From positions 62,001 to 126,000 of the forward strand of contig CANNFB010000006.1 of NCBI GenBank assembly GCA_947503785.1: a stretch of 64,000 nt of DNA. The letters run 5' to 3'. The first letter of the stretch is position 1; the number at the start of each line of letters is the position of its first letter. A program made the position numbers and the translations under genes. The notes under the pieces were generated by a model. It had not been told where the DNA came from and searched no databases. It worked only from the letters and a program-made list of their open reading frames with translations. This document shows positions 1 through 64,000 of the stretch, in pieces. The DNA is from an uncultured Campylobacterales bacterium. GTDB taxonomy: Bacteria > Campylobacterota > Campylobacteria > Campylobacterales > Arcobacteraceae.

Positions 1-844
1 CTTCATCTAATATTGGATTAGTATTATTAATGTGAATTAGTATCTTTCTTGGTTTTTCTAATTGGTCAAATATTTTAATTAAGCCATTTTCACCACTTAA
101 TGGTAGGTGTCCCATATCAGTTCCTAACTTATTTGAAAACTCACCTTTTATCATTTCATCATTTGTCCAAAGAGTTCCTTCAATTAATAGAACATCTGCT
201 TTCTTCATTTCTTCAAAAACATGGTCCTCTAAAACTCCAAGACCTGGTAGATAAAACAATCTTTTTCCTGTATTTTTATTTACTACAGTAATACCAATAT
301 TATCACCACTTCTAGGTTTATCTCTATAAGAAGAGTATGGTGGAGCATTTGAGATTAAGGCATGTGCATAAAACTCATAATTTGGCATTACTGGAATTTC
401 AAACTTTGTAGTACTATTGGGAATAATTTCATTCCACTTTGTACCTCCACCATCCCAGTGTTGTAACATCTTAAATAAAGGGAAAGAAGTATTCAGTTCT
501 TCATTTACTTCTTTAGTACAATAAACTTCATGAGGACAGCCTTCTCTTAACATTAAAAGTCCAGTTGTATGGTCTATTTGTCCATCATTAAAAACTATTG
601 CTTTAATTTTAGTTTCTCTTTTTTTTGTTGGATGTAAAAAAGGAGAATTATGTATTTGCTCTAAAATATCAGGGGATGTGTTAAATAACACCCAGTTTTC
701 ACCATCTTCACTAATAGTAATCGAAGATTGTGTTCTTCTTTTAATTGTTTTTTTACCTTCTCTATAACCTCTACAGTTATCACAGTTACAATTAAATTGA
801 GGAAGACCTCCTCCAGCACCTGAGCCTAAAACTTGAATTTTCAA
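1..844 (-). CDS. pqqB: PqqB, coenzyme PQQ synthesis protein B (MBL-fold), truncated by window edge
   Basis: Minus-strand translation from TTG at 844: MKIQVLGSGAGGGLPQFNCNCDNCRGYREGKKTIKRRTQSSI..., typical PqqB N-terminus; open to position 1 and so absent from the ORF track. Confidence 0.93.
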   Translation of the reverse strand, partial: MKIQVLGSGAGGGLPQFNCNCDNCRGYREGKKTIKRRTQSSITISEDGENWVLFNTSPDILEQIHNSPFLHPTKKRETKIKAIVFNDGQIDHTTGLLMLREGCPHEVYCTKEVNEELNTSFPLFKMLQHWDGGGTKWNEIIPNSTTKFEIPVMPNYEFYAHALISNAPPYSSYRDKPRSGDNIGITVVNKNTGKRLFYLPGLGVLEDHVFEEMKKADVLLIEGTLWTNDEMIKGEFSNKLGTDMGHLPLSGENGLIKIFDQLEKPRKILIHINNTNPILDE

Positions 845-902
845 AATAAATCCTTTTATTTTTTCATTAAGATAAGCTCATATAAATAAGCCCATTTAAA
901 TG

Positions 903-935
903 AAAAAAAGATTAAAGCCGAAGCTCTAATCTTTT
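903..935 (-). terminator. Intrinsic terminator/attenuator between pqqA and pqqB with C(UUCG)G tetraloop
   Basis: Minus strand AAAGATTAGAGC-TTCG-GCTTTAATCTTT followed by a T-run. Confidence 0.75.
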
Positions 936-950
936 AAATCTTAAATGAAA

Positions 951-1025
951 TTATACTGTACAAATGTACATTGTAACTTCAAATCCAAATCTATTATCTA
1001 CGTAAGTTGGTTTTTTCCATTCCAT
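951..1025 (-). CDS. pqqA: PqqA, PQQ precursor peptide (24 aa: MEWKKPTYVDNRFGFEVTMYICTV)
   Basis: Small ORF with RBS (AAAGGAGATTATT-ATG); contains the E-x3-Y core (EVTMY) and the WKPxYxDxRFGFEVTMY pattern; directly upstream of pqqB. Confidence 0.93.
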   Translation of the reverse strand: MEWKKPTYVDNRFGFEVTMYICTV

Positions 1026-1064
1026 AATAATCTCCTTTCATTAAGATTTTTTATATTTATACTT

Positions 1065-2831
1065 TTATTTGTGCAACTTAAACACGTGAACTGATCCACC
1101 TTGATTTAAATACTTAACAGTTTTTGCAACTTCACCACCCCATAAAGGAACAGCTCCACCCCAACCTGCAACGATTGCAATGTATTGTTCACCATCTTGT
1201 TTCCAAGTAATTGGAGAACCTACGATTCCAGTACCAACATTAAATTTCCAAACTATTTCACCAGTTTGATCATCAAATGCCATAAATTTACCTTCAGGAG
1301 TACCTGTGAATACAAGTCCACCACCAGTAGTTAAAACTCCACCCCATAATGGTGCATTGTTTTTATAAGTCCATTTAATCTCACCAGTTTTAGGATCAAC
1401 AGCTTTTAAAGCTCCGATATGATCTTCAAATGTTGGTTTAATAGTAAATCCAGCACCTAAGTAAGCAGCACCTTTTTTATATGCAACAGGCTTATTCCAA
1501 ATATCCATTCCCCACTCATTTGCAGGAACATAAAATAATCCTGTATCTTGTGAAAATGCCATTGGATTCCAGTTTTTACCACCTAAGAAAGATGGAGTTG
1601 CATAGACAGTTTTACCTTGTTTTTCACCAACTGGTTTTCCAGGTCTATTATCTTCATTTACAATTGGACGACCGTCTTTATCCATACCACTTGCCCAAGT
1701 AACATTTTCTACAAAAGGTACTGATCTAATATACTTTCCAGTAACTCTATCTAATACATAGAAGAACCCATTTTTATCGGCAGTAGCTCCAGCTTTTACC
1801 ATTTTTCCATTTTTGTCTTTATATTCAAAAGCTACAAATTCAGAAATACCATCATAATCCCAACCATCATTTGGAGTTGTTTGGAAATGCCAAACAATTT
1901 TTCCAGTATCTGGATTAATTGCTACTCTTGAAGCTGAATAAAGGTTATCACCTGGTCTATCATGTGAATTCCAAGGAGAAGGATTTCCTGTTGGAACATA
2001 AATTAAATCTGCATCGGGATCATAAGTAACACCATTCCAAGGAGCAGCACCACCATGTTTCCATAAATCACCCGGCCATGTAGCGTTTGTTTGCCCTGTA
2101 ATTCCATTATCTTTACCGTTTAAAGTACCCATATGACCTTCAACCATTGGTCTAGTCCATACTAGTTCACCTGTTAATGGGTTTCTTGCATCTAATTGTC
2201 CTACAACACCAAACTCACCACCAGAATTTCCAGTAATTAATAAACCTTTAACAATTAAAGGAGCTGCTGTATAAGAATAACCTTCTTTATAATTAGCAAT
2301 TTTCTTTTTCCATTTTACTTTTCCAGTTTTTCTATCAAGAGCAACTAGTTTTGCATCTAAAGTACCAAAAATAACAAGATTTTGGTATAATGCAGGACCT
2401 CTGTTTATTACATCACAACAAGGTAAAATAGCACCTGGAAGTCTGGCATCGTACTGCCATATCTCATCTCCAGTTGCTATATCAATAGCATACATTCTAG
2501 AATAAGAAGCTGTTACATACATAACTCCATCTTTAACTAAAGGTTGAGCTTCTTGCCCTCTTTGTTTTTCACCACCAAATGAAAAATTCCATACTGGAAC
2601 TAAATCTTTAATAGTCTTTTTATTAATCTGATCTAAAGATGAATATCTTTGACCTTTTTGACCTAAACCATACGTTACAACATCTTCAACAGTTTTAGCA
2701 TCATTAGCAATATCCGCATCAGTTACAGGCGCAAAACCAGCACTTGCAGATAACATTGTTACAGCACTTGCACTTAATAGTGTAGACAGTGTAACTTTAG
2801 CTACATTATTCAGAAATTTATTCTTTCCCAT
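1065..2831 (-). CDS. PQQ-dependent methanol/ethanol-family alcohol dehydrogenase (quinoprotein), lanthanide-type active site
   Basis: Translation has PQQ beta-propeller repeats, adjacent Cys pair [32 protein letters not shown]. Start at MGKNKF (2831) preferred over the track start 2915 because of RBS AAAGGAGAG and signal peptide. Confidence 0.93.
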
Positions 2832-2879
2832 TCCTCTCTCCTTTAAGATTATCTTGGCAACTTTTCGTTGTCTAGTTGA

Positions 2880-2912
2880 AAGTATACATAAGAAATATAG
2901 CCTGAATATAGG
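2880..2912 (-). promoter_or_regulatory. Promoter with direct-repeat operator CCTATA-TTCAG-GCTATA-N9-TATACTT
   Basis: Direct sequence match on minus strand: repeats 2896-2912, -10 at 2880-2886. Confidence 0.7.
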
Positions 2913-2949
2913 CATGAAAAAAAGAGTTATTTTTTGTTAATTTGAAGGA

Positions 2950-3732
2950 TTATCTTTTAAGTACATTCTTAGTGTTATAGCCGATAAAAGCGAGGCTTAG
3001 TGTAATTATAAAAATAGCAATTATAATTAAGAAAGAATTTAACTCAAACTTTAAATAAAGTGTAAATCTTACAAATTCTACTATGTAAGTAAAGGGATTT
3101 AGTACACAAACTTGATATAAAAACAAGCTTGAATCTTTTATTTTCCATAAGGGATATAAAGCAGAAGATAAAAAGAACATTGGAAAGATTACAAAGTTCA
3201 TAACTGAAGCAAAATTTTCAAGTTGTTTTATAACAGAAGAAATAAATAGAGCAAAGGCATTTAAAATAATAGAGGTAAATAAAATTGCAGGAATAGCAAG
3301 TAAATATCCTAAAAAAGACATTTCAATTCCATAAAAATATGCAATGATTAAAAATACAATAGCTTGAATTGTAGAAACAATTGCAGTTGCGAACATTTTA
3401 CAAAAAAGTAAATAAGATCTTGAAATATTTGAAGTTAAAAGAATTTTCATAGATCCCATTTCTCTATCAAAAATCATAGCAAGAGAACTTTGCATACCAT
3501 TAAAAAGTAAAATCATTCCAATAAGACCTGGAACTATATATGTTTCATAAGTAATATATGTTTCATATGGAGGAATTATTGCAAGTCCTAAAGCTGATTT
3601 AAAACCAACTGAAAAAATAAATAGCCATAAAAGTGGTCGAACGAGTGCAGAAAAAAATCTACTTTTTTGTTTTATAAAACGAAGTAGCTCTTTATAAATG
3701 ATTCCAAGTGCACAATAATATAATTTTCTCAT
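2950..3732 (-). CDS. ABC-2 type transporter permease, PQQ/alcohol-dehydrogenase-associated
   Basis: Hydrophobic multi-TM ABC-2 permease sequence; adjacent to ATPase and beta-propeller genes. Confidence 0.85.
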   Translation of the reverse strand: MRKLYYCALGIIYKELLRFIKQKSRFFSALVRPLLWLFIFSVGFKSALGLAIIPPYETYITYETYIVPGLIGMILLFNGMQSSLAMIFDREMGSMKILLTSNISRSYLLFCKMFATAIVSTIQAIVFLIIAYFYGIEMSFLGYLLAIPAILFTSIILNAFALFISSVIKQLENFASVMNFVIFPMFFLSSALYPLWKIKDSSLFLYQVCVLNPFTYIVEFVRFTLYLKFELNSFLIIIAIFIITLSLAFIGYNTKNVLKR

Positions 3733-3749
3733 TTTTCTACTTTCACTTT

Positions 3750-4469
3750 TTACTTTGTTAGGTGTTCAAAAACTTCTGTTAATGAATCTTTATTATTTTC
3801 TTTTATAACATCTTTTACAATTCCACTTGCAATTATTTCACCTTGTTTAATAATTGCAACATCATCTTCATTATCAACCTCATCAAAAAGATGAGTAATC
3901 CATAAAACAGAAATTCCTCTTTTTTTTACAATTTCTTTTACATAAGAAATAATTGAATACCTACTTTTTATATCAAGTCCTGAAGTTGCTTCATCAAGTA
4001 AAATTAATTTTGGGTTATCTATTAAAGCTCTTAATATTTCAACACGTCTACGATGTCCTCCATTTAAAGATCTTACTTTTACATCTAGTTTCTCTTCTAA
4101 TTCTAAAGCTTTTAACTCTTCTTGTATTGAAACCATTGTTTCTTTAAATGAGATTCCTTTTAAAGAACCATAAAAGATTAGATTTTGTTTTACTGTTAAA
4201 TCTAAATCTAGTGTTGGTTCTTGAAAAACAATACCAATGCTATCTAAAGCTTTTTTATAGTTTGAAATAGGAAATGAATTTATAAGTATTTCACCCTCTT
4301 GTAGTTTAAGTAATCTTGTAATTAAAGCAAAAAGAGTCGATTTCCCAGCACCATTTAGTCCTAAAAGGACTAAAAATGATGCCTGTTTTATATTTAAATT
4401 AATATTTTTTAAAATTAAATCTTTATCATATTTATAAGAAACATTTTTTATTTCAAGCTGATTTTTCAT
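3750..4469 (-). CDS. ABC transporter ATP-binding protein
   Basis: Walker A GLNGAGKST, signature region LNGGHRRRVEILRAL, Walker B LILLDEATSGLD. Confidence 0.92.
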   Translation of the reverse strand: MKNQLEIKNVSYKYDKDLILKNINLNIKQASFLVLLGLNGAGKSTLFALITRLLKLQEGEILINSFPISNYKKALDSIGIVFQEPTLDLDLTVKQNLIFYGSLKGISFKETMVSIQEELKALELEEKLDVKVRSLNGGHRRRVEILRALIDNPKLILLDEATSGLDIKSRYSIISYVKEIVKKRGISVLWITHLFDEVDNEDDVAIIKQGEIIASGIVKDVIKENNKDSLTEVFEHLTK

Positions 4470-4474
4470 TTACC

Positions 4475-5434
4475 CTACTTTGTTGGTTTTACGGCAATTC
4501 CCCATGGGAATCTTCCTACTTTTATTGTTTTTTCAACTTTTAAAGAATCTACATCAATAATTGATACATCTCCACTAACACCGTTTGTAGTATACAATTT
4601 AGTTTCATTATTTGCTAAATCTAATTGCCAAACTCTTTTCCCAACTAATAAATACTTAATAACTTCATAAGTTTTAGCGTCAACTACTGCCACATGATTT
4701 GCAGGCCCAAGGGCTACAAAAGCATATTTTCCATCAGCTGTAAGTTTAATACCCACTGGCTGAATTTTATCTTTATATACACCTGGAATTTTAAAAGAGA
4801 TTTTTGAAATAGGTTCTTTCGTTTTTGAATCAAGAACAATTACCGTTCCACCAATCTCACTTGATGCCCAAACCTTATCTCCAGTTTTTGAAAACTCAAT
4901 ATGTCTAGGTCTTTCATCTACTAAAGTATTATGAATAATCTTTTTAGTTTTAGTATCAATCCAATGTAAGAAGTTTGATGTTTCAGATGAATTAATAGCA
5001 ACTGTTCCATCTGGACTTACAGCCATACCTTCAGGTTCAATACCAACCTCTATCTGTGTTATAACCGATTTATTAACAGTATCTACTACAGTTACAATAC
5101 CATCATCTTCATTTGATATATAAAGCTCTTTGCCATTTGGGTGCAAAGAAAACTGTTCTGGATCTTCTCCTGAAGGAAGATTATATAAGATTTTCCCAGT
5201 TTTTACATCCATAGCTTGTACAGTATCATCATCACTAGCACAAATATATAATTTTGAATAATCACTAGTAAGAGTAATCCCTCTAGGTCTTTGACCAACT
5301 TCATAAGTTTTTATAACTTTTTGCGTATTTGAATCAATAACAGAAATAGTATTATCTTTTTCATTTGAAACAAATATTGTATCTGCAAATATTACTGAAC
5401 TTAAAATAGTAAGTAATCCAATTTTCTTTAACAT
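4475..5434 (-). CDS. YVTN-family beta-propeller protein, PQQ-dependent catabolism-associated
   Basis: Signal peptide; repeated VxVIDxxTxKVIKTxxVGxxPxG units. Confidence 0.88.
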   Translation of the reverse strand: MLKKIGLLTILSSVIFADTIFVSNEKDNTISVIDSNTQKVIKTYEVGQRPRGITLTSDYSKLYICASDDDTVQAMDVKTGKILYNLPSGEDPEQFSLHPNGKELYISNEDDGIVTVVDTVNKSVITQIEVGIEPEGMAVSPDGTVAINSSETSNFLHWIDTKTKKIIHNTLVDERPRHIEFSKTGDKVWASSEIGGTVIVLDSKTKEPISKISFKIPGVYKDKIQPVGIKLTADGKYAFVALGPANHVAVVDAKTYEVIKYLLVGKRVWQLDLANNETKLYTTNGVSGDVSIIDVDSLKVEKTIKVGRFPWGIAVKPTK

Positions 5435-5451
5435 TTTATATATCCTTATAT

Positions 5452-5871
5452 TTATTCAACGATAAAAGTTGCTCTTTCTCTATCACTTTTAGCTGTAGGA
5501 AGACCTAAAGTGTAAGTACCTGGCTTAATAGGTATAAATGTAAGCTCTATAGAACCTTCATCATCAAATTCAAAACTATCTATTCCTAATGGTCTTACTT
5601 CAATATCATTAATAGATACTTGATTTACCCAGATATTTCTAAAAAAAGCAGCTCCAACAATAGGAACTTCTCTAGAACCATCACTTTTTAAAATAAGTTT
5701 GTAATATTTCCCAGCTTCTAATTTATAAGGTTCAGTAGCTAATGGCTCACCTGCACTAATATTAATAGGGGATAATGTTGTTCTTGAATGTAGTAAACCT
5801 TTTAAGTTCTTTGCAAAGGCAAATTCTCCTGTTAAAAATACCATCATTACAAATATTGCAATTTTTTTCAT
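5452..5871 (-). CDS. Periplasmic protein of unknown function in the PQQ-associated ABC cluster
   Basis: 139 aa ORF with signal peptide, tightly spaced in the operon. Confidence 0.7.
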   Translation of the reverse strand: MKKIAIFVMMVFLTGEFAFAKNLKGLLHSRTTLSPINISAGEPLATEPYKLEAGKYYKLILKSDGSREVPIVGAAFFRNIWVNQVSINDIEVRPLGIDSFEFDDEGSIELTFIPIKPGTYTLGLPTAKSDRERATFIVE

Positions 5872-5898
5872 TTTCTACTCCTTCGTTTTTAATTCTGA

Positions 5899-5931
5899 AA
5901 TTGTAGTTAATAATTATAGCCTGAGTTTAGC
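5899..5931 (-). promoter_or_regulatory. Promoter with operator GCTAAA-CTCAG-GCTATA-N9-TACAATT for the 5871 operon
   Basis: Direct sequence match: repeats 5915-5931, -10 at 5899-5905 (minus). Confidence 0.7.
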
Positions 5932-5944
5932 AGAATCTAAACTT

Positions 5945-5977
5945 GCTAAACTCAAGCTATAAAAGTTGTATATACTT
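5945..5977 (+). promoter_or_regulatory. Promoter with operator GCTAAA-CTCAA-GCTATA-N9-TATACTT for the 6000 gene
   Basis: Direct sequence match: repeats 5945-5961, -10 at 5971-5977. Confidence 0.7.
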
Positions 5978-5999
5978 AAAGAAAAAAGAAGGAAAACTT

Positions 6000-7148
6000 A
6001 TGAAAGTATTACTATTTTTAGCACTTTTATTTTCATTTATAAAAGCAGATATTTTAGAAACAAATATCTTATACTTAGAACAAAAGATACAAAGACCTCC
6101 TGTATTGTCGAATGTTATCAAAACACCAGAAGACTTAGGAATACAAGGAGCCAAAATTGCTGTAAAAGATTCAAATAAGACAGCAAGATTTTTAAATCAA
6201 AAATATAATTTAATAGAAAAAATTTCATCTGATAAAAAAGAATTACTAAGTTCACTAGAAAAATTTGTAAATGAAAAAAACTCTTTTGTTTTATTAAAAG
6301 TTGAAGATGATTTTTTAAAAGAACTTATTAAAAATCCTTTATTTAAAAAAGCAATATTTTTTAATATTGCAAATAAAAACTCTAGTTTCAGACAAAATGT
6401 ATGTCAAAACAATCTTTTACATACTATTTCTTCAAATGCGATGTTATATGACGGATTAGTTCAATTTTTAATAAAAAGAGATTTTAAAGATATCTTTTTA
6501 ATCCACGGAACAAAAGAAAAAGATTTACAAATCCAAAAAGATATTAAAAGAGCAGTAAAAAAATTTAATGCAAAAATAGTAAAAGAAAAACAATGGGTTT
6601 ATGATGCAGATATTAGAAGAAAAGCTACTGCTGAATTACCTGCATTTACTCAAGCTAGTGATTATGATGTAATTGTAACTGCTGATAACTACGGAGACTT
6701 CGGAGAATTTATTTATTTTAACTCTTGGCTTCCTCGACCAGTAGCTGGGACGCAAGGGCTAAGACCTAAAACTTGGCATAAAGTAATTGAACAATGGGGT
6801 GCTGCTCAAATGCAAAAAAGGTTTGAAAAGTTTGCTTCAAGATGGATGGAAGATGAAGATTTTGCAGCTTGGGTTGCTATTAGAACTATAGTTAAAAGTG
6901 TAACAAAAACAAAAAACAATGATATGAAAACATCTCTAGATTTTATTTATTCAAAAGATTTTGAATTAGGTGCTTATAAAGGAAGGAAATTATCATATAG
7001 AGATTTTAATGGACAAATAAGAATGCCAGTAGCCCTAGTTCAACCAAGAGCTTTAGTTTCAACTTCTCCACAAGATGGTTTTTTACATCCAACAAATGAC
7101 TTAGATACTTTGGGAATTGCTTCATTTCAAGTAGAGTGTAAAAAATAA
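6000..7148 (+). CDS. ABC transporter substrate-binding protein, PQQ-dependent catabolism-associated
   Basis: Signal peptide MKVLLFLALLFSFIKA; type-I periplasmic binding protein-like sequence; RBS upstream of 6000 (track start 5943 lies inside the promoter). Confidence 0.8.
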   Translation: MKVLLFLALLFSFIKADILETNILYLEQKIQRPPVLSNVIKTPEDLGIQGAKIAVKDSNKTARFLNQKYNLIEKISSDKKELLSSLEKFVNEKNSFVLLKVEDDFLKELIKNPLFKKAIFFNIANKNSSFRQNVCQNNLLHTISSNAMLYDGLVQFLIKRDFKDIFLIHGTKEKDLQIQKDIKRAVKKFNAKIVKEKQWVYDADIRRKATAELPAFTQASDYDVIVTADNYGDFGEFIYFNSWLPRPVAGTQGLRPKTWHKVIEQWGAAQMQKRFEKFASRWMEDEDFAAWVAIRTIVKSVTKTKNNDMKTSLDFIYSKDFELGAYKGRKLSYRDFNGQIRMPVALVQPRALVSTSPQDGFLHPTNDLDTLGIASFQVECKK

Positions 7149-7149
7149 A

Positions 7150-7620
7150 ATGAAAGTTTTCATTCTTCTTTTTACTTTTATAATCTTTTCATTAAATTTA
7201 CAAGCTGAGTATAAAAAAACAATATATTCTAATTACGTAATTTATGAAACAAAAGATAAGTATAAAGAAGTTATATTTACTTTAATTGATGAAATAAGTC
7301 AAAATGGATTTATACAATCATATAGAGCAAATATTGGAAATTCTGTAAAAAATATCTCATCTTTTTATAAAAAAGAACCTATTTTCTCAAATGCTGAAAA
7401 AATAGGTTTTTGCAGACAAACTCTAACTTTTGAAATGATGGAAGAAAACCCAAATAATTTAATGTTTTGTCCTTTATCAATAGCAATATACGAACTAAAA
7501 AATGAAAAAAATATTGTAAAAATAGTATATAGATTTGCAAAAATTTCAAGTTTAGAGAGTAAGGTTTTAAATAAAGTTAATCAAGAAATTTTACAGCTTA
7601 TTGAAAATAGTTTAGAGTAA
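7150..7620 (+). CDS. DUF302-like periplasmic protein
   Basis: Signal peptide; sequence resembles DUF302 proteins. Confidence 0.6.
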   Translation: MKVFILLFTFIIFSLNLQAEYKKTIYSNYVIYETKDKYKEVIFTLIDEISQNGFIQSYRANIGNSVKNISSFYKKEPIFSNAEKIGFCRQTLTFEMMEENPNNLMFCPLSIAIYELKNEKNIVKIVYRFAKISSLESKVLNKVNQEILQLIENSLE

Positions 7621-7625
7621 ACTGT

Positions 7626-8348
7626 TTAACTTAAAATTCCAGATAAAATACTAGGATATTTTTGTAAAATTTTTTCTTTAATTTTTTCTATTTCTAAGTT
7701 TTCTAGATTTGATGAAAAGTCATTTTTATTTTCATAATCCAAAACTATTTTCATAGGTTTTGAATCTAAAAAGATTATTCTTTGAGATAAGGAAACTGCC
7801 TCTTTTAAATCATGAGTTATAAAAACAACAGTTGGTTTGAATTTTTTATAAAACTCCACAAAATCACTTCTTAAAGCCTGTGCAGTTGGATAGTCTAAGG
7901 AAATGAATGGTTCATCAAGTAATAAAATATCAGGTTTATTGATAAAAGCTCGGACAAGTGCTGCTCTTCTTTGCATTCCACCTGATAACTCTTTTGCATA
8001 AGAATCCATATAGTTCTCTAAACCAACCTCATACAAAGATTGTATTATCCATTCTTCATCTTTTGTATTAGAAACAAGCATAATATTTTCAAAAATTGTA
8101 AGCCATGGAATTAGTCTTGAATCTTGAAACATTACTCCAATATTACTATTAATTATTTTTTTATTATCAAAAGATATAGAACCTAAATAATCTGTATCTG
8201 TATTTGATATTATATTTAATAATGTTGTTTTACCACAACCAGAAGGTCCTATAATTGATATAAATTCACTATTTTTTATTTCAAGTTTTAAATTCTCTAT
8301 AATTTTATTATCTTGATATTTCTTTGAATTTATATTTATATCTAACAT
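7626..8348 (-). CDS. ABC transporter ATP-binding protein (nitrate/sulfonate/taurine type)
   Basis: Walker A GPSGCGKTT, LSGGMQRRAALVRA, LLLDEPF. Confidence 0.92.
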   Translation of the reverse strand: MLDININSKKYQDNKIIENLKLEIKNSEFISIIGPSGCGKTTLLNIISNTDTDYLGSISFDNKKIINSNIGVMFQDSRLIPWLTIFENIMLVSNTKDEEWIIQSLYEVGLENYMDSYAKELSGGMQRRAALVRAFINKPDILLLDEPFISLDYPTAQALRSDFVEFYKKFKPTVVFITHDLKEAVSLSQRIIFLDSKPMKIVLDYENKNDFSSNLENLEIEKIKEKILQKYPSILSGILS

Positions 8349-8349
8349 C

Positions 8350-9084
8350 TTATCTCCACTGATTTGTTTTTTTCTCTAAGGGTCTTAAAATATATGTTTC
8401 AATTAACAAAATCACAATAATAAATGCCATTGAGTAAGCCATAATACTTGTAATATCAAAAAACTGAAAAAACATAGATAATTGAAAGCCAATACCTGAA
8501 CTTCTACCCAATAATTCCACAACTAAAACAATCTTCCAAATTAAAGAAAGTCCTGTTCTTGCACTAGCCATTATATAAGGATAAATTTGAGGTAAATATA
8601 TTTTATTTAAAGTTTCTATTTTTGATACTTTATATATTTGTGCAATTTGCATATATTTTTGCTCAACAGTTCGAGCACCTTCTCGTACTGTTACAATTAC
8701 AGTTGGAACTTTGTTTAAAACTACTGCTAAAAGTGCCGCTGTATCTGTTAATCCAAACCAAATATAACATAGTATTATAGTTACAAGGGCAGGAATATTT
8801 AGACCTATTATAAGCAAGGTATCTAAAGCAGTATCAATTTTCTTATATGAGCCCATTAAAATACCAAATAAGACTCCAATAGCCATTGCAATAAAGAAAG
8901 TAATAGCAACTCGCAGTAAAGTAATACCCAAATGATAAAGAAGCTCTCCATCTTTTAAATGGAAAGCTAGACTTTTAAAAACATCAATAACACTTGGAAA
9001 AGTATCAGTATTTATTAATAAAGCAAAAGTCTGCCATAAAATAAATATAATTAGTATAGAAATAAATCTACTTTTTTCTGGCAT
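8350..9084 (-). CDS. ABC transporter permease (nitrate/sulfonate/taurine type)
   Basis: BPD_transp_1-like permease; start set at MPEKSR to avoid overlap with the upstream gene. Confidence 0.88.
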   Translation of the reverse strand: MPEKSRFISILIIFILWQTFALLINTDTFPSVIDVFKSLAFHLKDGELLYHLGITLLRVAITFFIAMAIGVLFGILMGSYKKIDTALDTLLIIGLNIPALVTIILCYIWFGLTDTAALLAVVLNKVPTVIVTVREGARTVEQKYMQIAQIYKVSKIETLNKIYLPQIYPYIMASARTGLSLIWKIVLVVELLGRSSGIGFQLSMFFQFFDITSIMAYSMAFIIVILLIETYILRPLEKKTNQWR

Positions 9085-9091
9085 TAAAGTT

Positions 9092-10060
9092 TTACCACTT
9101 AATATCTGGATTAAAATCCCAGAATGTTTTAGCATTTAAAGAAGTACTCTTTCCTACTAGTTTTTCTCCACCCTCTTTATATAAAATTTCAAATACTTTT
9201 TTAGAGTTTTCAATATGTGCTGAAGAAAAGTTCTTAACAATGCCATTTATATAACCATTTTTTAAAGCTGTAAACATCTCTTCATTTTTTACTTTCATTA
9301 AAGGCTTAATTCTATTCCATTCATCTTCGGAAGTACTTAACAGTTTTTTTGTTTCATAAGATGCTTGTAAAAAACTATTAATTACTTTTTTATTTTTATT
9401 TGCAAAATCACGATTAAAAGTCCATCCAATTAGTGGAATATCACTATTTATTTTAAACTCTTCTAAAATTTCTTTAACTCCTAATAATCTTTTTAATCCT
9501 TTAGATTCCAACTTTGCATTAAAATGCCAAAAGTTTATTGAGGCACTTAAAGACTTATCTAACATCTTTTTATATAAAATCGGAGGTGCTGCAAATACAG
9601 GGTTTACCATATCTTTTAAATCTTTATTATATTTATTTTTGGAATAAGCTCTAAATAACAACCAAGTCTTATCCACACTACCACCTGCAATTCCTAATCT
9701 TTTTTTATCTAAATCTAAAAGAGATTTGATTTTGTTATCATTTACATATAAAGCACCAACAGCTTTTGAATAAGGATAAAAAGAAATATTTTTCCCACTA
9801 GCTCTTTGTCTATTTACCCAAACCCAATCATTCACAATAATATCAACACTATTTGATTGTAAGGCAATTGCAACTGCATTTTTTGAGGCTAATTTTACAA
9901 CTTCTACATCAATACCATGTTTTTTATCAAGCTTATTATGTTTTAAAACCTCTAATTCCCAATTTACTGTTCCAAAAGCCAATACACCAATTTTTATCTT
10001 TTCATTTGCATATAAATTTAGTAAAGTTACAAACATAAGTATAAATACTTTTAATTTCAC
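9092..10060 (-). CDS. ABC transporter substrate-binding protein (SsuA/NMT1-like)
   Basis: GTG start after AAGGAGTTATT; signal peptide MKLKVFILMFVTLLNLYA; SsuA-like sequence. Confidence 0.85.
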   Translation of the reverse strand: MKLKVFILMFVTLLNLYANEKIKIGVLAFGTVNWELEVLKHNKLDKKHGIDVEVVKLASKNAVAIALQSNSVDIIVNDWVWVNRQRASGKNISFYPYSKAVGALYVNDNKIKSLLDLDKKRLGIAGGSVDKTWLLFRAYSKNKYNKDLKDMVNPVFAAPPILYKKMLDKSLSASINFWHFNAKLESKGLKRLLGVKEILEEFKINSDIPLIGWTFNRDFANKNKKVINSFLQASYETKKLLSTSEDEWNRIKPLMKVKNEEMFTALKNGYINGIVKNFSSAHIENSKKVFEILYKEGGEKLVGKSTSLNAKTFWDFNPDIKW

Positions 10061-10083
10061 AATAACTCCTTGAATATTTTCAC

Positions 10084-10116
10084 AATTGTAATAGAAAATT
10101 GTAGCTTGACTATAGC
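10084..10116 (-). promoter_or_regulatory. Promoter with operator GCTATA-GTCAA-GCTACA-N9-TACAATT
   Basis: Direct sequence match: repeats 10100-10116, -10 at 10084-10090 (minus). Confidence 0.72.
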
Positions 10117-10137
10117 AAGATAAATTTCTACACAAGC

Positions 10138-10170
10138 GCTATAATCAAGCTATAAAATAAATATATACTT
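10138..10170 (+). promoter_or_regulatory. Promoter with operator GCTATA-ATCAA-GCTATA-N9-TATACTT
   Basis: Direct sequence match: repeats 10138-10154, -10 at 10164-10170. Confidence 0.75.
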
Positions 10171-10198
10171 CCATAACAAAAAGAAAAAAAGGATAAAA

Positions 10199-10615
10199 AT
10201 GAAAAGTTTAAAGAAAATTGCATTTGTTGTATTAGCAACATCTACACTAGCATTTGGACATGGAGATGTAACTCCTCAAGCTGTAGAAACTAAAGGTTTA
10301 GCAAAAATTTCAGAGGATGTGATTATTAATCCTTTTAGAGATAATGAAGTTGCAATTGAAATTGGTAAAGGCGCTTACAACACAAACTGTGCAAGATGTC
10401 ATGGATTAGGTGCAGTATCTGGTGGTGTTGCTCCTGACTTAAGAGCTCTTGATGCAGCAGATGATGACATTGACGAATATTTTATTACAAAAGTTAAAGA
10501 AGGTGCTGTAAGAAATGGAAATGTTTATATGCCTCCATTTGGTGAAGTATTATCAGCTGAAGCAATTTGGGCGATTAGATCATGGTTAGAAACATTACCA
10601 ACAGACGATTTATAG
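10199..10615 (+). CDS. Cytochrome c550, PedF-like
   Basis: Signal peptide; NCARCHG heme-binding motif, MPPFGEVLS; next to quinoprotein-associated genes. Confidence 0.87.
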   Translation: MKSLKKIAFVVLATSTLAFGHGDVTPQAVETKGLAKISEDVIINPFRDNEVAIEIGKGAYNTNCARCHGLGAVSGGVAPDLRALDAADDDIDEYFITKVKEGAVRNGNVYMPPFGEVLSAEAIWAIRSWLETLPTDDL

Positions 10616-10623
10616 GATAAATT

Positions 10624-11484
10624 ATGTTATATAAAATTACATTTCTGATCTTTATACTAATATCAAACCTAAATGCTAGGTCTATTGAAGAAATAAAAGA
10701 ATCTGGTGATATTATCATTGCAATATATGAGGATTTCCCTCCTTATTCATATATTGAAGATGGTGTGGCTAAAGGAATTGATATTGATTTAGGAAAAGAA
10801 ATAGCAAAATCAATGGGTGTAAAACCTACTTGGTATTGGACAGGTTCGGATGAAACATTAGATGATGATTTAAGAAATGTAATTTGGAAAGGGCATTTGA
10901 TCCACAAAACAAGAGCGGATGTAATGCTTCGTATACCTTATGATTATGAATTTATTAGAGAAAAAGATAAAAGTACAGGTGAACTAAACAATGAACTTGT
11001 AGTTATGAAAGCTCCATATCATGCTGAAAGTTGGGTAATTGCTACAAATAAAGAAAAAATTCCCGAGATAAATACTCTAGGGATTTTTATGTACAATAAA
11101 ATCGGTGTAGAATTAGACACTCTACCTGATGCACATTTTACTTCATCTTTTATGGGGAAATTAAGATCTAATGTAATTCATTACCCTTCGATTCTTACAG
11201 CAATTGAGGATTTAAAAAGTGGAAAAATTCAAGCAGTTGCAGGATTAAAATCACAATTAGAATATGCTTTAAACTATAATGAAAATAAAGACAAATACTT
11301 TATGACTAAAAAAATAGATTATGTAAAGTCTAAATGGGATTTAGGAATTGCTGTAAGAACTGACTATAGACCTTTAGGTTATGAAATTGAAGGCTATATT
11401 GAAGAATATATTCAAAAAGGTATATTAAAAGAAATATTTAAAAGATACAATGTTAATTATGAACTTCCACTTGCTTTACAATAA
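10624..11484 (+). CDS. Quinoprotein dehydrogenase-associated substrate-binding protein (SBP_bac_3-like)
   Basis: Signal peptide; IYEDFPPYSYIEDGVAKGIDIDLGKEIA; synteny. Confidence 0.85.
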   Translation: MLYKITFLIFILISNLNARSIEEIKESGDIIIAIYEDFPPYSYIEDGVAKGIDIDLGKEIAKSMGVKPTWYWTGSDETLDDDLRNVIWKGHLIHKTRADVMLRIPYDYEFIREKDKSTGELNNELVVMKAPYHAESWVIATNKEKIPEINTLGIFMYNKIGVELDTLPDAHFTSSFMGKLRSNVIHYPSILTAIEDLKSGKIQAVAGLKSQLEYALNYNENKDKYFMTKKIDYVKSKWDLGIAVRTDYRPLGYEIEGYIEEYIQKGILKEIFKRYNVNYELPLALQ

Positions 11485-11515
11485 GAATTAAAACTTAAAC
11501 TTTTAAAGGTAAGCT

Positions 11516-12274
11516 ATGAAAAAAAGTATTAAAAAAATAGTAAAAATATTCTTTTTACTATTAATAATCAACCAAGTAAGCTTCGCAAAAGACCCTCTTA
11601 ACTCCTCCGTTTGGACTGAAACAATAAAACAAATGATTGGAGATGACAAATACATCTTTGATGATGAAAACATCAAAATCGATGTTCCTAAATTTGCTGA
11701 CAATCCACTTCAAGTTCCTATATTTATTGATGCTACTAAAATAGAAAAAGCAAAAAGACTTTTAGTTTTTGCAGATATAAATGCTATTGTTAAAGTTGCA
11801 GATTACGACCTTGGACATATGAAGCCTATTTTATCTTTAAATATTAAAGTAGCACAAGGAACACCACTTCGGGCTGCTGTTTTAGATGAAAATGGTTTAT
11901 GGCATGTTGGAAGTGCCCATATAAATAGTTTTGGAGGAGGATGTTCAGTAGCTTCTGAAGCTAGTAAAATGGAAAGCTTTGAAGATTTAATAGGAAAAAC
12001 AAAAAGTAAAGTTTGGAAAAAAGAGAATACCTATAGAATTAAATGGTCTATTTTCCATCCAATGGAAACTGGACTTTTTGTAGGAAACCCATCATTTTAT
12101 ATATCAAAAGTTGATATAAGAATTGATTCACAAACTATTGGAAAAATCAGTTTGTACGGTTCAGTTAGTGAAAATCCAAGAATTACACTTGAAACAAATG
12201 TTGGTAATGGAGCTTATAAACTTTTTATAAGTGACACTGATGGCAATGAATTTGAATTAAAAACAAAAATGTAG
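11516..12274 (+). CDS. Quinoprotein dehydrogenase-associated SoxYZ-like carrier
   Basis: SoxY-like GGGC (FGGGCSVASEA) region followed by SoxZ-like C-terminus (HPMETGL). Confidence 0.85.
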   Translation: MKKSIKKIVKIFFLLLIINQVSFAKDPLNSSVWTETIKQMIGDDKYIFDDENIKIDVPKFADNPLQVPIFIDATKIEKAKRLLVFADINAIVKVADYDLGHMKPILSLNIKVAQGTPLRAAVLDENGLWHVGSAHINSFGGGCSVASEASKMESFEDLIGKTKSKVWKKENTYRIKWSIFHPMETGLFVGNPSFYISKVDIRIDSQTIGKISLYGSVSENPRITLETNVGNGAYKLFISDTDGNEFELKTKM

Positions 12275-12283
12275 GAGTATAAG

Positions 12284-13210
12284 ATGAAATTTAAACAACT
12301 ATTATTTTTGAGTTTGTTTTCAACAGTTTTATTTGCAAGTGATTATAACTATAATTTAAAACCTGAGAAAATTGCTGAAAATACTTATGTATTTATTGGT
12401 AAAAAAGAATTCTTTAATATACGAAATGGTGGAGATATTTCAAATACAGCTTTTATAGATACCAAGGAGGGTGTAATAGTTATAGATACAGGTTCTTCTG
12501 CAAAGTATGGAGAACAAATGATTAAAGCAATTAGAACAATTACCTCAAAGCCTATTATAACTGTAATAAATACACATCATCATCCTGATCATTTTTTAGG
12601 TAACTCTGCTTTTAAAGACTCCCAAATTTTAGCTACAAAATATACAAAAGATGATATTGCTAATAATGGAGATTTATACATAAGCAATCTTATGAATCTA
12701 ACTTATAAATGGATGGAAGGTACTGAAGTTAAAGCTCCAACAAAAGAGTTAGATGAGCTAAAAAACAAATACATCAAATTAGGGAAACATAAACTAAAAG
12801 TAATTTATCTAGATGGTCATACAAATTCGGATATCGCTTTATATGATGAATATACAAAAACTTTATTTGCATCTGACTTGATTTTTTATAATAGAATTGC
12901 AGCAACTCCTCATGCTAATATAAAAAATTGGATAAGTGCTTTAGAAGATTTAAGACAAGTAGATTTTAAAGTTTTAGTACCAGGACATGGTCCAATATCT
13001 ACACAAAAAGAGCCCTTTGATCAAGTAAAAAGATATCTTATTTATTTAGATGAAACTTTAAAAAATGCAGCAGAACAAGGGCTTAGTGTTTTTGAAATTT
13101 TACAACTTCCTAAACCAGTAGAATTTGTAAATCTAGCTATGATTGAAGATGAGTTTGAAAGATCAGTAATAAATCTTTATCCTCAATATGAAAATGCTTT
13201 AATGGAATAA
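12284..13210 (+). CDS. Quinoprotein relay system zinc metallohydrolase (MBL fold)
   Basis: NTHHHPDHFLGN, DGHTNSD, VPGHGP motifs; signal peptide. Confidence 0.88.
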   Translation: MKFKQLLFLSLFSTVLFASDYNYNLKPEKIAENTYVFIGKKEFFNIRNGGDISNTAFIDTKEGVIVIDTGSSAKYGEQMIKAIRTITSKPIITVINTHHHPDHFLGNSAFKDSQILATKYTKDDIANNGDLYISNLMNLTYKWMEGTEVKAPTKELDELKNKYIKLGKHKLKVIYLDGHTNSDIALYDEYTKTLFASDLIFYNRIAATPHANIKNWISALEDLRQVDFKVLVPGHGPISTQKEPFDQVKRYLIYLDETLKNAAEQGLSVFEILQLPKPVEFVNLAMIEDEFERSVINLYPQYENALME

Positions 13211-13235
13211 ATAGTAGGAAAGCCTACTATTTATT
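13206..13235. terminator. Bidirectional terminator between convergent genes
   Basis: Perfect 13-bp palindrome AATAAATAGTAGG-AAAG-CCTACTATTTATT. Confidence 0.75.
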
Positions 13236-14663
13236 TAAGTTTTTTATAAAATCTAATGTTATTCTAATTCCTGCACCAGTTCCCCCAAATGAGTTATATC
13301 CCCAAGGTGATTCACTGTATGCTGCACCTGCAATATCTAAGTGCAACCATTTTTTCTTATTCTCTTTTTTTACAAAATTATCCAGAAACAACCCAGCTGT
13401 AATTGAACCAGCTGCTCTTGAAGCTGTTGAGTTTACAATATCAGCAATTCCACTTTTTAACTGTTTTGGTAAATATCTATTAAATGGTAATATACCAATT
13501 AATTCTCCAGATGAATTCGCTGCTTTTTGCATTTTTGCTTTTAACTTTTTACTATGTCCCATAGTTCCAATAGTTTCATTTCCAAGTGCAACTATACAAG
13601 CACCTGTTAATGTTGCATAATCAAAGATGTAATCAATATCTGAAATCTCATCTTGTGCATAACATAAACAATCAGCAAGAACAAGTCTTCCTTCAGCATC
13701 TGTATTTCGTACTTCTATTGTTTTTCCATTTTTAGCTTTTAATACATCATCAGGTTTATAAGCATCTCCACCTATCATATTTTCAACTGCTCCAATAATT
13801 CCGTGAACTTCATATTCACAAGAAAGAGCTTTTAGTGTATTCATAATTCCTAATACTGCACTTCCTCCACCTTTATCACATTTCATTGAAACCATACCAC
13901 CACCAACTTTTAAGCTTAAGCCACCACTGTCATACGTTAAACCTTTTCCAACTAACACAATCTTACCTTTTGGTTCTTTTGGCTTATATGATAGATGTAT
14001 AAGCTGTGATTCATGTCTTGAAGCACGTCCTACATTAAACATTGCATTCATTCCATTTTCTATTAAGTAACCCTCACCATGAATAATACATTGTAGGTCA
14101 TTTTTACTTGCAATATTTTTAGCATCATTTGCCATAGTTGCTGGAAAATAATCTTCAGGTGGAGTATTAATAATACTTCTTACCATATTTACACTTGACG
14201 TAATTGCTAAAGTATTTGATAACTCTTTTTCTAAAATATCTTCATCTTTTTTTGAGTTTGATGTAGAAATTGTAATAATGATCTTTTTACTTTTTTTCTG
14301 CTCTGATTTGTATTTTGTAAATTCATAAGCTCCTAAAACTAAGCCTTCTACTATTTCATCTATCTTTAGTTCTTTTTCATTTTGAAGTAAATCAAACTTA
14401 ACACTTTTGATATTTAATTTTTTAATACTTCTAATAGCACTTGAGAAACTTAGTTTTAAATCTTCTTTTTTTAATTTTGGGCATGAAACATAAAACATGT
14501 TTGCATTTGCATCAAAATATGTATCAAATGATTTTAAATCAAATGATATTTTCTTTAAAAGCTTTTGTGTACCTTTCTCTAATTTTTTTAAATCTTTTAC
14601 AACAACTAATTCTATATCTGCTTCAATATTTTTTAAATCTTTTTTTGATAGTTTAATATTCAT
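13227..14663 (-). CDS. pepA: Leucyl aminopeptidase (M17)
   Basis: VGKGLTYDSGGLSLK, NTDAEGRLVLAD motifs. Confidence 0.95.
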   Translation of the reverse strand: MNIKLSKKDLKNIEADIELVVVKDLKKLEKGTQKLLKKISFDLKSFDTYFDANANMFYVSCPKLKKEDLKLSFSSAIRSIKKLNIKSVKFDLLQNEKELKIDEIVEGLVLGAYEFTKYKSEQKKSKKIIITISTSNSKKDEDILEKELSNTLAITSSVNMVRSIINTPPEDYFPATMANDAKNIASKNDLQCIIHGEGYLIENGMNAMFNVGRASRHESQLIHLSYKPKEPKGKIVLVGKGLTYDSGGLSLKVGGGMVSMKCDKGGGSAVLGIMNTLKALSCEYEVHGIIGAVENMIGGDAYKPDDVLKAKNGKTIEVRNTDAEGRLVLADCLCYAQDEISDIDYIFDYATLTGACIVALGNETIGTMGHSKKLKAKMQKAANSSGELIGILPFNRYLPKQLKSGIADIVNSTASRAAGSITAGLFLDNFVKKENKKKWLHLDIAGAAYSESPWGYNSFGGTGAGIRITLDFIKNLNK

Positions 14664-15326
14664 TTATTTTCCTTTTTTTCTTTTATATTCGAAGTGTTGA
14701 TAATCTTTTATAGTAATCCAATCACCACCCCATTTCCATTCATACTTCTCAAATATTTTAACAGCTTTATCTTTTTTAAGTAATACTGCTTTATCTTTTA
14801 AAGTTTTGTTTTCATGTTTTCTAGTTCTATATTTTAGTGAATTTTTATGAGAAATATGACCTTTTCTTGAAATATATGGATTTTCTATTGGATTTATATC
14901 AATAGCTTTACCATACGCGTGTTTTGACCATTTGTTTTTTTTACCCGTTATTGCTCTACAATTAAAGGCAGAAGTATTATTGGCTTCAATTGATACCCAA
15001 TCATCACCTTTATACTCACTTACTAGTTTCATTTTATAAATTGGATATTTAATCTCATATAATTCATCAAATATTTTTATAGTATCACTTGCAATACTTT
15101 TGTGAACTATTAGCTCACCAATTTTATCTTTACCATCAAAACCTAAATGCTTTATACTTAAATATCTTAAATCTTCTAAAGGAACGGGGCAACCTTCTTT
15201 AAAAGAGTTTCCACCAAGCATTCGCTTCTCTATTTGCTTAGATATTTTTGATATTTTAAAAGGATTCGCATTTGATATTGATGTGCATATAAAGATAATA
15301 AAGAGGATAAAAAGAGGTTTTAGCAT
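14664..15326 (-). CDS. M15-family/extensin-like peptidase
   Basis: SKHAYGKAIDINPIENP, HFEYKRKKGK. Confidence 0.78.
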   Translation of the reverse strand: MLKPLFILFIIFICTSISNANPFKISKISKQIEKRMLGGNSFKEGCPVPLEDLRYLSIKHLGFDGKDKIGELIVHKSIASDTIKIFDELYEIKYPIYKMKLVSEYKGDDWVSIEANNTSAFNCRAITGKKNKWSKHAYGKAIDINPIENPYISRKGHISHKNSLKYRTRKHENKTLKDKAVLLKKDKAVKIFEKYEWKWGGDWITIKDYQHFEYKRKKGK

Positions 15327-15386
15327 AGGTTTAAGCCTTTATAAACTAGTAAAGTTTACTAGTTTATAAATTTGAATTTTTAGTTC

Positions 15387-16454
15387 TTAGTTTTTGTTGA
15401 TAGCACATAAATCAGAGAATGCAATTTCAAGTCTTGCAATCATTGATTCTTGTGAAGCTCTTAGCCATTTTCTTGGATCATAGTAAGATTTATTTGGCTT
15501 ATCAGGACATTCTGGATTTCCAATTTGACCTTGTAAATAAGCATGATTTTTTTCAACATAAGATTTTACACCATCCCAAGTTGCCCATTGAGTATCTGTG
15601 TCAATATTCATCTTAATTACACCATAATCAATAGCTTCTCTGATCTCTGAAAGTTCAGAACCAGAACCTCCATGGAATACAAAATCAACAGGCTCAAGTT
15701 CAGTACCATGTTTATCTTGAATATATTTTTGAGAATTATCTAAAATTTTTGGAGATAGTTGTACATTTCCTGGCTTATAAACACCATGAACATTACCAAA
15801 AGATGCAGCTATTGTAAAGTTTGGACTAACTTTTTTTAACTCTTCGTAAGCGTAAGATACTTCTTCAGGTTGAGTATATAATAACGCATTGTCAACTTCT
15901 GAATTATCAACACCATCTTCTTCTCCACCTGTAATTCCAAGCTCAATTTCAATCATCATATCAAGTTCGTTCATAGTTTTAAAGTAATCTACACAAGTTC
16001 CAATATTTTCTTCTAATGGCTCTTCGCTTAAGTCAAGCATATGAGATGTATATAAAGGACGACCAGTTTTTTTAAAGTGTTCTTTTCCAGCATCTAATAA
16101 ACCATCAATCCATGGTAATAACTTTCTAGCGGCATGGTCTGTATGTAAGATAACAGGGATACCATAAGCTTTAGCCATAGTATGAACATGATTAGCACCA
16201 CTTATTCCACCTAAAACTGCTGCATCTTCTGTTTTTAAACCTTTTCCTGCATAGTACCCTGCTCCTCCATTTGAGAACTGAATAATAATTGGAGAATTAA
16301 CTTTTGCTGCTGCTTCTAAAACTGCGTTTACTGAATCAGTTCCTACAACATTTACTGCTGGTATTGCAAACTTATTCTTTTTTGCGTAAGCAAATAATTT
16401 CTTTGCTTCACTTCCTGTTAAAACCCCTGCTTTTACTACTTCTAATACACCCAA
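15387..16454 (-). CDS. fba: Class II fructose-bisphosphate aldolase
   Basis: HTDHAARKLLPWIDG, FHGGSGSELSEIREAIDYGVIKMNIDTDTQWATW. Confidence 0.96.
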   Translation of the reverse strand: MGVLEVVKAGVLTGSEAKKLFAYAKKNKFAIPAVNVVGTDSVNAVLEAAAKVNSPIIIQFSNGGAGYYAGKGLKTEDAAVLGGISGANHVHTMAKAYGIPVILHTDHAARKLLPWIDGLLDAGKEHFKKTGRPLYTSHMLDLSEEPLEENIGTCVDYFKTMNELDMMIEIELGITGGEEDGVDNSEVDNALLYTQPEEVSYAYEELKKVSPNFTIAASFGNVHGVYKPGNVQLSPKILDNSQKYIQDKHGTELEPVDFVFHGGSGSELSEIREAIDYGVIKMNIDTDTQWATWDGVKSYVEKNHAYLQGQIGNPECPDKPNKSYYDPRKWLRASQESMIARLEIAFSDLCAINKN

Positions 16455-16472
16455 ACTAGTCTCCTTGAAAAT

Positions 16473-17282
16473 TTATTTAATTACGATTTTTGCTGTTTTT
16501 CTTAACTTGTCAGAAATTTCTTTTACTTTTTTATTGTAAGCATTTCCTATTAACATTTGTGAAATATTACCTTTTACTTCATTAAAAGATAATGATTTAC
16601 CAGCTTTTTTAGACTCTAAATAAATTACATGGTAACCAAATTGTGTCTTAACAGGAGACTTAGAATAAGAACCTGCACTCATTTTCTCTGCAGCTGCTGA
16701 AAATTCTGGAACCATTTGAGTTGCTGGAAATTCACCTAATTTACCACCATTTTTTCCTGTAGGTCCAATTGATTTAGTTTTTGCTAAGGCTTCAAATTTT
16801 ACTTTCTTATTTGAAGTAGAATTAATTTGTTTGATAATACTTTTTGCTTCTGATTCTTTTTCAAGTAAAATATGACTAGCTTTTAATGTTGTAGGAACTA
16901 CAAAGTTTGCTTTATTTTTTTCATAAAAACTTTTAATATCAGATTCAGATGGTTTATGTTTCGCAATTTCATTTTTTTGCCATACTTGAAATGCTAAATC
17001 TTGTTTCATTTTACTTAAGGCATCTTTGTAAGAAGCGTCATTTTCAATTCCATCTTTAATAGCTTGTTTAGCTAAAAGCTTTTTATTTATGATTTGTTCT
17101 AAAACTTGATTTTGAGCATTTTTTGGTAGTTTTGCAAAATCAATTCTTGGATCTTGTAATACTAAAGCAACATCTGCTTTTGTAATTTTATCACCATCTA
17201 CAGATGCATAATAATCAGCTGCATTTAAAGATAAAGATGTGATTGCTAAAGTTGCTACTAAACTTGAAATTATTTTTTTCAT
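16473..17282 (-). CDS. Peptidylprolyl isomerase (parvulin/SurA-like, PEB4-type)
   Basis: Signal peptide; KASHILLEKESEAKSIIKQI; FGYHVIYLESK. Confidence 0.92.
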   Translation of the reverse strand: MKKIISSLVATLAITSLSLNAADYYASVDGDKITKADVALVLQDPRIDFAKLPKNAQNQVLEQIINKKLLAKQAIKDGIENDASYKDALSKMKQDLAFQVWQKNEIAKHKPSESDIKSFYEKNKANFVVPTTLKASHILLEKESEAKSIIKQINSTSNKKVKFEALAKTKSIGPTGKNGGKLGEFPATQMVPEFSAAAEKMSAGSYSKSPVKTQFGYHVIYLESKKAGKSLSFNEVKGNISQMLIGNAYNKKVKEISDKLRKTAKIVIK

Positions 17283-17483
17283 TTTTTTCCTTAGAAAGTT
17301 TGTTTTTTGTTATTTTATCCTTTCTTGGTTAATAGAAGGTTAATTTAGCTATTTAAAGAACCGAAAATATACATAACTTAAACGAATTTTAAAATTTAGC
17401 TTAAAATAGCTTTAATTCTTTGAATAATTATGCTACAATTCCGACAAAATTTAAACTTAACTTAAATTTAAAGGATAGAATTT

Positions 17484-18203
17484 ATGAGAATATTAATTAT
17501 AGAAGATGAAATAACTTTAAATAGAACACTGCAAGAAGGCTTAGCTGACTTTGGCTACCAAGTTGATGCTGCAGAGAATTATAAAGATGCTGAATATTTT
17601 ATAGACATTAGAAACTATGACTTAGTTTTAACAGATTGGATGTTACCAGATGGTGATGGAATTGAATTATGTAAATTAGTTAAAAACAGAAGCTCAAGAA
17701 CTGCGGTTGTTATTATTTCTGCAAGAGATGATAAAGAATCTGAAATTGAAGCATTAAAATCAGGTGCTGATGATTACATCAAAAAACCATTTGATTTTGA
17801 TATTTTACTTGCAAGAATTGAAGCTAGATTAAGATTTGGTGGAACTAATGTAATTGAAATTGATGATTTAATAATCAATCCAGATGAAGAAAAAATTGAA
17901 TATGCTGGAAATGAGATTGAATTAAAAGGTAAACCTTTTGAAGTTTTAACTCACTTAGCTAGACATAGAGATCAAATTGTTTCTAAAGAACAATTATTAG
18001 ACGCAATTTGGGAAGAACCAGAATTAGTTACTCCAAATGTTATTGAAGTTGCGATTAACCAAATTAGACAAAAAATGGATAAACCATTACAAATTTCTAC
18101 TATTGAAACAATTAGAAGAAGAGGTTACAGATTTTGTTACCCTAATTTAACAGAAGAAGAAAAATCAGCTAAAGCAAAAGCAGCGCAAGCAGCACAAGCA
18201 TAA
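17484..18203 (+). CDS. OmpR-family response regulator
   Basis: Receiver domain MRILIIEDE..LTDWMLPDGDG..KKPFDFD; winged-helix C-terminus RRRGYRF. Confidence 0.95.
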   Translation: MRILIIEDEITLNRTLQEGLADFGYQVDAAENYKDAEYFIDIRNYDLVLTDWMLPDGDGIELCKLVKNRSSRTAVVIISARDDKESEIEALKSGADDYIKKPFDFDILLARIEARLRFGGTNVIEIDDLIINPDEEKIEYAGNEIELKGKPFEVLTHLARHRDQIVSKEQLLDAIWEEPELVTPNVIEVAINQIRQKMDKPLQISTIETIRRRGYRFCYPNLTEEEKSAKAKAAQAAQA

Positions 18204-18235
18204 TAAATTTTAACTAGTTTAAAATAGATTAAAAA

Positions 18236-19531
18236 ATGGAAGCGAAGAGCATATACAAACAGTTTTATACTAAACTAATCATTGCTACTTCGCTTTTTAT
18301 TATCGTTCTATCATTTATTTTTTATGAATATACAAGAAGTACTGTTTATGGAAATATAGAAAAAATAATGCTACAAGATGCAAAAGAAATTTACTTAGCA
18401 TCATTAAATAAAAAACTTACAAAAGACAACTTTAATCCTATACAAAATAACAATGTTACAATTGATTTAATTGATAATATAAAACTATCAAATTATAAAT
18501 TTTATACATATGAAAAAGAAAACAATTATTATATAAAACTAATTTATCCTATTAATATTAAGAAAAAACAATATTTACGTATAATTAAAAATATAAATTT
18601 TGAAAGAAATTTATTGTATTCTATAATTTTTAAAAATCTATTTATTTTAGCAATTCCTGGATTTATTTTGATGCTGTTATATTCACTAGCTGTTTCAAAA
18701 TCTTTGCTTAAACCTATTATTCAAATCAATAAAAAATTGTCCAATATGGATGAAAACTCTCTAACCCAAATTGATAAAAAAGATTTGCCAATTGAGTTTC
18801 ACTCACTATCTGATTCTATAAACTCATTAACAAATAGAATTGAAACCTATGTGAAGTTTAAAAAAGAGTTATTTATTGGTGCTGCTCATGAGTTGAAAAC
18901 TCCACTTGCAGTTATGAAACTAAAAAATGAAGTAACCTTACGCAAAAAAAGAGAAGTAGAAGCTTATGAAGAGACTTTAAAGCTAACAGTTAAACAAATA
19001 GATGATATGAATATAATGATATCTTCAATCCTAGATATAGGACGAGCTGAAGGTGCACAGTTTGAACAGACTATTGATATAGATTTAGTTGAGTATATGA
19101 AAAAGAAATCTAATGACTACAGAATGCTTAGTGCTCAAAAAAATATAATCATCACTTTTTTTTCAAATGTAAACATATTAAAAACATCACTTCAAATAAC
19201 ACTTTTCAATCAAATACTGCAAAACTTTGTACAAAATGCTATCAAGTTCACACCTAATGATAAATCCATTGCAATAAGATTAAAAAAGACAAAAGCTAAA
19301 ATCGTAATTACAGTTACAGATGAAGGTTTAGGAATTGATGAAAAGGTTGATGTGTTTGCACCCTTTAAAAGATATGGAAATCAAAGTGGCGTTGGATTAG
19401 GATTATTTTTAGCAAAGAATGCAGCTGATGCTCTAAGAGCTAGAATATCTTTAAAAAATAGAAAAGATGGAAAAACAGGATGTGTTGCTAAAGTAGTTAT
19501 AAACAACACATCTGATTTAGCAAAATCTTAA
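18236..19531 (+). CDS. Sensor histidine kinase
   Basis: Two TM segments, AAHELKTPLAVMK H-box, N/G boxes. Confidence 0.94.
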   Translation: MEAKSIYKQFYTKLIIATSLFIIVLSFIFYEYTRSTVYGNIEKIMLQDAKEIYLASLNKKLTKDNFNPIQNNNVTIDLIDNIKLSNYKFYTYEKENNYYIKLIYPINIKKKQYLRIIKNINFERNLLYSIIFKNLFILAIPGFILMLLYSLAVSKSLLKPIIQINKKLSNMDENSLTQIDKKDLPIEFHSLSDSINSLTNRIETYVKFKKELFIGAAHELKTPLAVMKLKNEVTLRKKREVEAYEETLKLTVKQIDDMNIMISSILDIGRAEGAQFEQTIDIDLVEYMKKKSNDYRMLSAQKNIIITFFSNVNILKTSLQITLFNQILQNFVQNAIKFTPNDKSIAIRLKKTKAKIVITVTDEGLGIDEKVDVFAPFKRYGNQSGVGLGLFLAKNAADALRARISLKNRKDGKTGCVAKVVINNTSDLAKS

Positions 19532-19546
19532 AATACTTTTTTTAAT

Positions 19547-19975
19547 TTAGAATAAGTTAGCGTGTTCTATCTTCGTACACTTGTTTTGAACTACTTTCAT
19601 TCCTGCATCACTAGCTTTTTGTGCAGCTTCATTATTTACTAAACCTAATTGAGTCCATACAGTATTAATATCACCTCTTGCGATACATTCATCAATAACA
19701 GATGCAATAACATCTGACTTTCTAAAAATATCAACCATATCAATCTTAAATGGAATTTCACTAAGACTTCTATAAACTTTCTCACCTAAAATAGTATCTT
19801 CTTTTGGATAGATAGGTACTATTTTAAAACCAGCATTTTGTAAATATTTTGCAACTCTATTTGAAGCTTTTTCTTCGTTAGGTGAGAGACCTGCTATTGC
19901 TATTGTTTTTGTATTTTTAAATATTTCTATAATTTCTTTATCATTTGAATTAACACTTGGAAATTCACAATCCAT
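19547..19975 (-). CDS. CoA-binding domain protein (YccU-like)
   Basis: IAIAGLSPNEEKASNRVAKYLQNAGFKIVPIYP. Confidence 0.88.
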   Translation of the reverse strand: MDCEFPSVNSNDKEIIEIFKNTKTIAIAGLSPNEEKASNRVAKYLQNAGFKIVPIYPKEDTILGEKVYRSLSEIPFKIDMVDIFRKSDVIASVIDECIARGDINTVWTQLGLVNNEAAQKASDAGMKVVQNKCTKIEHANLF

Positions 19976-20049
19976 ATTTTTATCCTTTTTAATTATTTAC
20001 TCTAATTATAAATAAACTTCTTGAATATATAATAAAAGATAAGAGAAAA

Positions 20050-21108
20050 TTAAATTTTGTCTAATTTCCCTTGAACATATATTCGTACATCTTCATAGTT
20101 GATTGTTTCTTTAAAATCATTAAACTTAGCACCAGAGGCATTTACATGTCCTCCACCTTTTGCTAGTTTTGCTGCCATTTGCGCAACATCAACTTTTCCA
20201 TCTGCTCTAAAGCTTGAGTTTCCTTTTCTTCCTACATCAATAAAGAAATCAAAATCAGGGTTGGCTTTTAAGAAGGCATTTGCTGGAATAGAAATAGATC
20301 CTAAACAATATGTTAAAAGTCCTTTATGACCTTTATATACAACAGTGAGATCATTTTTTATATCTGCTAATGATTTTACTAAAAATTTTGCAGATAAGTT
20401 ATCTAAGGTATCATCTTTTTCATCTAGTTTTAAAAACTCTTTTTTCATATTATGTAAATTATTGTCAAGTAATATATTTCCATCTCTTTGCTCTAAATAC
20501 TTACATGATTCTTTTAATAGGTGAATTCGATATTCTCTATTTAAATCAGAGAAAAGTATATTATTTACTTCTCTTGCTTTTGAAACCATCATTAGTAAAA
20601 CTTTTCCAAACTCAAAGTTTTTGATTTCGTGATCTAACCAAATATCAACTGCATTTATAGCATCTACCAAAGGAGATAGCCAAGCTTTTTCTTCCTTAAA
20701 AGCATTAAACTCTGCACACATATAATCATATACTATTTTAGTAGCACATCTTGAAATATCTAAATAATACCAATCATACAAATCAGCACTAACTTGTCCA
20801 CTTGCATGATGATCTAAAACTTGAAGTTTAATATTAAAACCATTATCATTTAAGATATTTATATTTCTATCTAAATCTTTTGACTCTTGAGGTGTTAAGT
20901 TTAAATCAGAGATTAAAAAGAAAATCTCTTCATCTTTAAACTCTTCAATTTGTTCTAAAACTTTTTTAATAGTTAGCTTTACTTCATTTCCATAATTTGC
21001 ATTATAAAAAAAACCTTTTTCAAATTGTTCATTTAAAAGCATCTGTTTAGTAAGTAGCTGACATCCATATCCATCTAAATCTGTATGAGAAATATGAAAA
21101 AGCATCAC
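20050..21108 (-). CDS. DHH-family phosphoesterase
   Basis: SHTDLDGYGCQ; LDHHASG; GGGHVNASGA. Confidence 0.9.
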   Translation of the reverse strand: MMLFHISHTDLDGYGCQLLTKQMLLNEQFEKGFFYNANYGNEVKLTIKKVLEQIEEFKDEEIFFLISDLNLTPQESKDLDRNINILNDNGFNIKLQVLDHHASGQVSADLYDWYYLDISRCATKIVYDYMCAEFNAFKEEKAWLSPLVDAINAVDIWLDHEIKNFEFGKVLLMMVSKAREVNNILFSDLNREYRIHLLKESCKYLEQRDGNILLDNNLHNMKKEFLKLDEKDDTLDNLSAKFLVKSLADIKNDLTVVYKGHKGLLTYCLGSISIPANAFLKANPDFDFFIDVGRKGNSSFRADGKVDVAQMAAKLAKGGGHVNASGAKFNDFKETINYEDVRIYVQGKLDKI

Positions 21109-21506
21109 GAAGCAATATCTTTTAGTGTTAAATCTTCTAAAAATCCATTAATTTTTGATTGTAAATTATTTAATAAAGGCCAAATAGTACATAACATTCC
21201 TACTTGACTTGGACAATCATTTACAGAAGGTGAGCACTCAAAAACTGAAGGCATTTTTTCTTCTGCTGCTGTTGTGATTTCTAATATTGTAATTTGATCA
21301 TATGATTTTTTTAATGCAAAGCCACCATTTACGCCCCTATGAGACACTACTATTTGCTTCTTTGCTAGATTCTGCATGATTTTTGCTAAAAATGATTTTG
21401 ATATATTTAATTCTTTTGATAATTCATCTACATTCTTTGGTTCATTACTTCTTGCAATTGAAATCAAAGAAAGGAGTGCATATTCACTTTTTTTTGTTAA
21501 TAACAT
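21105..21506 (-). CDS. Rrf2-family transcriptional regulator
   Basis: MLLTKKSEYALLSLISIARS...SFLAKIMQNLAKKQIVVSHRGVNGGFAL. Confidence 0.92.
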   Translation of the reverse strand: MLLTKKSEYALLSLISIARSNEPKNVDELSKELNISKSFLAKIMQNLAKKQIVVSHRGVNGGFALKKSYDQITILEITTAAEEKMPSVFECSPSVNDCPSQVGMLCTIWPLLNNLQSKINGFLEDLTLKDIAS

Positions 21507-21579
21507 TTATATCCTGACATATTTTATTGATAGTATTTTACAAGAAACATTATTAAGATTTAATTTTTGAGTAAAAAAA

Positions 21580-21610
21580 AAGGCTTACAGTAAAACTGTA
21601 AGCCTTTTTT
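21580..21610 (-). terminator. rpsO terminator
   Basis: AAGGCTTACAG-TAAAA-CTGTAAGCCTT with A/T-runs on both sides. Confidence 0.85.
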
Positions 21611-21629
21611 GTAGAAATGAAAACTAAAA

Positions 21630-21902
21630 TTATTTAGCTCTAATTCCTAATGAAGCAACTAATTCAGTAAAACCTGCAAAGTCAGTTCTTCTTAAGTATT
21701 TTAATAATCTTTTTCTTTTTCCAACCATTTTTAAAAGACCTAATCTTGAAGAGTGGTCTTGTTTGAAAACTTTTAAGTGGTCAGTTAATACTGAAATTTG
21801 CTTAGTTAATATAGCAATTTGTACTTGTGCTGAACCTGTATCACCGTCTTTTTTCGCGTATTTTGCAACAATCTCTGCTTTTAAATCCTGATCTAAAGCC
21901 AT
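21630..21902 (-). CDS. rpsO: 30S ribosomal protein S15
   Basis: [24 protein letters not shown]...[22 protein letters not shown]. Confidence 0.97.
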
Positions 21903-22094
21903 AATGACCTCCTAATAGGTATATGTAATTTCACTTTACAATTTGTAAGTGGTCGCGTATTATAGACAAAAATACTTTAAAAAATCTTTAAGTAAAATAT
22001 AAAGTTGACAAATATATAAATTTTTGATATCTTCTTTAAAATAATGCTACAATTTATTTATCTAATAAAATACCTAATGAAAGGAAAAATTAAA

Positions 22095-22739
22095 ATGTTT
22101 AATACACCAGAATTATTAGAAAATCCTAATAACACAAACTTTAATTTAAAAGAATCAGAGATTTACTCTTTTAAAGAAGCTAACGAATTAATAAAAATTG
22201 AGAAATATACATATTGCTTATTTGCTATTTGGAATGGTGTTGTTATCAATTTACAAAGAAGAATAGAGAACTTTGGAATACAAAACTTATTTACAATAAT
22301 TGATGATAAGAGTAATTTCAATGACAAAGCTACAAACCTAAAAGATAGATGGCTAAATATAAATGAATATAAAATAATAGATTATGCAAAAAATTTAAAT
22401 ATTATAAACCATTCAACTCACAATATTATCACAACCTTATATTGGATGAAATCAAATAATAATGAAGAAGAAAATCAAGAACTTGATATGTATGAGATTT
22501 ATTCTATTGTTTATTTACTTCAAAAAAATCTTATTTCAAAAGAATTTAAAAAAGATTTACGAATAAATAAAATAAATACAGAAAATAGTTTTAAACGTAG
22601 AGAAATAGACAGATACAATGATTTAAACCTTGTACCTCAAACGCATCAAGAGATGCTTTTAAGATCGAGTATTGAAGCTTTTAAAAAAGATAGTGATGAA
22701 GACAATAATATGCCTTCATATATAGATAAGTATTGCTAA
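22095..22739 (+). CDS. Hypothetical protein
   Basis: Long ORF; start MFNTPELL chosen after AAGGAAAAATTAAA. Confidence 0.6.
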   Translation: MFNTPELLENPNNTNFNLKESEIYSFKEANELIKIEKYTYCLFAIWNGVVINLQRRIENFGIQNLFTIIDDKSNFNDKATNLKDRWLNINEYKIIDYAKNLNIINHSTHNIITTLYWMKSNNNEEENQELDMYEIYSIVYLLQKNLISKEFKKDLRINKINTENSFKRREIDRYNDLNLVPQTHQEMLLRSSIEAFKKDSDEDNNMPSYIDKYC

Positions 22740-22755
22740 ATACTTAATCTATAAA

Positions 22756-23727
22756 TCACCCTCCTGTTTCGTAAAATGCTCTAGTTGATATTTCACCTTT
22801 ATCTTCAGTAGACCATTTGTTTTTTTCTGGTTTATCTGCAAGTACTTTTTTCAAAATTGCTGTTGCTTCATCAATGTTATTGTTTCTAACAGCATCTTTA
22901 ATACTCATAGCTTCTTCAAAATATAAACAAGGAATTAAATTACCCTCAGCAGTTAATCTAATACGATTACACGCTGCGCAAAAATCATCTTTATGTGGTT
23001 CAATAATACCAAATTGATATCCATCTTCTAACTTATAATATTGTGCAGGTGAGCTTGTATCTCTTGGAACCATTTCAAAGTTTTTGTATTTTCTTGAAAC
23101 TATTTCTTTCATCTCATCAGAAGTGATACCTTTAGCACCATCTTTTGCATGATTATTTTCCATAAATTCAATAAATCTAATCGTGTATCCTCTCTCTTTA
23201 CAAAAGTCTAAAACCTCAACAATTTCTTGATCATTTATTCCCTTAATTGGCACACAATTAATCTTAATTTTTAATCCAGCATCATCTGCTGCTTGAATAC
23301 CTTTAAATACTGTTTTCAAAACATCTTTTTGTGCAATCTTAGCTGCAACGTCAGGTCTTAAAGTATCTAAAGATATATTTATTCTTTTTAATCCAGCATC
23401 TTTTAGCTTTTGAGCAGCTCCTGGAAGTAAAAATGCGTTTGTTGTAAGTGCTAAATCAATATCATTTTTATAATCATAAATCATTTTTATAAAGCCATCT
23501 AAGTTTTCTCTTAAAAGTGGTTCTCCACCAGTAATTCGAACTTTTTTTATACCTTCATCTATTGCTACTTTTATAAATTTAAATAAATCTTCGTATGAAA
23601 GTAAGTTCTCTTTTGGAACCCATGAAAAAGGTTTTTCAGGCATACAGTATTGACATCTAAAGTTACATCTTTCAGTAACTGACACTCTTAAGTAATCTAC
23701 TTTTCTACCATGTCCGTCTATTAACAT
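22756..23727 (-). CDS. moaA: GTP 3',8-cyclase MoaA
   Basis: Radical [14 protein letters not shown]; second cluster [18 protein letters not shown]. Confidence 0.96.
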
Positions 23728-23786
23728 ATTTTTTCCTTCTATTCTTAATCTGAAAGATTAATATAATTTAACTTAAAAAGGTCAAA

Positions 23787-24704
23787 TTAATTTAACCTTT
23801 TCCAAGCTTCTTCTAAACTATCTACCCTTTGTGCAAATACTAAATACAATGCGATATTAAATTTTGCAAGTTTAAGTATCTCTTCATCTGGGTTTTTCAC
23901 AATTTCTAAAGCTTCTTCAAGCGTAATATTCTCATAAGTTTTATCATACGAAATTCCAAAATTGCTTAATGAAAAAGAAACTTCTTCAATCTCGTCATTT
24001 ATTTCTTTCCAATACTTTCCATCTTTAAATACTTCAGGACTTCCTTCACTTGCCTTTACAACTAGAACTTCTTTATAATACTCTTTAAACATTGCTAAAT
24101 ACTTTTTTACATAAGGTTTGTGAAATGCAGTAGTAACTCCATATTCACTTAAGCCTGGATTTAAAAGCTTTTCAACCGTATTAAATACACTTCTTAAACC
24201 TAATTCATGTCGTAAAGGTGTTAAATCACTTAATTCTTTTAGATATTTTACCCTATCAAAGAAATATACGTATTGCTTTATATCAAGTGAGTTAAATACA
24301 TCTTTTGTAGTTATTCCATTTTTTGCAGGTTGTAAAAGATCTCCTGAAATCACTAAATTTAATTCTTTTATGTCTTTATTCTTTTCAAAAAACTCTTTTA
24401 AAATATTTTCATATAATGGAAATAAAAATGGATTATTAGTTCTTCCATCAAATGAATAACCTAATTCTATTGAGTTTTCAACTTTTTCATATTTCATATA
24501 TTTTTTTAAAGCTTTAACAGCCACAGTTAATTCGCCATTTGTCTCAAGTTTTGTTCTCCAGCCTATTAAAAAAGCTCCAATTTGACTTTGAGTTACATTA
24601 TCATCTAAAATTGAAGTAAGTGCATCAATTACTTCTTCCTCTTCTAGCTCTCTATTTCCTTTAGGTCCCGTTCCAACTGCTTTAATATATTTTTTAAAAT
24701 TCAT
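23787..24704 (-). CDS. Anthranilate phosphoribosyltransferase-like (TrpD2/YbiB-type)
   Basis: AVGTGPKGNRELEEEEVIDAL; homologous to 49593-50486. Confidence 0.75.
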   Translation of the reverse strand: MNFKKYIKAVGTGPKGNRELEEEEVIDALTSILDDNVTQSQIGAFLIGWRTKLETNGELTVAVKALKKYMKYEKVENSIELGYSFDGRTNNPFLFPLYENILKEFFEKNKDIKELNLVISGDLLQPAKNGITTKDVFNSLDIKQYVYFFDRVKYLKELSDLTPLRHELGLRSVFNTVEKLLNPGLSEYGVTTAFHKPYVKKYLAMFKEYYKEVLVVKASEGSPEVFKDGKYWKEINDEIEEVSFSLSNFGISYDKTYENITLEEALEIVKNPDEEILKLAKFNIALYLVFAQRVDSLEEAWKRLN

Positions 24705-24804
24705 TTATTAACACCTTATTCTTCTATTATTTTGTATTACTTAATATGCTTTTACACAAGGATAATATAGAATTGCTTAAATAAAACAATTCTCAAGGAA
24801 AATA

Positions 24805-25470
24805 TTGCCTTCATTAAAAACTATAAACAAACTAAGTTTTTTTAAGACATTAACAAAACAACAAAAAGAAAAAATTGCATCAATATCTATAGTAAAAAAG
24901 TACCCAGAGAAAAGTATACTTTATTATGAAACTGAAACAAATAAAAATTTACTTTTTTTAGTTACAGGATTACTTAAAATTTATAAATTAGATAAGTTTG
25001 AAAATGAAATTTTTCTTTATCATATACATGAAGACTTTATGATTTCTGAGTTATCGTCTATTAAACAAAAAGACATATATTGTTTCTCTAATGCTGAGTT
25101 TATGAAAGATTCTATAGTTTTAGAAGTAGATTTTAAAAAGTTTCAGGAACAATTTTTATCTAAAAATATTTTGACAATGGAACTACTTGAGATATTACTT
25201 GAAAAAACACATCAATTACAATGTATCGTAAATAGAGAGTTAGTATTTGATGCTACCGCAAAAGTTGCATTTATGTTAAGTAACGACCTAGAAATGTTTA
25301 ATAAGTTGAAAAGACAAGAAGTCTCTTTTATGCTACATATTCAACCAGAAACTTTATCAAGAGTTTTAAAAAAATTATCAAGAAATGAGACTATACAAAT
25401 AAATAATAGTGAAATTATTATTAAAGATAAAAATGCTTTAGAGCATTCATTTAAAGGAATTAGTATATGA
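24805..25470 (+). CDS. Crp/Fnr-family transcriptional regulator
   Basis: N-terminal cyclic-nucleotide-binding-like fold; C-terminal HTH IQPETLSRVLKKLSRN; TTG start. Confidence 0.88.
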   Translation: MPSLKTINKLSFFKTLTKQQKEKIASISIVKKYPEKSILYYETETNKNLLFLVTGLLKIYKLDKFENEIFLYHIHEDFMISELSSIKQKDIYCFSNAEFMKDSIVLEVDFKKFQEQFLSKNILTMELLEILLEKTHQLQCIVNRELVFDATAKVAFMLSNDLEMFNKLKRQEVSFMLHIQPETLSRVLKKLSRNETIQINNSEIIIKDKNALEHSFKGISI

Positions 25471-26477
25471 GTATGAAAACAAATACTATAAGTAGAAAGA
25501 TAAAACTAATAGGTATTTTATTTATAGTTTTAATGACAAGTATCATTCTTACTACAATATATTTAAATGATAAAAATAAAAAAGATGCATTAGTGACTAA
25601 TATTGTAGGTAAACAAAGGATGTTAACTCAAAAAATCTCAAAAAATATCTTTTATTTATATCACAATAGCAATAATGCTCTTTTTAATGAATTAGATACA
25701 GCTACTATTGAATTTATATATAATTTAAATTCTTTAAAAGATGGAAATGCGCTAACAGGTATTCAAAAAGTTCCAACAGATTTAATTGCTAAACAAATAT
25801 CAAAAGTAGACGTTTTATGGAATACTTTTCATATGAATATTAATCACTTTAAAGAACTTACAATAAATAGAAGCCCCAATAATGAAGCTTCTTTAAAAAA
25901 TATTGTTGATTCAATATATGCTACAAACAATACATTATTAGAAGAAGTTGATAAATTAGTTTCGATGTATACTTTATACAGTGAACAAAAAGCTGATTAT
26001 ATTGGATATCTTCAGTATATATTTGCATTATTACTAATTTCACTTATGTATTATAGTTTTTCTCAATTAAAATCTATGGAAGATAATGTAAAAAAATTCT
26101 TTGAGTTTTCAAAAAAACTAACTCAATCATCTGATAACAATCATCTCGAACCCATTAAAATTGAAGCAGAAAAAGAAATAGTTGAAGCTTCTGATACTAT
26201 AAATTGTTTTATTAGCAAAATAAATTCTGCAATGGACTACTCTTCAAATGCTATTGAACAATCGAAAAATGCATCTATTAAACTTGAAGAAATTACAGAT
26301 GAATTTAATAAAACAATTAATACTTTAAAATATTCAAGTGACATTACAAATAAGCTTGATAAAACTGAAAATATTGTTATTCAATCACATGAAGATCTTA
26401 TAAAAACTACAAAAAAACTTCAATTATTGAAAAATGAATTAGATAAACTTTTAGAAAGTTGTAATACAGAAAATTGA
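25467..26477 (+). CDS. PilJ/NarX-type sensor domain membrane protein without a recognised output domain
   Basis: GKQRMLTQKISKN motif between two TM helices; overlaps the Crp gene by 4 bp. Confidence 0.75.
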   Translation: MSMKTNTISRKIKLIGILFIVLMTSIILTTIYLNDKNKKDALVTNIVGKQRMLTQKISKNIFYLYHNSNNALFNELDTATIEFIYNLNSLKDGNALTGIQKVPTDLIAKQISKVDVLWNTFHMNINHFKELTINRSPNNEASLKNIVDSIYATNNTLLEEVDKLVSMYTLYSEQKADYIGYLQYIFALLLISLMYYSFSQLKSMEDNVKKFFEFSKKLTQSSDNNHLEPIKIEAEKEIVEASDTINCFISKINSAMDYSSNAIEQSKNASIKLEEITDEFNKTINTLKYSSDITNKLDKTENIVIQSHEDLIKTTKKLQLLKNELDKLLESCNTEN

Positions 26478-26628
26478 CATTATAAACTAAAAAATTGACA
26501 TAATATTATCAACAGACTGTTACTAAATATTTTCTAAGGACTATATATAGGACTTAGAAAATACACTTATTAAAAAATGTATTAGAAATCTTTCACAAAA
26601 TTGACATATATCCCCTCAAAATTGACAT
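26470..26628 (+). repeat. Four copies of AAAATTGACAT as two pairs with 21-bp pitch upstream of the nor operon
   Basis: Copies at 26470, 26491, 26597, 26618. Confidence 0.85.
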
Positions 26629-26663
26629 ACATCATTTTTTTTCATCTCTCTTTAGACTAAAAT
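26622..26663 (+). promoter_or_regulatory. Crp/Fnr-like box TTGAC-ATAC-ATCAT with -10 TAAAAT
   Basis: Box 26622-26635; -10 at 26658-26663; box centre ~41.5 bp from inferred start. Confidence 0.55.
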
Positions 26664-26705
26664 TTTTCTATAGTTCTTGCATCAGCAAAAGAGGAGAAAA
26701 AAAGT

Positions 26706-27032
26706 ATGGAACCTGTTTTAATTATTAGACCAGAAATTGCACTAGATGAATTCTTACCAATATTTTTATCATCTTCATTTGTATTGTTATTTGGACTGTT
26801 TTACGTAGCTATATATACGCTCGTGAAAATGGGTAAGATTAAAAATATATATATGCCTTTTGCATATATGTTCTGGGTTTTACAAACATATTGTACGTAT
26901 TATTTTGCAGATATGATTCAAAGTAATGCTTTCACAATGAAAGCTTTAATGGTAACAATGGTGTGTTACTTGATCCTTCCACACCTATATTATCACTTAA
27001 ATCAACGTTCAGAAGAACGATACGAACAATAA
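26706..27032 (+). CDS. Small multi-TM protein of unknown function, first gene of the nor operon
   Basis: 108 aa hydrophobic ORF with good RBS. Confidence 0.7.
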   Translation: MEPVLIIRPEIALDEFLPIFLSSSFVLLFGLFYVAIYTLVKMGKIKNIYMPFAYMFWVLQTYCTYYFADMIQSNAFTMKALMVTMVCYLILPHLYYHLNQRSEERYEQ

Positions 27033-27048
27033 AAAATAGGAGGAAAAA

Positions 27049-27723
27049 GTGTCAAAAAAAGTTGTTTCAGTATGGACAAGTATTCCTTTTTGGAGAAGAT
27101 CAGCAGGATGGGTTACTGGTTTTGCTTCAATATTACTAATTTGGTTAACATTTGATTCAATGAGTCAAATTAGTATGGGAACAGACGCAGACTTAAAATC
27201 TGGTATTACAAAAAGAGTACCAGGACCAACTGTAATTAATTATAAAATTACTTACGAGATGGATACAAAAAGAGGTCATGAGGTGCCAGTTATTGGTGAA
27301 AAAGAGAAGTTTTTTGGAAGAGACGATTGGTCTGAAGAAGAAGCTAGAGAATTACTTCACTTAGGTAAACTAGGTTCTCAAACAAAAAACTGTATGAACT
27401 GTCATACTTTACTTGGAAATGGTGCTTATTATGCTCCAGATTTAACTAAAGCATGGTTAGATCCAGCATGGGGACCAAATGGACCATATTTAGGAATGAC
27501 TAATTCTACTACTAAAGAAGAAGCTATGTCTAAATTTTTACAAGATCCATCTCAGTATCCAACTCATGAGAGAATGATGCCTGAGCTTGATATTACAGAA
27601 AAAGAAGCTATGGGACTTGTAGCATTCTTAAAACATATGTCTTCAATTGATACGAATGGTTTCCCTAGAAACTTCGGAAGAATGTCAACTGACGGTGTAA
27701 CAGGAGCAATTCATGGAAAGTAA
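27049..27723 (+). CDS. norC: Nitric oxide reductase subunit C
   Basis: N-terminal TM, CMNCHTLLGNGAYYAPDL; adjacent norB; GTG start. Confidence 0.94.
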   Translation: MSKKVVSVWTSIPFWRRSAGWVTGFASILLIWLTFDSMSQISMGTDADLKSGITKRVPGPTVINYKITYEMDTKRGHEVPVIGEKEKFFGRDDWSEEEARELLHLGKLGSQTKNCMNCHTLLGNGAYYAPDLTKAWLDPAWGPNGPYLGMTNSTTKEEAMSKFLQDPSQYPTHERMMPELDITEKEAMGLVAFLKHMSSIDTNGFPRNFGRMSTDGVTGAIHGK

Positions 27724-29146
27724 TTTAAAATTTGAATCACAACAATTAGCAACTTGGTACTTTACTGTAGCTGCTGTATTATTTGGTGCTCAATTATTAA
27801 TGGGACTTATTGCTGCAGCTCAGTTTTTATATCCAAGTTTTCTTTTTGAAATCTTTGATTTCTCTGTTGCAAGAATGGTTCACATTAATGCACTTGTAGT
27901 TTGGATGTTATATGCAATGATTGGTTCAGTTTACTGGTTATTACCAGAAGAAACTGGCATTGAAACAGTTGGTATTAAAATTGCGAAACTAGGTTTCTTT
28001 ATTTTAACAGCTGCTGTAACTGTTGTTGTATTAGTATATATCATCGTTCAAATTGGGCCTGCAACTGAAGCATCAATTTGGTTAATTCACGAAGGTAGAG
28101 AATATATTGAAGCTCCAAGATGGGCTGATATTGGTATTGTAGTTGTTGTACTTGTTTTTGTTGCAAACCTTTTCTTAACTGCAATGAAAGGTAGACAAAC
28201 AGGAATCGTAACAGTATTAATGGCTGACGTTCTTGCACTTGCTGGTTTATACTTAGCTGGAATGTTCTTTACAGATAATATCTCTATGGATCAATACTGG
28301 TGGTGGTGGGTAATTCACTTATGGGTTGAAGCTACATGGGAAGTATTTGTTGGTTGTTTATTATCTTATGGTCTAATTAAAATTATTGGTGCAAGAAGAG
28401 AAGTAGTTGAAATGTGGCTATGGATTGAAGTTTCAATGTTATTTGGATCTGGTATCTTAGGTATGGGTCATCACTATTTCTGGATTGGTACACCTGAATA
28501 CTGGTGGGAAATTGGTGCTTTATTCTCAGCATTAGAACCTGTTCCATTAATTGCGATGTTTGTTCACGTTATTTATGACTGGGGAAAAGAAACTGGTCTT
28601 AAAGAAGCTGAATCTGCTGTAAGCGGAGAAGGTTATCATACTATGAATAACTCACCTGCATTTACTTGGTTTGTTATGAATGCCTTTGGTAACTTCTTAG
28701 GTGCTGGTATCTGGGGATTCTTCCACACATTACCACAAGTTAATATTTATACACACGGTACACAGTTTACATCTGCTCACGGACACTTAGCATTCTTTGG
28801 AGCTTATGCAACTATCTTAATTGGTATGTTCTACATGGCAATCCAAGGTAAAAATGGTATTAAAGTTTTAAAAGCTACTTTTGATTCAAAAATGGCTGTA
28901 TTCTTAATCTGTTTTGGTGTTATGGGTATGACAGTAGCTTTAACAATTGCTGGTTACGGTCAAGTTTTAGTTGAACGTGCTCAAATGGGTGCTACATGGG
29001 AAGGATTCTTCGTATCTCAAGATATGATGTGGTTCGTTCAAGGTATTGGATGGAGACTTGCGATGGGTATTGTAACTTTCGTTGGGTTTATTTACCTAAT
29101 CAAAGATTTATTAACTACATCTAAAAACTCTATTCACGTAAAATAG
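27713..29146 (+). CDS. norB: Nitric oxide reductase subunit B (cNOR)
   Basis: WVEATWEVFVG and SALEPVPLIAM (cNOR glutamates), ~12 TM helices. Confidence 0.95.
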   Translation: MESNLKFESQQLATWYFTVAAVLFGAQLLMGLIAAAQFLYPSFLFEIFDFSVARMVHINALVVWMLYAMIGSVYWLLPEETGIETVGIKIAKLGFFILTAAVTVVVLVYIIVQIGPATEASIWLIHEGREYIEAPRWADIGIVVVVLVFVANLFLTAMKGRQTGIVTVLMADVLALAGLYLAGMFFTDNISMDQYWWWWVIHLWVEATWEVFVGCLLSYGLIKIIGARREVVEMWLWIEVSMLFGSGILGMGHHYFWIGTPEYWWEIGALFSALEPVPLIAMFVHVIYDWGKETGLKEAESAVSGEGYHTMNNSPAFTWFVMNAFGNFLGAGIWGFFHTLPQVNIYTHGTQFTSAHGHLAFFGAYATILIGMFYMAIQGKNGIKVLKATFDSKMAVFLICFGVMGMTVALTIAGYGQVLVERAQMGATWEGFFVSQDMMWFVQGIGWRLAMGIVTFVGFIYLIKDLLTTSKNSIHVK

Positions 29147-29158
29147 AAAGGATATAAA

Positions 29159-29317
29159 ATGTTTGAACCAATGACAGACCTGATACCTAGCTTTTTTGCT
29201 ACATTAAATCAAGGTCCTTTAACATTAACACTATTTCTTCATACTTTTATTGTACTTCCAATGTTTTGGATTTATAAATCTGAAAAGAAGAGATTAGAAG
29301 ACGAACTAGAAGATTAA
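29159..29317 (+). CDS. 52-aa single-TM microprotein (nor operon)
   Basis: MFEPMTDLIPSFFATLNQGPLTLTLFLHTFIVLPMFWIYKSEKKRLEDELED; RBS AAAGGATATAAA; below the track's length cutoff. Confidence 0.7.
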   Translation: MFEPMTDLIPSFFATLNQGPLTLTLFLHTFIVLPMFWIYKSEKKRLEDELED

Positions 29318-29323
29318 AAAATG

Positions 29324-29347
29324 AGGGGAAGTCGTGTTCCCCTTTTA
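29324..29347 (+). terminator. Intrinsic terminator of the nor operon
   Basis: AGGGGAA-GTCGTG-TTCCCCT-TTT. Confidence 0.7.
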
Positions 29348-29457
29348 GAAAATAAGTTTACAAGAAACTCGCCGAGAGTATAGCTTACTTTGATTAAAAG
29401 CTAATGTCTTGGCCATAGAATAATTAATTTATATTTAAAATATAAAGGGAGAAGATT

Positions 29458-31176
29458 ATGAAATTAGGTAAAGTTTTAAGTTTAGCAGCATGTTCAGTAG
29501 TTACAGCAGGTTCTTTATTTGCAGGTACGTCAAATATGGATTTTCCAGAAGTTTATGAAAAAGAATGTCAAGGATGTCATGGACCAATTCACCAAGGTGG
29601 TGTTGGATCAGATTTAAGACCTGGTGCTTTAAAGAAACAAGAAAGACACGTATTAAGAGATGCTATTATTGCAGGTGTTCCAAATACTGCAATGCCTCAA
29701 TGGGATCACATGTTCTCTAAAGATGATGCTGATGGTATGGTTGATTGGTTAATGGGTTGGGAAGATAATACAAATTATAAATTAGATTTCAAACAAATTC
29801 ACGGAACTTGGACTAAATTAGCTGACAGAGAAGAATTAGCTAAAAAATATCCAAAATCACACGATACTAAATCAGTTCTTGATATTACATTTGCAACTGA
29901 AAGAGATGCATCTTTAGTTGACTTTATTGATTCAACAAATGGAAAAGTATTATCTAGACATAAAGCTGGATTTGCAGTTCACGTAACAGTAACTAATAAG
30001 AAAAACCCAAGATATGCTTACTCTATCTCTAGATCTGGTAGATTAACTATGTTTGATATCGCAGCACCAGGACAACCAGCACTTGCTTCAGTTCAAGTTG
30101 GATTTGAATCAAGAGGACTTGCAGTTTCTCCAGATGGTAAATATGTAATTGCTGGAAACTATACTCCAGGTGGAGCAGTTTTATGTGACGCGATGACTTT
30201 AGAGCCATTAAAAGCATACGATACATCTGCAGTAATTAACATGAAAGGTCAAATTGAAGCGTCAAGAGTTGCATCTTTAGCTGATACTCCTTATGGTCCT
30301 TACTTTGCAATGGCATTAAAAGATGCTGGTAGAGTATATATTATTGATTATTCTAAACCAGATTTCCCAATCGTTGGAGATGTTCCAAATATTGGTGAAG
30401 TACTTCATGATGCATTCTTAAATGAAGATGAAGGTAAAGATTTCGGTAGATATTACATGATTGCATCTCAAGGTTCAGATGTAATGGGAATCGTTGATTA
30501 CAAAGAGAAAAATTTAGCTGCAAAAGTTTATACAGGTAAAAAATCTAAGCCACATCCAGGTCAAGGATCTTCATGGTTTAACAAAAAAATGGGTAAACAA
30601 TTACATGCAACAGTTACTATGAACCAAGGTTCAGTAGTTATCTGGGATTCTAATTGGGAAATCGTTAAAAAAGTAGAAACTTCTGGTGGTGGATTATTCA
30701 TCGGTACGGCACCTCATACTCCATATTTATGGGCAGATACAGTTCTTGGTAAACCAGCAACTTATAATGAAGTTCACTTAATTAACAAAGAAACTTTAGT
30801 AACTGACAGAATTGTAAAAGTTGGTAAAAAAGAAGGTCAATTAATTGATGCTAAAACTAAAAAAGTATTACAAACTTGGGATGCAACTCAGTACAAAACT
30901 GTAACATTCCCAGAATCTAAACCACAAATTGGTAGAGATAAAGTTGTAGAATATACTTCAAAAGTTGGTGAAAAAGTTAAAGAACCAGTACAACCTAGAT
31001 TACTTCACGCAGAACCAGCAAACCATGGTAAATGGACTATGATTTCTGAATGGACAACTGGAAGAATTGGTATTTATGAATCTGAATCTGGTAAATTTAT
31101 TAAATATATTAATAACTTAACTACTCCTACATTTACTTATTCTGTTGAACACAGACAACATATTCCTGGTGCTTAA
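29458..31176 (+). CDS. nirS: Cytochrome cd1 nitrite reductase
   Basis: CQGCHG heme c domain followed by d1 beta-propeller; nir/nor neighbours. Confidence 0.96.
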   Translation: MKLGKVLSLAACSVVTAGSLFAGTSNMDFPEVYEKECQGCHGPIHQGGVGSDLRPGALKKQERHVLRDAIIAGVPNTAMPQWDHMFSKDDADGMVDWLMGWEDNTNYKLDFKQIHGTWTKLADREELAKKYPKSHDTKSVLDITFATERDASLVDFIDSTNGKVLSRHKAGFAVHVTVTNKKNPRYAYSISRSGRLTMFDIAAPGQPALASVQVGFESRGLAVSPDGKYVIAGNYTPGGAVLCDAMTLEPLKAYDTSAVINMKGQIEASRVASLADTPYGPYFAMALKDAGRVYIIDYSKPDFPIVGDVPNIGEVLHDAFLNEDEGKDFGRYYMIASQGSDVMGIVDYKEKNLAAKVYTGKKSKPHPGQGSSWFNKKMGKQLHATVTMNQGSVVIWDSNWEIVKKVETSGGGLFIGTAPHTPYLWADTVLGKPATYNEVHLINKETLVTDRIVKVGKKEGQLIDAKTKKVLQTWDATQYKTVTFPESKPQIGRDKVVEYTSKVGEKVKEPVQPRLLHAEPANHGKWTMISEWTTGRIGIYESESGKFIKYINNLTTPTFTYSVEHRQHIPGA

Positions 31177-31187
31177 TTAGGAATAAT

Positions 31188-31220
31188 AAATATTCATCTC
31201 TTTTGAGATGAATATTTTAT
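31188..31220 (+). terminator. nirS terminator
   Basis: AATATTCATCTC-TTTT-GAGATGAATATT-TTAT. Confidence 0.7.
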
Positions 31221-31228
31221 TTACTCAC

Positions 31229-31630
31229 ATGTTTAAATTACTACTTTTACTTATTCTTCTAATTTCAAATTTATATTCAAGTAATATTTCGTGGCATTCA
31301 TCTTATGATAAAGCTTTACAAAAAGCTCATAAAGAACAAAAGAACCTAATGATTTTTATAACTTCTAGTAAAGTAAAAGAATCTAATATAATTCTTAAAG
31401 AGTACTTTATGAATAAAAATTATATAAAATATATAAATGAGAATTTTGTGAGTGTTTTAGTTAATATAGAATATAAAAGCTCTTATCCAATAGAATTATT
31501 CTATACAACTACGTTTCCAAGTCTGTTTTTTGCTTCATATAAAGATGAGTCATTTCTAACTCATCCTATTTATAAATTTACAAATCAAGAAGATTTTAAA
31601 AAAGTTTTATATTCAATCTATGATAAATAA
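31229..31630 (+). CDS. Periplasmic thioredoxin-like (DUF255-type) protein
   Basis: Signal peptide; SYDKALQKAHKEQKNLMIFITSS. The track start at 31208 lies in the terminator. Confidence 0.6.
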   Translation: MFKLLLLLILLISNLYSSNISWHSSYDKALQKAHKEQKNLMIFITSSKVKESNIILKEYFMNKNYIKYINENFVSVLVNIEYKSSYPIELFYTTTFPSLFFASYKDESFLTHPIYKFTNQEDFKKVLYSIYDK

Positions 31631-31634
31631 TAGA

Positions 31635-31820
31635 TTATAAGTAATATAATCCAAGTCCAACAATAAGCGATAATACAATAGTAAGTACTACTGTTAAAAT
31701 ATTATACATTTTATCACTTACATGCATTTTAGTTTCTAAAAATTCCACTATTTTCATAGAAGGATAAATCATAAAAACTAACATAACAGATGAAAAAACT
31801 AATGTCATTACAATTTCCAT
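31635..31820 (-). CDS. Small membrane protein
   Basis: 61 aa, two hydrophobic segments, clear RBS (TTAGGAGTTAAAT). Confidence 0.55.
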   Translation of the reverse strand: MEIVMTLVFSSVMLVFMIYPSMKIVEFLETKMHVSDKMYNILTVVLTIVLSLIVGLGLYYL

Positions 31821-31829
31821 ATTTAACTC

Positions 31830-32447
31830 CTAATACTTTTCTAATTCAAACTGATCCCATAAAGATTGAGCCTTTAAGTTTCCAGTATCTTTTGCTTTTT
31901 TAATATACAGTGCAGCTTTTTTCATATCTTTTTTCACACCTTGAGAAGAGATATACATAAATCCTAAATTGATCTGTGCATCACTACTTCCAAGAGCAGC
32001 AGCTTTTTCATACCAATAAATTGCCTCTTTATTATCATGTTTTACAATAGTTCCTACTGTATACATAAACCCTAAATTATAGGCAGCTTCTTTACTATCT
32101 AATAATGCAGCTTCAGTAAACAATGCAACTGCTTTTTTATTGTCTTTTTTAACACCATATCCGCTTATATAGTTTTTTGCTAATTGTGTCATTGCTAAAG
32201 GGTTTTTAGAATCACTGGCGATTTTTAGCCACTTGATTGATTCTTCCATGTTTTTTTCAACACCATCTGCATTATTATACATAATAGATAGATTATGTGC
32301 AGCCTGAGAGTTTCCCTTTTTTGCACTTAAAACAAAGTACTCATAAGCTTTTTTAAATTCGTTGTTTTGATACGACTGCAAACCTAAATCATAGTTATTT
32401 GCAAATAGTATAGAGGCACAAGAAAGTGCTAACAATACTTTTTTCAT
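31830..32447 (-). CDS. Sel1-like/tetratricopeptide repeat protein
   Basis: Repeated A..NLGFMYxxGxGVKKDxKKA units; signal peptide. Confidence 0.88.
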   Translation of the reverse strand: MKKVLLALSCASILFANNYDLGLQSYQNNEFKKAYEYFVLSAKKGNSQAAHNLSIMYNNADGVEKNMEESIKWLKIASDSKNPLAMTQLAKNYISGYGVKKDNKKAVALFTEAALLDSKEAAYNLGFMYTVGTIVKHDNKEAIYWYEKAAALGSSDAQINLGFMYISSQGVKKDMKKAALYIKKAKDTGNLKAQSLWDQFELEKY

Positions 32448-32505
32448 TAGTATATCCTTTATTCTAAATATATATGTAATTTTATCTGATTATATACATA
32501 TAATA

Positions 32506-32519
32506 TTGATAGCAGTCAA
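32506..32519 (+). promoter_or_regulatory. Crp/Fnr-type palindrome TTGAT-AGCA-GTCAA upstream of the nirC-J-F-cobA operon
   Basis: Direct sequence match to Crp/Fnr-family half-sites. Confidence 0.65.
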
Positions 32520-32575
32520 GTGTTACATTTCTCATTTATGTTAACATTTAATATAAAAAAAACGAGGAGTACAGA

Positions 32576-32905
32576 ATGTGTATATTAAAAAAAATACCTC
32601 TGATACTAATATTCTTTTGTTCATTTAGTTTTGCCCAAAATATAAGTGGTGAAAAAGTATTTAGAACATATTGCTGGGGATGTCATCATCAAACTTCTGT
32701 AGCCTTTGGACCATCATTTCAAGAAATTGCAAATGCTAGGGAAAAAGGAGAGATTCAAGGATATATAATAGCTCCTAAATCTTTATATGAGCAGTTTGGA
32801 CATAAAAGATCTGTAATGCCAAGTTTTAAAGACAAACTTTCACAAGAAGAGATAGATGCAATAACTAATTTTATCTATACTTACAAATCAAAAAAGGATA
32901 ATTAG
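32576..32905 (+). CDS. Cytochrome c (NirC-like)
   Basis: CWGCHHQT motif; signal peptide; precedes nirJ. Confidence 0.82.
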   Translation: MCILKKIPLILIFFCSFSFAQNISGEKVFRTYCWGCHHQTSVAFGPSFQEIANAREKGEIQGYIIAPKSLYEQFGHKRSVMPSFKDKLSQEEIDAITNFIYTYKSKKDN

Positions 32906-32906
32906 A

Positions 32907-34028
32907 ATGTTTAGACTTTCAAACCTAATTAAAACAACCCTAGAAAACGGAAAATCAAGAACACTTAATGGTTCTATCATGATTTGGAATTTTACAAATC
33001 GTTGTAATCTATTTTGTCATCACTGTTATAGTAAGGCTGATGCAAATGAAAAAGATACACTTACTTTTGAAGAAATTGAAGAAACAATCAAAAGACTTAA
33101 AAGTGGTGGTGTTAACTTTGTAATTTTTTCAGGTGGAGAACCACTTTTAAGAAAAGATATTTTTGATATTGCTCAAAGTATGAAAGATAATGGAATTATG
33201 ACTTATCTATCTACAAATGGTTTATATATAAATGAAAAGAATGTTGATCAAATAATTGAAACTTTTAATTATATTGGTATTTCTATTGATGGTATTGAAG
33301 AAGTTCATGACCAATTTAGAGGACAAAAAGGTGCTTATAAAAAATCTATTGATGCAATTAAACTTGTGCAAAAACATGGTGGAAACGCTGGAATTAGATT
33401 TACAATTACTAAAGAAACACAAGATAGTTTTTATCAAATGTTTGAATTATGTGAAGAATTAAACGTTGATAAGTTATATATTTCTCATTTAGTTTATTCT
33501 GGACGTGGGGAAGATAACCTTGAAATTGATATTACAAAAGACGAGCGAAGAAAATATGTTGATTTTATAATCGATAAAGCCTTTGAATATTATGAAAATA
33601 ATAGTAAGATTGATCTAGTAACTGGAAACATGGAAATGGATGCAATTATGCTATTAAATAGATTTAAAGAAAAATATCCAGAAAAAGTAGAATTATTAGA
33701 AAGTAAACTAAAAACTTGGGGTGGAAATTCTGCGGGTAATAGACTTGGAAATATGGATTGGGCTGGAAATGTCAAACCAGATCCATTCTTTCCATTTACT
33801 GTAGGAAATTATTTAGAAACTCCTTTTGATGAAATTTGGACATCAAAAGAGAATGAAATTTTAAATAAACTAAGACAATATCCTCGAATTATTAAGGGGA
33901 AATGTAGTGATTGTAAATACATAGATATATGTAATGGTGGTTCAAGATCTAGAGCTTATGCAATAAGTGGTGACTTATGGCAAGAAGATCCATCTTGTTA
34001 TTTAACGCACGAAGAAATAAGGAATTAA
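32907..34028 (+). CDS. nirJ: Heme d1 biosynthesis radical SAM protein NirJ
   Basis: CNLFCHHCYSKA, SGGEPLLR, C-terminal SPASM-like CSDCKYIDICNGG. Confidence 0.94.
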   Translation: MFRLSNLIKTTLENGKSRTLNGSIMIWNFTNRCNLFCHHCYSKADANEKDTLTFEEIEETIKRLKSGGVNFVIFSGGEPLLRKDIFDIAQSMKDNGIMTYLSTNGLYINEKNVDQIIETFNYIGISIDGIEEVHDQFRGQKGAYKKSIDAIKLVQKHGGNAGIRFTITKETQDSFYQMFELCEELNVDKLYISHLVYSGRGEDNLEIDITKDERRKYVDFIIDKAFEYYENNSKIDLVTGNMEMDAIMLLNRFKEKYPEKVELLESKLKTWGGNSAGNRLGNMDWAGNVKPDPFFPFTVGNYLETPFDEIWTSKENEILNKLRQYPRIIKGKCSDCKYIDICNGGSRSRAYAISGDLWQEDPSCYLTHEEIRN

Positions 34029-34029
34029 T

Positions 34030-35124
34030 ATGAAACTTTTAAAAATATTTTTAATAGCAGCAATAACATTTACTTCTGTTTACGCAAAAGAAAAGTTTTT
34101 TGTTGTTGAGAGAGAAAGTTCATCATTAGCAACAATCTATAAAGGTTTAAAAAGAACTAACATAGAAGGCATGAGAAATATGAATCATGGTGTTGTAAAA
34201 TTTGAGGGTAAGGATGGTTATGTAATTTCAAGAGATGGTTATGTAATTAAGTTTGATCCTGAAGCTGAAAAAATATTAGCAGAATATAAAACTTCAAAAT
34301 CAGCGATTGGTTTTGTAATTGGGAAAAACTATGTTGCAGTTGCTAACTATGATGATAAGAGTGTTGATATTTTAGATAGAGATTTAAATCCTATTAAAAA
34401 AATAAAAACTAACTCTAAAAATGTTGGAATTAAAATATATAAAGATTACTTAATCTTTTCACAAATGGATAATGACATAATTTCTGTTTATAAAGATATG
34501 AGTTTAGGAAAAGGAACTGCAAACTTTGAAGTTTACAAAGAGTTTAAAGATGTAGGACAGTTACCTTTTGATGCAATGATAAAAGATAATAACTATATTG
34601 CAGGCTTCTTTACATCACCTCATTATGGAGTTGTTGATTTAGATACAATGACGTACAAAAAAATCAAAATCTTTTTAAGTGATGAAAGAAAAATGGTACT
34701 TAAAGTTCCTCACTTTGGTTTTTGGAGTATTGGTGGAGATAAAGTATTTGTTCCAGCAGTAGGAGATAACAAAGTTTTAGTTTATGATAAAGATTTTAAT
34801 TTTATTAAAAACATTGAAACACAAGGTTTACCTGTATTTACAAGTTTAAGTCCTGATAAAAAACATTTAGCAGTTACTTATTCAGGAAAAGATTTTCCTA
34901 CAATTCAAATAATTGATACAAAAACATTAAAAATAATACATACTTTTAATTTTGATGGAAAAGTTTTACACGTAAGATGGTCGAATGTATCTCCACAACT
35001 ATATGTATCTGTAAATGATACAAATAAAGTAGCAGTAATACATACAAAAGAGTGGTTTTTAAATAGAGAAATATTTAATATTAAAAAACCTTCAGGAATA
35101 TTTATATATGAGGATGGGAAATAA
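34030..35124 (+). CDS. nirF: Heme d1 biosynthesis protein NirF (cytochrome d1-like propeller)
   Basis: Signal peptide; cd1-like beta-propeller; between nirJ and cobA. Confidence 0.88.
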   Translation: MKLLKIFLIAAITFTSVYAKEKFFVVERESSSLATIYKGLKRTNIEGMRNMNHGVVKFEGKDGYVISRDGYVIKFDPEAEKILAEYKTSKSAIGFVIGKNYVAVANYDDKSVDILDRDLNPIKKIKTNSKNVGIKIYKDYLIFSQMDNDIISVYKDMSLGKGTANFEVYKEFKDVGQLPFDAMIKDNNYIAGFFTSPHYGVVDLDTMTYKKIKIFLSDERKMVLKVPHFGFWSIGGDKVFVPAVGDNKVLVYDKDFNFIKNIETQGLPVFTSLSPDKKHLAVTYSGKDFPTIQIIDTKTLKIIHTFNFDGKVLHVRWSNVSPQLYVSVNDTNKVAVIHTKEWFLNREIFNIKKPSGIFIYEDGK

Positions 35125-35126
35125 AA

Positions 35127-35858
35127 ATGGGTAAAGTATATTTAACAGGAGCAGGTCCTGGTGCAATTGATTTAATGACAGTAAAAGCTGCAAGATTAGT
35201 TACAGAAGCAGATATTATTATATATGATAGATTAGCAAATCCAAAGATTTTAGAAACAGCAAAAGAAGGCTGTGAATTAATCTATGTTGGAAAACAAGAT
35301 GGGAAGCATTCTGTTCCTCAAGATGAAATAAATGAAATCATTTATCAAGCAGCACTAAAGCATGAAAAAGTAGTAAGACTTAAAGGTGGAGATCCTTTCG
35401 TATTTGGACGAGGTGGAGAAGAAGCTATTTATTTATTTGATAGAGAGATTAAGTTTGAAATTATTCCAGGTATCACATCATCTATTTCAGTACCTGCATA
35501 CGCTGGTATTCCTGTAACTCATAGAGGAGTTACAACATCATTTAGAGTTGTAACTGGACATGAATCACCAAATAAAAGAATTTCTCAAATTGAGTGGGAA
35601 AGTTTTTTAAATGATGAAACGTTAATTTTCTTAATGGGATTCCATAATATTGGATTAATTACTAGAAAACTTATGAAATATGGTAAAAGTAAAGATTACC
35701 CATGTGCAGTAATTTCTAAAGGTTCAACACCTGAACAAGAAGTTGTAGTTTCAACTTTAGAAAATATTGTAGAAGCCTCAAAAAATATGCCAACACCTGC
35801 AATTATTGTTGTTGGAGAAGTTGTAAAATTAAGAGAAAAGATTAAATGGACTTATTAG
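35127..35858 (+). CDS. cobA: Uroporphyrinogen-III C-methyltransferase (CobA/NirE)
   Basis: VYLTGAGPGAIDLMTVKAARL, VRLKGGDPFVFGRGGEE. Confidence 0.95.
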   Translation: MGKVYLTGAGPGAIDLMTVKAARLVTEADIIIYDRLANPKILETAKEGCELIYVGKQDGKHSVPQDEINEIIYQAALKHEKVVRLKGGDPFVFGRGGEEAIYLFDREIKFEIIPGITSSISVPAYAGIPVTHRGVTTSFRVVTGHESPNKRISQIEWESFLNDETLIFLMGFHNIGLITRKLMKYGKSKDYPCAVISKGSTPEQEVVVSTLENIVEASKNMPTPAIIVVGEVVKLREKIKWTY

Positions 35859-35874
35859 TCCTTTAATCTTTTTT
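35818..35874 (+). repeat. 57-bp direct repeat, copy 1 (cobA 3' end plus terminator)
   Basis: 56/57 identical to 36617-36673 by eye. Confidence 0.95.
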
Positions 35875-35959
35875 CACAAACTTCCAACTTCTTTTACCTA
35901 CCTACTAAATTCATAAATTATTTCAGTATACTTATCTCAATATAAAGAAAAGGATACTT

Positions 35960-36583
35960 ATGAATATTGAAATTTGGATTACCTTTGTTCTTACTGTATT
36001 AGTCTTTGCACTAATTCCTGGTCCAACAGTTATACTAGTTATATCACAAGCTATTAATCATGGTAAGAAATCTGTTATTCCACTAGTTACTGGTGTAATA
36101 TTAGGTGATATTGTTGCAATGATTTTATCCTTTATAGGATTAGGTGTAATTTTAGCAACGTCTGCTACTTTATTTTTTATAGTTAAATGGTTAGGTGTAG
36201 CATATTTATTTTATTTAGGAATAAAAACATGGAATGAAAAAATATCTTCAATTAAAAAAAACAAGAAAGTACTTCCTCTTTCCAAAGTCAAAATGTTTAG
36301 TTCTTCTTTTTTAGTTACAGTATTAAATCCAAAAGGTATAATGTTTTTTGTAGCTTTCTTGCCTCAGTTTATTTCTACTTCAACAGAGGTTTTACCACAA
36401 CTTTTAATACTAACAACTACATTTACTTGTATAACAGCAATGACTATTACTTCTTATGCGATGTTTGCTAGTCTAGCAAGCCAAAAAATACATAATTTTA
36501 AAGTAAGAAAAATGTTAAATAAAATAGGGGCAAGTTCTCTTATTCTTGCAGCTTTATTTACAGCAACTATGAAAAGAGCATAA
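35960..36583 (+). CDS. LysE-family amino acid exporter
   Basis: LIPGPTVILVISQAINHGKKS; multi-TM. Confidence 0.9.
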   Translation: MNIEIWITFVLTVLVFALIPGPTVILVISQAINHGKKSVIPLVTGVILGDIVAMILSFIGLGVILATSATLFFIVKWLGVAYLFYLGIKTWNEKISSIKKNKKVLPLSKVKMFSSSFLVTVLNPKGIMFFVAFLPQFISTSTEVLPQLLILTTTFTCITAMTITSYAMFASLASQKIHNFKVRKMLNKIGASSLILAALFTATMKRA

Positions 36584-36616
36584 AAAGTAAGAGTATATTT
36601 AAGTATAGGTTTAAAA

Positions 36617-36673
36617 AAGTTGTAAAATTAAGAGAAAAGATTAAAGGGACTTATTAGTCCTTTAATCTTTTTT
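36617..36673 (+). repeat. 57-bp direct repeat, copy 2 (with terminator hairpin)
   Basis: Matches 35818-35874 with one substitution. Confidence 0.95.
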
Positions 36674-37306
36674 TTAAGAAAAGAAAACTTTTAGTTTTTC
36701 TTTATCTACTGTTTTTGCCTTACTATCAATTAAACCATCGTCTTTAAATACTCTTAGCATTCTTGAAAGTGTCTCAGGTGAGATATTTAATATTTCTGCA
36801 ACCATAATATTTTTTGTATTAAAAAAGTCTTCTGTGTGTTCACATAAGTACTTTGCTATTCTTTCTTTTGAATCAAGAACAACATGTAAAGACACTAACT
36901 TTTCTAAATTTCTAATTTTTTTAATAAGTGAGGCCTGAATCATAAATGATAATTTTGGATCTTCATATATAATTCCTTTTAATTTTGCGAAATCTATTCT
37001 TAGAACTTCACACTCCATGAAACATTGAGCAGTTGCAGGATAAGGCATTTCTTCAAAGTTAGCAACCTCAGCTATTAACTCATTTGAATGAAAATATTTC
37101 ATAATAATTTCTTTATCATTTGAAGCTGTTTTATAAAGTTTTACTATACCACTTGTAAGTATATATAAATATTCTGCTTCATCACCTTCGTAAAAAAGGA
37201 TATTATCTTTTGATAATTTAAGTAATGTAGTAAATTCTTCGATTTGAGATAATGTATCATCACATAAATCTTTAAATAAAAAAATGTCTTTTAACTTAAT
37301 TTTCAC
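36674..37306 (-). CDS. Crp/Fnr-family transcriptional regulator
   Basis: cNMP-binding-like domain; HTH ISPETLSRMLRVFKDDGLI. Confidence 0.92.
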   Translation of the reverse strand: MKIKLKDIFLFKDLCDDTLSQIEEFTTLLKLSKDNILFYEGDEAEYLYILTSGIVKLYKTASNDKEIIMKYFHSNELIAEVANFEEMPYPATAQCFMECEVLRIDFAKLKGIIYEDPKLSFMIQASLIKKIRNLEKLVSLHVVLDSKERIAKYLCEHTEDFFNTKNIMVAEILNISPETLSRMLRVFKDDGLIDSKAKTVDKEKLKVFFS

Positions 37307-37341
37307 TTCGACTCCTAAAAATTTAGAATTGTTTTCATAAA

Positions 37342-37383
37342 AGTATAGTTAAAAAACTTTTTTATATACTTGACTTAAGTTAA
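37342..37383 (-). promoter_or_regulatory. Crp/Fnr-type box TTGAC-TTAA-GTTAA with -10 TATACT (minus)
   Basis: Box 37370-37383; -10 at 37342-37347; centre at -41.5. Confidence 0.65.
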
Positions 37384-37393
37384 GAAAATAGAG

Positions 37394-37774
37394 TTATTTT
37401 AATTCAAAATAGCTTTTAACCCAAGTAAGTTCTTTATCATTATTTAGTATTATTTTTGTAATTTGTTTTTTATTTTTATCAAGTATAGATAAAGTAGTAC
37501 CCTCAAGTTTTAAAAACTCTTTTCCCCATTGCTTTTCTAACTGTTCTAATCTTCCATAAACAACTTTTGCAGGTGGCTTTTCTTTTATACCAGTAATTTT
37601 ACTTTTAATAGTCAATCCACCAGCTCTTTTTTCTATTACATATGGAATGTATTTTTGCAAAATTGGATAAACTCTTGCATCTTTTTCACTTGGCATTCCT
37701 TCTTTTAATGCCATTATTGCTAATAACATAAATACAGCAAAAAATGCTACTATTAATAATCTACTAATTTTCAT
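37394..37774 (-). CDS. Hypothetical membrane-anchored protein
   Basis: 126 aa ORF overlapping the next gene by 4 bp. Confidence 0.65.
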   Translation of the reverse strand: MKISRLLIVAFFAVFMLLAIMALKEGMPSEKDARVYPILQKYIPYVIEKRAGGLTIKSKITGIKEKPPAKVVYGRLEQLEKQWGKEFLKLEGTTLSILDKNKKQITKIILNNDKELTWVKSYFELK

Positions 37775-38343
37775 TTTTCTTCCTTAAAATTATTTATGTA
37801 ATCTTTAGCTTTTTTATCTAAAAATTCCATTCTTTTTTTACCTTTAGGCATTGTATCTCTGTATACTCTCATTTGCTTTAGAAAGCTTCCAATTGAATCG
37901 GGAATAATATTATTCAACCAAGATTTAAGATACTTTGACATTGAAGGAGAACTTCCTGATGTTGATATTGCAATTGTTAAATCACCTTTTTTAATATATG
38001 CAGGAAAAATAAAATCACAATACTCTTGAATATCTACACAAGAATATAAACAGTTAAATTCTCTAGTTTCATTATAAATTGATTTTTGCACTTGTATATT
38101 ATCAACTGCTGCAATTACTATATCAAAACCTTTTACATCACCTGTATTGTAATTTGCTTCTTTGAAAGATAAAGATTTACTCTGTATTAACTCTTTTACT
38201 TCCTTTGTATATTCACTCGAAATAAGAGTAATATTATTTGTAAACTCTAATAAGTATTTTAATTTTCGTAAAGCGATGTTTCCACCACCGATAATTAAAA
38301 TCTTTTTCTTATCAAACTTTATAAAAACGGGGAAATATGACAT
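37771..38343 (-). CDS. Precorrin-2 dehydrogenase/sirohydrochlorin ferrochelatase (CysG N-terminal domain type)
   Basis: VFIKFDKKKILIIGGGNIALRKLKYLL; STSGSSPSMSKYLKSWL. Confidence 0.92.
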   Translation of the reverse strand: MSYFPVFIKFDKKKILIIGGGNIALRKLKYLLEFTNNITLISSEYTKEVKELIQSKSLSFKEANYNTGDVKGFDIVIAAVDNIQVQKSIYNETREFNCLYSCVDIQEYCDFIFPAYIKKGDLTIAISTSGSSPSMSKYLKSWLNNIIPDSIGSFLKQMRVYRDTMPKGKKRMEFLDKKAKDYINNFKEEK

Positions 38344-38371
38344 TCAAATACCTTCAAGATTTATAATAGAA

Positions 38372-38413
38372 ATTATAGTCAAATTTATATGGCAAATACT
38401 TAATATATATCAA
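38372..38413 (-). promoter_or_regulatory. Crp/Fnr-like box TTAAT-ATAT-ATCAA with minus-strand -10 TATAAT for the cysG-type gene
   Basis: Box 38400-38413; -10 at 38372-38377; centre at -41.5. Confidence 0.5.
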
Positions 38414-38422
38414 GGTAAAAAG

Positions 38423-38464
38423 TTGTTTCAAATCAAGGCGTAAAAAAAGAATTGTTGATATACT
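38423..38464 (+). promoter_or_regulatory. Crp/Fnr-like box TTGTT-TCAA-ATCAA with -10 TATACT for the nirDL-type gene
   Basis: Box 38423-38436; -10 at 38459-38464; centre at -41.5. Confidence 0.55.
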
Positions 38465-38473
38465 TTCTCAAAA

Positions 38474-39493
38474 TTGATTATAGGAATAAATATGAAAGAT
38501 GAAATACTATATAGAGTACAGAAAAACTTTCCTCTTGTTATTAAACCTTTTGAGCATATTGCAAAAGAATTAAATACAACAGAAGATGCAGTAATAAAAA
38601 TTTTACAAGAAGAGAAAGAAAATAATATCATTAGACAAACATCTGCAATTTTTGATACAAAAAGGTTAGGTTATAAATCTTCTCTTGTTGCTTTTGAAAT
38701 TGATGCAGATAAAATTGATGATGCTGTAATCATTTTAAACTCTCATCCTGGTATTTCACACAACTATGAAAGAAACCACAAATATAATATCTGGTTTACA
38801 ATAGCAATATCACCAGAATCTAAATCAAACTTAGAAGATACTATTGAGCTTTTATCAAAACTTACAAAAGCAAGTGATTACATTCTATTACCTACTTTAA
38901 AACTTTTTAAAATATCTGTAAAATTAGATACTACTAATAAACAAGATAAAAAAGAAAAAGTTGAAAAAAAGAAATTTAAAAATATAGAATTGACTCCTTA
39001 TCATTATAAGATAATTAAAGAAGCTCAAAATGACATAGCAATAGTTTCAGAACCTTTTAAAGGAATCATTGAAAAACTAGATATTACATATGATGAGTTT
39101 TTTCAAGCCTTACAAGATTTTCAAGATGCTGGTGTTATGAGAAGATTTGCATGTATTTTAAATCATAGAAAAGCAGGATTTGGAGCAAATGCAATGGTAG
39201 CTTGGGATATAGAAGAAGGCGCTGAAGGTGAAAGAATTGGTGAAATTGCTGCTTCTTTCTCTGCTGTTTCTCACTGTTACTTAAGACCTAAGTACCCTAC
39301 TTGGAACTATAATCTATTTACTATGATTCATGGAAAAACAAAAGAAGATACACAAGCTGTAATTGAAAGTATTCAAAAAGAAATAACATATAAATCAAAT
39401 ATGCCACTTTATTCATCAAGAGAATTTAAAAAAATTAGAATTAAATACTTTAGTGACGAATTTAAACAGTGGGAAGAAAAATATATTAAATAA
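38474..39493 (+). CDS. Fused siroheme decarboxylase (NirDL-type, two AsnC/Lrp-like halves)
   Basis: Two repeated halves (IRQTSAIFDTKRLGYKSSLVAFEI / MRRFACILNHRKAGFGANAMVAWDI). Confidence 0.9.
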   Translation: MIIGINMKDEILYRVQKNFPLVIKPFEHIAKELNTTEDAVIKILQEEKENNIIRQTSAIFDTKRLGYKSSLVAFEIDADKIDDAVIILNSHPGISHNYERNHKYNIWFTIAISPESKSNLEDTIELLSKLTKASDYILLPTLKLFKISVKLDTTNKQDKKEKVEKKKFKNIELTPYHYKIIKEAQNDIAIVSEPFKGIIEKLDITYDEFFQALQDFQDAGVMRRFACILNHRKAGFGANAMVAWDIEEGAEGERIGEIAASFSAVSHCYLRPKYPTWNYNLFTMIHGKTKEDTQAVIESIQKEITYKSNMPLYSSREFKKIRIKYFSDEFKQWEEKYIK

Positions 39494-39504
39494 GGAATAA
39501 AGAA

Positions 39505-39897
39505 ATGGAACTATTTATACAACTAGAAGCTGGCTATTTAGGAATTGGTTTATTTACGCTACTAATTACTTTATTTGTAACAACTAGGCCTTTTATGGCA
39601 AAAGGTTCAGTAGTAAAAGGATTGATTTTTGTAGGTCCTGCAATTGCTATGTTTATTGGTATGCACTATTACGTTACAAGTGATAGAATGGATGGCGTTG
39701 AAACTGCTTTTGAAAATGGAGAAAAAGTTATCTGTGAAAGTAGAGCAATTAGAAAAGTAGCTCAAAGTGTAACAATAGAGAAATCTAATGAATGGAATTT
39801 AAAAGACCATAATTTTAGTTCTCCAAATTATAGTAGAGAATTTTTCTCTGCAAGATGTATTAAATACGTTCCTATAGCAATTCCTCCTAAAAAATAA
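39505..39897 (+). CDS. Hypothetical membrane protein
   Basis: Two TM segments at N-terminus; in nir cluster. Confidence 0.6.
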   Translation: MELFIQLEAGYLGIGLFTLLITLFVTTRPFMAKGSVVKGLIFVGPAIAMFIGMHYYVTSDRMDGVETAFENGEKVICESRAIRKVAQSVTIEKSNEWNLKDHNFSSPNYSREFFSARCIKYVPIAIPPKK

Positions 39898-40124
39898 TCT
39901 CAATAATTACAAATAGTTTAATTAAATTAAATTATTTGTAACTTTTTCTGTAATTAAATAGAATAAAACAAGACATTTTAAGTATTTTATTTAATATTGT
40001 TTAAAAATTATACAAATATTGCTACACAAATGCTATCTTTTCCTTTTATACTAGTTTTGTTAGTTTATTTATAGCTTCCTATAAATAAAAAATTAAAATC
40101 AATTAAAAAGATAAGGATAGAAAA

Positions 40125-41141
40125 ATGAAATTATTAAAAACTGCCTCATTATCAGTTGCTGCTCTAGCATTAGCTTCAAGTTTTGCATCTGCTGATACAT
40201 TAGATTCAATTAAAAGTAAAGGTGCATTAAGTTGTGGTGTTTCAACTGGTATAGCTGGTTTCTCAGCTACTGATTCAAGTGGAGCGTGGAAAGGTTTAGA
40301 TGTTGATATGTGTAAAGCTGTTGCATCTGCTGTATTTGGTGATGCTACAAAAATCAAATATGTTCCTTTAACTGCAAAAGAAAGATTTACTGCTTTACAA
40401 AGTGGTGAGATTGACATGTTATCAAGATCTACAACATGGACAAATACTAGAGATACTTCTTTAGGTTTAAACTTTGCTGGTGTTAATTACTATGATGGTC
40501 AAGGTTTCTTAGTTTCTAAAAGTATCGGAGTTAAATCTGCTTTAGAATTAGATGGAGCAACTGTTTGTATTCAAGCAGGGACTACTACTGAACTTAACTT
40601 AACTGATTATTTCAAAGCTAACAAAATGACTTATAAACCAATTACTTATGATACATCTGGACAAACTATTGAAGGATTTAAATCAGGTCGTTGTGATGTT
40701 GTAACTTCTGATGCTTCTCAATTATATGGTTTAGTATTAAAAGTAAAAGATCCATCATCAGTTGAAGTATTACCTGAAATTATTTCAAAAGAGCCATTAG
40801 GACCAGTTGTAAGACAAGGTGATGATAAATGGTTTAATATTGTTAAATGGTCTCATATTGCAATGTTAAATGCTGAAGAATTTGGTATTACACAAGCAAA
40901 TGTTGACTCAATGAAAGGTAGTAAGAATCCTGGTATTAAAAGAATTCTAGGAGAATCTGGAGAATCTGGAAATAACTTAGGATTAGATGCTAAATGGGCA
41001 TACCATATTATTAAAAATGTTGGTAACTACGGTGAGTCATTTGATAGAAATGTTGGTAAAAATTCACCTCTTAAAATTTCAAGAGGGTTAAATAAACTTT
41101 GGAATGATGGTGGTCTTCAATATGGAGCACCAATTAGATAA
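40125..41141 (+). CDS. aapJ: General L-amino acid ABC transporter substrate-binding protein (AapJ-like)
   Basis: LDSIKSKGALSCGVSTGIAGFSATDSSGAWKGLDVDMCKAVASAVFGD. Confidence 0.92.
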   Translation: MKLLKTASLSVAALALASSFASADTLDSIKSKGALSCGVSTGIAGFSATDSSGAWKGLDVDMCKAVASAVFGDATKIKYVPLTAKERFTALQSGEIDMLSRSTTWTNTRDTSLGLNFAGVNYYDGQGFLVSKSIGVKSALELDGATVCIQAGTTTELNLTDYFKANKMTYKPITYDTSGQTIEGFKSGRCDVVTSDASQLYGLVLKVKDPSSVEVLPEIISKEPLGPVVRQGDDKWFNIVKWSHIAMLNAEEFGITQANVDSMKGSKNPGIKRILGESGESGNNLGLDAKWAYHIIKNVGNYGESFDRNVGKNSPLKISRGLNKLWNDGGLQYGAPIR

Positions 41142-41173
41142 TAAATACTAATTTAGTTAGATTATTTAATAAA

Positions 41174-41200
41174 ATGGGGAGATTAAAATCTTCCCTTTTT
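41174..41200 (+). terminator. Attenuator/terminator between aapJ and aapQ
   Basis: GGGGAGATT-aa-AATCTTCCC followed by T5. Confidence 0.6.
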
Positions 41201-41220
41201 CAAATTACAAGGTAAAAAAA

Positions 41221-42405
41221 ATGAAAAAACACAAAAGGGCAAAGCAGCCAGAAGTTGCTTTTTATAATAACCCCGACAATAGAGCTATTATATATCAAAT
41301 AATAGCATTAGCCGCAATATTTCTTCTAACATATTTTGTTATCAATAATATGTTTATAAATATAGAGAAGCGTGGGATTAATACAGGATTCGATTTTTTA
41401 GGTTCAGAAGCTGGATTTGGAATTTTACAATCATTAATTGAATATGATGAATCTGATTCACATGGAAAAGTTTTCATTGTTGGATTATTAAATACAATAT
41501 TAGTTTCAATAATAGGTATTATATTTGCAACAATACTTGGACTTTTAGTTGGAATTGGTAGATTATCAAAAAACTTTATGGTTGCTAAATTATCTCTTAT
41601 TTATGTAGAGACTTTTAGAAATATTCCTATTTTATTACAAATTCTGTTCTGGTACAATGTTGTATTAGCTTCACTCCCAAGTCCCAAACAAAGTATTACA
41701 TTCTTTGATTCAATCTTCTTTAATAATCGTGGTTTATATATTCCAAGACCTATTTTAGAAAGTGGTTTTACAGCTGTTATCATTGCTTTTATTATTGCAA
41801 TTGCTTCAGTTATATATTTATCAAAATGGGCAAATAAAAAACAAGAAGATACAGGAAAAGTATTTCCAACTTTTTGGGTTTCTCTAGCTATTTTAATTTC
41901 TGCACCTTTACTTGTATTTTTTATAAGTGGAAGTCCAGCAACTTTAGAAATTGCAGCACTAAAAGGTTTTAACTTTAAAGGTGGATGGACTTTAATTCCT
42001 GAATTACTTGCACTTGCATTTGCACTTAGTATTTATACAGCAACTTATATAGCTGAAGCTGTTCGTGCTGGTATTGAAGCAGTTCCAAAAGGTCAAAAAG
42101 AAGCAGCTAGTGCTTTAGGATTAAAAGATTCTGTGATTTTAAAGAAAGTTGTTTTACCACAAGCACTTAGAGTTATTATTCCGCCTGTGATTAATCAATA
42201 TCTAAACTTAGTGAAAAACTCCTCACTTGCAACTGCAATTGGCTATCCAGAGCTTGTAACAATATTCTCTGGAACTTCACTAAATCAAGTAGGACAAGCA
42301 GTTGAAATTATTTTAATGACAATGGCTGTTTATTTAACATTGAGTATATTAATCTCTATTTTGATGAATTATATAAACTCTAGAATGCAAATAAAGGAGC
42401 GATAA
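41221..42405 (+). CDS. aapQ: Amino acid ABC transporter permease (AapQ-like)
   Basis: HEQ-type permease; EAVRAGIEAVPKGQKEAASALGL. Confidence 0.9.
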   Translation: MKKHKRAKQPEVAFYNNPDNRAIIYQIIALAAIFLLTYFVINNMFINIEKRGINTGFDFLGSEAGFGILQSLIEYDESDSHGKVFIVGLLNTILVSIIGIIFATILGLLVGIGRLSKNFMVAKLSLIYVETFRNIPILLQILFWYNVVLASLPSPKQSITFFDSIFFNNRGLYIPRPILESGFTAVIIAFIIAIASVIYLSKWANKKQEDTGKVFPTFWVSLAILISAPLLVFFISGSPATLEIAALKGFNFKGGWTLIPELLALAFALSIYTATYIAEAVRAGIEAVPKGQKEAASALGLKDSVILKKVVLPQALRVIIPPVINQYLNLVKNSSLATAIGYPELVTIFSGTSLNQVGQAVEIILMTMAVYLTLSILISILMNYINSRMQIKER

Positions 42406-42406
42406 G

Positions 42407-43486
42407 ATGGCAATTTATGAAAAACTAGAAACAAGACCAGCTCCTTTAGGTACAAAAGGTATAGTTCATTGGATAAAAGAGAATCTTTTCCCTTCAATTC
42501 TTAGTTCAATTTTAACAATAATATCTTTTTACCTTCTGTATATCACTATTCCTCCTTTACTAGATTGGATGATTTTTGATGCTACTTGGAGTGGTACAAA
42601 AGAAGAAATTACAAAAGAAGGTGCTAGATGGATTTTTATTTTTGAAAAATTCAATCAGTTCATATATGGTTTTTATCCAGAAGAACTTTATTGGAGACCA
42701 AACCTAGCACTATTTATTTTTGTTGCATATATAATTGCATTTAAAAAAATCCATAGTGTAAAAGTAAAAGCATTTATTCTTATCTCTTTTCCTATTATCT
42801 CATTTACTTTAGTATCTGGTGGTTTAGGATTAGAAGTTGTTGAAACAGAAAAATGGGGAGGATTACTTCTTACTATTATTGTAGCATCAGTTGGTATTAT
42901 TGCCTCTTTCCCTATAGGTATTTTATTTGCTCTGGGTCGTCAATCTAATATGCCAATTATTAGAACACTTAGTATTATTTATATTGAGTTTATTAGAGGT
43001 GTTCCTTTAATTACATTACTATTTATGTCTTCTGTAATTTTACCTTTATTCTTCCCTGAGGGAATGGATTTTGATAAGTTACTTAGAGCACTAATTGGTA
43101 TTACATTATTCCAAGCTGCATATATAGCAGAAGTTGTACGTGGTGGATTACAAGCAATTCCAAAAGGTCAATATGAAGCAGCTGATGCTTTAGGATTAAC
43201 TTATTGGAAAGCTATGGGATTAATTATTCTTCCACAAGCACTTAAAATTTCAATACCAAATATTGTTGGGTCGTTTATTTCTTTATTTAAAGATACAACG
43301 CTTATTTTAATTATTGGATTATTTGATATTTTAGCAATGGTTACATTAACAAATAGTGATACCAACTGGCTTGGTTTTGAAACTGAAGGTTATGTATTTG
43401 TAACAATGATTTATTGGCTTATTTGTTTTAGTATGTCTAGATATGCTAAATCAATTGAAGATAAATTTAATACAGATCACAAATAG
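42407..43486 (+). CDS. aapM: Amino acid ABC transporter permease (AapM-like)
   Basis: EVVRGGLQAIPKGQYEAADALGL. Confidence 0.9.
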   Translation: MAIYEKLETRPAPLGTKGIVHWIKENLFPSILSSILTIISFYLLYITIPPLLDWMIFDATWSGTKEEITKEGARWIFIFEKFNQFIYGFYPEELYWRPNLALFIFVAYIIAFKKIHSVKVKAFILISFPIISFTLVSGGLGLEVVETEKWGGLLLTIIVASVGIIASFPIGILFALGRQSNMPIIRTLSIIYIEFIRGVPLITLLFMSSVILPLFFPEGMDFDKLLRALIGITLFQAAYIAEVVRGGLQAIPKGQYEAADALGLTYWKAMGLIILPQALKISIPNIVGSFISLFKDTTLILIIGLFDILAMVTLTNSDTNWLGFETEGYVFVTMIYWLICFSMSRYAKSIEDKFNTDHK

Positions 43487-43507
43487 CACAAGAGAATAGG
43501 AAAAATT

Positions 43508-44254
43508 ATGAGTGAATTAGAATATATGATAGAAATGAATGAAGTTAACAAATGGTATGGAGATTTTCATGTACTTAAAAATGTTAACTTAAAAGTTAAA
43601 AAAGGTGAAAGAGTTGTAATTTGTGGACCTTCTGGTTCTGGAAAGTCTACTACTATTAGATGTGTTAATAGACTTGAACCTTTCCAAGAGGGACAAATTA
43701 TTGTTAATGGATTAGAATTAACTGAAGATGTAAAAAGAATTAGAGAAGTTAGAACTCATGTTGGAATGGTATTCCAACACTTTAATCTTTTTCCACATCT
43801 TTCAATTTTAGAAAATCTGATTTTAGCACCTACTTGGGTTGGAAATAAGCCAAGAAAAGAAGCTATTAAAACTGCAATGCATTATTTAGAGCGAGTTAAG
43901 ATTGCCGATCAAGCAGATAAGTATCCAAACCAACTATCAGGTGGTCAACAACAACGTGTAGCAATTGCTAGATGTTTATGTTCTGACCCTGAAATTATGC
44001 TATTTGATGAACCAACAGCAGCACTAGATCCTGAAATGATTGGAGAAGTTCTTGATGTTATGACAGAATTAGCAAATGATGGTATTACTATGGTTTGTGT
44101 TACACATGAAATGGGCTTTGCAAAAAAAGTTGCTGATAGAGTAATTTTTATGGATCAAGGTCAAATCGTTGAAGAAAATACTCCACATGAGTTTTTTGAC
44201 AATCCACAATCTGATAGATTAAAATTATTCCTAGAACAAATTTTAGACCACTAA
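43508..44254 (+). CDS. aapP: Amino acid ABC transporter ATP-binding protein (AapP-like)
   Basis: [42 protein letters not shown]. Confidence 0.95.
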
Positions 44255-44275
44255 AACTAAACAAATACAATATTA

Positions 44276-44305
44276 ATACGAATACTCAAGTAAGAGTATT
44301 CGTAT
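44276..44305. terminator. Strong hairpin downstream of aapP
   Basis: ATACGAATACTC-AAGTAA-GAGTATTCGTAT, 12-bp perfect stem, no strong U-tract. Confidence 0.55.
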
Positions 44306-44354
44306 CTACAGTTATATTCAAAAACTTTTAAACACTTTATCTCAAGGCTATCAA

Positions 44355-45716
44355 ATGACTATACTCAATCTTTTTAAAATAGGAATTGGACCATCAAGTT
44401 CTCATACAGCAGGACCCATGATAATTGCAGAAAACTTCTGTACTTTAATAAAAGAGCAAAATTACTTTCCAAGTATAACAAGACTTAAAATAGAACTTTT
44501 TGGTTCTCTTGGATCTACTGGAATTGGACATCATAGTGATATTGCTGTTTTATTAGGATTACTGGGACATCATCCAAAAACTATTGATACAGAAAAAATA
44601 GAACACATAATCAAAGACATAAAAGATTCTTCACAAATTAAACTATTAAATGAAAAAAGTATTAACTTTTCAATAAAAGATGATTTAATATTACATCAAA
44701 GAAAAGCCTTGCCTTTTCATCCAAATGGAATAAAAATATCAATTTATAATGAAAAGGTAGAATTATTCTCAAAAATCTATTATTCTATAGGTGGAGGAGA
44801 AGTTATAAGTGAAGAGGAAATAGGCTTAAAAAAAACAGATAAAAAATCTCTACCTTATAACTTTTCTAGTGCTAAAGAGCTACTAAAACTATGCAAAGAA
44901 AATAATCTTACTATTGCACAATTAGTCTATGAGAATGAAAAAGCATATAGAGATGAAGAGCAAACAAAAGATTCTCTTTTAGAAATTTGGCAGGTTATGA
45001 ATACTTGTGTTAGCAATGGATTAAATAGCGATGGTATTTTACCAGGTGGCTTAAATGTAGCTAAGAGAGCTTATAAAATACATCAAAAATTAAAAGATAA
45101 AAGAACAATAGATCCTTTAGCTTTTGTTGATTGGATTAATTTATATGCCTTAGCAGTAAATGAAGAAAATGCTTCAGGAAAAAGAGTAGTAACTGCCCCT
45201 ACAAATGGAGCTGCTGGAATTATTCCTGCAGTACTTCACTATATAATTAATTTTTTAGTAAACAAAGAAGATAAAGAAAAAGTTATAATTGATTTTTTAC
45301 TAACAGCAGGAGCAATTGGTCTTTTATACCAAAGAAATGCTTCTATTTCAGGTGCTGATGTTGGATGTCAAGGTGAAGTAGGAGTTGCTTGTTCAATGGC
45401 AGCTGCGGCAATGGCTGATTTTTTAGGTGCTACAATTGAACAAATAGAAAATGCTGCAGAAATTGGAATGGAGCATAATTTAGGACTTACTTGTGATCCT
45501 ATAGGTGGACTTGTACAAATACCTTGTATTGAAAGAAATGCAATGGCTGCAATGAAAGCAGTAAATGCTGCAAGAATGGCCGTAAATGGAGATGGGACAC
45601 ACTATGTATCTTTAGACTCTGTTATTAAAACAATGTTTATAACAGGAAAAGATATGCAAAATAAATATAAAGAGACATCTAAAGCTGGTCTTGCTGTTCA
45701 TTATGTTGAATGTTAA
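44355..45716 (+). CDS. sdaA: L-serine ammonia-lyase
   Basis: [54 protein letters not shown]. Confidence 0.96.
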
Positions 45717-45822
45717 AAGTATAAAAATTAAATTATTTAATAGAATTATATTTTTAAGATACGATATTAATTCATCATATTCTTATTCTAATCACGCTAA
45801 TATAAAATAAAAAGAGGAAAAA

Positions 45823-48215
45823 ATGAAAAATTCAAGTTTTGGAAAAAATTATTATTATCAATTCTAGGTATTACATTATTGGTTTTTGGTCTTACAATGT
45901 TTTTGGTTAGTAAGTTCTCATATGAATCAGCACAAGATGCGGTAGAATTATTTATACAAGAATCTACGGGTAAGTATTCAGCAAAAATAGAAGCTACTTT
46001 AAACCACTCAATTACAGTATCAAAAATGATGTCATCAAAATTTGAATCAGCATTAGTAAATCATATAAAATTAGATGAACAAGAAACAATTCATTATTTT
46101 AAATCCATATTGGAAGATAATAAAGGAATTGTAGGAATTTGGTTTAAAAATAAACCTAAAGAATTATTTTTTAAAGAAAACAATGGTTCAAAGGGTAAAA
46201 ATGGATATGACAAGACTGGTCAATTCAACCCTTATGTAGTTAGATCAAATGGTGCACTTAAAGTAGACTCAGGTTCTCCTTATTCTAATGAATTAGAATG
46301 GATTGCAGGACCTAGAGAAGCCGGAAAAGAATATATTACAAAACCATATTTATATCCAGTTGATGGTGTAAAAATCATGATGACTACAATTGCAGTTCCA
46401 ATGTATTATAAAGGTGATTTTATTGGTTCTATTGGTGTGGATATTGCATTAGATGCTATTAACAAAATGACAAGTTCAATTAAAATATTTGATAATGGAT
46501 ATGCTTTTATAACAGATAGTTTTGGAAAGATAATTTCTCATCCAGAGAAAAATTTTTTAGGTAAGGATTTATTATCAATAATAAATAATGATAAAAATTA
46601 TGTAACAATGTTAGAAAAATCCAAAGAAGAGAAAAATCATATTTTCTATAAAGAATCTCAACAAGATAATATAGATTCAATGTATTATAGTAAAGGATTT
46701 GGAATAGCAGGTACTGGTCAAAATTGGACATTTACTATTACGGCACCTGTATCTGAGTATTTAGCTAATGCAATATTTATTAGAAACTTTTCTATAATAG
46801 CATCAATAGTAGGTCTACTTCTTATTGCCTTGGTAATTTTCTTTATAGTTAGAAAACTAAATACAAATTTGGCATCAATATCAACAGGACTTGACTCATT
46901 CTTCAAATATTTAAATAAAGAAACTTCAAATAGTAAGCCAATAGAGATTCACTCAAATGATGAGTTTGGAATAATGGCACAGTCAATTAATGAAAATATT
47001 TCTAAAATCCAAAAATCTATTAATGAAGATAATGATTTAATTGATGATGTAAAAGAAATAGTAAACAAGGTTAGTAAGGGTAATTTAGATTCAAGAATTT
47101 TAAAAGAGACATCTACAGAATCATTAAATGAATTAAAAAACCTTTTAAATGATATGTTAAATAATTTAGAAAAACTGGTTGGAATAGATTTAAATAAAAT
47201 TACAGCAGTACTTACAAAATATTCAGAAAGAGATTTCAATGGGACATTAGATGCGCAAACCTCAGGAGAAATTGGTAATAAAATCATCGAAATGAATAAG
47301 ATGATTACGGAAATCTTACAAACCAATCAAAAGGATGGTATTACATTACAAAACAGTGCAAATGAATTGTTATCAAATGTAGATTCACTATCAAGTAACG
47401 CTACAAATCAAGCTGCATCATTAGAAGAAACGGCTGCATCAATTGATGAAATCACTAGTAATATTCAACAAACAAATCAAAAAGCGCAAGAAATGTCAAG
47501 TATTTCTAATGATACAAAATCTTCTGCAGATGAAGGGCAAAAGCTAGCAAATGATACAGTAAAAGCTATGGATGAAATAAATGACACTGTTATTAATATT
47601 AAAGAATCAATTACAGTAATTGATCAAATCGCTTTCCAAACAAATATTCTTTCACTTAATGCAGCCGTTGAAGCTGCAACTGCAGGTGAAGCAGGTAAAG
47701 GATTTGCAGTCGTTGCAGCAGAAGTACGAAATCTAGCATCAAGATCAGCAGAAGCAGCAAAAGAAATTAAAGATTTAGTAGAAAATGCCACATCAAAAGC
47801 AGATAATGGTAAAGAAATTAGTCAAAAGATGATTCAAGGTTTTGCACAATTAGAAAGTAAAATTACACAAACAAATGAATTAATAGATGACGTAACAAAT
47901 GCAGCAAAAGAACAAAGTATTGGTATGACTCAAATATCTGATGCTATTAATCAATTAGATAGATTTACACAACAAAATGCTTTAGTAGCCGATAAAGCAA
48001 AAGGCATTGCACAAGAAACAAATAGTATTGCATCAGCAGTGGTAGCAAATGTTGCAAAAAATAGTTTTCAAGGAAAAGATGTTTCTCAAAAACCATTAAA
48101 AAAACCTATAGATAATTCCACAATTGTTCTAAAAGAAGCACCCAAACAAGTAAAGAAAAATGTAGAAGTAATTACGGCAAGTAAAGAGGCTAAGGATGAA
48201 TGGGAAAGTTTTTAA
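45823..48215 (+). pseudogene. Methyl-accepting chemotaxis protein with dCache-like sensor; frameshifted near its start (or sequencing error)
   Basis: RBS and ATG at 45823 but stop after [14 protein letters not shown]; +1 nt at the T4 run 45837-45840 restores [27 protein letters not shown]... joined to the 45879 ORF. Confidence 0.75.
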
Positions 48216-48235
48216 AATTAGTTGACAAATATTAT

Positions 48236-48270
48236 GTATACAAAGAGAAAAATAAGCTCTCTTTGTATAA
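48236..48270. terminator. Hairpin between convergent MCP and lysE genes
   Basis: ATACAAAGAG...CTCTTTGTAT. Confidence 0.6.
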
Positions 48271-48275
48271 AACTT

Positions 48276-48902
48276 CTAGCTTGATGCTAACCAAACTCCT
48301 ATACCCATCATTAAACTACCTGCTACTTTATTTACTAATCTTACATTAGAACTATTTTGTAATAATTTACGAAGAGTCTTTCCCCCTGTTGCATAAATAA
48401 CTAAGCATGTAAATTCTAAAATTAGAATCATAACTATTAAGACTATCAACTGAGAAGTCATCGGTAACTTTTCATCTATAAAAGGTGGTAATAGTGCTAT
48501 AAAAAAAGCCCAACCTTTTGGATTTGCAATTGCTGTAACAAAACCTTGAATAGCTAAACTTTTTTTAGAAACATCAAAATTACACTCTTCTAAATTTATT
48601 GCCATTTTACCACGTGATAACCACATTTGAATTCCAAGGTAAAATAAATAAGCACCACCTGCATATTTTAAAACTAGAAATATACTTGGATATTTAAGCA
48701 TTATTGTAGCAACACCAATAACTGAAGCAGTAGCAACTAATCCAACACCTACTAACTCTCCATACATCATATAAAATGTTTTCTTTAAGCCAATACTCAT
48801 TCCCATGCTAAGTGAAAGTGTCATACACATTCCAGGTGTAATTGATACAACAAAAAAAGTAGGTATAAAAACAGCAAGCAATGCAAAATTTACAAAATCC
48901 AA
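48276..48902 (-). CDS. LysE-family exporter
   Basis: ITPGMCMTLSLSMGMSIGLKKT; multi-TM. Confidence 0.9.
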   Translation of the reverse strand: MDFVNFALLAVFIPTFFVVSITPGMCMTLSLSMGMSIGLKKTFYMMYGELVGVGLVATASVIGVATIMLKYPSIFLVLKYAGGAYLFYLGIQMWLSRGKMAINLEECNFDVSKKSLAIQGFVTAIANPKGWAFFIALLPPFIDEKLPMTSQLIVLIVMILILEFTCLVIYATGGKTLRKLLQNSSNVRLVNKVAGSLMMGIGVWLASS

Positions 48903-49017
48903 AATAATCCTTTAAAAAAAATTATTATATACAAAAAAGAATAAAAGTACTGCTATATTAAAATCAAAGAACACTTTTGATAATCTAAACATAATATTAA
49001 ATAAAAAGGTAAACCTT

Positions 49018-49596
49018 ATGCCAAAAGAATTAAGCCTTGGAAAGAAAATAAAAGATTTAAGAATACAAAAAGATATGAATGCAAAAGAGTTAGCCCATAG
49101 TGCTAAAATTTCTGTAGGAATGTTATCTCAACTAGAAAATGGTCTAACGCAAGGATCGGTTGAAACTTTACGAAAAATAGCAAAGGTTTTAGATACAACT
49201 TTAGCTATTTTATTTACTGACGATGAAGAAATGGAAAATTCACAAATAACTAATGAAGAAGAACATGTAGTAAGAAAAGTAAACAGAAAAAAAATATCTT
49301 TTCCAGACTCTTTATATACTTGTGAATTATTAGTACCTGATTTGCAAGGAGAAATAGAATTTTCCCTAATAAGATTATCTTCAAATAGAAGTAGTGAGGA
49401 AACAGTTTCAAGTGAAAAAGGTGAACATTGTATATATGTTCTGGATGGAGAGATTGTAGTTACTTTAAATAAACAAGAGTATGTACTTCAAAAAAGAGAT
49501 TCGATTAGACTCAATCGCCAAACTCCCCATAAAATTGAAAATCGAAGCCTTAAAAAGGCTTCTTATATTTCAGCAATAACGCCTATTTCTATTTAG
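49018..49596 (+). CDS. XRE-family regulator with cupin domain
   Basis: N-terminal HTH (GKKIKDLRIQKDMNAKELAHSAKISVGMLSQLENG), C-terminal cupin. Confidence 0.93.
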   Translation: MPKELSLGKKIKDLRIQKDMNAKELAHSAKISVGMLSQLENGLTQGSVETLRKIAKVLDTTLAILFTDDEEMENSQITNEEEHVVRKVNRKKISFPDSLYTCELLVPDLQGEIEFSLIRLSSNRSSEETVSSEKGEHCIYVLDGEIVVTLNKQEYVLQKRDSIRLNRQTPHKIENRSLKKASYISAITPISI

Positions 49597-50486
49597 TCAA
49601 TCATCTCAAAAGCTTCTTTAATATCAGTAGATTTTTTTGAAGCTATTAAAAACATTGCAGCATTTAATTTTGCAAGTTTTTCTAAATCACTACTTGGATT
49701 TCTAGTCATATTTAAAGAATTTTCTTTACTTATAACCGTAGTAGATTTTTTATAATTTATTCCAAAATATTCAGGATCTATTAAATGTTCTGATATCTCA
49801 CGATCATTATTCAACCAATATTTACATTTAGAGAAAATCTCAGGCGTACCTTCATTTCCTTTTACAATTACTAAATGATCATAGTTTTTACCAAATAATT
49901 CATTATATTTTACAACATAGGGTTTATGAAAGGCTGCATTAATTGCATATTTTGAGTTTCCTGGATTTAATAGTTTTTCTACTGTATTAAAAGCAGTTCG
50001 TAAACCTAAGATATTTCTAATTTTTGTAAGATCACTTAATTCTTTAAAATAATCTGCTCTATCAAAATAATGAATATTATCATCAAACACAATATTTGCA
50101 TTTAATTCTTTAAGTGTTAAACCTTTTTTTGCAGGCTGTAATTCATCTCCACTTACAACAATATTTAAATCAAATTTCTTTAAATACTTTGCAATCAATG
50201 GTAAAATGTACGGATTATCCGCTTTTCCATCAAAGGGATAGCCTAACTCAATTGAGTTTTCTACAGTTTGTCTTTTAATATATTTTTCACATACTTCAAA
50301 TGTAGTTTTTAATTCTGCGTTAGTTTCAAGTCTTACTCTCCAACCTAGTAAGAATGCTGCAATTTGCTCGGAGTGAACACTTTGATTAAGTATACATTCC
50401 ATTGCATCTGCCATTTCAACATGAGTTAACTCTCTATTTGATTTGGGTCCTGTTCCTACTGCTCTAATATATTCATGAAAAGCCAT
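49593..50486 (-). CDS. Anthranilate phosphoribosyltransferase-like (TrpD2/YbiB-type), paralogue of 23787-24704
   Basis: RAVGTGPKSNRELTHVEMADAMECIL. Confidence 0.75.
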   Translation of the reverse strand: MAFHEYIRAVGTGPKSNRELTHVEMADAMECILNQSVHSEQIAAFLLGWRVRLETNAELKTTFEVCEKYIKRQTVENSIELGYPFDGKADNPYILPLIAKYLKKFDLNIVVSGDELQPAKKGLTLKELNANIVFDDNIHYFDRADYFKELSDLTKIRNILGLRTAFNTVEKLLNPGNSKYAINAAFHKPYVVKYNELFGKNYDHLVIVKGNEGTPEIFSKCKYWLNNDREISEHLIDPEYFGINYKKSTTVISKENSLNMTRNPSSDLEKLAKLNAAMFLIASKKSTDIKEAFEMID

Positions 50487-50611
50487 TTTATTTCCTTAAA
50501 TTATTTATTTTAAAATAGTATCTTAATAATTTTTGCTCGTGAATGACATGTATCAATTTTAAAAATTAATTTAAATAGGACAATTTTTATCTTAATTAAA
50601 ACTTAAAATAC

Positions 50612-50653
50612 TTGACTTTAGTCAACATTTAGTACCATCTATGATGATATAAT
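50612..50653 (+). promoter_or_regulatory. napA promoter: perfect Crp/Fnr palindrome TTGAC-TTTA-GTCAA, -10 TATAAT
   Basis: Box 50612-50625; -10 at 50648-50653; centre at -41.5 from inferred start. Confidence 0.78.
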
Positions 50654-50690
50654 TTCCATGTAAAACATTAACTTGATTAAAGGAGAAAAT

Positions 50691-53513
50691 ATGTCGCTAT
50701 CAAGAAGAGATTTTCTAAAAAGCTCAGCAGCAGCATCAGCAGCAGCAGCAGTAGGTATGAGTGTACCTGCTGAACTAGCAGCTAAAGCAAATGCAGCCGA
50801 AGGTGGATGGAGATGGGATAAAGCAGCCTGTCGTTTCTGTGGAACTGGATGTGGAATTATGCTTGCTACTAAAGCTGGTAAAATTGTTGCCGTTAAAGGT
50901 GATCCTGCAGCCCCTGTAAATAGAGGACTTAACTGTATTAAGGGTTATTTTAATGCTAAAATTATGTATGGTGCTGATAGATTAAAGCAACCATTACTAA
51001 GAGTAGATGCAAAAGGTAACTTTGATAAAAAAGGTAACTTTGCACCAGTTTCTTGGGAAAGAGCTTTCGATGAAATGGAAGTTAATATCAAGAAAGCACT
51101 TAAACATGCAGGTCCTGAAGGTGTTGGTGTATTTGCATCAGGTCAATACACTGTTATGGAAGGATATGCTGCTCAAAAAATGATGAAAGGTGGATTTAGA
51201 TCAAACGCTATTGATCCAAATGCTAGACACTGTATGGCATCTGCCGTTGTTGGTTTCTACCAAACTTTCGGAATTGATGAGCCATCTGGTTGTTATGATG
51301 ATATTGAACTTACTGATACTATTGTATCTTGGGGTTCAAATATGGCAGAAATGCACCCAATATTATGGTCAAGAGTTACTGATAGAAAGTTATCTGATCC
51401 TAAAAAAGTAAAAATTATCAACCTTTCTACATATAGACACAGAACTTCTGATATAGCTGACACTGAAATTATTTTCAAACCTAATTCAGATTTAGCATTA
51501 TGGAATTATATTGCTAGAGAAATTGTTTATAATAATCCAGAATCAATTGATTGGGATTTCGTTAAAGAACACATCGTATTCGCTGCATCACCTGTAAATA
51601 TGGGTTATGGTATGAGAAGAGCTGGTGAAAAGTCACTAGTAGATGGTAAATATACTGATCTTGAAATGGAAACAATTGATAAAGAAATGAAAAAAGTTGT
51701 TTCTAAAGATGAAGCACCTGCTTTAGCGCCTTATGGTTATAAAGAAGGCGATGTTATGGTTAATAAACCAGCTGGTCTTAAACACTGGGAAATTTCTTTT
51801 GAAGAGTACAAAAAATTCTTGAGCCCATATACTGCTGAATATACTACACAAGTTTCTAAAGGTAATCCTGACGAATCTGATGCTGATTTCATGAAAAAAA
51901 TCAAAGAAATGGCTGATTTATATATTCAAAAAGGACGAAAAGTAGTTTCTTTCTGGACTATGGGTATGAACCAACATACAAGAGGAACATGGGTTAACAC
52001 ATTAGCTTATAATGTTCACTTTTTATTAAATAAACAAGCTAAGCCAGGTTCTGGTGCATTCTCATTAACTGGTCAACCATCAGCTTGTGGAACTGCAAGA
52101 GAAGTTGGAACATTTGCACATAGATTACCAGCTGATATGATGGTAGCAAATCCTAAGCATAGAACAATTACAGAAAATGCATGGAAAGTACCTGAAGGTA
52201 CTCTAAATCCTGTTGGAAACCAACATATCATGAAAATTCATAGAGATATTGAAGATGGTGTTATTAAGTTTGCATGGGTAAATGTATGTAATCCTTACCA
52301 AGATACTGCATCTGCATCACACTGGATTAAAGCTGCAAGAGAAATGGATAACTTTATTGTAACTTCTGATGGGTACCCAGGTATTTCTGCAAAAGTTTCT
52401 GACCTTATCTTACCATCTGCTATGATTTATGAAAAATGGGGAGCTTATGGAAATGCTGAAAGAAGAACTCAACATTGGAGACAACAAGTATTACCAGTAG
52501 GTGATTCTATGTCTGATACATGGCAATGGGTTGAACTTTCAAAAAGATTTACAGTAAAAGACGTATGGGGTGAACAACCATTACGAGGTAAAAATAAAGA
52601 CGGAAGTCCTAAAAAATTACCAGATGTTATCGCAGCAGCTAAAGCTATGGGATATACTGAAGATACAACAATGTATGACATTCTTTTTGCAAATGAAAAA
52701 GCTAAATCTTATAAAGTTGATTTAGAAGATCCAATTCAAGCTGGTTATGATAACTCTGAAGCACTTGGTGATTCAAGAAATGTTGTTGGTTCAGATGGAA
52801 AAGTATTTAATGGATACGGATTCTTTATTCAAAAATACTTATTTGAAGAGTACGCAGAATTTGGTCGAGGTCATGCACATGATTTAGCTGACTTTGATAC
52901 ATATCACAAAGTAAGAGGACTTAAATGGCCAGTTGTTGATGGTAAAGAAACTCAATGGAGATTTAATACTAAATACGATCCATATGCTAAAAAATATGGA
53001 AAAGCTGGAACTGATTTTGCCTTCTATGGTACATTAGCAAAAGCATTAGCACAAGGTGATTTAAAAGGTATTACTGATAAAAACAAAAAACCTTTAAAAA
53101 ACAAAGCTAAAATCTTTGCTCGTCCTTACATGGATGCACCAGAAATGCCAGATGAAAGATACCCAGTATGGTTAAGTACAGGTAGAGTTTTAGAACACTG
53201 GCATTCAGGTACTATGACTATGAGAGTTCCTGAACTTTATAGAGCAGTTCCTGAAGCATTATGTTATATGCATCCTGAAGATGCTAAAAAATATGGTGTT
53301 AAACAAGGTGCTTTAGCATGGGTTGAATCTAGAAGAGGAAAAGTTAAAGCAAGAGTTGAAACTAGAGGTAGAAATAGACCATCTAGAGGATTAGTATTTG
53401 TACCATGGTTTGATGAGAAAGTATTTATCAACAAAGTATGTGCAGATTATACTTGTCCACAGTCAAAACAAACTGACTTTAAAAAATGTGCAGTTAAAAT
53501 TTATAAAGCATAA
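50691..53513 (+). CDS. napA: Periplasmic nitrate reductase catalytic subunit
   Basis: Tat signal [27 protein letters not shown] Fe-S motif; nap neighbours. Confidence 0.97.
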
Positions 53514-53574
53514 TTAAGGAGGGTATGTTGTCGCAAGCATACTTAATCCTCAAATAATTAATAAAGAGTCAAAA

Positions 53575-54378
53575 ATGAACACTGGTAAAAAAAGTCCTAT
53601 AAGTGATAGAAGAAGATTTTTCTTAAACATTGCAAGAGCTACGGGTCTTGCAATTTTAGGGGGTCTTACTTGGAGTGCGTATGTTAGTGAAGTAATAGCT
53701 ACTAAACTAATATTAAGACCTCCTGGTGCTCTTAGCGAAGAAGATTTTTTAGCTACTTGTATTAAATGTGGTATGTGTGTTGAAGCATGTCCTTTTGATA
53801 CATTGAAACTAGCAAAACCAGGTGATAATAAACCTCTTGGAACTCCATTTTTTGAGCCAAGAGAAATTCCTTGTTATATGTGTCCAGATATTCCTTGTGT
53901 TCCTGTATGTCCTACAGATGCACTTGATATTTTCTCGGTACAAAATGATAAGAAAGAGTTAGATATAAACAAAGCAGATATGGGTGTCGCAGTTATTGAT
54001 GATAATAGTTGTATTGCTTTTTGGGGAATTCAATGTGATGCTTGTTATAGAGCTTGTCCTTTATTAGGAGAAGCAATTAGCATTGAATACACAAAGAATG
54101 AAAGAACAGGTAAACATGCATTTATGAAACCAGTTGTACACGCGAACGTATGTACGGGTTGCGGAATGTGTGAAAAAGCTTGTGTAACTGATAAAGCAGC
54201 AATCTTCGTACTTCCAAGAGTTGTAGCAGAAGGTAAAGCCGGTGATTATTACATCAAAGGCTGGGACAAAAATGATGAAAAAAGACTTGAAAATGCAACA
54301 AGTGAAAGAACAAGAACAGAAATAAGTAAAGATTCTGCAATAGATTCTTTAAATAGTTCAATGGAGGATTTATACTAA
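53575..54378 (+). CDS. napG: Ferredoxin-type protein NapG
   Basis: Tat-like leader DRRRFFLNIARATG; four 4Fe-4S motifs. Confidence 0.95.
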   Translation: MNTGKKSPISDRRRFFLNIARATGLAILGGLTWSAYVSEVIATKLILRPPGALSEEDFLATCIKCGMCVEACPFDTLKLAKPGDNKPLGTPFFEPREIPCYMCPDIPCVPVCPTDALDIFSVQNDKKELDINKADMGVAVIDDNSCIAFWGIQCDACYRACPLLGEAISIEYTKNERTGKHAFMKPVVHANVCTGCGMCEKACVTDKAAIFVLPRVVAEGKAGDYYIKGWDKNDEKRLENATSERTRTEISKDSAIDSLNSSMEDLY

Positions 54379-55208
54379 TGAAAAATTTATTAGATAAATA
54401 TAGATTCTTAATAGCTAGAAGAATTTCACAGATTTCGATTATGGTTTTGTATGTAATTGCAAATGTATATGGAATAAATTTTCTAACAGGAAATTTATCT
54501 TCATCACTTTTAGTAGGAATTATTCCTTTAAGTGATCCGTATGCTGTATTACAAATGTTCGTAGCTGGTGCAGTATTGTCCTTTGACATACTTTTAGGTG
54601 CTTTTATAATCACAATTTTTTATATGACTATTGGTGGTCGTGCGTTTTGTTCTTGGGTTTGTCCTGTAAATATAATTACAGATTTGGCAAACTATTTACG
54701 AAGGAAATTTGGTTTTAATCAAATTCAGAAAAAACAACCAGCCTCTAGAAATATAAGATATTGGGTAATTGCGATAAGTTTAGTTATATCTTTTTCAATG
54801 GGAATTGCAGCATTTGAGTTTATTTCACCTATCTCTATGGTTCATAGAGGGATTATATTTGGTCTAGGTTTTGGATGGGCAGCAATACTAGTAATATTTC
54901 TTTTTGATTTATTTGTTTTAAAAAATGGCTGGTGTGGTCATATCTGTCCTCTTGGTGGAGCATATTCACTAATAGGTAAATTTAGTTTAATTAGAGTTCA
55001 TCACAATGCACCTAATTGTACAGCTTGTATGAAGTGTAAAGAAGTTTGTCCTGAAAGCCATGTTTTACATATGGTTACAAAAACTTCTATTCCTGTATTA
55101 GATGGGGAATGTACAAATTGTGGAAGATGTATAGAAGTGTGTGATGATGATGCTCTTAATTTTTCAATTAAGAATTTTAAAAAAGGAAAAGATAATGAAG
55201 TTAGGTAA
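54378..55208 (+). CDS. napH: Quinol dehydrogenase ferredoxin subunit NapH
   Basis: TM helices, CSWVCPVN, CxxCxxC clusters. Confidence 0.95.
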   Translation: MKNLLDKYRFLIARRISQISIMVLYVIANVYGINFLTGNLSSSLLVGIIPLSDPYAVLQMFVAGAVLSFDILLGAFIITIFYMTIGGRAFCSWVCPVNIITDLANYLRRKFGFNQIQKKQPASRNIRYWVIAISLVISFSMGIAAFEFISPISMVHRGIIFGLGFGWAAILVIFLFDLFVLKNGWCGHICPLGGAYSLIGKFSLIRVHHNAPNCTACMKCKEVCPESHVLHMVTKTSIPVLDGECTNCGRCIEVCDDDALNFSIKNFKKGKDNEVR

Positions 55209-55797
55209 ATTAGCTTTAACAATCGTTACTGCAGCAACAGTATTTACTGTTGGATGTACAGCGAGCAAAATGGTAAGTGAAGAATCTTTAGGATTAAGAA
55301 CTACAAATTTATATACTGAAGATACTACAACTGGTGATAAAACTATGTACAGTACATCTGCAGCAGGGGAAAGTAAAAAAATTGCAAGAGCATTTGAAAA
55401 TGCACCTCCAATGATTCCTCATGATGTAGATGGAATGCTACCAATTACAATTGATAATAACTCTTGTACTGGTTGTCATGAACCTGCAGTTGCAACATCA
55501 ATGGGAGCAACTCCAATTCCTAAATCTCACTTTACAAACTTTAGACCGGCAACGGCTTTAGATAAAAATGGTAAGATTACTAAAGAAGGGAAAATGGTAG
55601 TAAATACAAGTGACTTTAAAACTGTAGCAACTCCATTAGAAACATTATCAGGTACTAGATTTAACTGTAGTCAATGTCATACTCCACAATCAGACAGTAA
55701 AATGGTTCCTAAGAACAATTTCCAATCTGAATTCAGAACGGAAGGTCTTAATAGTGAATCAAACTTAATTGATACAATCAATGAGGGTGTTAAATAA
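55195..55797 (+). CDS. napB: Nitrate reductase cytochrome c-type subunit NapB
   Basis: CTGCHEPA and CSQCHTPQ motifs; RBS AAAAGGAAAAGATA before ATG 55195. Confidence 0.94.
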   Translation: MKLGKLALTIVTAATVFTVGCTASKMVSEESLGLRTTNLYTEDTTTGDKTMYSTSAAGESKKIARAFENAPPMIPHDVDGMLPITIDNNSCTGCHEPAVATSMGATPIPKSHFTNFRPATALDKNGKITKEGKMVVNTSDFKTVATPLETLSGTRFNCSQCHTPQSDSKMVPKNNFQSEFRTEGLNSESNLIDTINEGVK

Positions 55798-55800
55798 TAC

Positions 55801-56277
55801 ATGGAAAGAAGAGAACTTTTTAGTTCTCTTGCTTCTTCTTTTAAAAAAGATGAAAAGCAAGAGATTATATTAAGACCACCCTACTTTGATGATGAATCAA
55901 TTTTTTTGACAAACTGTATAGAGTGCGATGGAATATGTGGTACTGTTTGTGAAGAAAATATCATTATAATACAAGATGATAAAACACCAAAGCTAGATTT
56001 TTCTATAAATGGCTGTACTTATTGTGATGAATGTGCAAATGCATGTCCAAATGAAGTTTTAACAATAGAGAATAAAAAGAATATTACTGCCAGAATTCAA
56101 ATAGATACAAGTGAATGTTTAGCATGGAATGATACAATGTGTTTCTCATGTAAAGATCCATGTTTTGATGATGCAATAGATTTTGTTGGAATGTTTAATC
56201 CTACAGTAAATGATAACTGTACCTCATGTGGTTTTTGCATAAAAGTATGTCCAACTCAAGCAATAAAAGTTATCTAA
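55801..56277 (+). CDS. napF: Ferredoxin-type protein NapF
   Basis: Multiple 4Fe-4S clusters; position in nap operon. Confidence 0.9.
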   Translation: MERRELFSSLASSFKKDEKQEIILRPPYFDDESIFLTNCIECDGICGTVCEENIIIIQDDKTPKLDFSINGCTYCDECANACPNEVLTIENKKNITARIQIDTSECLAWNDTMCFSCKDPCFDDAIDFVGMFNPTVNDNCTSCGFCIKVCPTQAIKVI

Positions 56278-56288
56278 AAAGGGAAACT

Positions 56289-57245
56289 ATGAAACTATTA
56301 AAAGCTATTTTATTTATAACTTTACTTTTAAATATTTTAAATGCAAAAGATATAAATCCATTTTTTACATATATTGCAAGTGGAAGTGTTACTGATATTG
56401 TATTAAAAAATGAAAAGATTTATGTAGGAACAGCAGCTTCAAAAGTAGATATCTTTGACATAAAAACACAAGAACTAATTGACTCTATCACTATTCCAAA
56501 GATAAAAGATTTTATGGGTGATGAAATTGACTCTAAAATTTATAGTATTGATGTTTTAGAAGATATGATATTAATACTTTCTCAAGGAAGTAAAGGTGGA
56601 AGAGCAATTAATATCTATAAAGATTCAAAACTTACAGAAGTAATCTCTGCAAATAAAAGAATGTTTATAGCACGGGCAAAGTTTCTTGATAAAAAAAGCA
56701 TACTATTTTCTTTATTATCAAATGAATTGTATTTATATGATTTAGAAAATAATAAAAAAATTCTTGAAACTCAAATATCACAATCTAAGTTTTCAAACTT
56801 TGTATTAAGTGAAGATAAAAAGCGTATTGTAATTGCAGATGAAAGTGGTATATTACAAATGCTTGATACAAGTAATTTAAAAGTTTTGGAAGTATTTAAA
56901 AAACAAAATCTTGATAATGTATTTCAAGTTGATTTAAAAAATGATATTATACTAACAGCAGGACAAGATAGACGAGCTGCAGTATTTTCAATTAAAGAAA
57001 AAACTGCATACCACAAAGATGGAAGCTTTTTAATATATAGTGCAGGTCTTAGTCCAAGTGGAAAACTTGCAGGAATTGCAAGTAATGAAGATAATGAAGT
57101 AATCATTTTCAATACAAAAACAAAAAAAGATTTGTCTTTGCTAAAAGGAAATAGAACTACATTAACAAATATTATATTTATTAATGAAAAAGAAGTTTTA
57201 GTTTCAAGTGATGATGAAAGAATAAACTATTATAAAATTGATTAG
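56289..57245 (+). CDS. napL: NapL, WD40-like periplasmic protein
   Basis: Signal peptide MKLLKAILFITLLLNILNAK; propeller repeats; position between napF and napD. Confidence 0.82.
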   Translation: MKLLKAILFITLLLNILNAKDINPFFTYIASGSVTDIVLKNEKIYVGTAASKVDIFDIKTQELIDSITIPKIKDFMGDEIDSKIYSIDVLEDMILILSQGSKGGRAINIYKDSKLTEVISANKRMFIARAKFLDKKSILFSLLSNELYLYDLENNKKILETQISQSKFSNFVLSEDKKRIVIADESGILQMLDTSNLKVLEVFKKQNLDNVFQVDLKNDIILTAGQDRRAAVFSIKEKTAYHKDGSFLIYSAGLSPSGKLAGIASNEDNEVIIFNTKTKKDLSLLKGNRTTLTNIIFINEKEVLVSSDDERINYYKID

Positions 57246-57276
57246 AAGTAATTAATTAAAACCTAAAGGATTATAA

Positions 57277-57663
57277 ATGAACGTTTCAAGTATCGTAGTA
57301 TCAACATTACCAAAATATCTAGATGAAGTAGTAGAGTCATTAAAAAACTGTGATGTTTGTGATTATCATATGCATGATGAAAAAGGTCGAATCATTATTA
57401 CTATTGAAGGTGCTGGAGTTGAAGAAGAATTAAAAAAGCTAAAAGTTATTGAAGGTATTCCTCACGTAGCAGCTGCTGAAATGCAAATGGCTTATAGTGA
57501 AGATGAATTAAGTTCACATATGGAAGTTCTTGCCAATGCAGATGTTGTTCCAAAAGCTTTAAATGACCATGATATGGATCCAAAAGATATTGTTTATAAT
57601 GGCGATTTAAAGAAAAAAGATTTAGAAGGTTTCGCAAGAACATTTGATAAAACAGGAAAATAA
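57277..57663 (+). CDS. napD: NapD chaperone
   Basis: NVSSIVVSTLPKYLDEVVESLKNCDVCDYHMHDEKGRIIITIEG. Confidence 0.92.
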   Translation: MNVSSIVVSTLPKYLDEVVESLKNCDVCDYHMHDEKGRIIITIEGAGVEEELKKLKVIEGIPHVAAAEMQMAYSEDELSSHMEVLANADVVPKALNDHDMDPKDIVYNGDLKKKDLEGFARTFDKTGK

Positions 57664-57665
57664 TT

Positions 57666-58121
57666 ATGGAGTATAACTCAAGTAACTTTTTATTAGAAAC
57701 TATCGTGCCAGATGAAGAGCTAATCGTATCTAGAACAGATTTAAAAGGTAATATTACTTATGTAAATGATACTTTTGCACAAATTTCAGGATATGAACCT
57801 AGTGAACTTATTGGAAATCCACATAGTATAGTAAGACACCCAGATATGCCAAAAGCTGTATTTAGTGACCTATGGGAAGAACTAAAGGCAAAAGGTAAAT
57901 GGTCTGGCTATGTAAAGAATTTACGTAAAGATCAAGGTTACTACTGGGTTTATGCTGAAGTTTCAGAAGTACATAAAGATGGAAAAGTAGTTGAATATAA
58001 ATCAATTAGAAGTCCTATGAGTTTTGAAAAAAAAGTTGAGTATCAAGTTAAATATGATCAACTAAAACTAACTTCAGGCGAATTAGTTCGTCATATAAAT
58101 TATAATGAATATAAGAAATAA
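57666..58121 (+). CDS. Single-PAS-domain protein (Aer/CetB-like)
   Basis: TDLKGNITYVNDTFAQISGYEPSELIGNPHSIVRHPDMP...KWSGYVKNLRKDQGYYWVYAEV. Confidence 0.88.
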   Translation: MEYNSSNFLLETIVPDEELIVSRTDLKGNITYVNDTFAQISGYEPSELIGNPHSIVRHPDMPKAVFSDLWEELKAKGKWSGYVKNLRKDQGYYWVYAEVSEVHKDGKVVEYKSIRSPMSFEKKVEYQVKYDQLKLTSGELVRHINYNEYKK

Positions 58122-58156
58122 CAAAAAATACACAAATATATAGTAAAGTTATAACT

Positions 58157-58546
58157 ATGAAAAATATATTTATACTGATAGCTTTACTAGCACTTATCTT
58201 AACAAACTCAAATGCTTACTCAACACAAATAAAAAATGCACATGCAATTGGTATCTTTCATGAAAATGGAAACGGTGAAAATATTCAGCATGTAAGAAAA
58301 ACAAAAGATGATTATAATGGTATATGCTTTTCAAAAATAGTAGTATTTGGAAAATTAAATAACATCAAACCAGAAGTAAAAATAGGCAACTCCAAAGGTA
58401 GTTTCATAAAAGCGATATCTATTTATAATAAAAATAAAATAAAAATTGCCCAAGAGATGACCTATAAACATTATAACGTTACAAAAGGCTATATTGAAGT
58501 AAGAGTTGCTAATAAATTATATGATTCAAAAGTCTTCGTAAAATAA
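58157..58546 (+). CDS. Hypothetical exported protein
   Basis: Signal peptide ORF of 129 aa. Confidence 0.55.
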   Translation: MKNIFILIALLALILTNSNAYSTQIKNAHAIGIFHENGNGENIQHVRKTKDDYNGICFSKIVVFGKLNNIKPEVKIGNSKGSFIKAISIYNKNKIKIAQEMTYKHYNVTKGYIEVRVANKLYDSKVFVK

Positions 58547-58554
58547 AAGAAATC

Positions 58555-58596
58555 TTGATTTATATCATTAACTTAATTTTTCATTCCTTGTATACT
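58555..58596 (+). promoter_or_regulatory. Crp/Fnr-like box TTGAT-TTAT-ATCAT plus -10 TATACT driving sRNA candidate 1
   Basis: Box 58555-58568; -10 at 58591-58596; centre at -41.5. Confidence 0.55.
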
Positions 58597-58602
58597 TACA
58601 CC

Positions 58603-58690
58603 ATAACAAGAAGCTTTATCTTTCCCCTCCTTTTAAAATAAAAGTCAAATATAAGATTTTTCATGATAAAGCTTCTTTTATACTTTCTTT
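58603..58690 (+). ncRNA. Candidate sRNA 1: 13-bp stem closing a loop with CCCCUCC
   Basis: AAGAAGCTTTATC (58608-58620) / GATAAAGCTTCTT (58665-58677), T-rich tail, -10 box upstream. Confidence 0.6.
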
Positions 58691-58775
58691 AAAATAATCT
58701 CAAACTTGTCAATTTAACTAGTAATTTATAGTGAAAATTCCATTAATTTACAAATTTTAAAAATATTTTACAACG

Positions 58776-58807
58776 TAGCATTAAAATAGCATTTTTTATG
58801 ATATACT
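58776..58807 (+). promoter_or_regulatory. sRNA candidate 2 promoter: TAGCAT-N5-TAGCAT-N9-TATACT
   Basis: Direct sequence read; 11-bp repeat pitch. Confidence 0.5.
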
Positions 58808-58813
58808 TTCAGC

Positions 58814-58895
58814 AATAGAAGTTTTATCTATTATCTCTCCTTAGTAAAAGAATTACGTAGCTGTAAAATTTTTTTCAGGATAAGACTTCTTTTAA
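58814..58895 (+). ncRNA. Candidate sRNA 2, paralogous to candidate 1
   Basis: AGAAGTTTTATC (58817-58828) / GATAAGACTTCT (58879-58890), loop with CUCUCCUU. Confidence 0.6.
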
Positions 58896-59000
58896 TTACT
58901 CATTGTTGTAAAAAATCAAAATTTTTATAATGTTAAAATAATTTTTATTTTTGAATATATTTGAATGTTTTTTATATAAATAAAATTAGAGTGTGCGAAC

Positions 59001-59040
59001 AAAAAAAAAGGATTAGTTAAATAACTAATCCTTTTTTTTT
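59001..59040. terminator. Bidirectional terminator
   Basis: A9-GGATTAGTTA-AA-TAACTAATCC-T9. Confidence 0.85.
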
Positions 59041-59052
59041 AGTCAATATTTT

Positions 59053-59748
59053 CTAAGTACTAGGTTTTATATAATCTAGTAGAAAGTTATATGATAGATT
59101 AATTGATGCAAACTTATCATCTTCATTCCCATCATAAACATCTGGGTGATACTTTTTTGCCATTAATCTATATTGTTTTTTTATCTCATTTCTAGTTAAT
59201 TGTTTTTCATCTATAGTAGCTTCAAATAAATTCATTATATGTTTTTTTACTATATCTTTTGACGAGTAATTACCTTCACCAAATTGCTTTTTAAACTCTT
59301 CTTGTTCTTTTTGTCTATTGATTTGATTTATAATAAAAACATAAAGCCCATAGTTTATAAAGAAAATAAATATAAAAGATAGAGAGAATAAAAAGGATAC
59401 AAATAGCCAGTTTGCTATAAATAAAAGTAAAGATACTTTTTTAATCATTCTAATTATTTTAGCTTGCTTCTCTTTTACTTTTAACATCTCAGGATTGAAA
59501 TACCTTATTATTAAAACAAATTGTAAAAATAATAATACATAAAGTAAAGTGTTAAGAGAATACTCTTGTATATGTATATCTAATAATGATAGATATAGAA
59601 AAGAGAAAGAACTAAGAATGAAAGTAGAATGTAATTTATTGGCAAGAGAATCCATGATCTTGTGCGCAACTCTATTTTTTCTAACAAATATTTTTTTGAT
59701 TAGTAACAGTATTATAGCTAGAAATATTTTTAGTATTTTTTTTATCAT
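59053..59748 (-). CDS. Membrane protein with C-terminal DnaJ domain
   Basis: KKQYRLMAKKYHPDVYDGNEDDKFASINLSYNFL. Confidence 0.85.
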   Translation of the reverse strand: MIKKILKIFLAIILLLIKKIFVRKNRVAHKIMDSLANKLHSTFILSSFSFLYLSLLDIHIQEYSLNTLLYVLLFLQFVLIIRYFNPEMLKVKEKQAKIIRMIKKVSLLLFIANWLFVSFLFSLSFIFIFFINYGLYVFIINQINRQKEQEEFKKQFGEGNYSSKDIVKKHIMNLFEATIDEKQLTRNEIKKQYRLMAKKYHPDVYDGNEDDKFASINLSYNFLLDYIKPST

Positions 59749-59796
59749 TATCTCAATCTTTTATTTTAAAAACTAGCTCAGAAGAGCTAATTTAAT

Positions 59797-61041
59797 TTAC
59801 ATATATTTTTTAAGTACTTCTGGAATTCTTACGCTTCCATCTTCATTTTGATAGTTTTCCATGATAGCCACTAATGTTCTACCAACTGCAAGTGATGAAC
59901 CATTTAATGTATGAGTTAATACATTTTTCTTTCCATCTTTATATCTAATTTTCGCACGTCTAGCTTGAAATTCTCTTGTATTTGAAATTGAAGAAATTTC
60001 TCTATATTTATTTTGTCCAGGTAACCAAACTTCTAAATCAATTGTAGTTGCAGCACTAAAACCTAAATCTCCTGTACACAATTGCATTTTTTGATGAGCA
60101 AGGCCTAATGAAGTTAATAAATCACTTGCACAATTTACCATTTTAAGAAATACTTCTTCACTTTGTTCAGGTTTTGTAATAGCAACCATTTCAACTTTAT
60201 CAAATTGATGTTGTCTAATTAACCCTCTAGTATCTCGACCAGCACTTCCAGCTTCCTTTCTAAAACAAGGAGTATAAGAAGTAAGTAACATAGGAAGTTC
60301 TTCAGCATTTAATATCTCATCACTTACTAAGTTTGTTAATTGTACTTCTGCTGTTGGAATTAAGTATAAATCTTCACCTTCAATTTTAAATAAATCATCT
60401 TCAAACTTTGGTAATTGTCCTGTTCCTTGAAGTGTATTAGTATTTGCCATAAAAGGAACATACCACTCTTCAAAACCTCTTTTTGAATTAAAATCTAACA
60501 TATAGTTGATTAATGCTCTCTCCATTTTTGCAGCCTGCCCTCGCATAGCTACAAATCTAGATTTTGCTAGTTTTACACCTCTTGGAAAATCTAAAGAGCC
60601 ATCAATTTCACCTAAATCCCAATGCTCTTTTGGTTCATATGAAAACTTTGGTTTTTCCCCAATAGTTTCTAAAATAACATTTTCATTTTCATCGGCACCA
60701 TCAGGAACACAATCATCAGGAAGATTTGGAACGCCAAGGGCTATTGAAGTAAGTTCTTCTTCTAAAACTCTTACTTCATCTTCTAAAATTTGTTTATTAT
60801 TTTTAAGTTCGTTGATATTAGCTTGAAGTGGTGCTATATCTAAGCCCTCTTTTTTATATCTTCCAAACTCTTTTGATAGTTTATTCTGTTCAGCCGTAAC
60901 ATTTTCCATGTCTTGTCTTTTAAGCTTCGCATTTTCTGAGATAGATTTTATCTTGTCTAAAATTTCTTGAGCTACACCTTTTCTTTTTAAAGCGCTAGCC
61001 ACAGTATCAAAATCTTTTTGTAGTAGTTTTATATCAATCAT
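59797..61041 (-). CDS. serS: Seryl-tRNA synthetase
   Basis: [27 protein letters not shown]; class II motifs. Confidence 0.97.
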
Positions 61042-61116
61042 CTTTTCTCTTTGTATTTATATTTTTTTGCATTATATCTAAAAATTGCTACAAAGAGATT
61101 AGATGAAAGAAGAATA

Positions 61117-61323
61117 TTATCCGTTCATAACCATTTTAATTAGAACTTCACCCTCAACATATTCAGTTTTAAATCTATGTTTCTCACAAAATTCTTCATT
61201 CATAACTGTACACATTTCATTTGCTTTTTCTAATGCATCATCAATTGTTTCACATTCAGTAACTTGTTCAAAGTCTGAATTTCTAAAACAACCACATGCT
61301 CTTTCAACTCTTACTATAGCCAT
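61117..61323 (-). CDS. Small conserved-looking hypothetical protein
   Basis: 68 aa ORF with RBS (AAAGGAAATATT). Confidence 0.6.
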   Translation of the reverse strand: MAIVRVERACGCFRNSDFEQVTECETIDDALEKANEMCTVMNEEFCEKHRFKTEYVEGEVLIKMVMNG

Positions 61324-61441
61324 AATATTTCCTTTAAATTTTCGCGAATTGTATCATAAACATATTTTAATTAGCTTTTAGTGTTTTCTTATATTAGTTT
61401 TTATAAAGTTTTGTATAAGATATAAATAAAAAAGATATCAA

Positions 61442-62734
61442 ATGAAAAATAAATTTTTAATAGTCTCACTTTTAACTTTTGTATTTATAATTGTAGTATT
61501 TTATATAACTATTCAGTTTATACAACCGCCATCTAAAAAAGAGTTTGTCATTGCAAGTGGTTCAATTAATGGCCAATATCATAAAACAGCATTAATGTAT
61601 AAAGAAATACTAGAAAAACAAAAAGTAAAAGTAAATATTGTTACATCAAATGGTTCTATTGATAATCTTAAATTATTAAAAGATAAAAAAGTTGATATGG
61701 CATTTGTTCAAAATGGAATTGATTATGATCAAAAAGATATTCAAATAAGATCACTAGCTTCTACATTCTATGAACCTCTATGGATATTTTATAAAAATGA
61801 AAAATATTCTATGAATTATATTGTTGAATTAACTTCAAAAAAAATATCAATAGGTAAAGAAGGAAGTGGTTCTTATGATTTAGCTTCAAAAATATTAAGT
61901 GATAGTAATATTGATAATGAAAATTCAAAGATTTTTAACTATTCAACAGAAGAAGGAAAGAATAAACTTTTAAAAGGAGATATTGATGCTATTTTTCTTG
62001 TTAGCGCGCCAAGTTCTTCTGTAATAAAAGAACTATTAGAAAACCCCAATATAAATCTTTTTAGTTTAAAAAGGGCCAAAGCATATAGTAGAAAGTATAG
62101 TTTCCTTGAATCAATAAAACTTTATGAAGGAACTATTAATTTATATAAAAATGTTCCTTCTGAAGATATCAATTTATTAACTACCACCGCTTCACTTGTT
62201 GTAAGAGATGATTTTTCTGAAGAATTAACAAGATTAGTTTTAAAAAGTATTAAAGAACTTCATAATAAAAAAAATCTTTTTGAAGCAGAAAACCAATTTC
62301 CAAATATAGATAATATTGCAATTCCTGCAAGCGAAGAAGCTCAAAGATATTTTACTTATGGAGATACATGGTTAGAAAAAATCTTTCCTTATTGGATTGC
62401 TTCAAATCTTGATAGATTAAAAATTTTAATAATCCCTTTATTAACACTTCTAATACCTTTAATAAAAGGTGGTTTTCCTCTTTATACTTGGAGTGTACGT
62501 TCAAAAATATATAGATGGTACGATGAACTTCAAGCACTTGATTTATCTCTTGAGACATTAAACAATGAGGATTTAAAAGCTAAACTTTTAGAAATTGAAG
62601 AATTAAAAAAAGAGATTAAGAAAGAAACAAAGGTTCCTCTTTCTTATATGGGGGAATATTATGATTTAATCATGCATTTGGAACTTGTAATCTCAAAGTT
62701 AAATACTAAAATAAATAACTTAAAAGGGATTTAA
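61442..62734 (+). CDS. TAXI-family TRAP transporter solute-binding protein
   Basis: FVIASGSINGQYHKTALMYKEIL...; C-terminal TM. Confidence 0.85.
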   Translation: MKNKFLIVSLLTFVFIIVVFYITIQFIQPPSKKEFVIASGSINGQYHKTALMYKEILEKQKVKVNIVTSNGSIDNLKLLKDKKVDMAFVQNGIDYDQKDIQIRSLASTFYEPLWIFYKNEKYSMNYIVELTSKKISIGKEGSGSYDLASKILSDSNIDNENSKIFNYSTEEGKNKLLKGDIDAIFLVSAPSSSVIKELLENPNINLFSLKRAKAYSRKYSFLESIKLYEGTINLYKNVPSEDINLLTTTASLVVRDDFSEELTRLVLKSIKELHNKKNLFEAENQFPNIDNIAIPASEEAQRYFTYGDTWLEKIFPYWIASNLDRLKILIIPLLTLLIPLIKGGFPLYTWSVRSKIYRWYDELQALDLSLETLNNEDLKAKLLEIEELKKEIKKETKVPLSYMGEYYDLIMHLELVISKLNTKINNLKGI

Positions 62735-62918
62735 TCCCTTTTCTTCTCCGAATATTACTATTATTTCAATCTTTAAAATACAAAATCTAGCTACCAAATT
62801 ACAAAAAAGTCTTTTTTATATCCTTTTACTACTGTTATAATTCTTTCTATAAATAGATATTTATAAAAAGCTGACGTTTAAGTTTAATTTTTAAAATCTA
62901 AGAAAAAAAGGATTACAG

Positions 62919-63701
62919 ATGAGCAACCTAATTGAAGGTTATTTAGGTGAAACTACAAACAGAAAAAAAAGTAAAGTTCCTGCAAAGCTTGATTATATTC
63001 AAAGTGCAACAGGATTGATTTTAGGTTTATTTATGTGGGGACATATGTTATTTGTCTCAACTATTTTAATTAGCAAAGATTTTATGTATACCGTTACAAA
63101 AATTTTTGAAGCAGATTTTATTTTTGATGGAGGAAGCCCTATTATTGTATCACTAATAGCATTAGCAATATTCATTATATTTATAGTTCATGCTGCGATG
63201 GGAATTAGAAAACTTCCTATTAATTTAAAGCAATATCAAGTTATGAAAGCTCATAGTGAATATATGAATCATGAAGATACTAAGCTTTGGTTTATTCAAG
63301 CTTTTACTGGTTTTGCTATGTTCTTCCTAGGTTCTATTCACTTATATATTATTATGACAAACTCAGCTGATATTGGTCCTTATGCAAGTGCTGATAGAGT
63401 TTGGTCTGAGTGGATGTGGCCTTTATATATTCTTTTATTATTAGCAGTTGAATTTCATGGAACAATTGGCCTTTACCGATTATGTGTTAAATGGGGTTGG
63501 TTTGATGGTAAAGATCCTAAAGCTACAAGAATTAAACTTAAAAAAATCAAAAAGATAGTGACGTGGTTTTTCTTAATTCTAGGATTTACAACATTATTAG
63601 CTTATATGAAAATAGGTTATGAGCATGCTGATAAAGTTGGCGAAAAATATACTCCAACTGCATGTATGGAATATCAAATTAGCGTAAAAGGAGTTGCGTA
63701 A
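62919..63701 (+). CDS. frdC: Fumarate reductase cytochrome b subunit
   Basis: [22 protein letters not shown]; histidine-containing TMs; followed by frdA. Confidence 0.94.
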
Positions 63702-64000
63702 TGAAAATTAATTACTGTGACGCATTAGTTATTGGTGGAGGATTAGCAGGTTTAAGAGCTGCTGTTGCTGCACAGAAAAAAGGATTGAGTACTGTTGTTT
63801 TATCTTTAGTTCCGGTAAAAAGATCTCATAGTGCCGCTGCTCAAGGTGGTATGCAAGCATCAGTAGGTAATGCAAAGATGTCTGATGGAGACAATGAAGA
63901 TTTACACTTTGCAGATACTGTAAAGGGAAGTGACTGGGGATGTGATCAAGTAGTTGCAAGAATGTTTGTACATACTGCACCAAAAGCAATTAGAGAATTA
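63701..64000 (+). CDS. frdA: Fumarate reductase flavoprotein subunit (partial, runs off window)
   Basis: ATGA overlap with frd[55 protein letters not shown]. Confidence 0.95.

Follow-up and report, generated by a model that had tools for sequence, protein, structure and literature searches.

The window analysed here, a stretch of 64,000 nt from a Poseidonibacter genome (Arcobacteraceae), carries two tandem elements on its plus strand, each with a C/U-rich loop, a 12-bp stem and a TATACT hexamer. These elements, hereafter copy 1 and copy 2, had been placed correctly by a first-pass annotation, including boxes, stems and loops. Genes read as nap, a PAS protein and a 129-aa secreted protein lie on their 5' side, and the 3' side is occupied by genes of the opposite strand, one for a DnaJ-like protein followed by seryl-tRNA synthetase (serS). 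No same-strand gene follows the pair for about 2 kb, the next plus-strand ORF of at least 80 aa being located about 1.6 kb away inside serS, which makes an mRNA leader unlikely. The neighbouring genes vary from genome to genome. The secreted protein (58157-58543, plus strand) is conserved, has no Pfam match and adjoins the locus in several genera. A perfect inverted repeat between A and T runs (59001-59048), situated between copy 2 and the DnaJ-like gene and kept in relatives, is likely a bidirectional terminator. Genes resembling the nor, nir (cytochrome cd1) and nap denitrification genes, as read from sequence, extend over 27049-57663 (plus strand). The features of the pair are as follows:

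58555-58568 (centre 58561.5), plus strand: FNR/CRP-type box TTGATTTATATCAT of copy 1, about -41.5 from the predicted start
58591-58596, plus strand: -10 hexamer TATACT of copy 1, predicted start near 58603
about 58603-58685, plus strand: copy 1 sRNA gene with stem, CCCCTCC loop and T-rich 3' end (predicted ends)
58609-58620 and 58665-58676, plus strand: copy 1 stem arms AGAAGCTTTATC and GATAAAGCTTCT
58624-58630, plus strand: copy 1 loop CCCCTCC
58777-58793, plus strand: direct repeat TAGCATTAAAATAGCAT of copy 2, 11-bp period
58802-58807, plus strand: -10 hexamer TATACT of copy 2, predicted start near 58814
about 58814-58896, plus strand: copy 2 sRNA gene (predicted ends)
58817-58828 and 58879-58890, plus strand: copy 2 stem arms AGAAGTTTTATC and GATAAGACTTCT
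58834-58845, plus strand: copy 2 loop with putative anti-Shine-Dalgarno seed TCTCTCCTTAGT

The overall shape of each RNA is a single long stem closing one large loop, with predicted folding energies of -17.7 kcal/mol for copy 1 (z -5.5; 0/200 shuffles as good) and -15.0 kcal/mol for copy 2 (z -2.1; 4/200 as good). The first-pass annotation had argued for a selected RNA structure from two changes between the copies, C-G to U-A and U-A to U-G. Both changes are real, but a comparison of just two paralogues says little about covariation, for which the orthologues supply the evidence. Across 32 distinct copy 2 sequences, 99.0% of stem cells are paired, 5 of the 12 pairs are changed on both sides and the covariation score is matched by none of 500 shuffles, while sliding the partner along the alignment lets pairing drop to 50-60%. 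This alignment was fitted to the covariance model; a MAFFT alignment of 18 copy 2 sequences, independent of the model, gives 98.1% pairing with 3 pairs changed on both sides. The stem of the five copy 1 orthologues is 100% paired and contains 2 compensatory pairs. Selection on the structure is thus borne out by folds that beat shuffled sequences and by covarying orthologue stems. About 44 of the 384 stem cells in the copy 2 alignment are G-U on the plus strand; their minus-strand counterparts, A-C, could not pair, which identifies the plus strand as the RNA. The copy 2 loop UCUCUCCUUAGU is invariant in all 18 aligned sequences and almost invariant overall, a single copy 2 orthologue in A3 departing from it. 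At the 3' end, the large-loop stem is followed by 4-7 U, a tract that is poor in some species. A simple scan does not recognise this arrangement as a terminator, and we infer that it works as an unusual one.

A covariance model of copy 2 (R1) detected copy 2 in 43 of 107 Arcobacteraceae genomes from four genera, i.e. in 10/10 Poseidonibacter, nearly all members of genus g10 and a single genome in each of two more genera. Genus g10 is mostly Aliarcobacter, the named matches being Aliarcobacter and Arcobacter cryaerophilus, caeni, vandammei and vitoriensis. Copy 1 is intact in only five of the ten Poseidonibacter genomes, and the copies are found as one locus per genome. A DNA search of 100 relatives recovered both copies in four other Poseidonibacter genomes and, in further genomes, only copy 2. 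Although no copy 1 sequence was in its training set, the copy 2 model also detects copy 1 in its five genomes (E 3e-6 to 7e-5), and the alignment of the two copies scores far above shuffled sequences (69 against a mean of 30, sd 6; 0/1000 as high), so the copies are paralogues. A copy 1 model is strong only in the five genomes that bear it. The loop and promoter repeat of copy 2 are kept across genera where the flanks diverge. We conclude that copy 2 is the ancestral element and copy 1 a recent duplicate inside Poseidonibacter. One genome (G007, L008 1430-1475) retains only the 3' half of copy 1, the 5' half having apparently been lost by a deletion that fused the remainder to the end of the neighbouring secreted-protein gene. 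Judged from sequence, both elements are structured, conserved sRNA genes on the plus strand that would be transcribed from their own promoters.

Three points unseen by the first-pass annotation are the relative age of the copies, their possible targets and the different predicted promoter elements that they carry. The TTGATTTATATCAT box lies 46.5 nt before the stem in 5/5 copy 1 genomes (in one with a single base change), and the pattern TTGATN4ATCAT has no second occurrence in the window. A distance of about -41.5 is the class II position of FNR/CRP activators, and copy 1 is probably under a regulator of this family, given its predicted start. FNR-like sites are only weakly enriched genome-wide (215 vs 160), and an FNR regulon is not claimed from them. 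Copy 2 is preceded by TAGCATTAAAATAGCAT, a probable OmpR/PhoB-type response-regulator site whose 11-bp spacing resembles sites of that family. This repeat has 46 near-exact sites in seven genomes vs 1 for a reversed-pattern control, and 62 vs 14 in the own genome when up to 3 mismatches are allowed. It adjoins genes for pta-ackA, acetate permease, lactate permease, hydrogenase, a sugar-binding protein and glpD, names that were read from sequence and in part tested by HMM. Genera that lack the sRNA carry the repeat as well, at pta and TRAP-transporter-like genes, which suggests that the regulon predates the sRNA. Throughout the Arcobacteraceae, the direct repeat TAGCATTAAARTAGCA (58777-58793; L046-L061, L234-L263, L013-L024) is found upstream of organic-acid, sugar and hydrogen genes and probably marks an uncharacterised response-regulator regulon; no paper naming it was found in the open literature searched. 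The distance from repeat to stem in copy 2 (L007-L012, L032-L044) measures roughly 29 nt in most of Poseidonibacter, whereas elsewhere it is roughly 41-44 nt; the two classes are close to one helical turn apart.

The CCUCC loop had been proposed as a decoy of ribosome-binding sites (RBS) or as a seed for target prediction. Targets were sought by pattern, with gene starts picked by simple rules. The complement of the copy 2 loop is ACTAAGGAGAGAT, and the soxA start of the own genome (CTAAGGAGAGATCATG; SoxA by TIGR04484) offers a 12-nt perfect complement to this loop. The shorter CTAAGGAGAGA precedes a start in 42/107 genomes when the sRNA's own matches are included. Without these self-matches, CTAAGGAGAGA-ATG is present in 29/43 genomes with the sRNA vs 11/64 without (Fisher p 1.8e-7, relatedness ignored), whereas plain TAAGGAGA-ATG is not enriched in the former over the latter. 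Among sRNA-bearing genomes, the match recurs at soxA (nine genomes, three genera), a YbfB-like MFS transporter (six genomes), a 2-methylcitrate synthase-like (prpC-like) gene (four genomes, two genera), ackA (four genomes), a cytochrome c gene (three genomes), an alanine symporter and a sugar-binding protein (each two genomes, two genera) and a hexapeptide protein (two genomes); matches in genomes without the sRNA showed no recurrence between genomes. The proposed seed is supported, with soxA, ackA, prpC-like and transporter RBSs as recurrent matches and complementary RBSs enriched where the sRNA is present, but the decoy gives way to base-pairing with target RBSs.

Complementarity at 80 soxA start regions averages 9.5 nt in 37 genomes with the sRNA vs 7.3 nt in 43 without, reaching 12-13 nt in the former against about 7 nt otherwise. 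Genus means are 8.6-12 in four sRNA-bearing genera vs 6-9 in eleven others (p 0.004), although the genomes are related and kinship is not fully controlled in these target statistics, which makes the p-values optimistic and overstates independence. In g10, soxA complementarity is often only 7-9 nt. The own genome, G018 and G126 have no extended match at ackA, so this gene would be a target in part of the clade only. A perfect-match search for copy 1 targets found none at an RBS. A separate observation in the own genome (C1, L079 about 1340-1425) is that tenA, with the RBS AAAGGAGAGAT, is preceded by an apparent TPP riboswitch (THI-box). One further candidate is located in the window itself:

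2832-2843, minus strand: candidate target RBS AAGGAGAGAGGA, upstream of a PQQ alcohol dehydrogenase gene (1071-2831, minus strand)

This site, whose gene was identified by TIGR03075 (HMM), has predicted duplex energies of -15.5 kcal/mol with copy 1 and -14.4 kcal/mol with copy 2, the best score for each copy among the window ORFs scored, and in G002 a PQQ-dehydrogenase-like protein starts after ACTAAGGAGAGAT. Overall, predicted complementarity at target RBSs tracks the presence of the sRNA, and the functions of the candidate targets suggest a link to alternative electron donors and carbon sources.

Other explanations of the pair have to be weighed against trans-acting sRNAs. A stem followed by U residues could attenuate, and the elements might thus be an mRNA leader or a cis-acting attenuator of a downstream gene. 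This is very improbable because the DnaJ-like and serS genes downstream sit on the other strand, which is the ground on which we rejected it; moreover, the next plus-strand ORF is far off and the neighbours change between genomes. We give equally little credence to transcription of the minus strand, where GGA-containing loops would form CsrA-binding sponge RNAs. The loop complements AAGGAGAGAU and AAAAGGAGGGGA do resemble CsrA sites, and CsrA is present in related Campylobacter (PMC4892619). However, the plus strand is the one with the -10 boxes and U-rich ends, its G-U pairs turn into mismatches on the other strand, and target complementarity follows the plus-strand RNA; the sponge was rejected on the boxes, pairs and complementarity. 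The chance that the elements are a neutral repeat or a functionless mobile-element remnant is close to negligible. Their tandem arrangement and the degraded copy 1 in G007 could be read in this way, but the single locus per genome, the compensatory stem changes and a loop that is near-invariant across genera led us to discard it, and the promoter repeat is near-invariant as well.

The remaining alternative accepts the sRNAs as real and attributes the extended RBS matches to a clade-specific style of Shine-Dalgarno sequence, with the main targets or partner elsewhere, e.g. a protein. The loop mimics the anti-Shine-Dalgarno of 16S rRNA, hence any strong Shine-Dalgarno sequence pairs with it, and such sequences are common to related genomes. 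We nevertheless regard this as unlikely, given that it is the CTAAGGAGAGA extension and not the plain motif that is commoner in sRNA-bearing genomes, and that separate genera show the extended match at genes of the same functions.

We thus favour, with good though not full confidence, two paralogous trans-acting sRNAs that pair with RBSs and repress the use of alternative electron donors and carbon sources. Each RNA of about 80 nt would hold its C/U-rich anti-Shine-Dalgarno sequence open in the large loop by means of the single long stem, and pairing of this loop with the RBS of target mRNAs would block translation start. Targets may comprise soxA (thiosulfate oxidation), acetate kinase, 2-methylcitrate synthase, PQQ alcohol dehydrogenase and transporters for sugar, alanine and other substrates. 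Transcription of copy 2 is probably controlled by a response regulator with TAGCAT direct repeats as its binding site, a putative site that acetate, lactate, dicarboxylate, sugar and hydrogenase genes also have. Its duplicate is probably under an FNR/CRP-family regulator, by which oxygen or nitrogen-oxide status could feed the same type of control. A broader scenario, which we put forward tentatively and hold to be somewhat doubtful, is that the conserved sRNA acts as a carbon/electron-donor catabolite regulator in a response-regulator feed-forward loop, that the duplicate was rewired to an FNR-type oxygen/nitrogen-oxide signal, and that the two sibling RNAs, each with its own loop, thereby combine two global inputs on targets that they partly share. 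The pair also shows an sRNA duplicate soon after it gained a different promoter, a stage that is seldom seen.

As the first-pass annotation had stated, the elements cannot be assigned to a known family; an Rfam search of both at two thresholds gave no family at its cut-off and only weak, chance-level matches. Listeria LhrC (RF00616), likewise multicopy sRNAs with UC-rich loops, is such a match (18.5 bits vs a cut-off of 110, E 3.6). No Arcobacter sRNA papers were found in the open literature searched, and none for the group turned up in Rfam. As far as could be checked, the pair represents a genuine sRNA family that had not been listed before and whose functional type is familiar; it arrives with structure, phylogenetic range, promoter elements and concrete candidate targets and is therefore immediately testable.

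Enterobacterial Spot 42 and FnrS are globally regulated, Hfq-dependent sRNAs that repress secondary metabolism, and FNR controls FnrS and may likewise control copy 1; however, their sequences and folds differ and the Arcobacteraceae pair has no Rfam match. Helicobacter RepG shares the phylum and a C/U-rich loop that acts on mRNA leaders, but its target is a G-repeat in the tlpB leader. Campylobacter sRNAs (PMC8295292) also belong to this phylum. The pair appears to work most like the Neisseria siblings NmsRA/NmsRB, a comparison of function in which homology was checked by Rfam only. These tandem siblings carry UC-rich anti-Shine-Dalgarno sequences that pair at the Shine-Dalgarno sequence and repress central-metabolism mRNAs, including prpC and TCA-cycle genes; they have three stem-loops, with anti-Shine-Dalgarno sequences in linker and loop, and are under RelA control (PMC5362039). 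The tandem arrangement, the conserved anti-Shine-Dalgarno complementary to target Shine-Dalgarno sequences and a prpC-like target are in common, which agrees with the first-pass reading as structured sibling sRNAs with anti-Shine-Dalgarno loops, a reading that structure, conservation, paralogy and RBS complementarity fit. In contrast, the Arcobacteraceae RNAs have a single long closing stem instead of three stem-loops with a linker anti-Shine-Dalgarno, belong to another phylum and use other promoters, and the repression observed in Neisseria is one we infer here. In view of the differences in fold, phylum and promoters, we do not count them among the NmsR RNAs. The Neisseria parallel, including the methylcitrate synthase target, suggests more than one origin for anti-Shine-Dalgarno sRNAs that serve metabolic switching.
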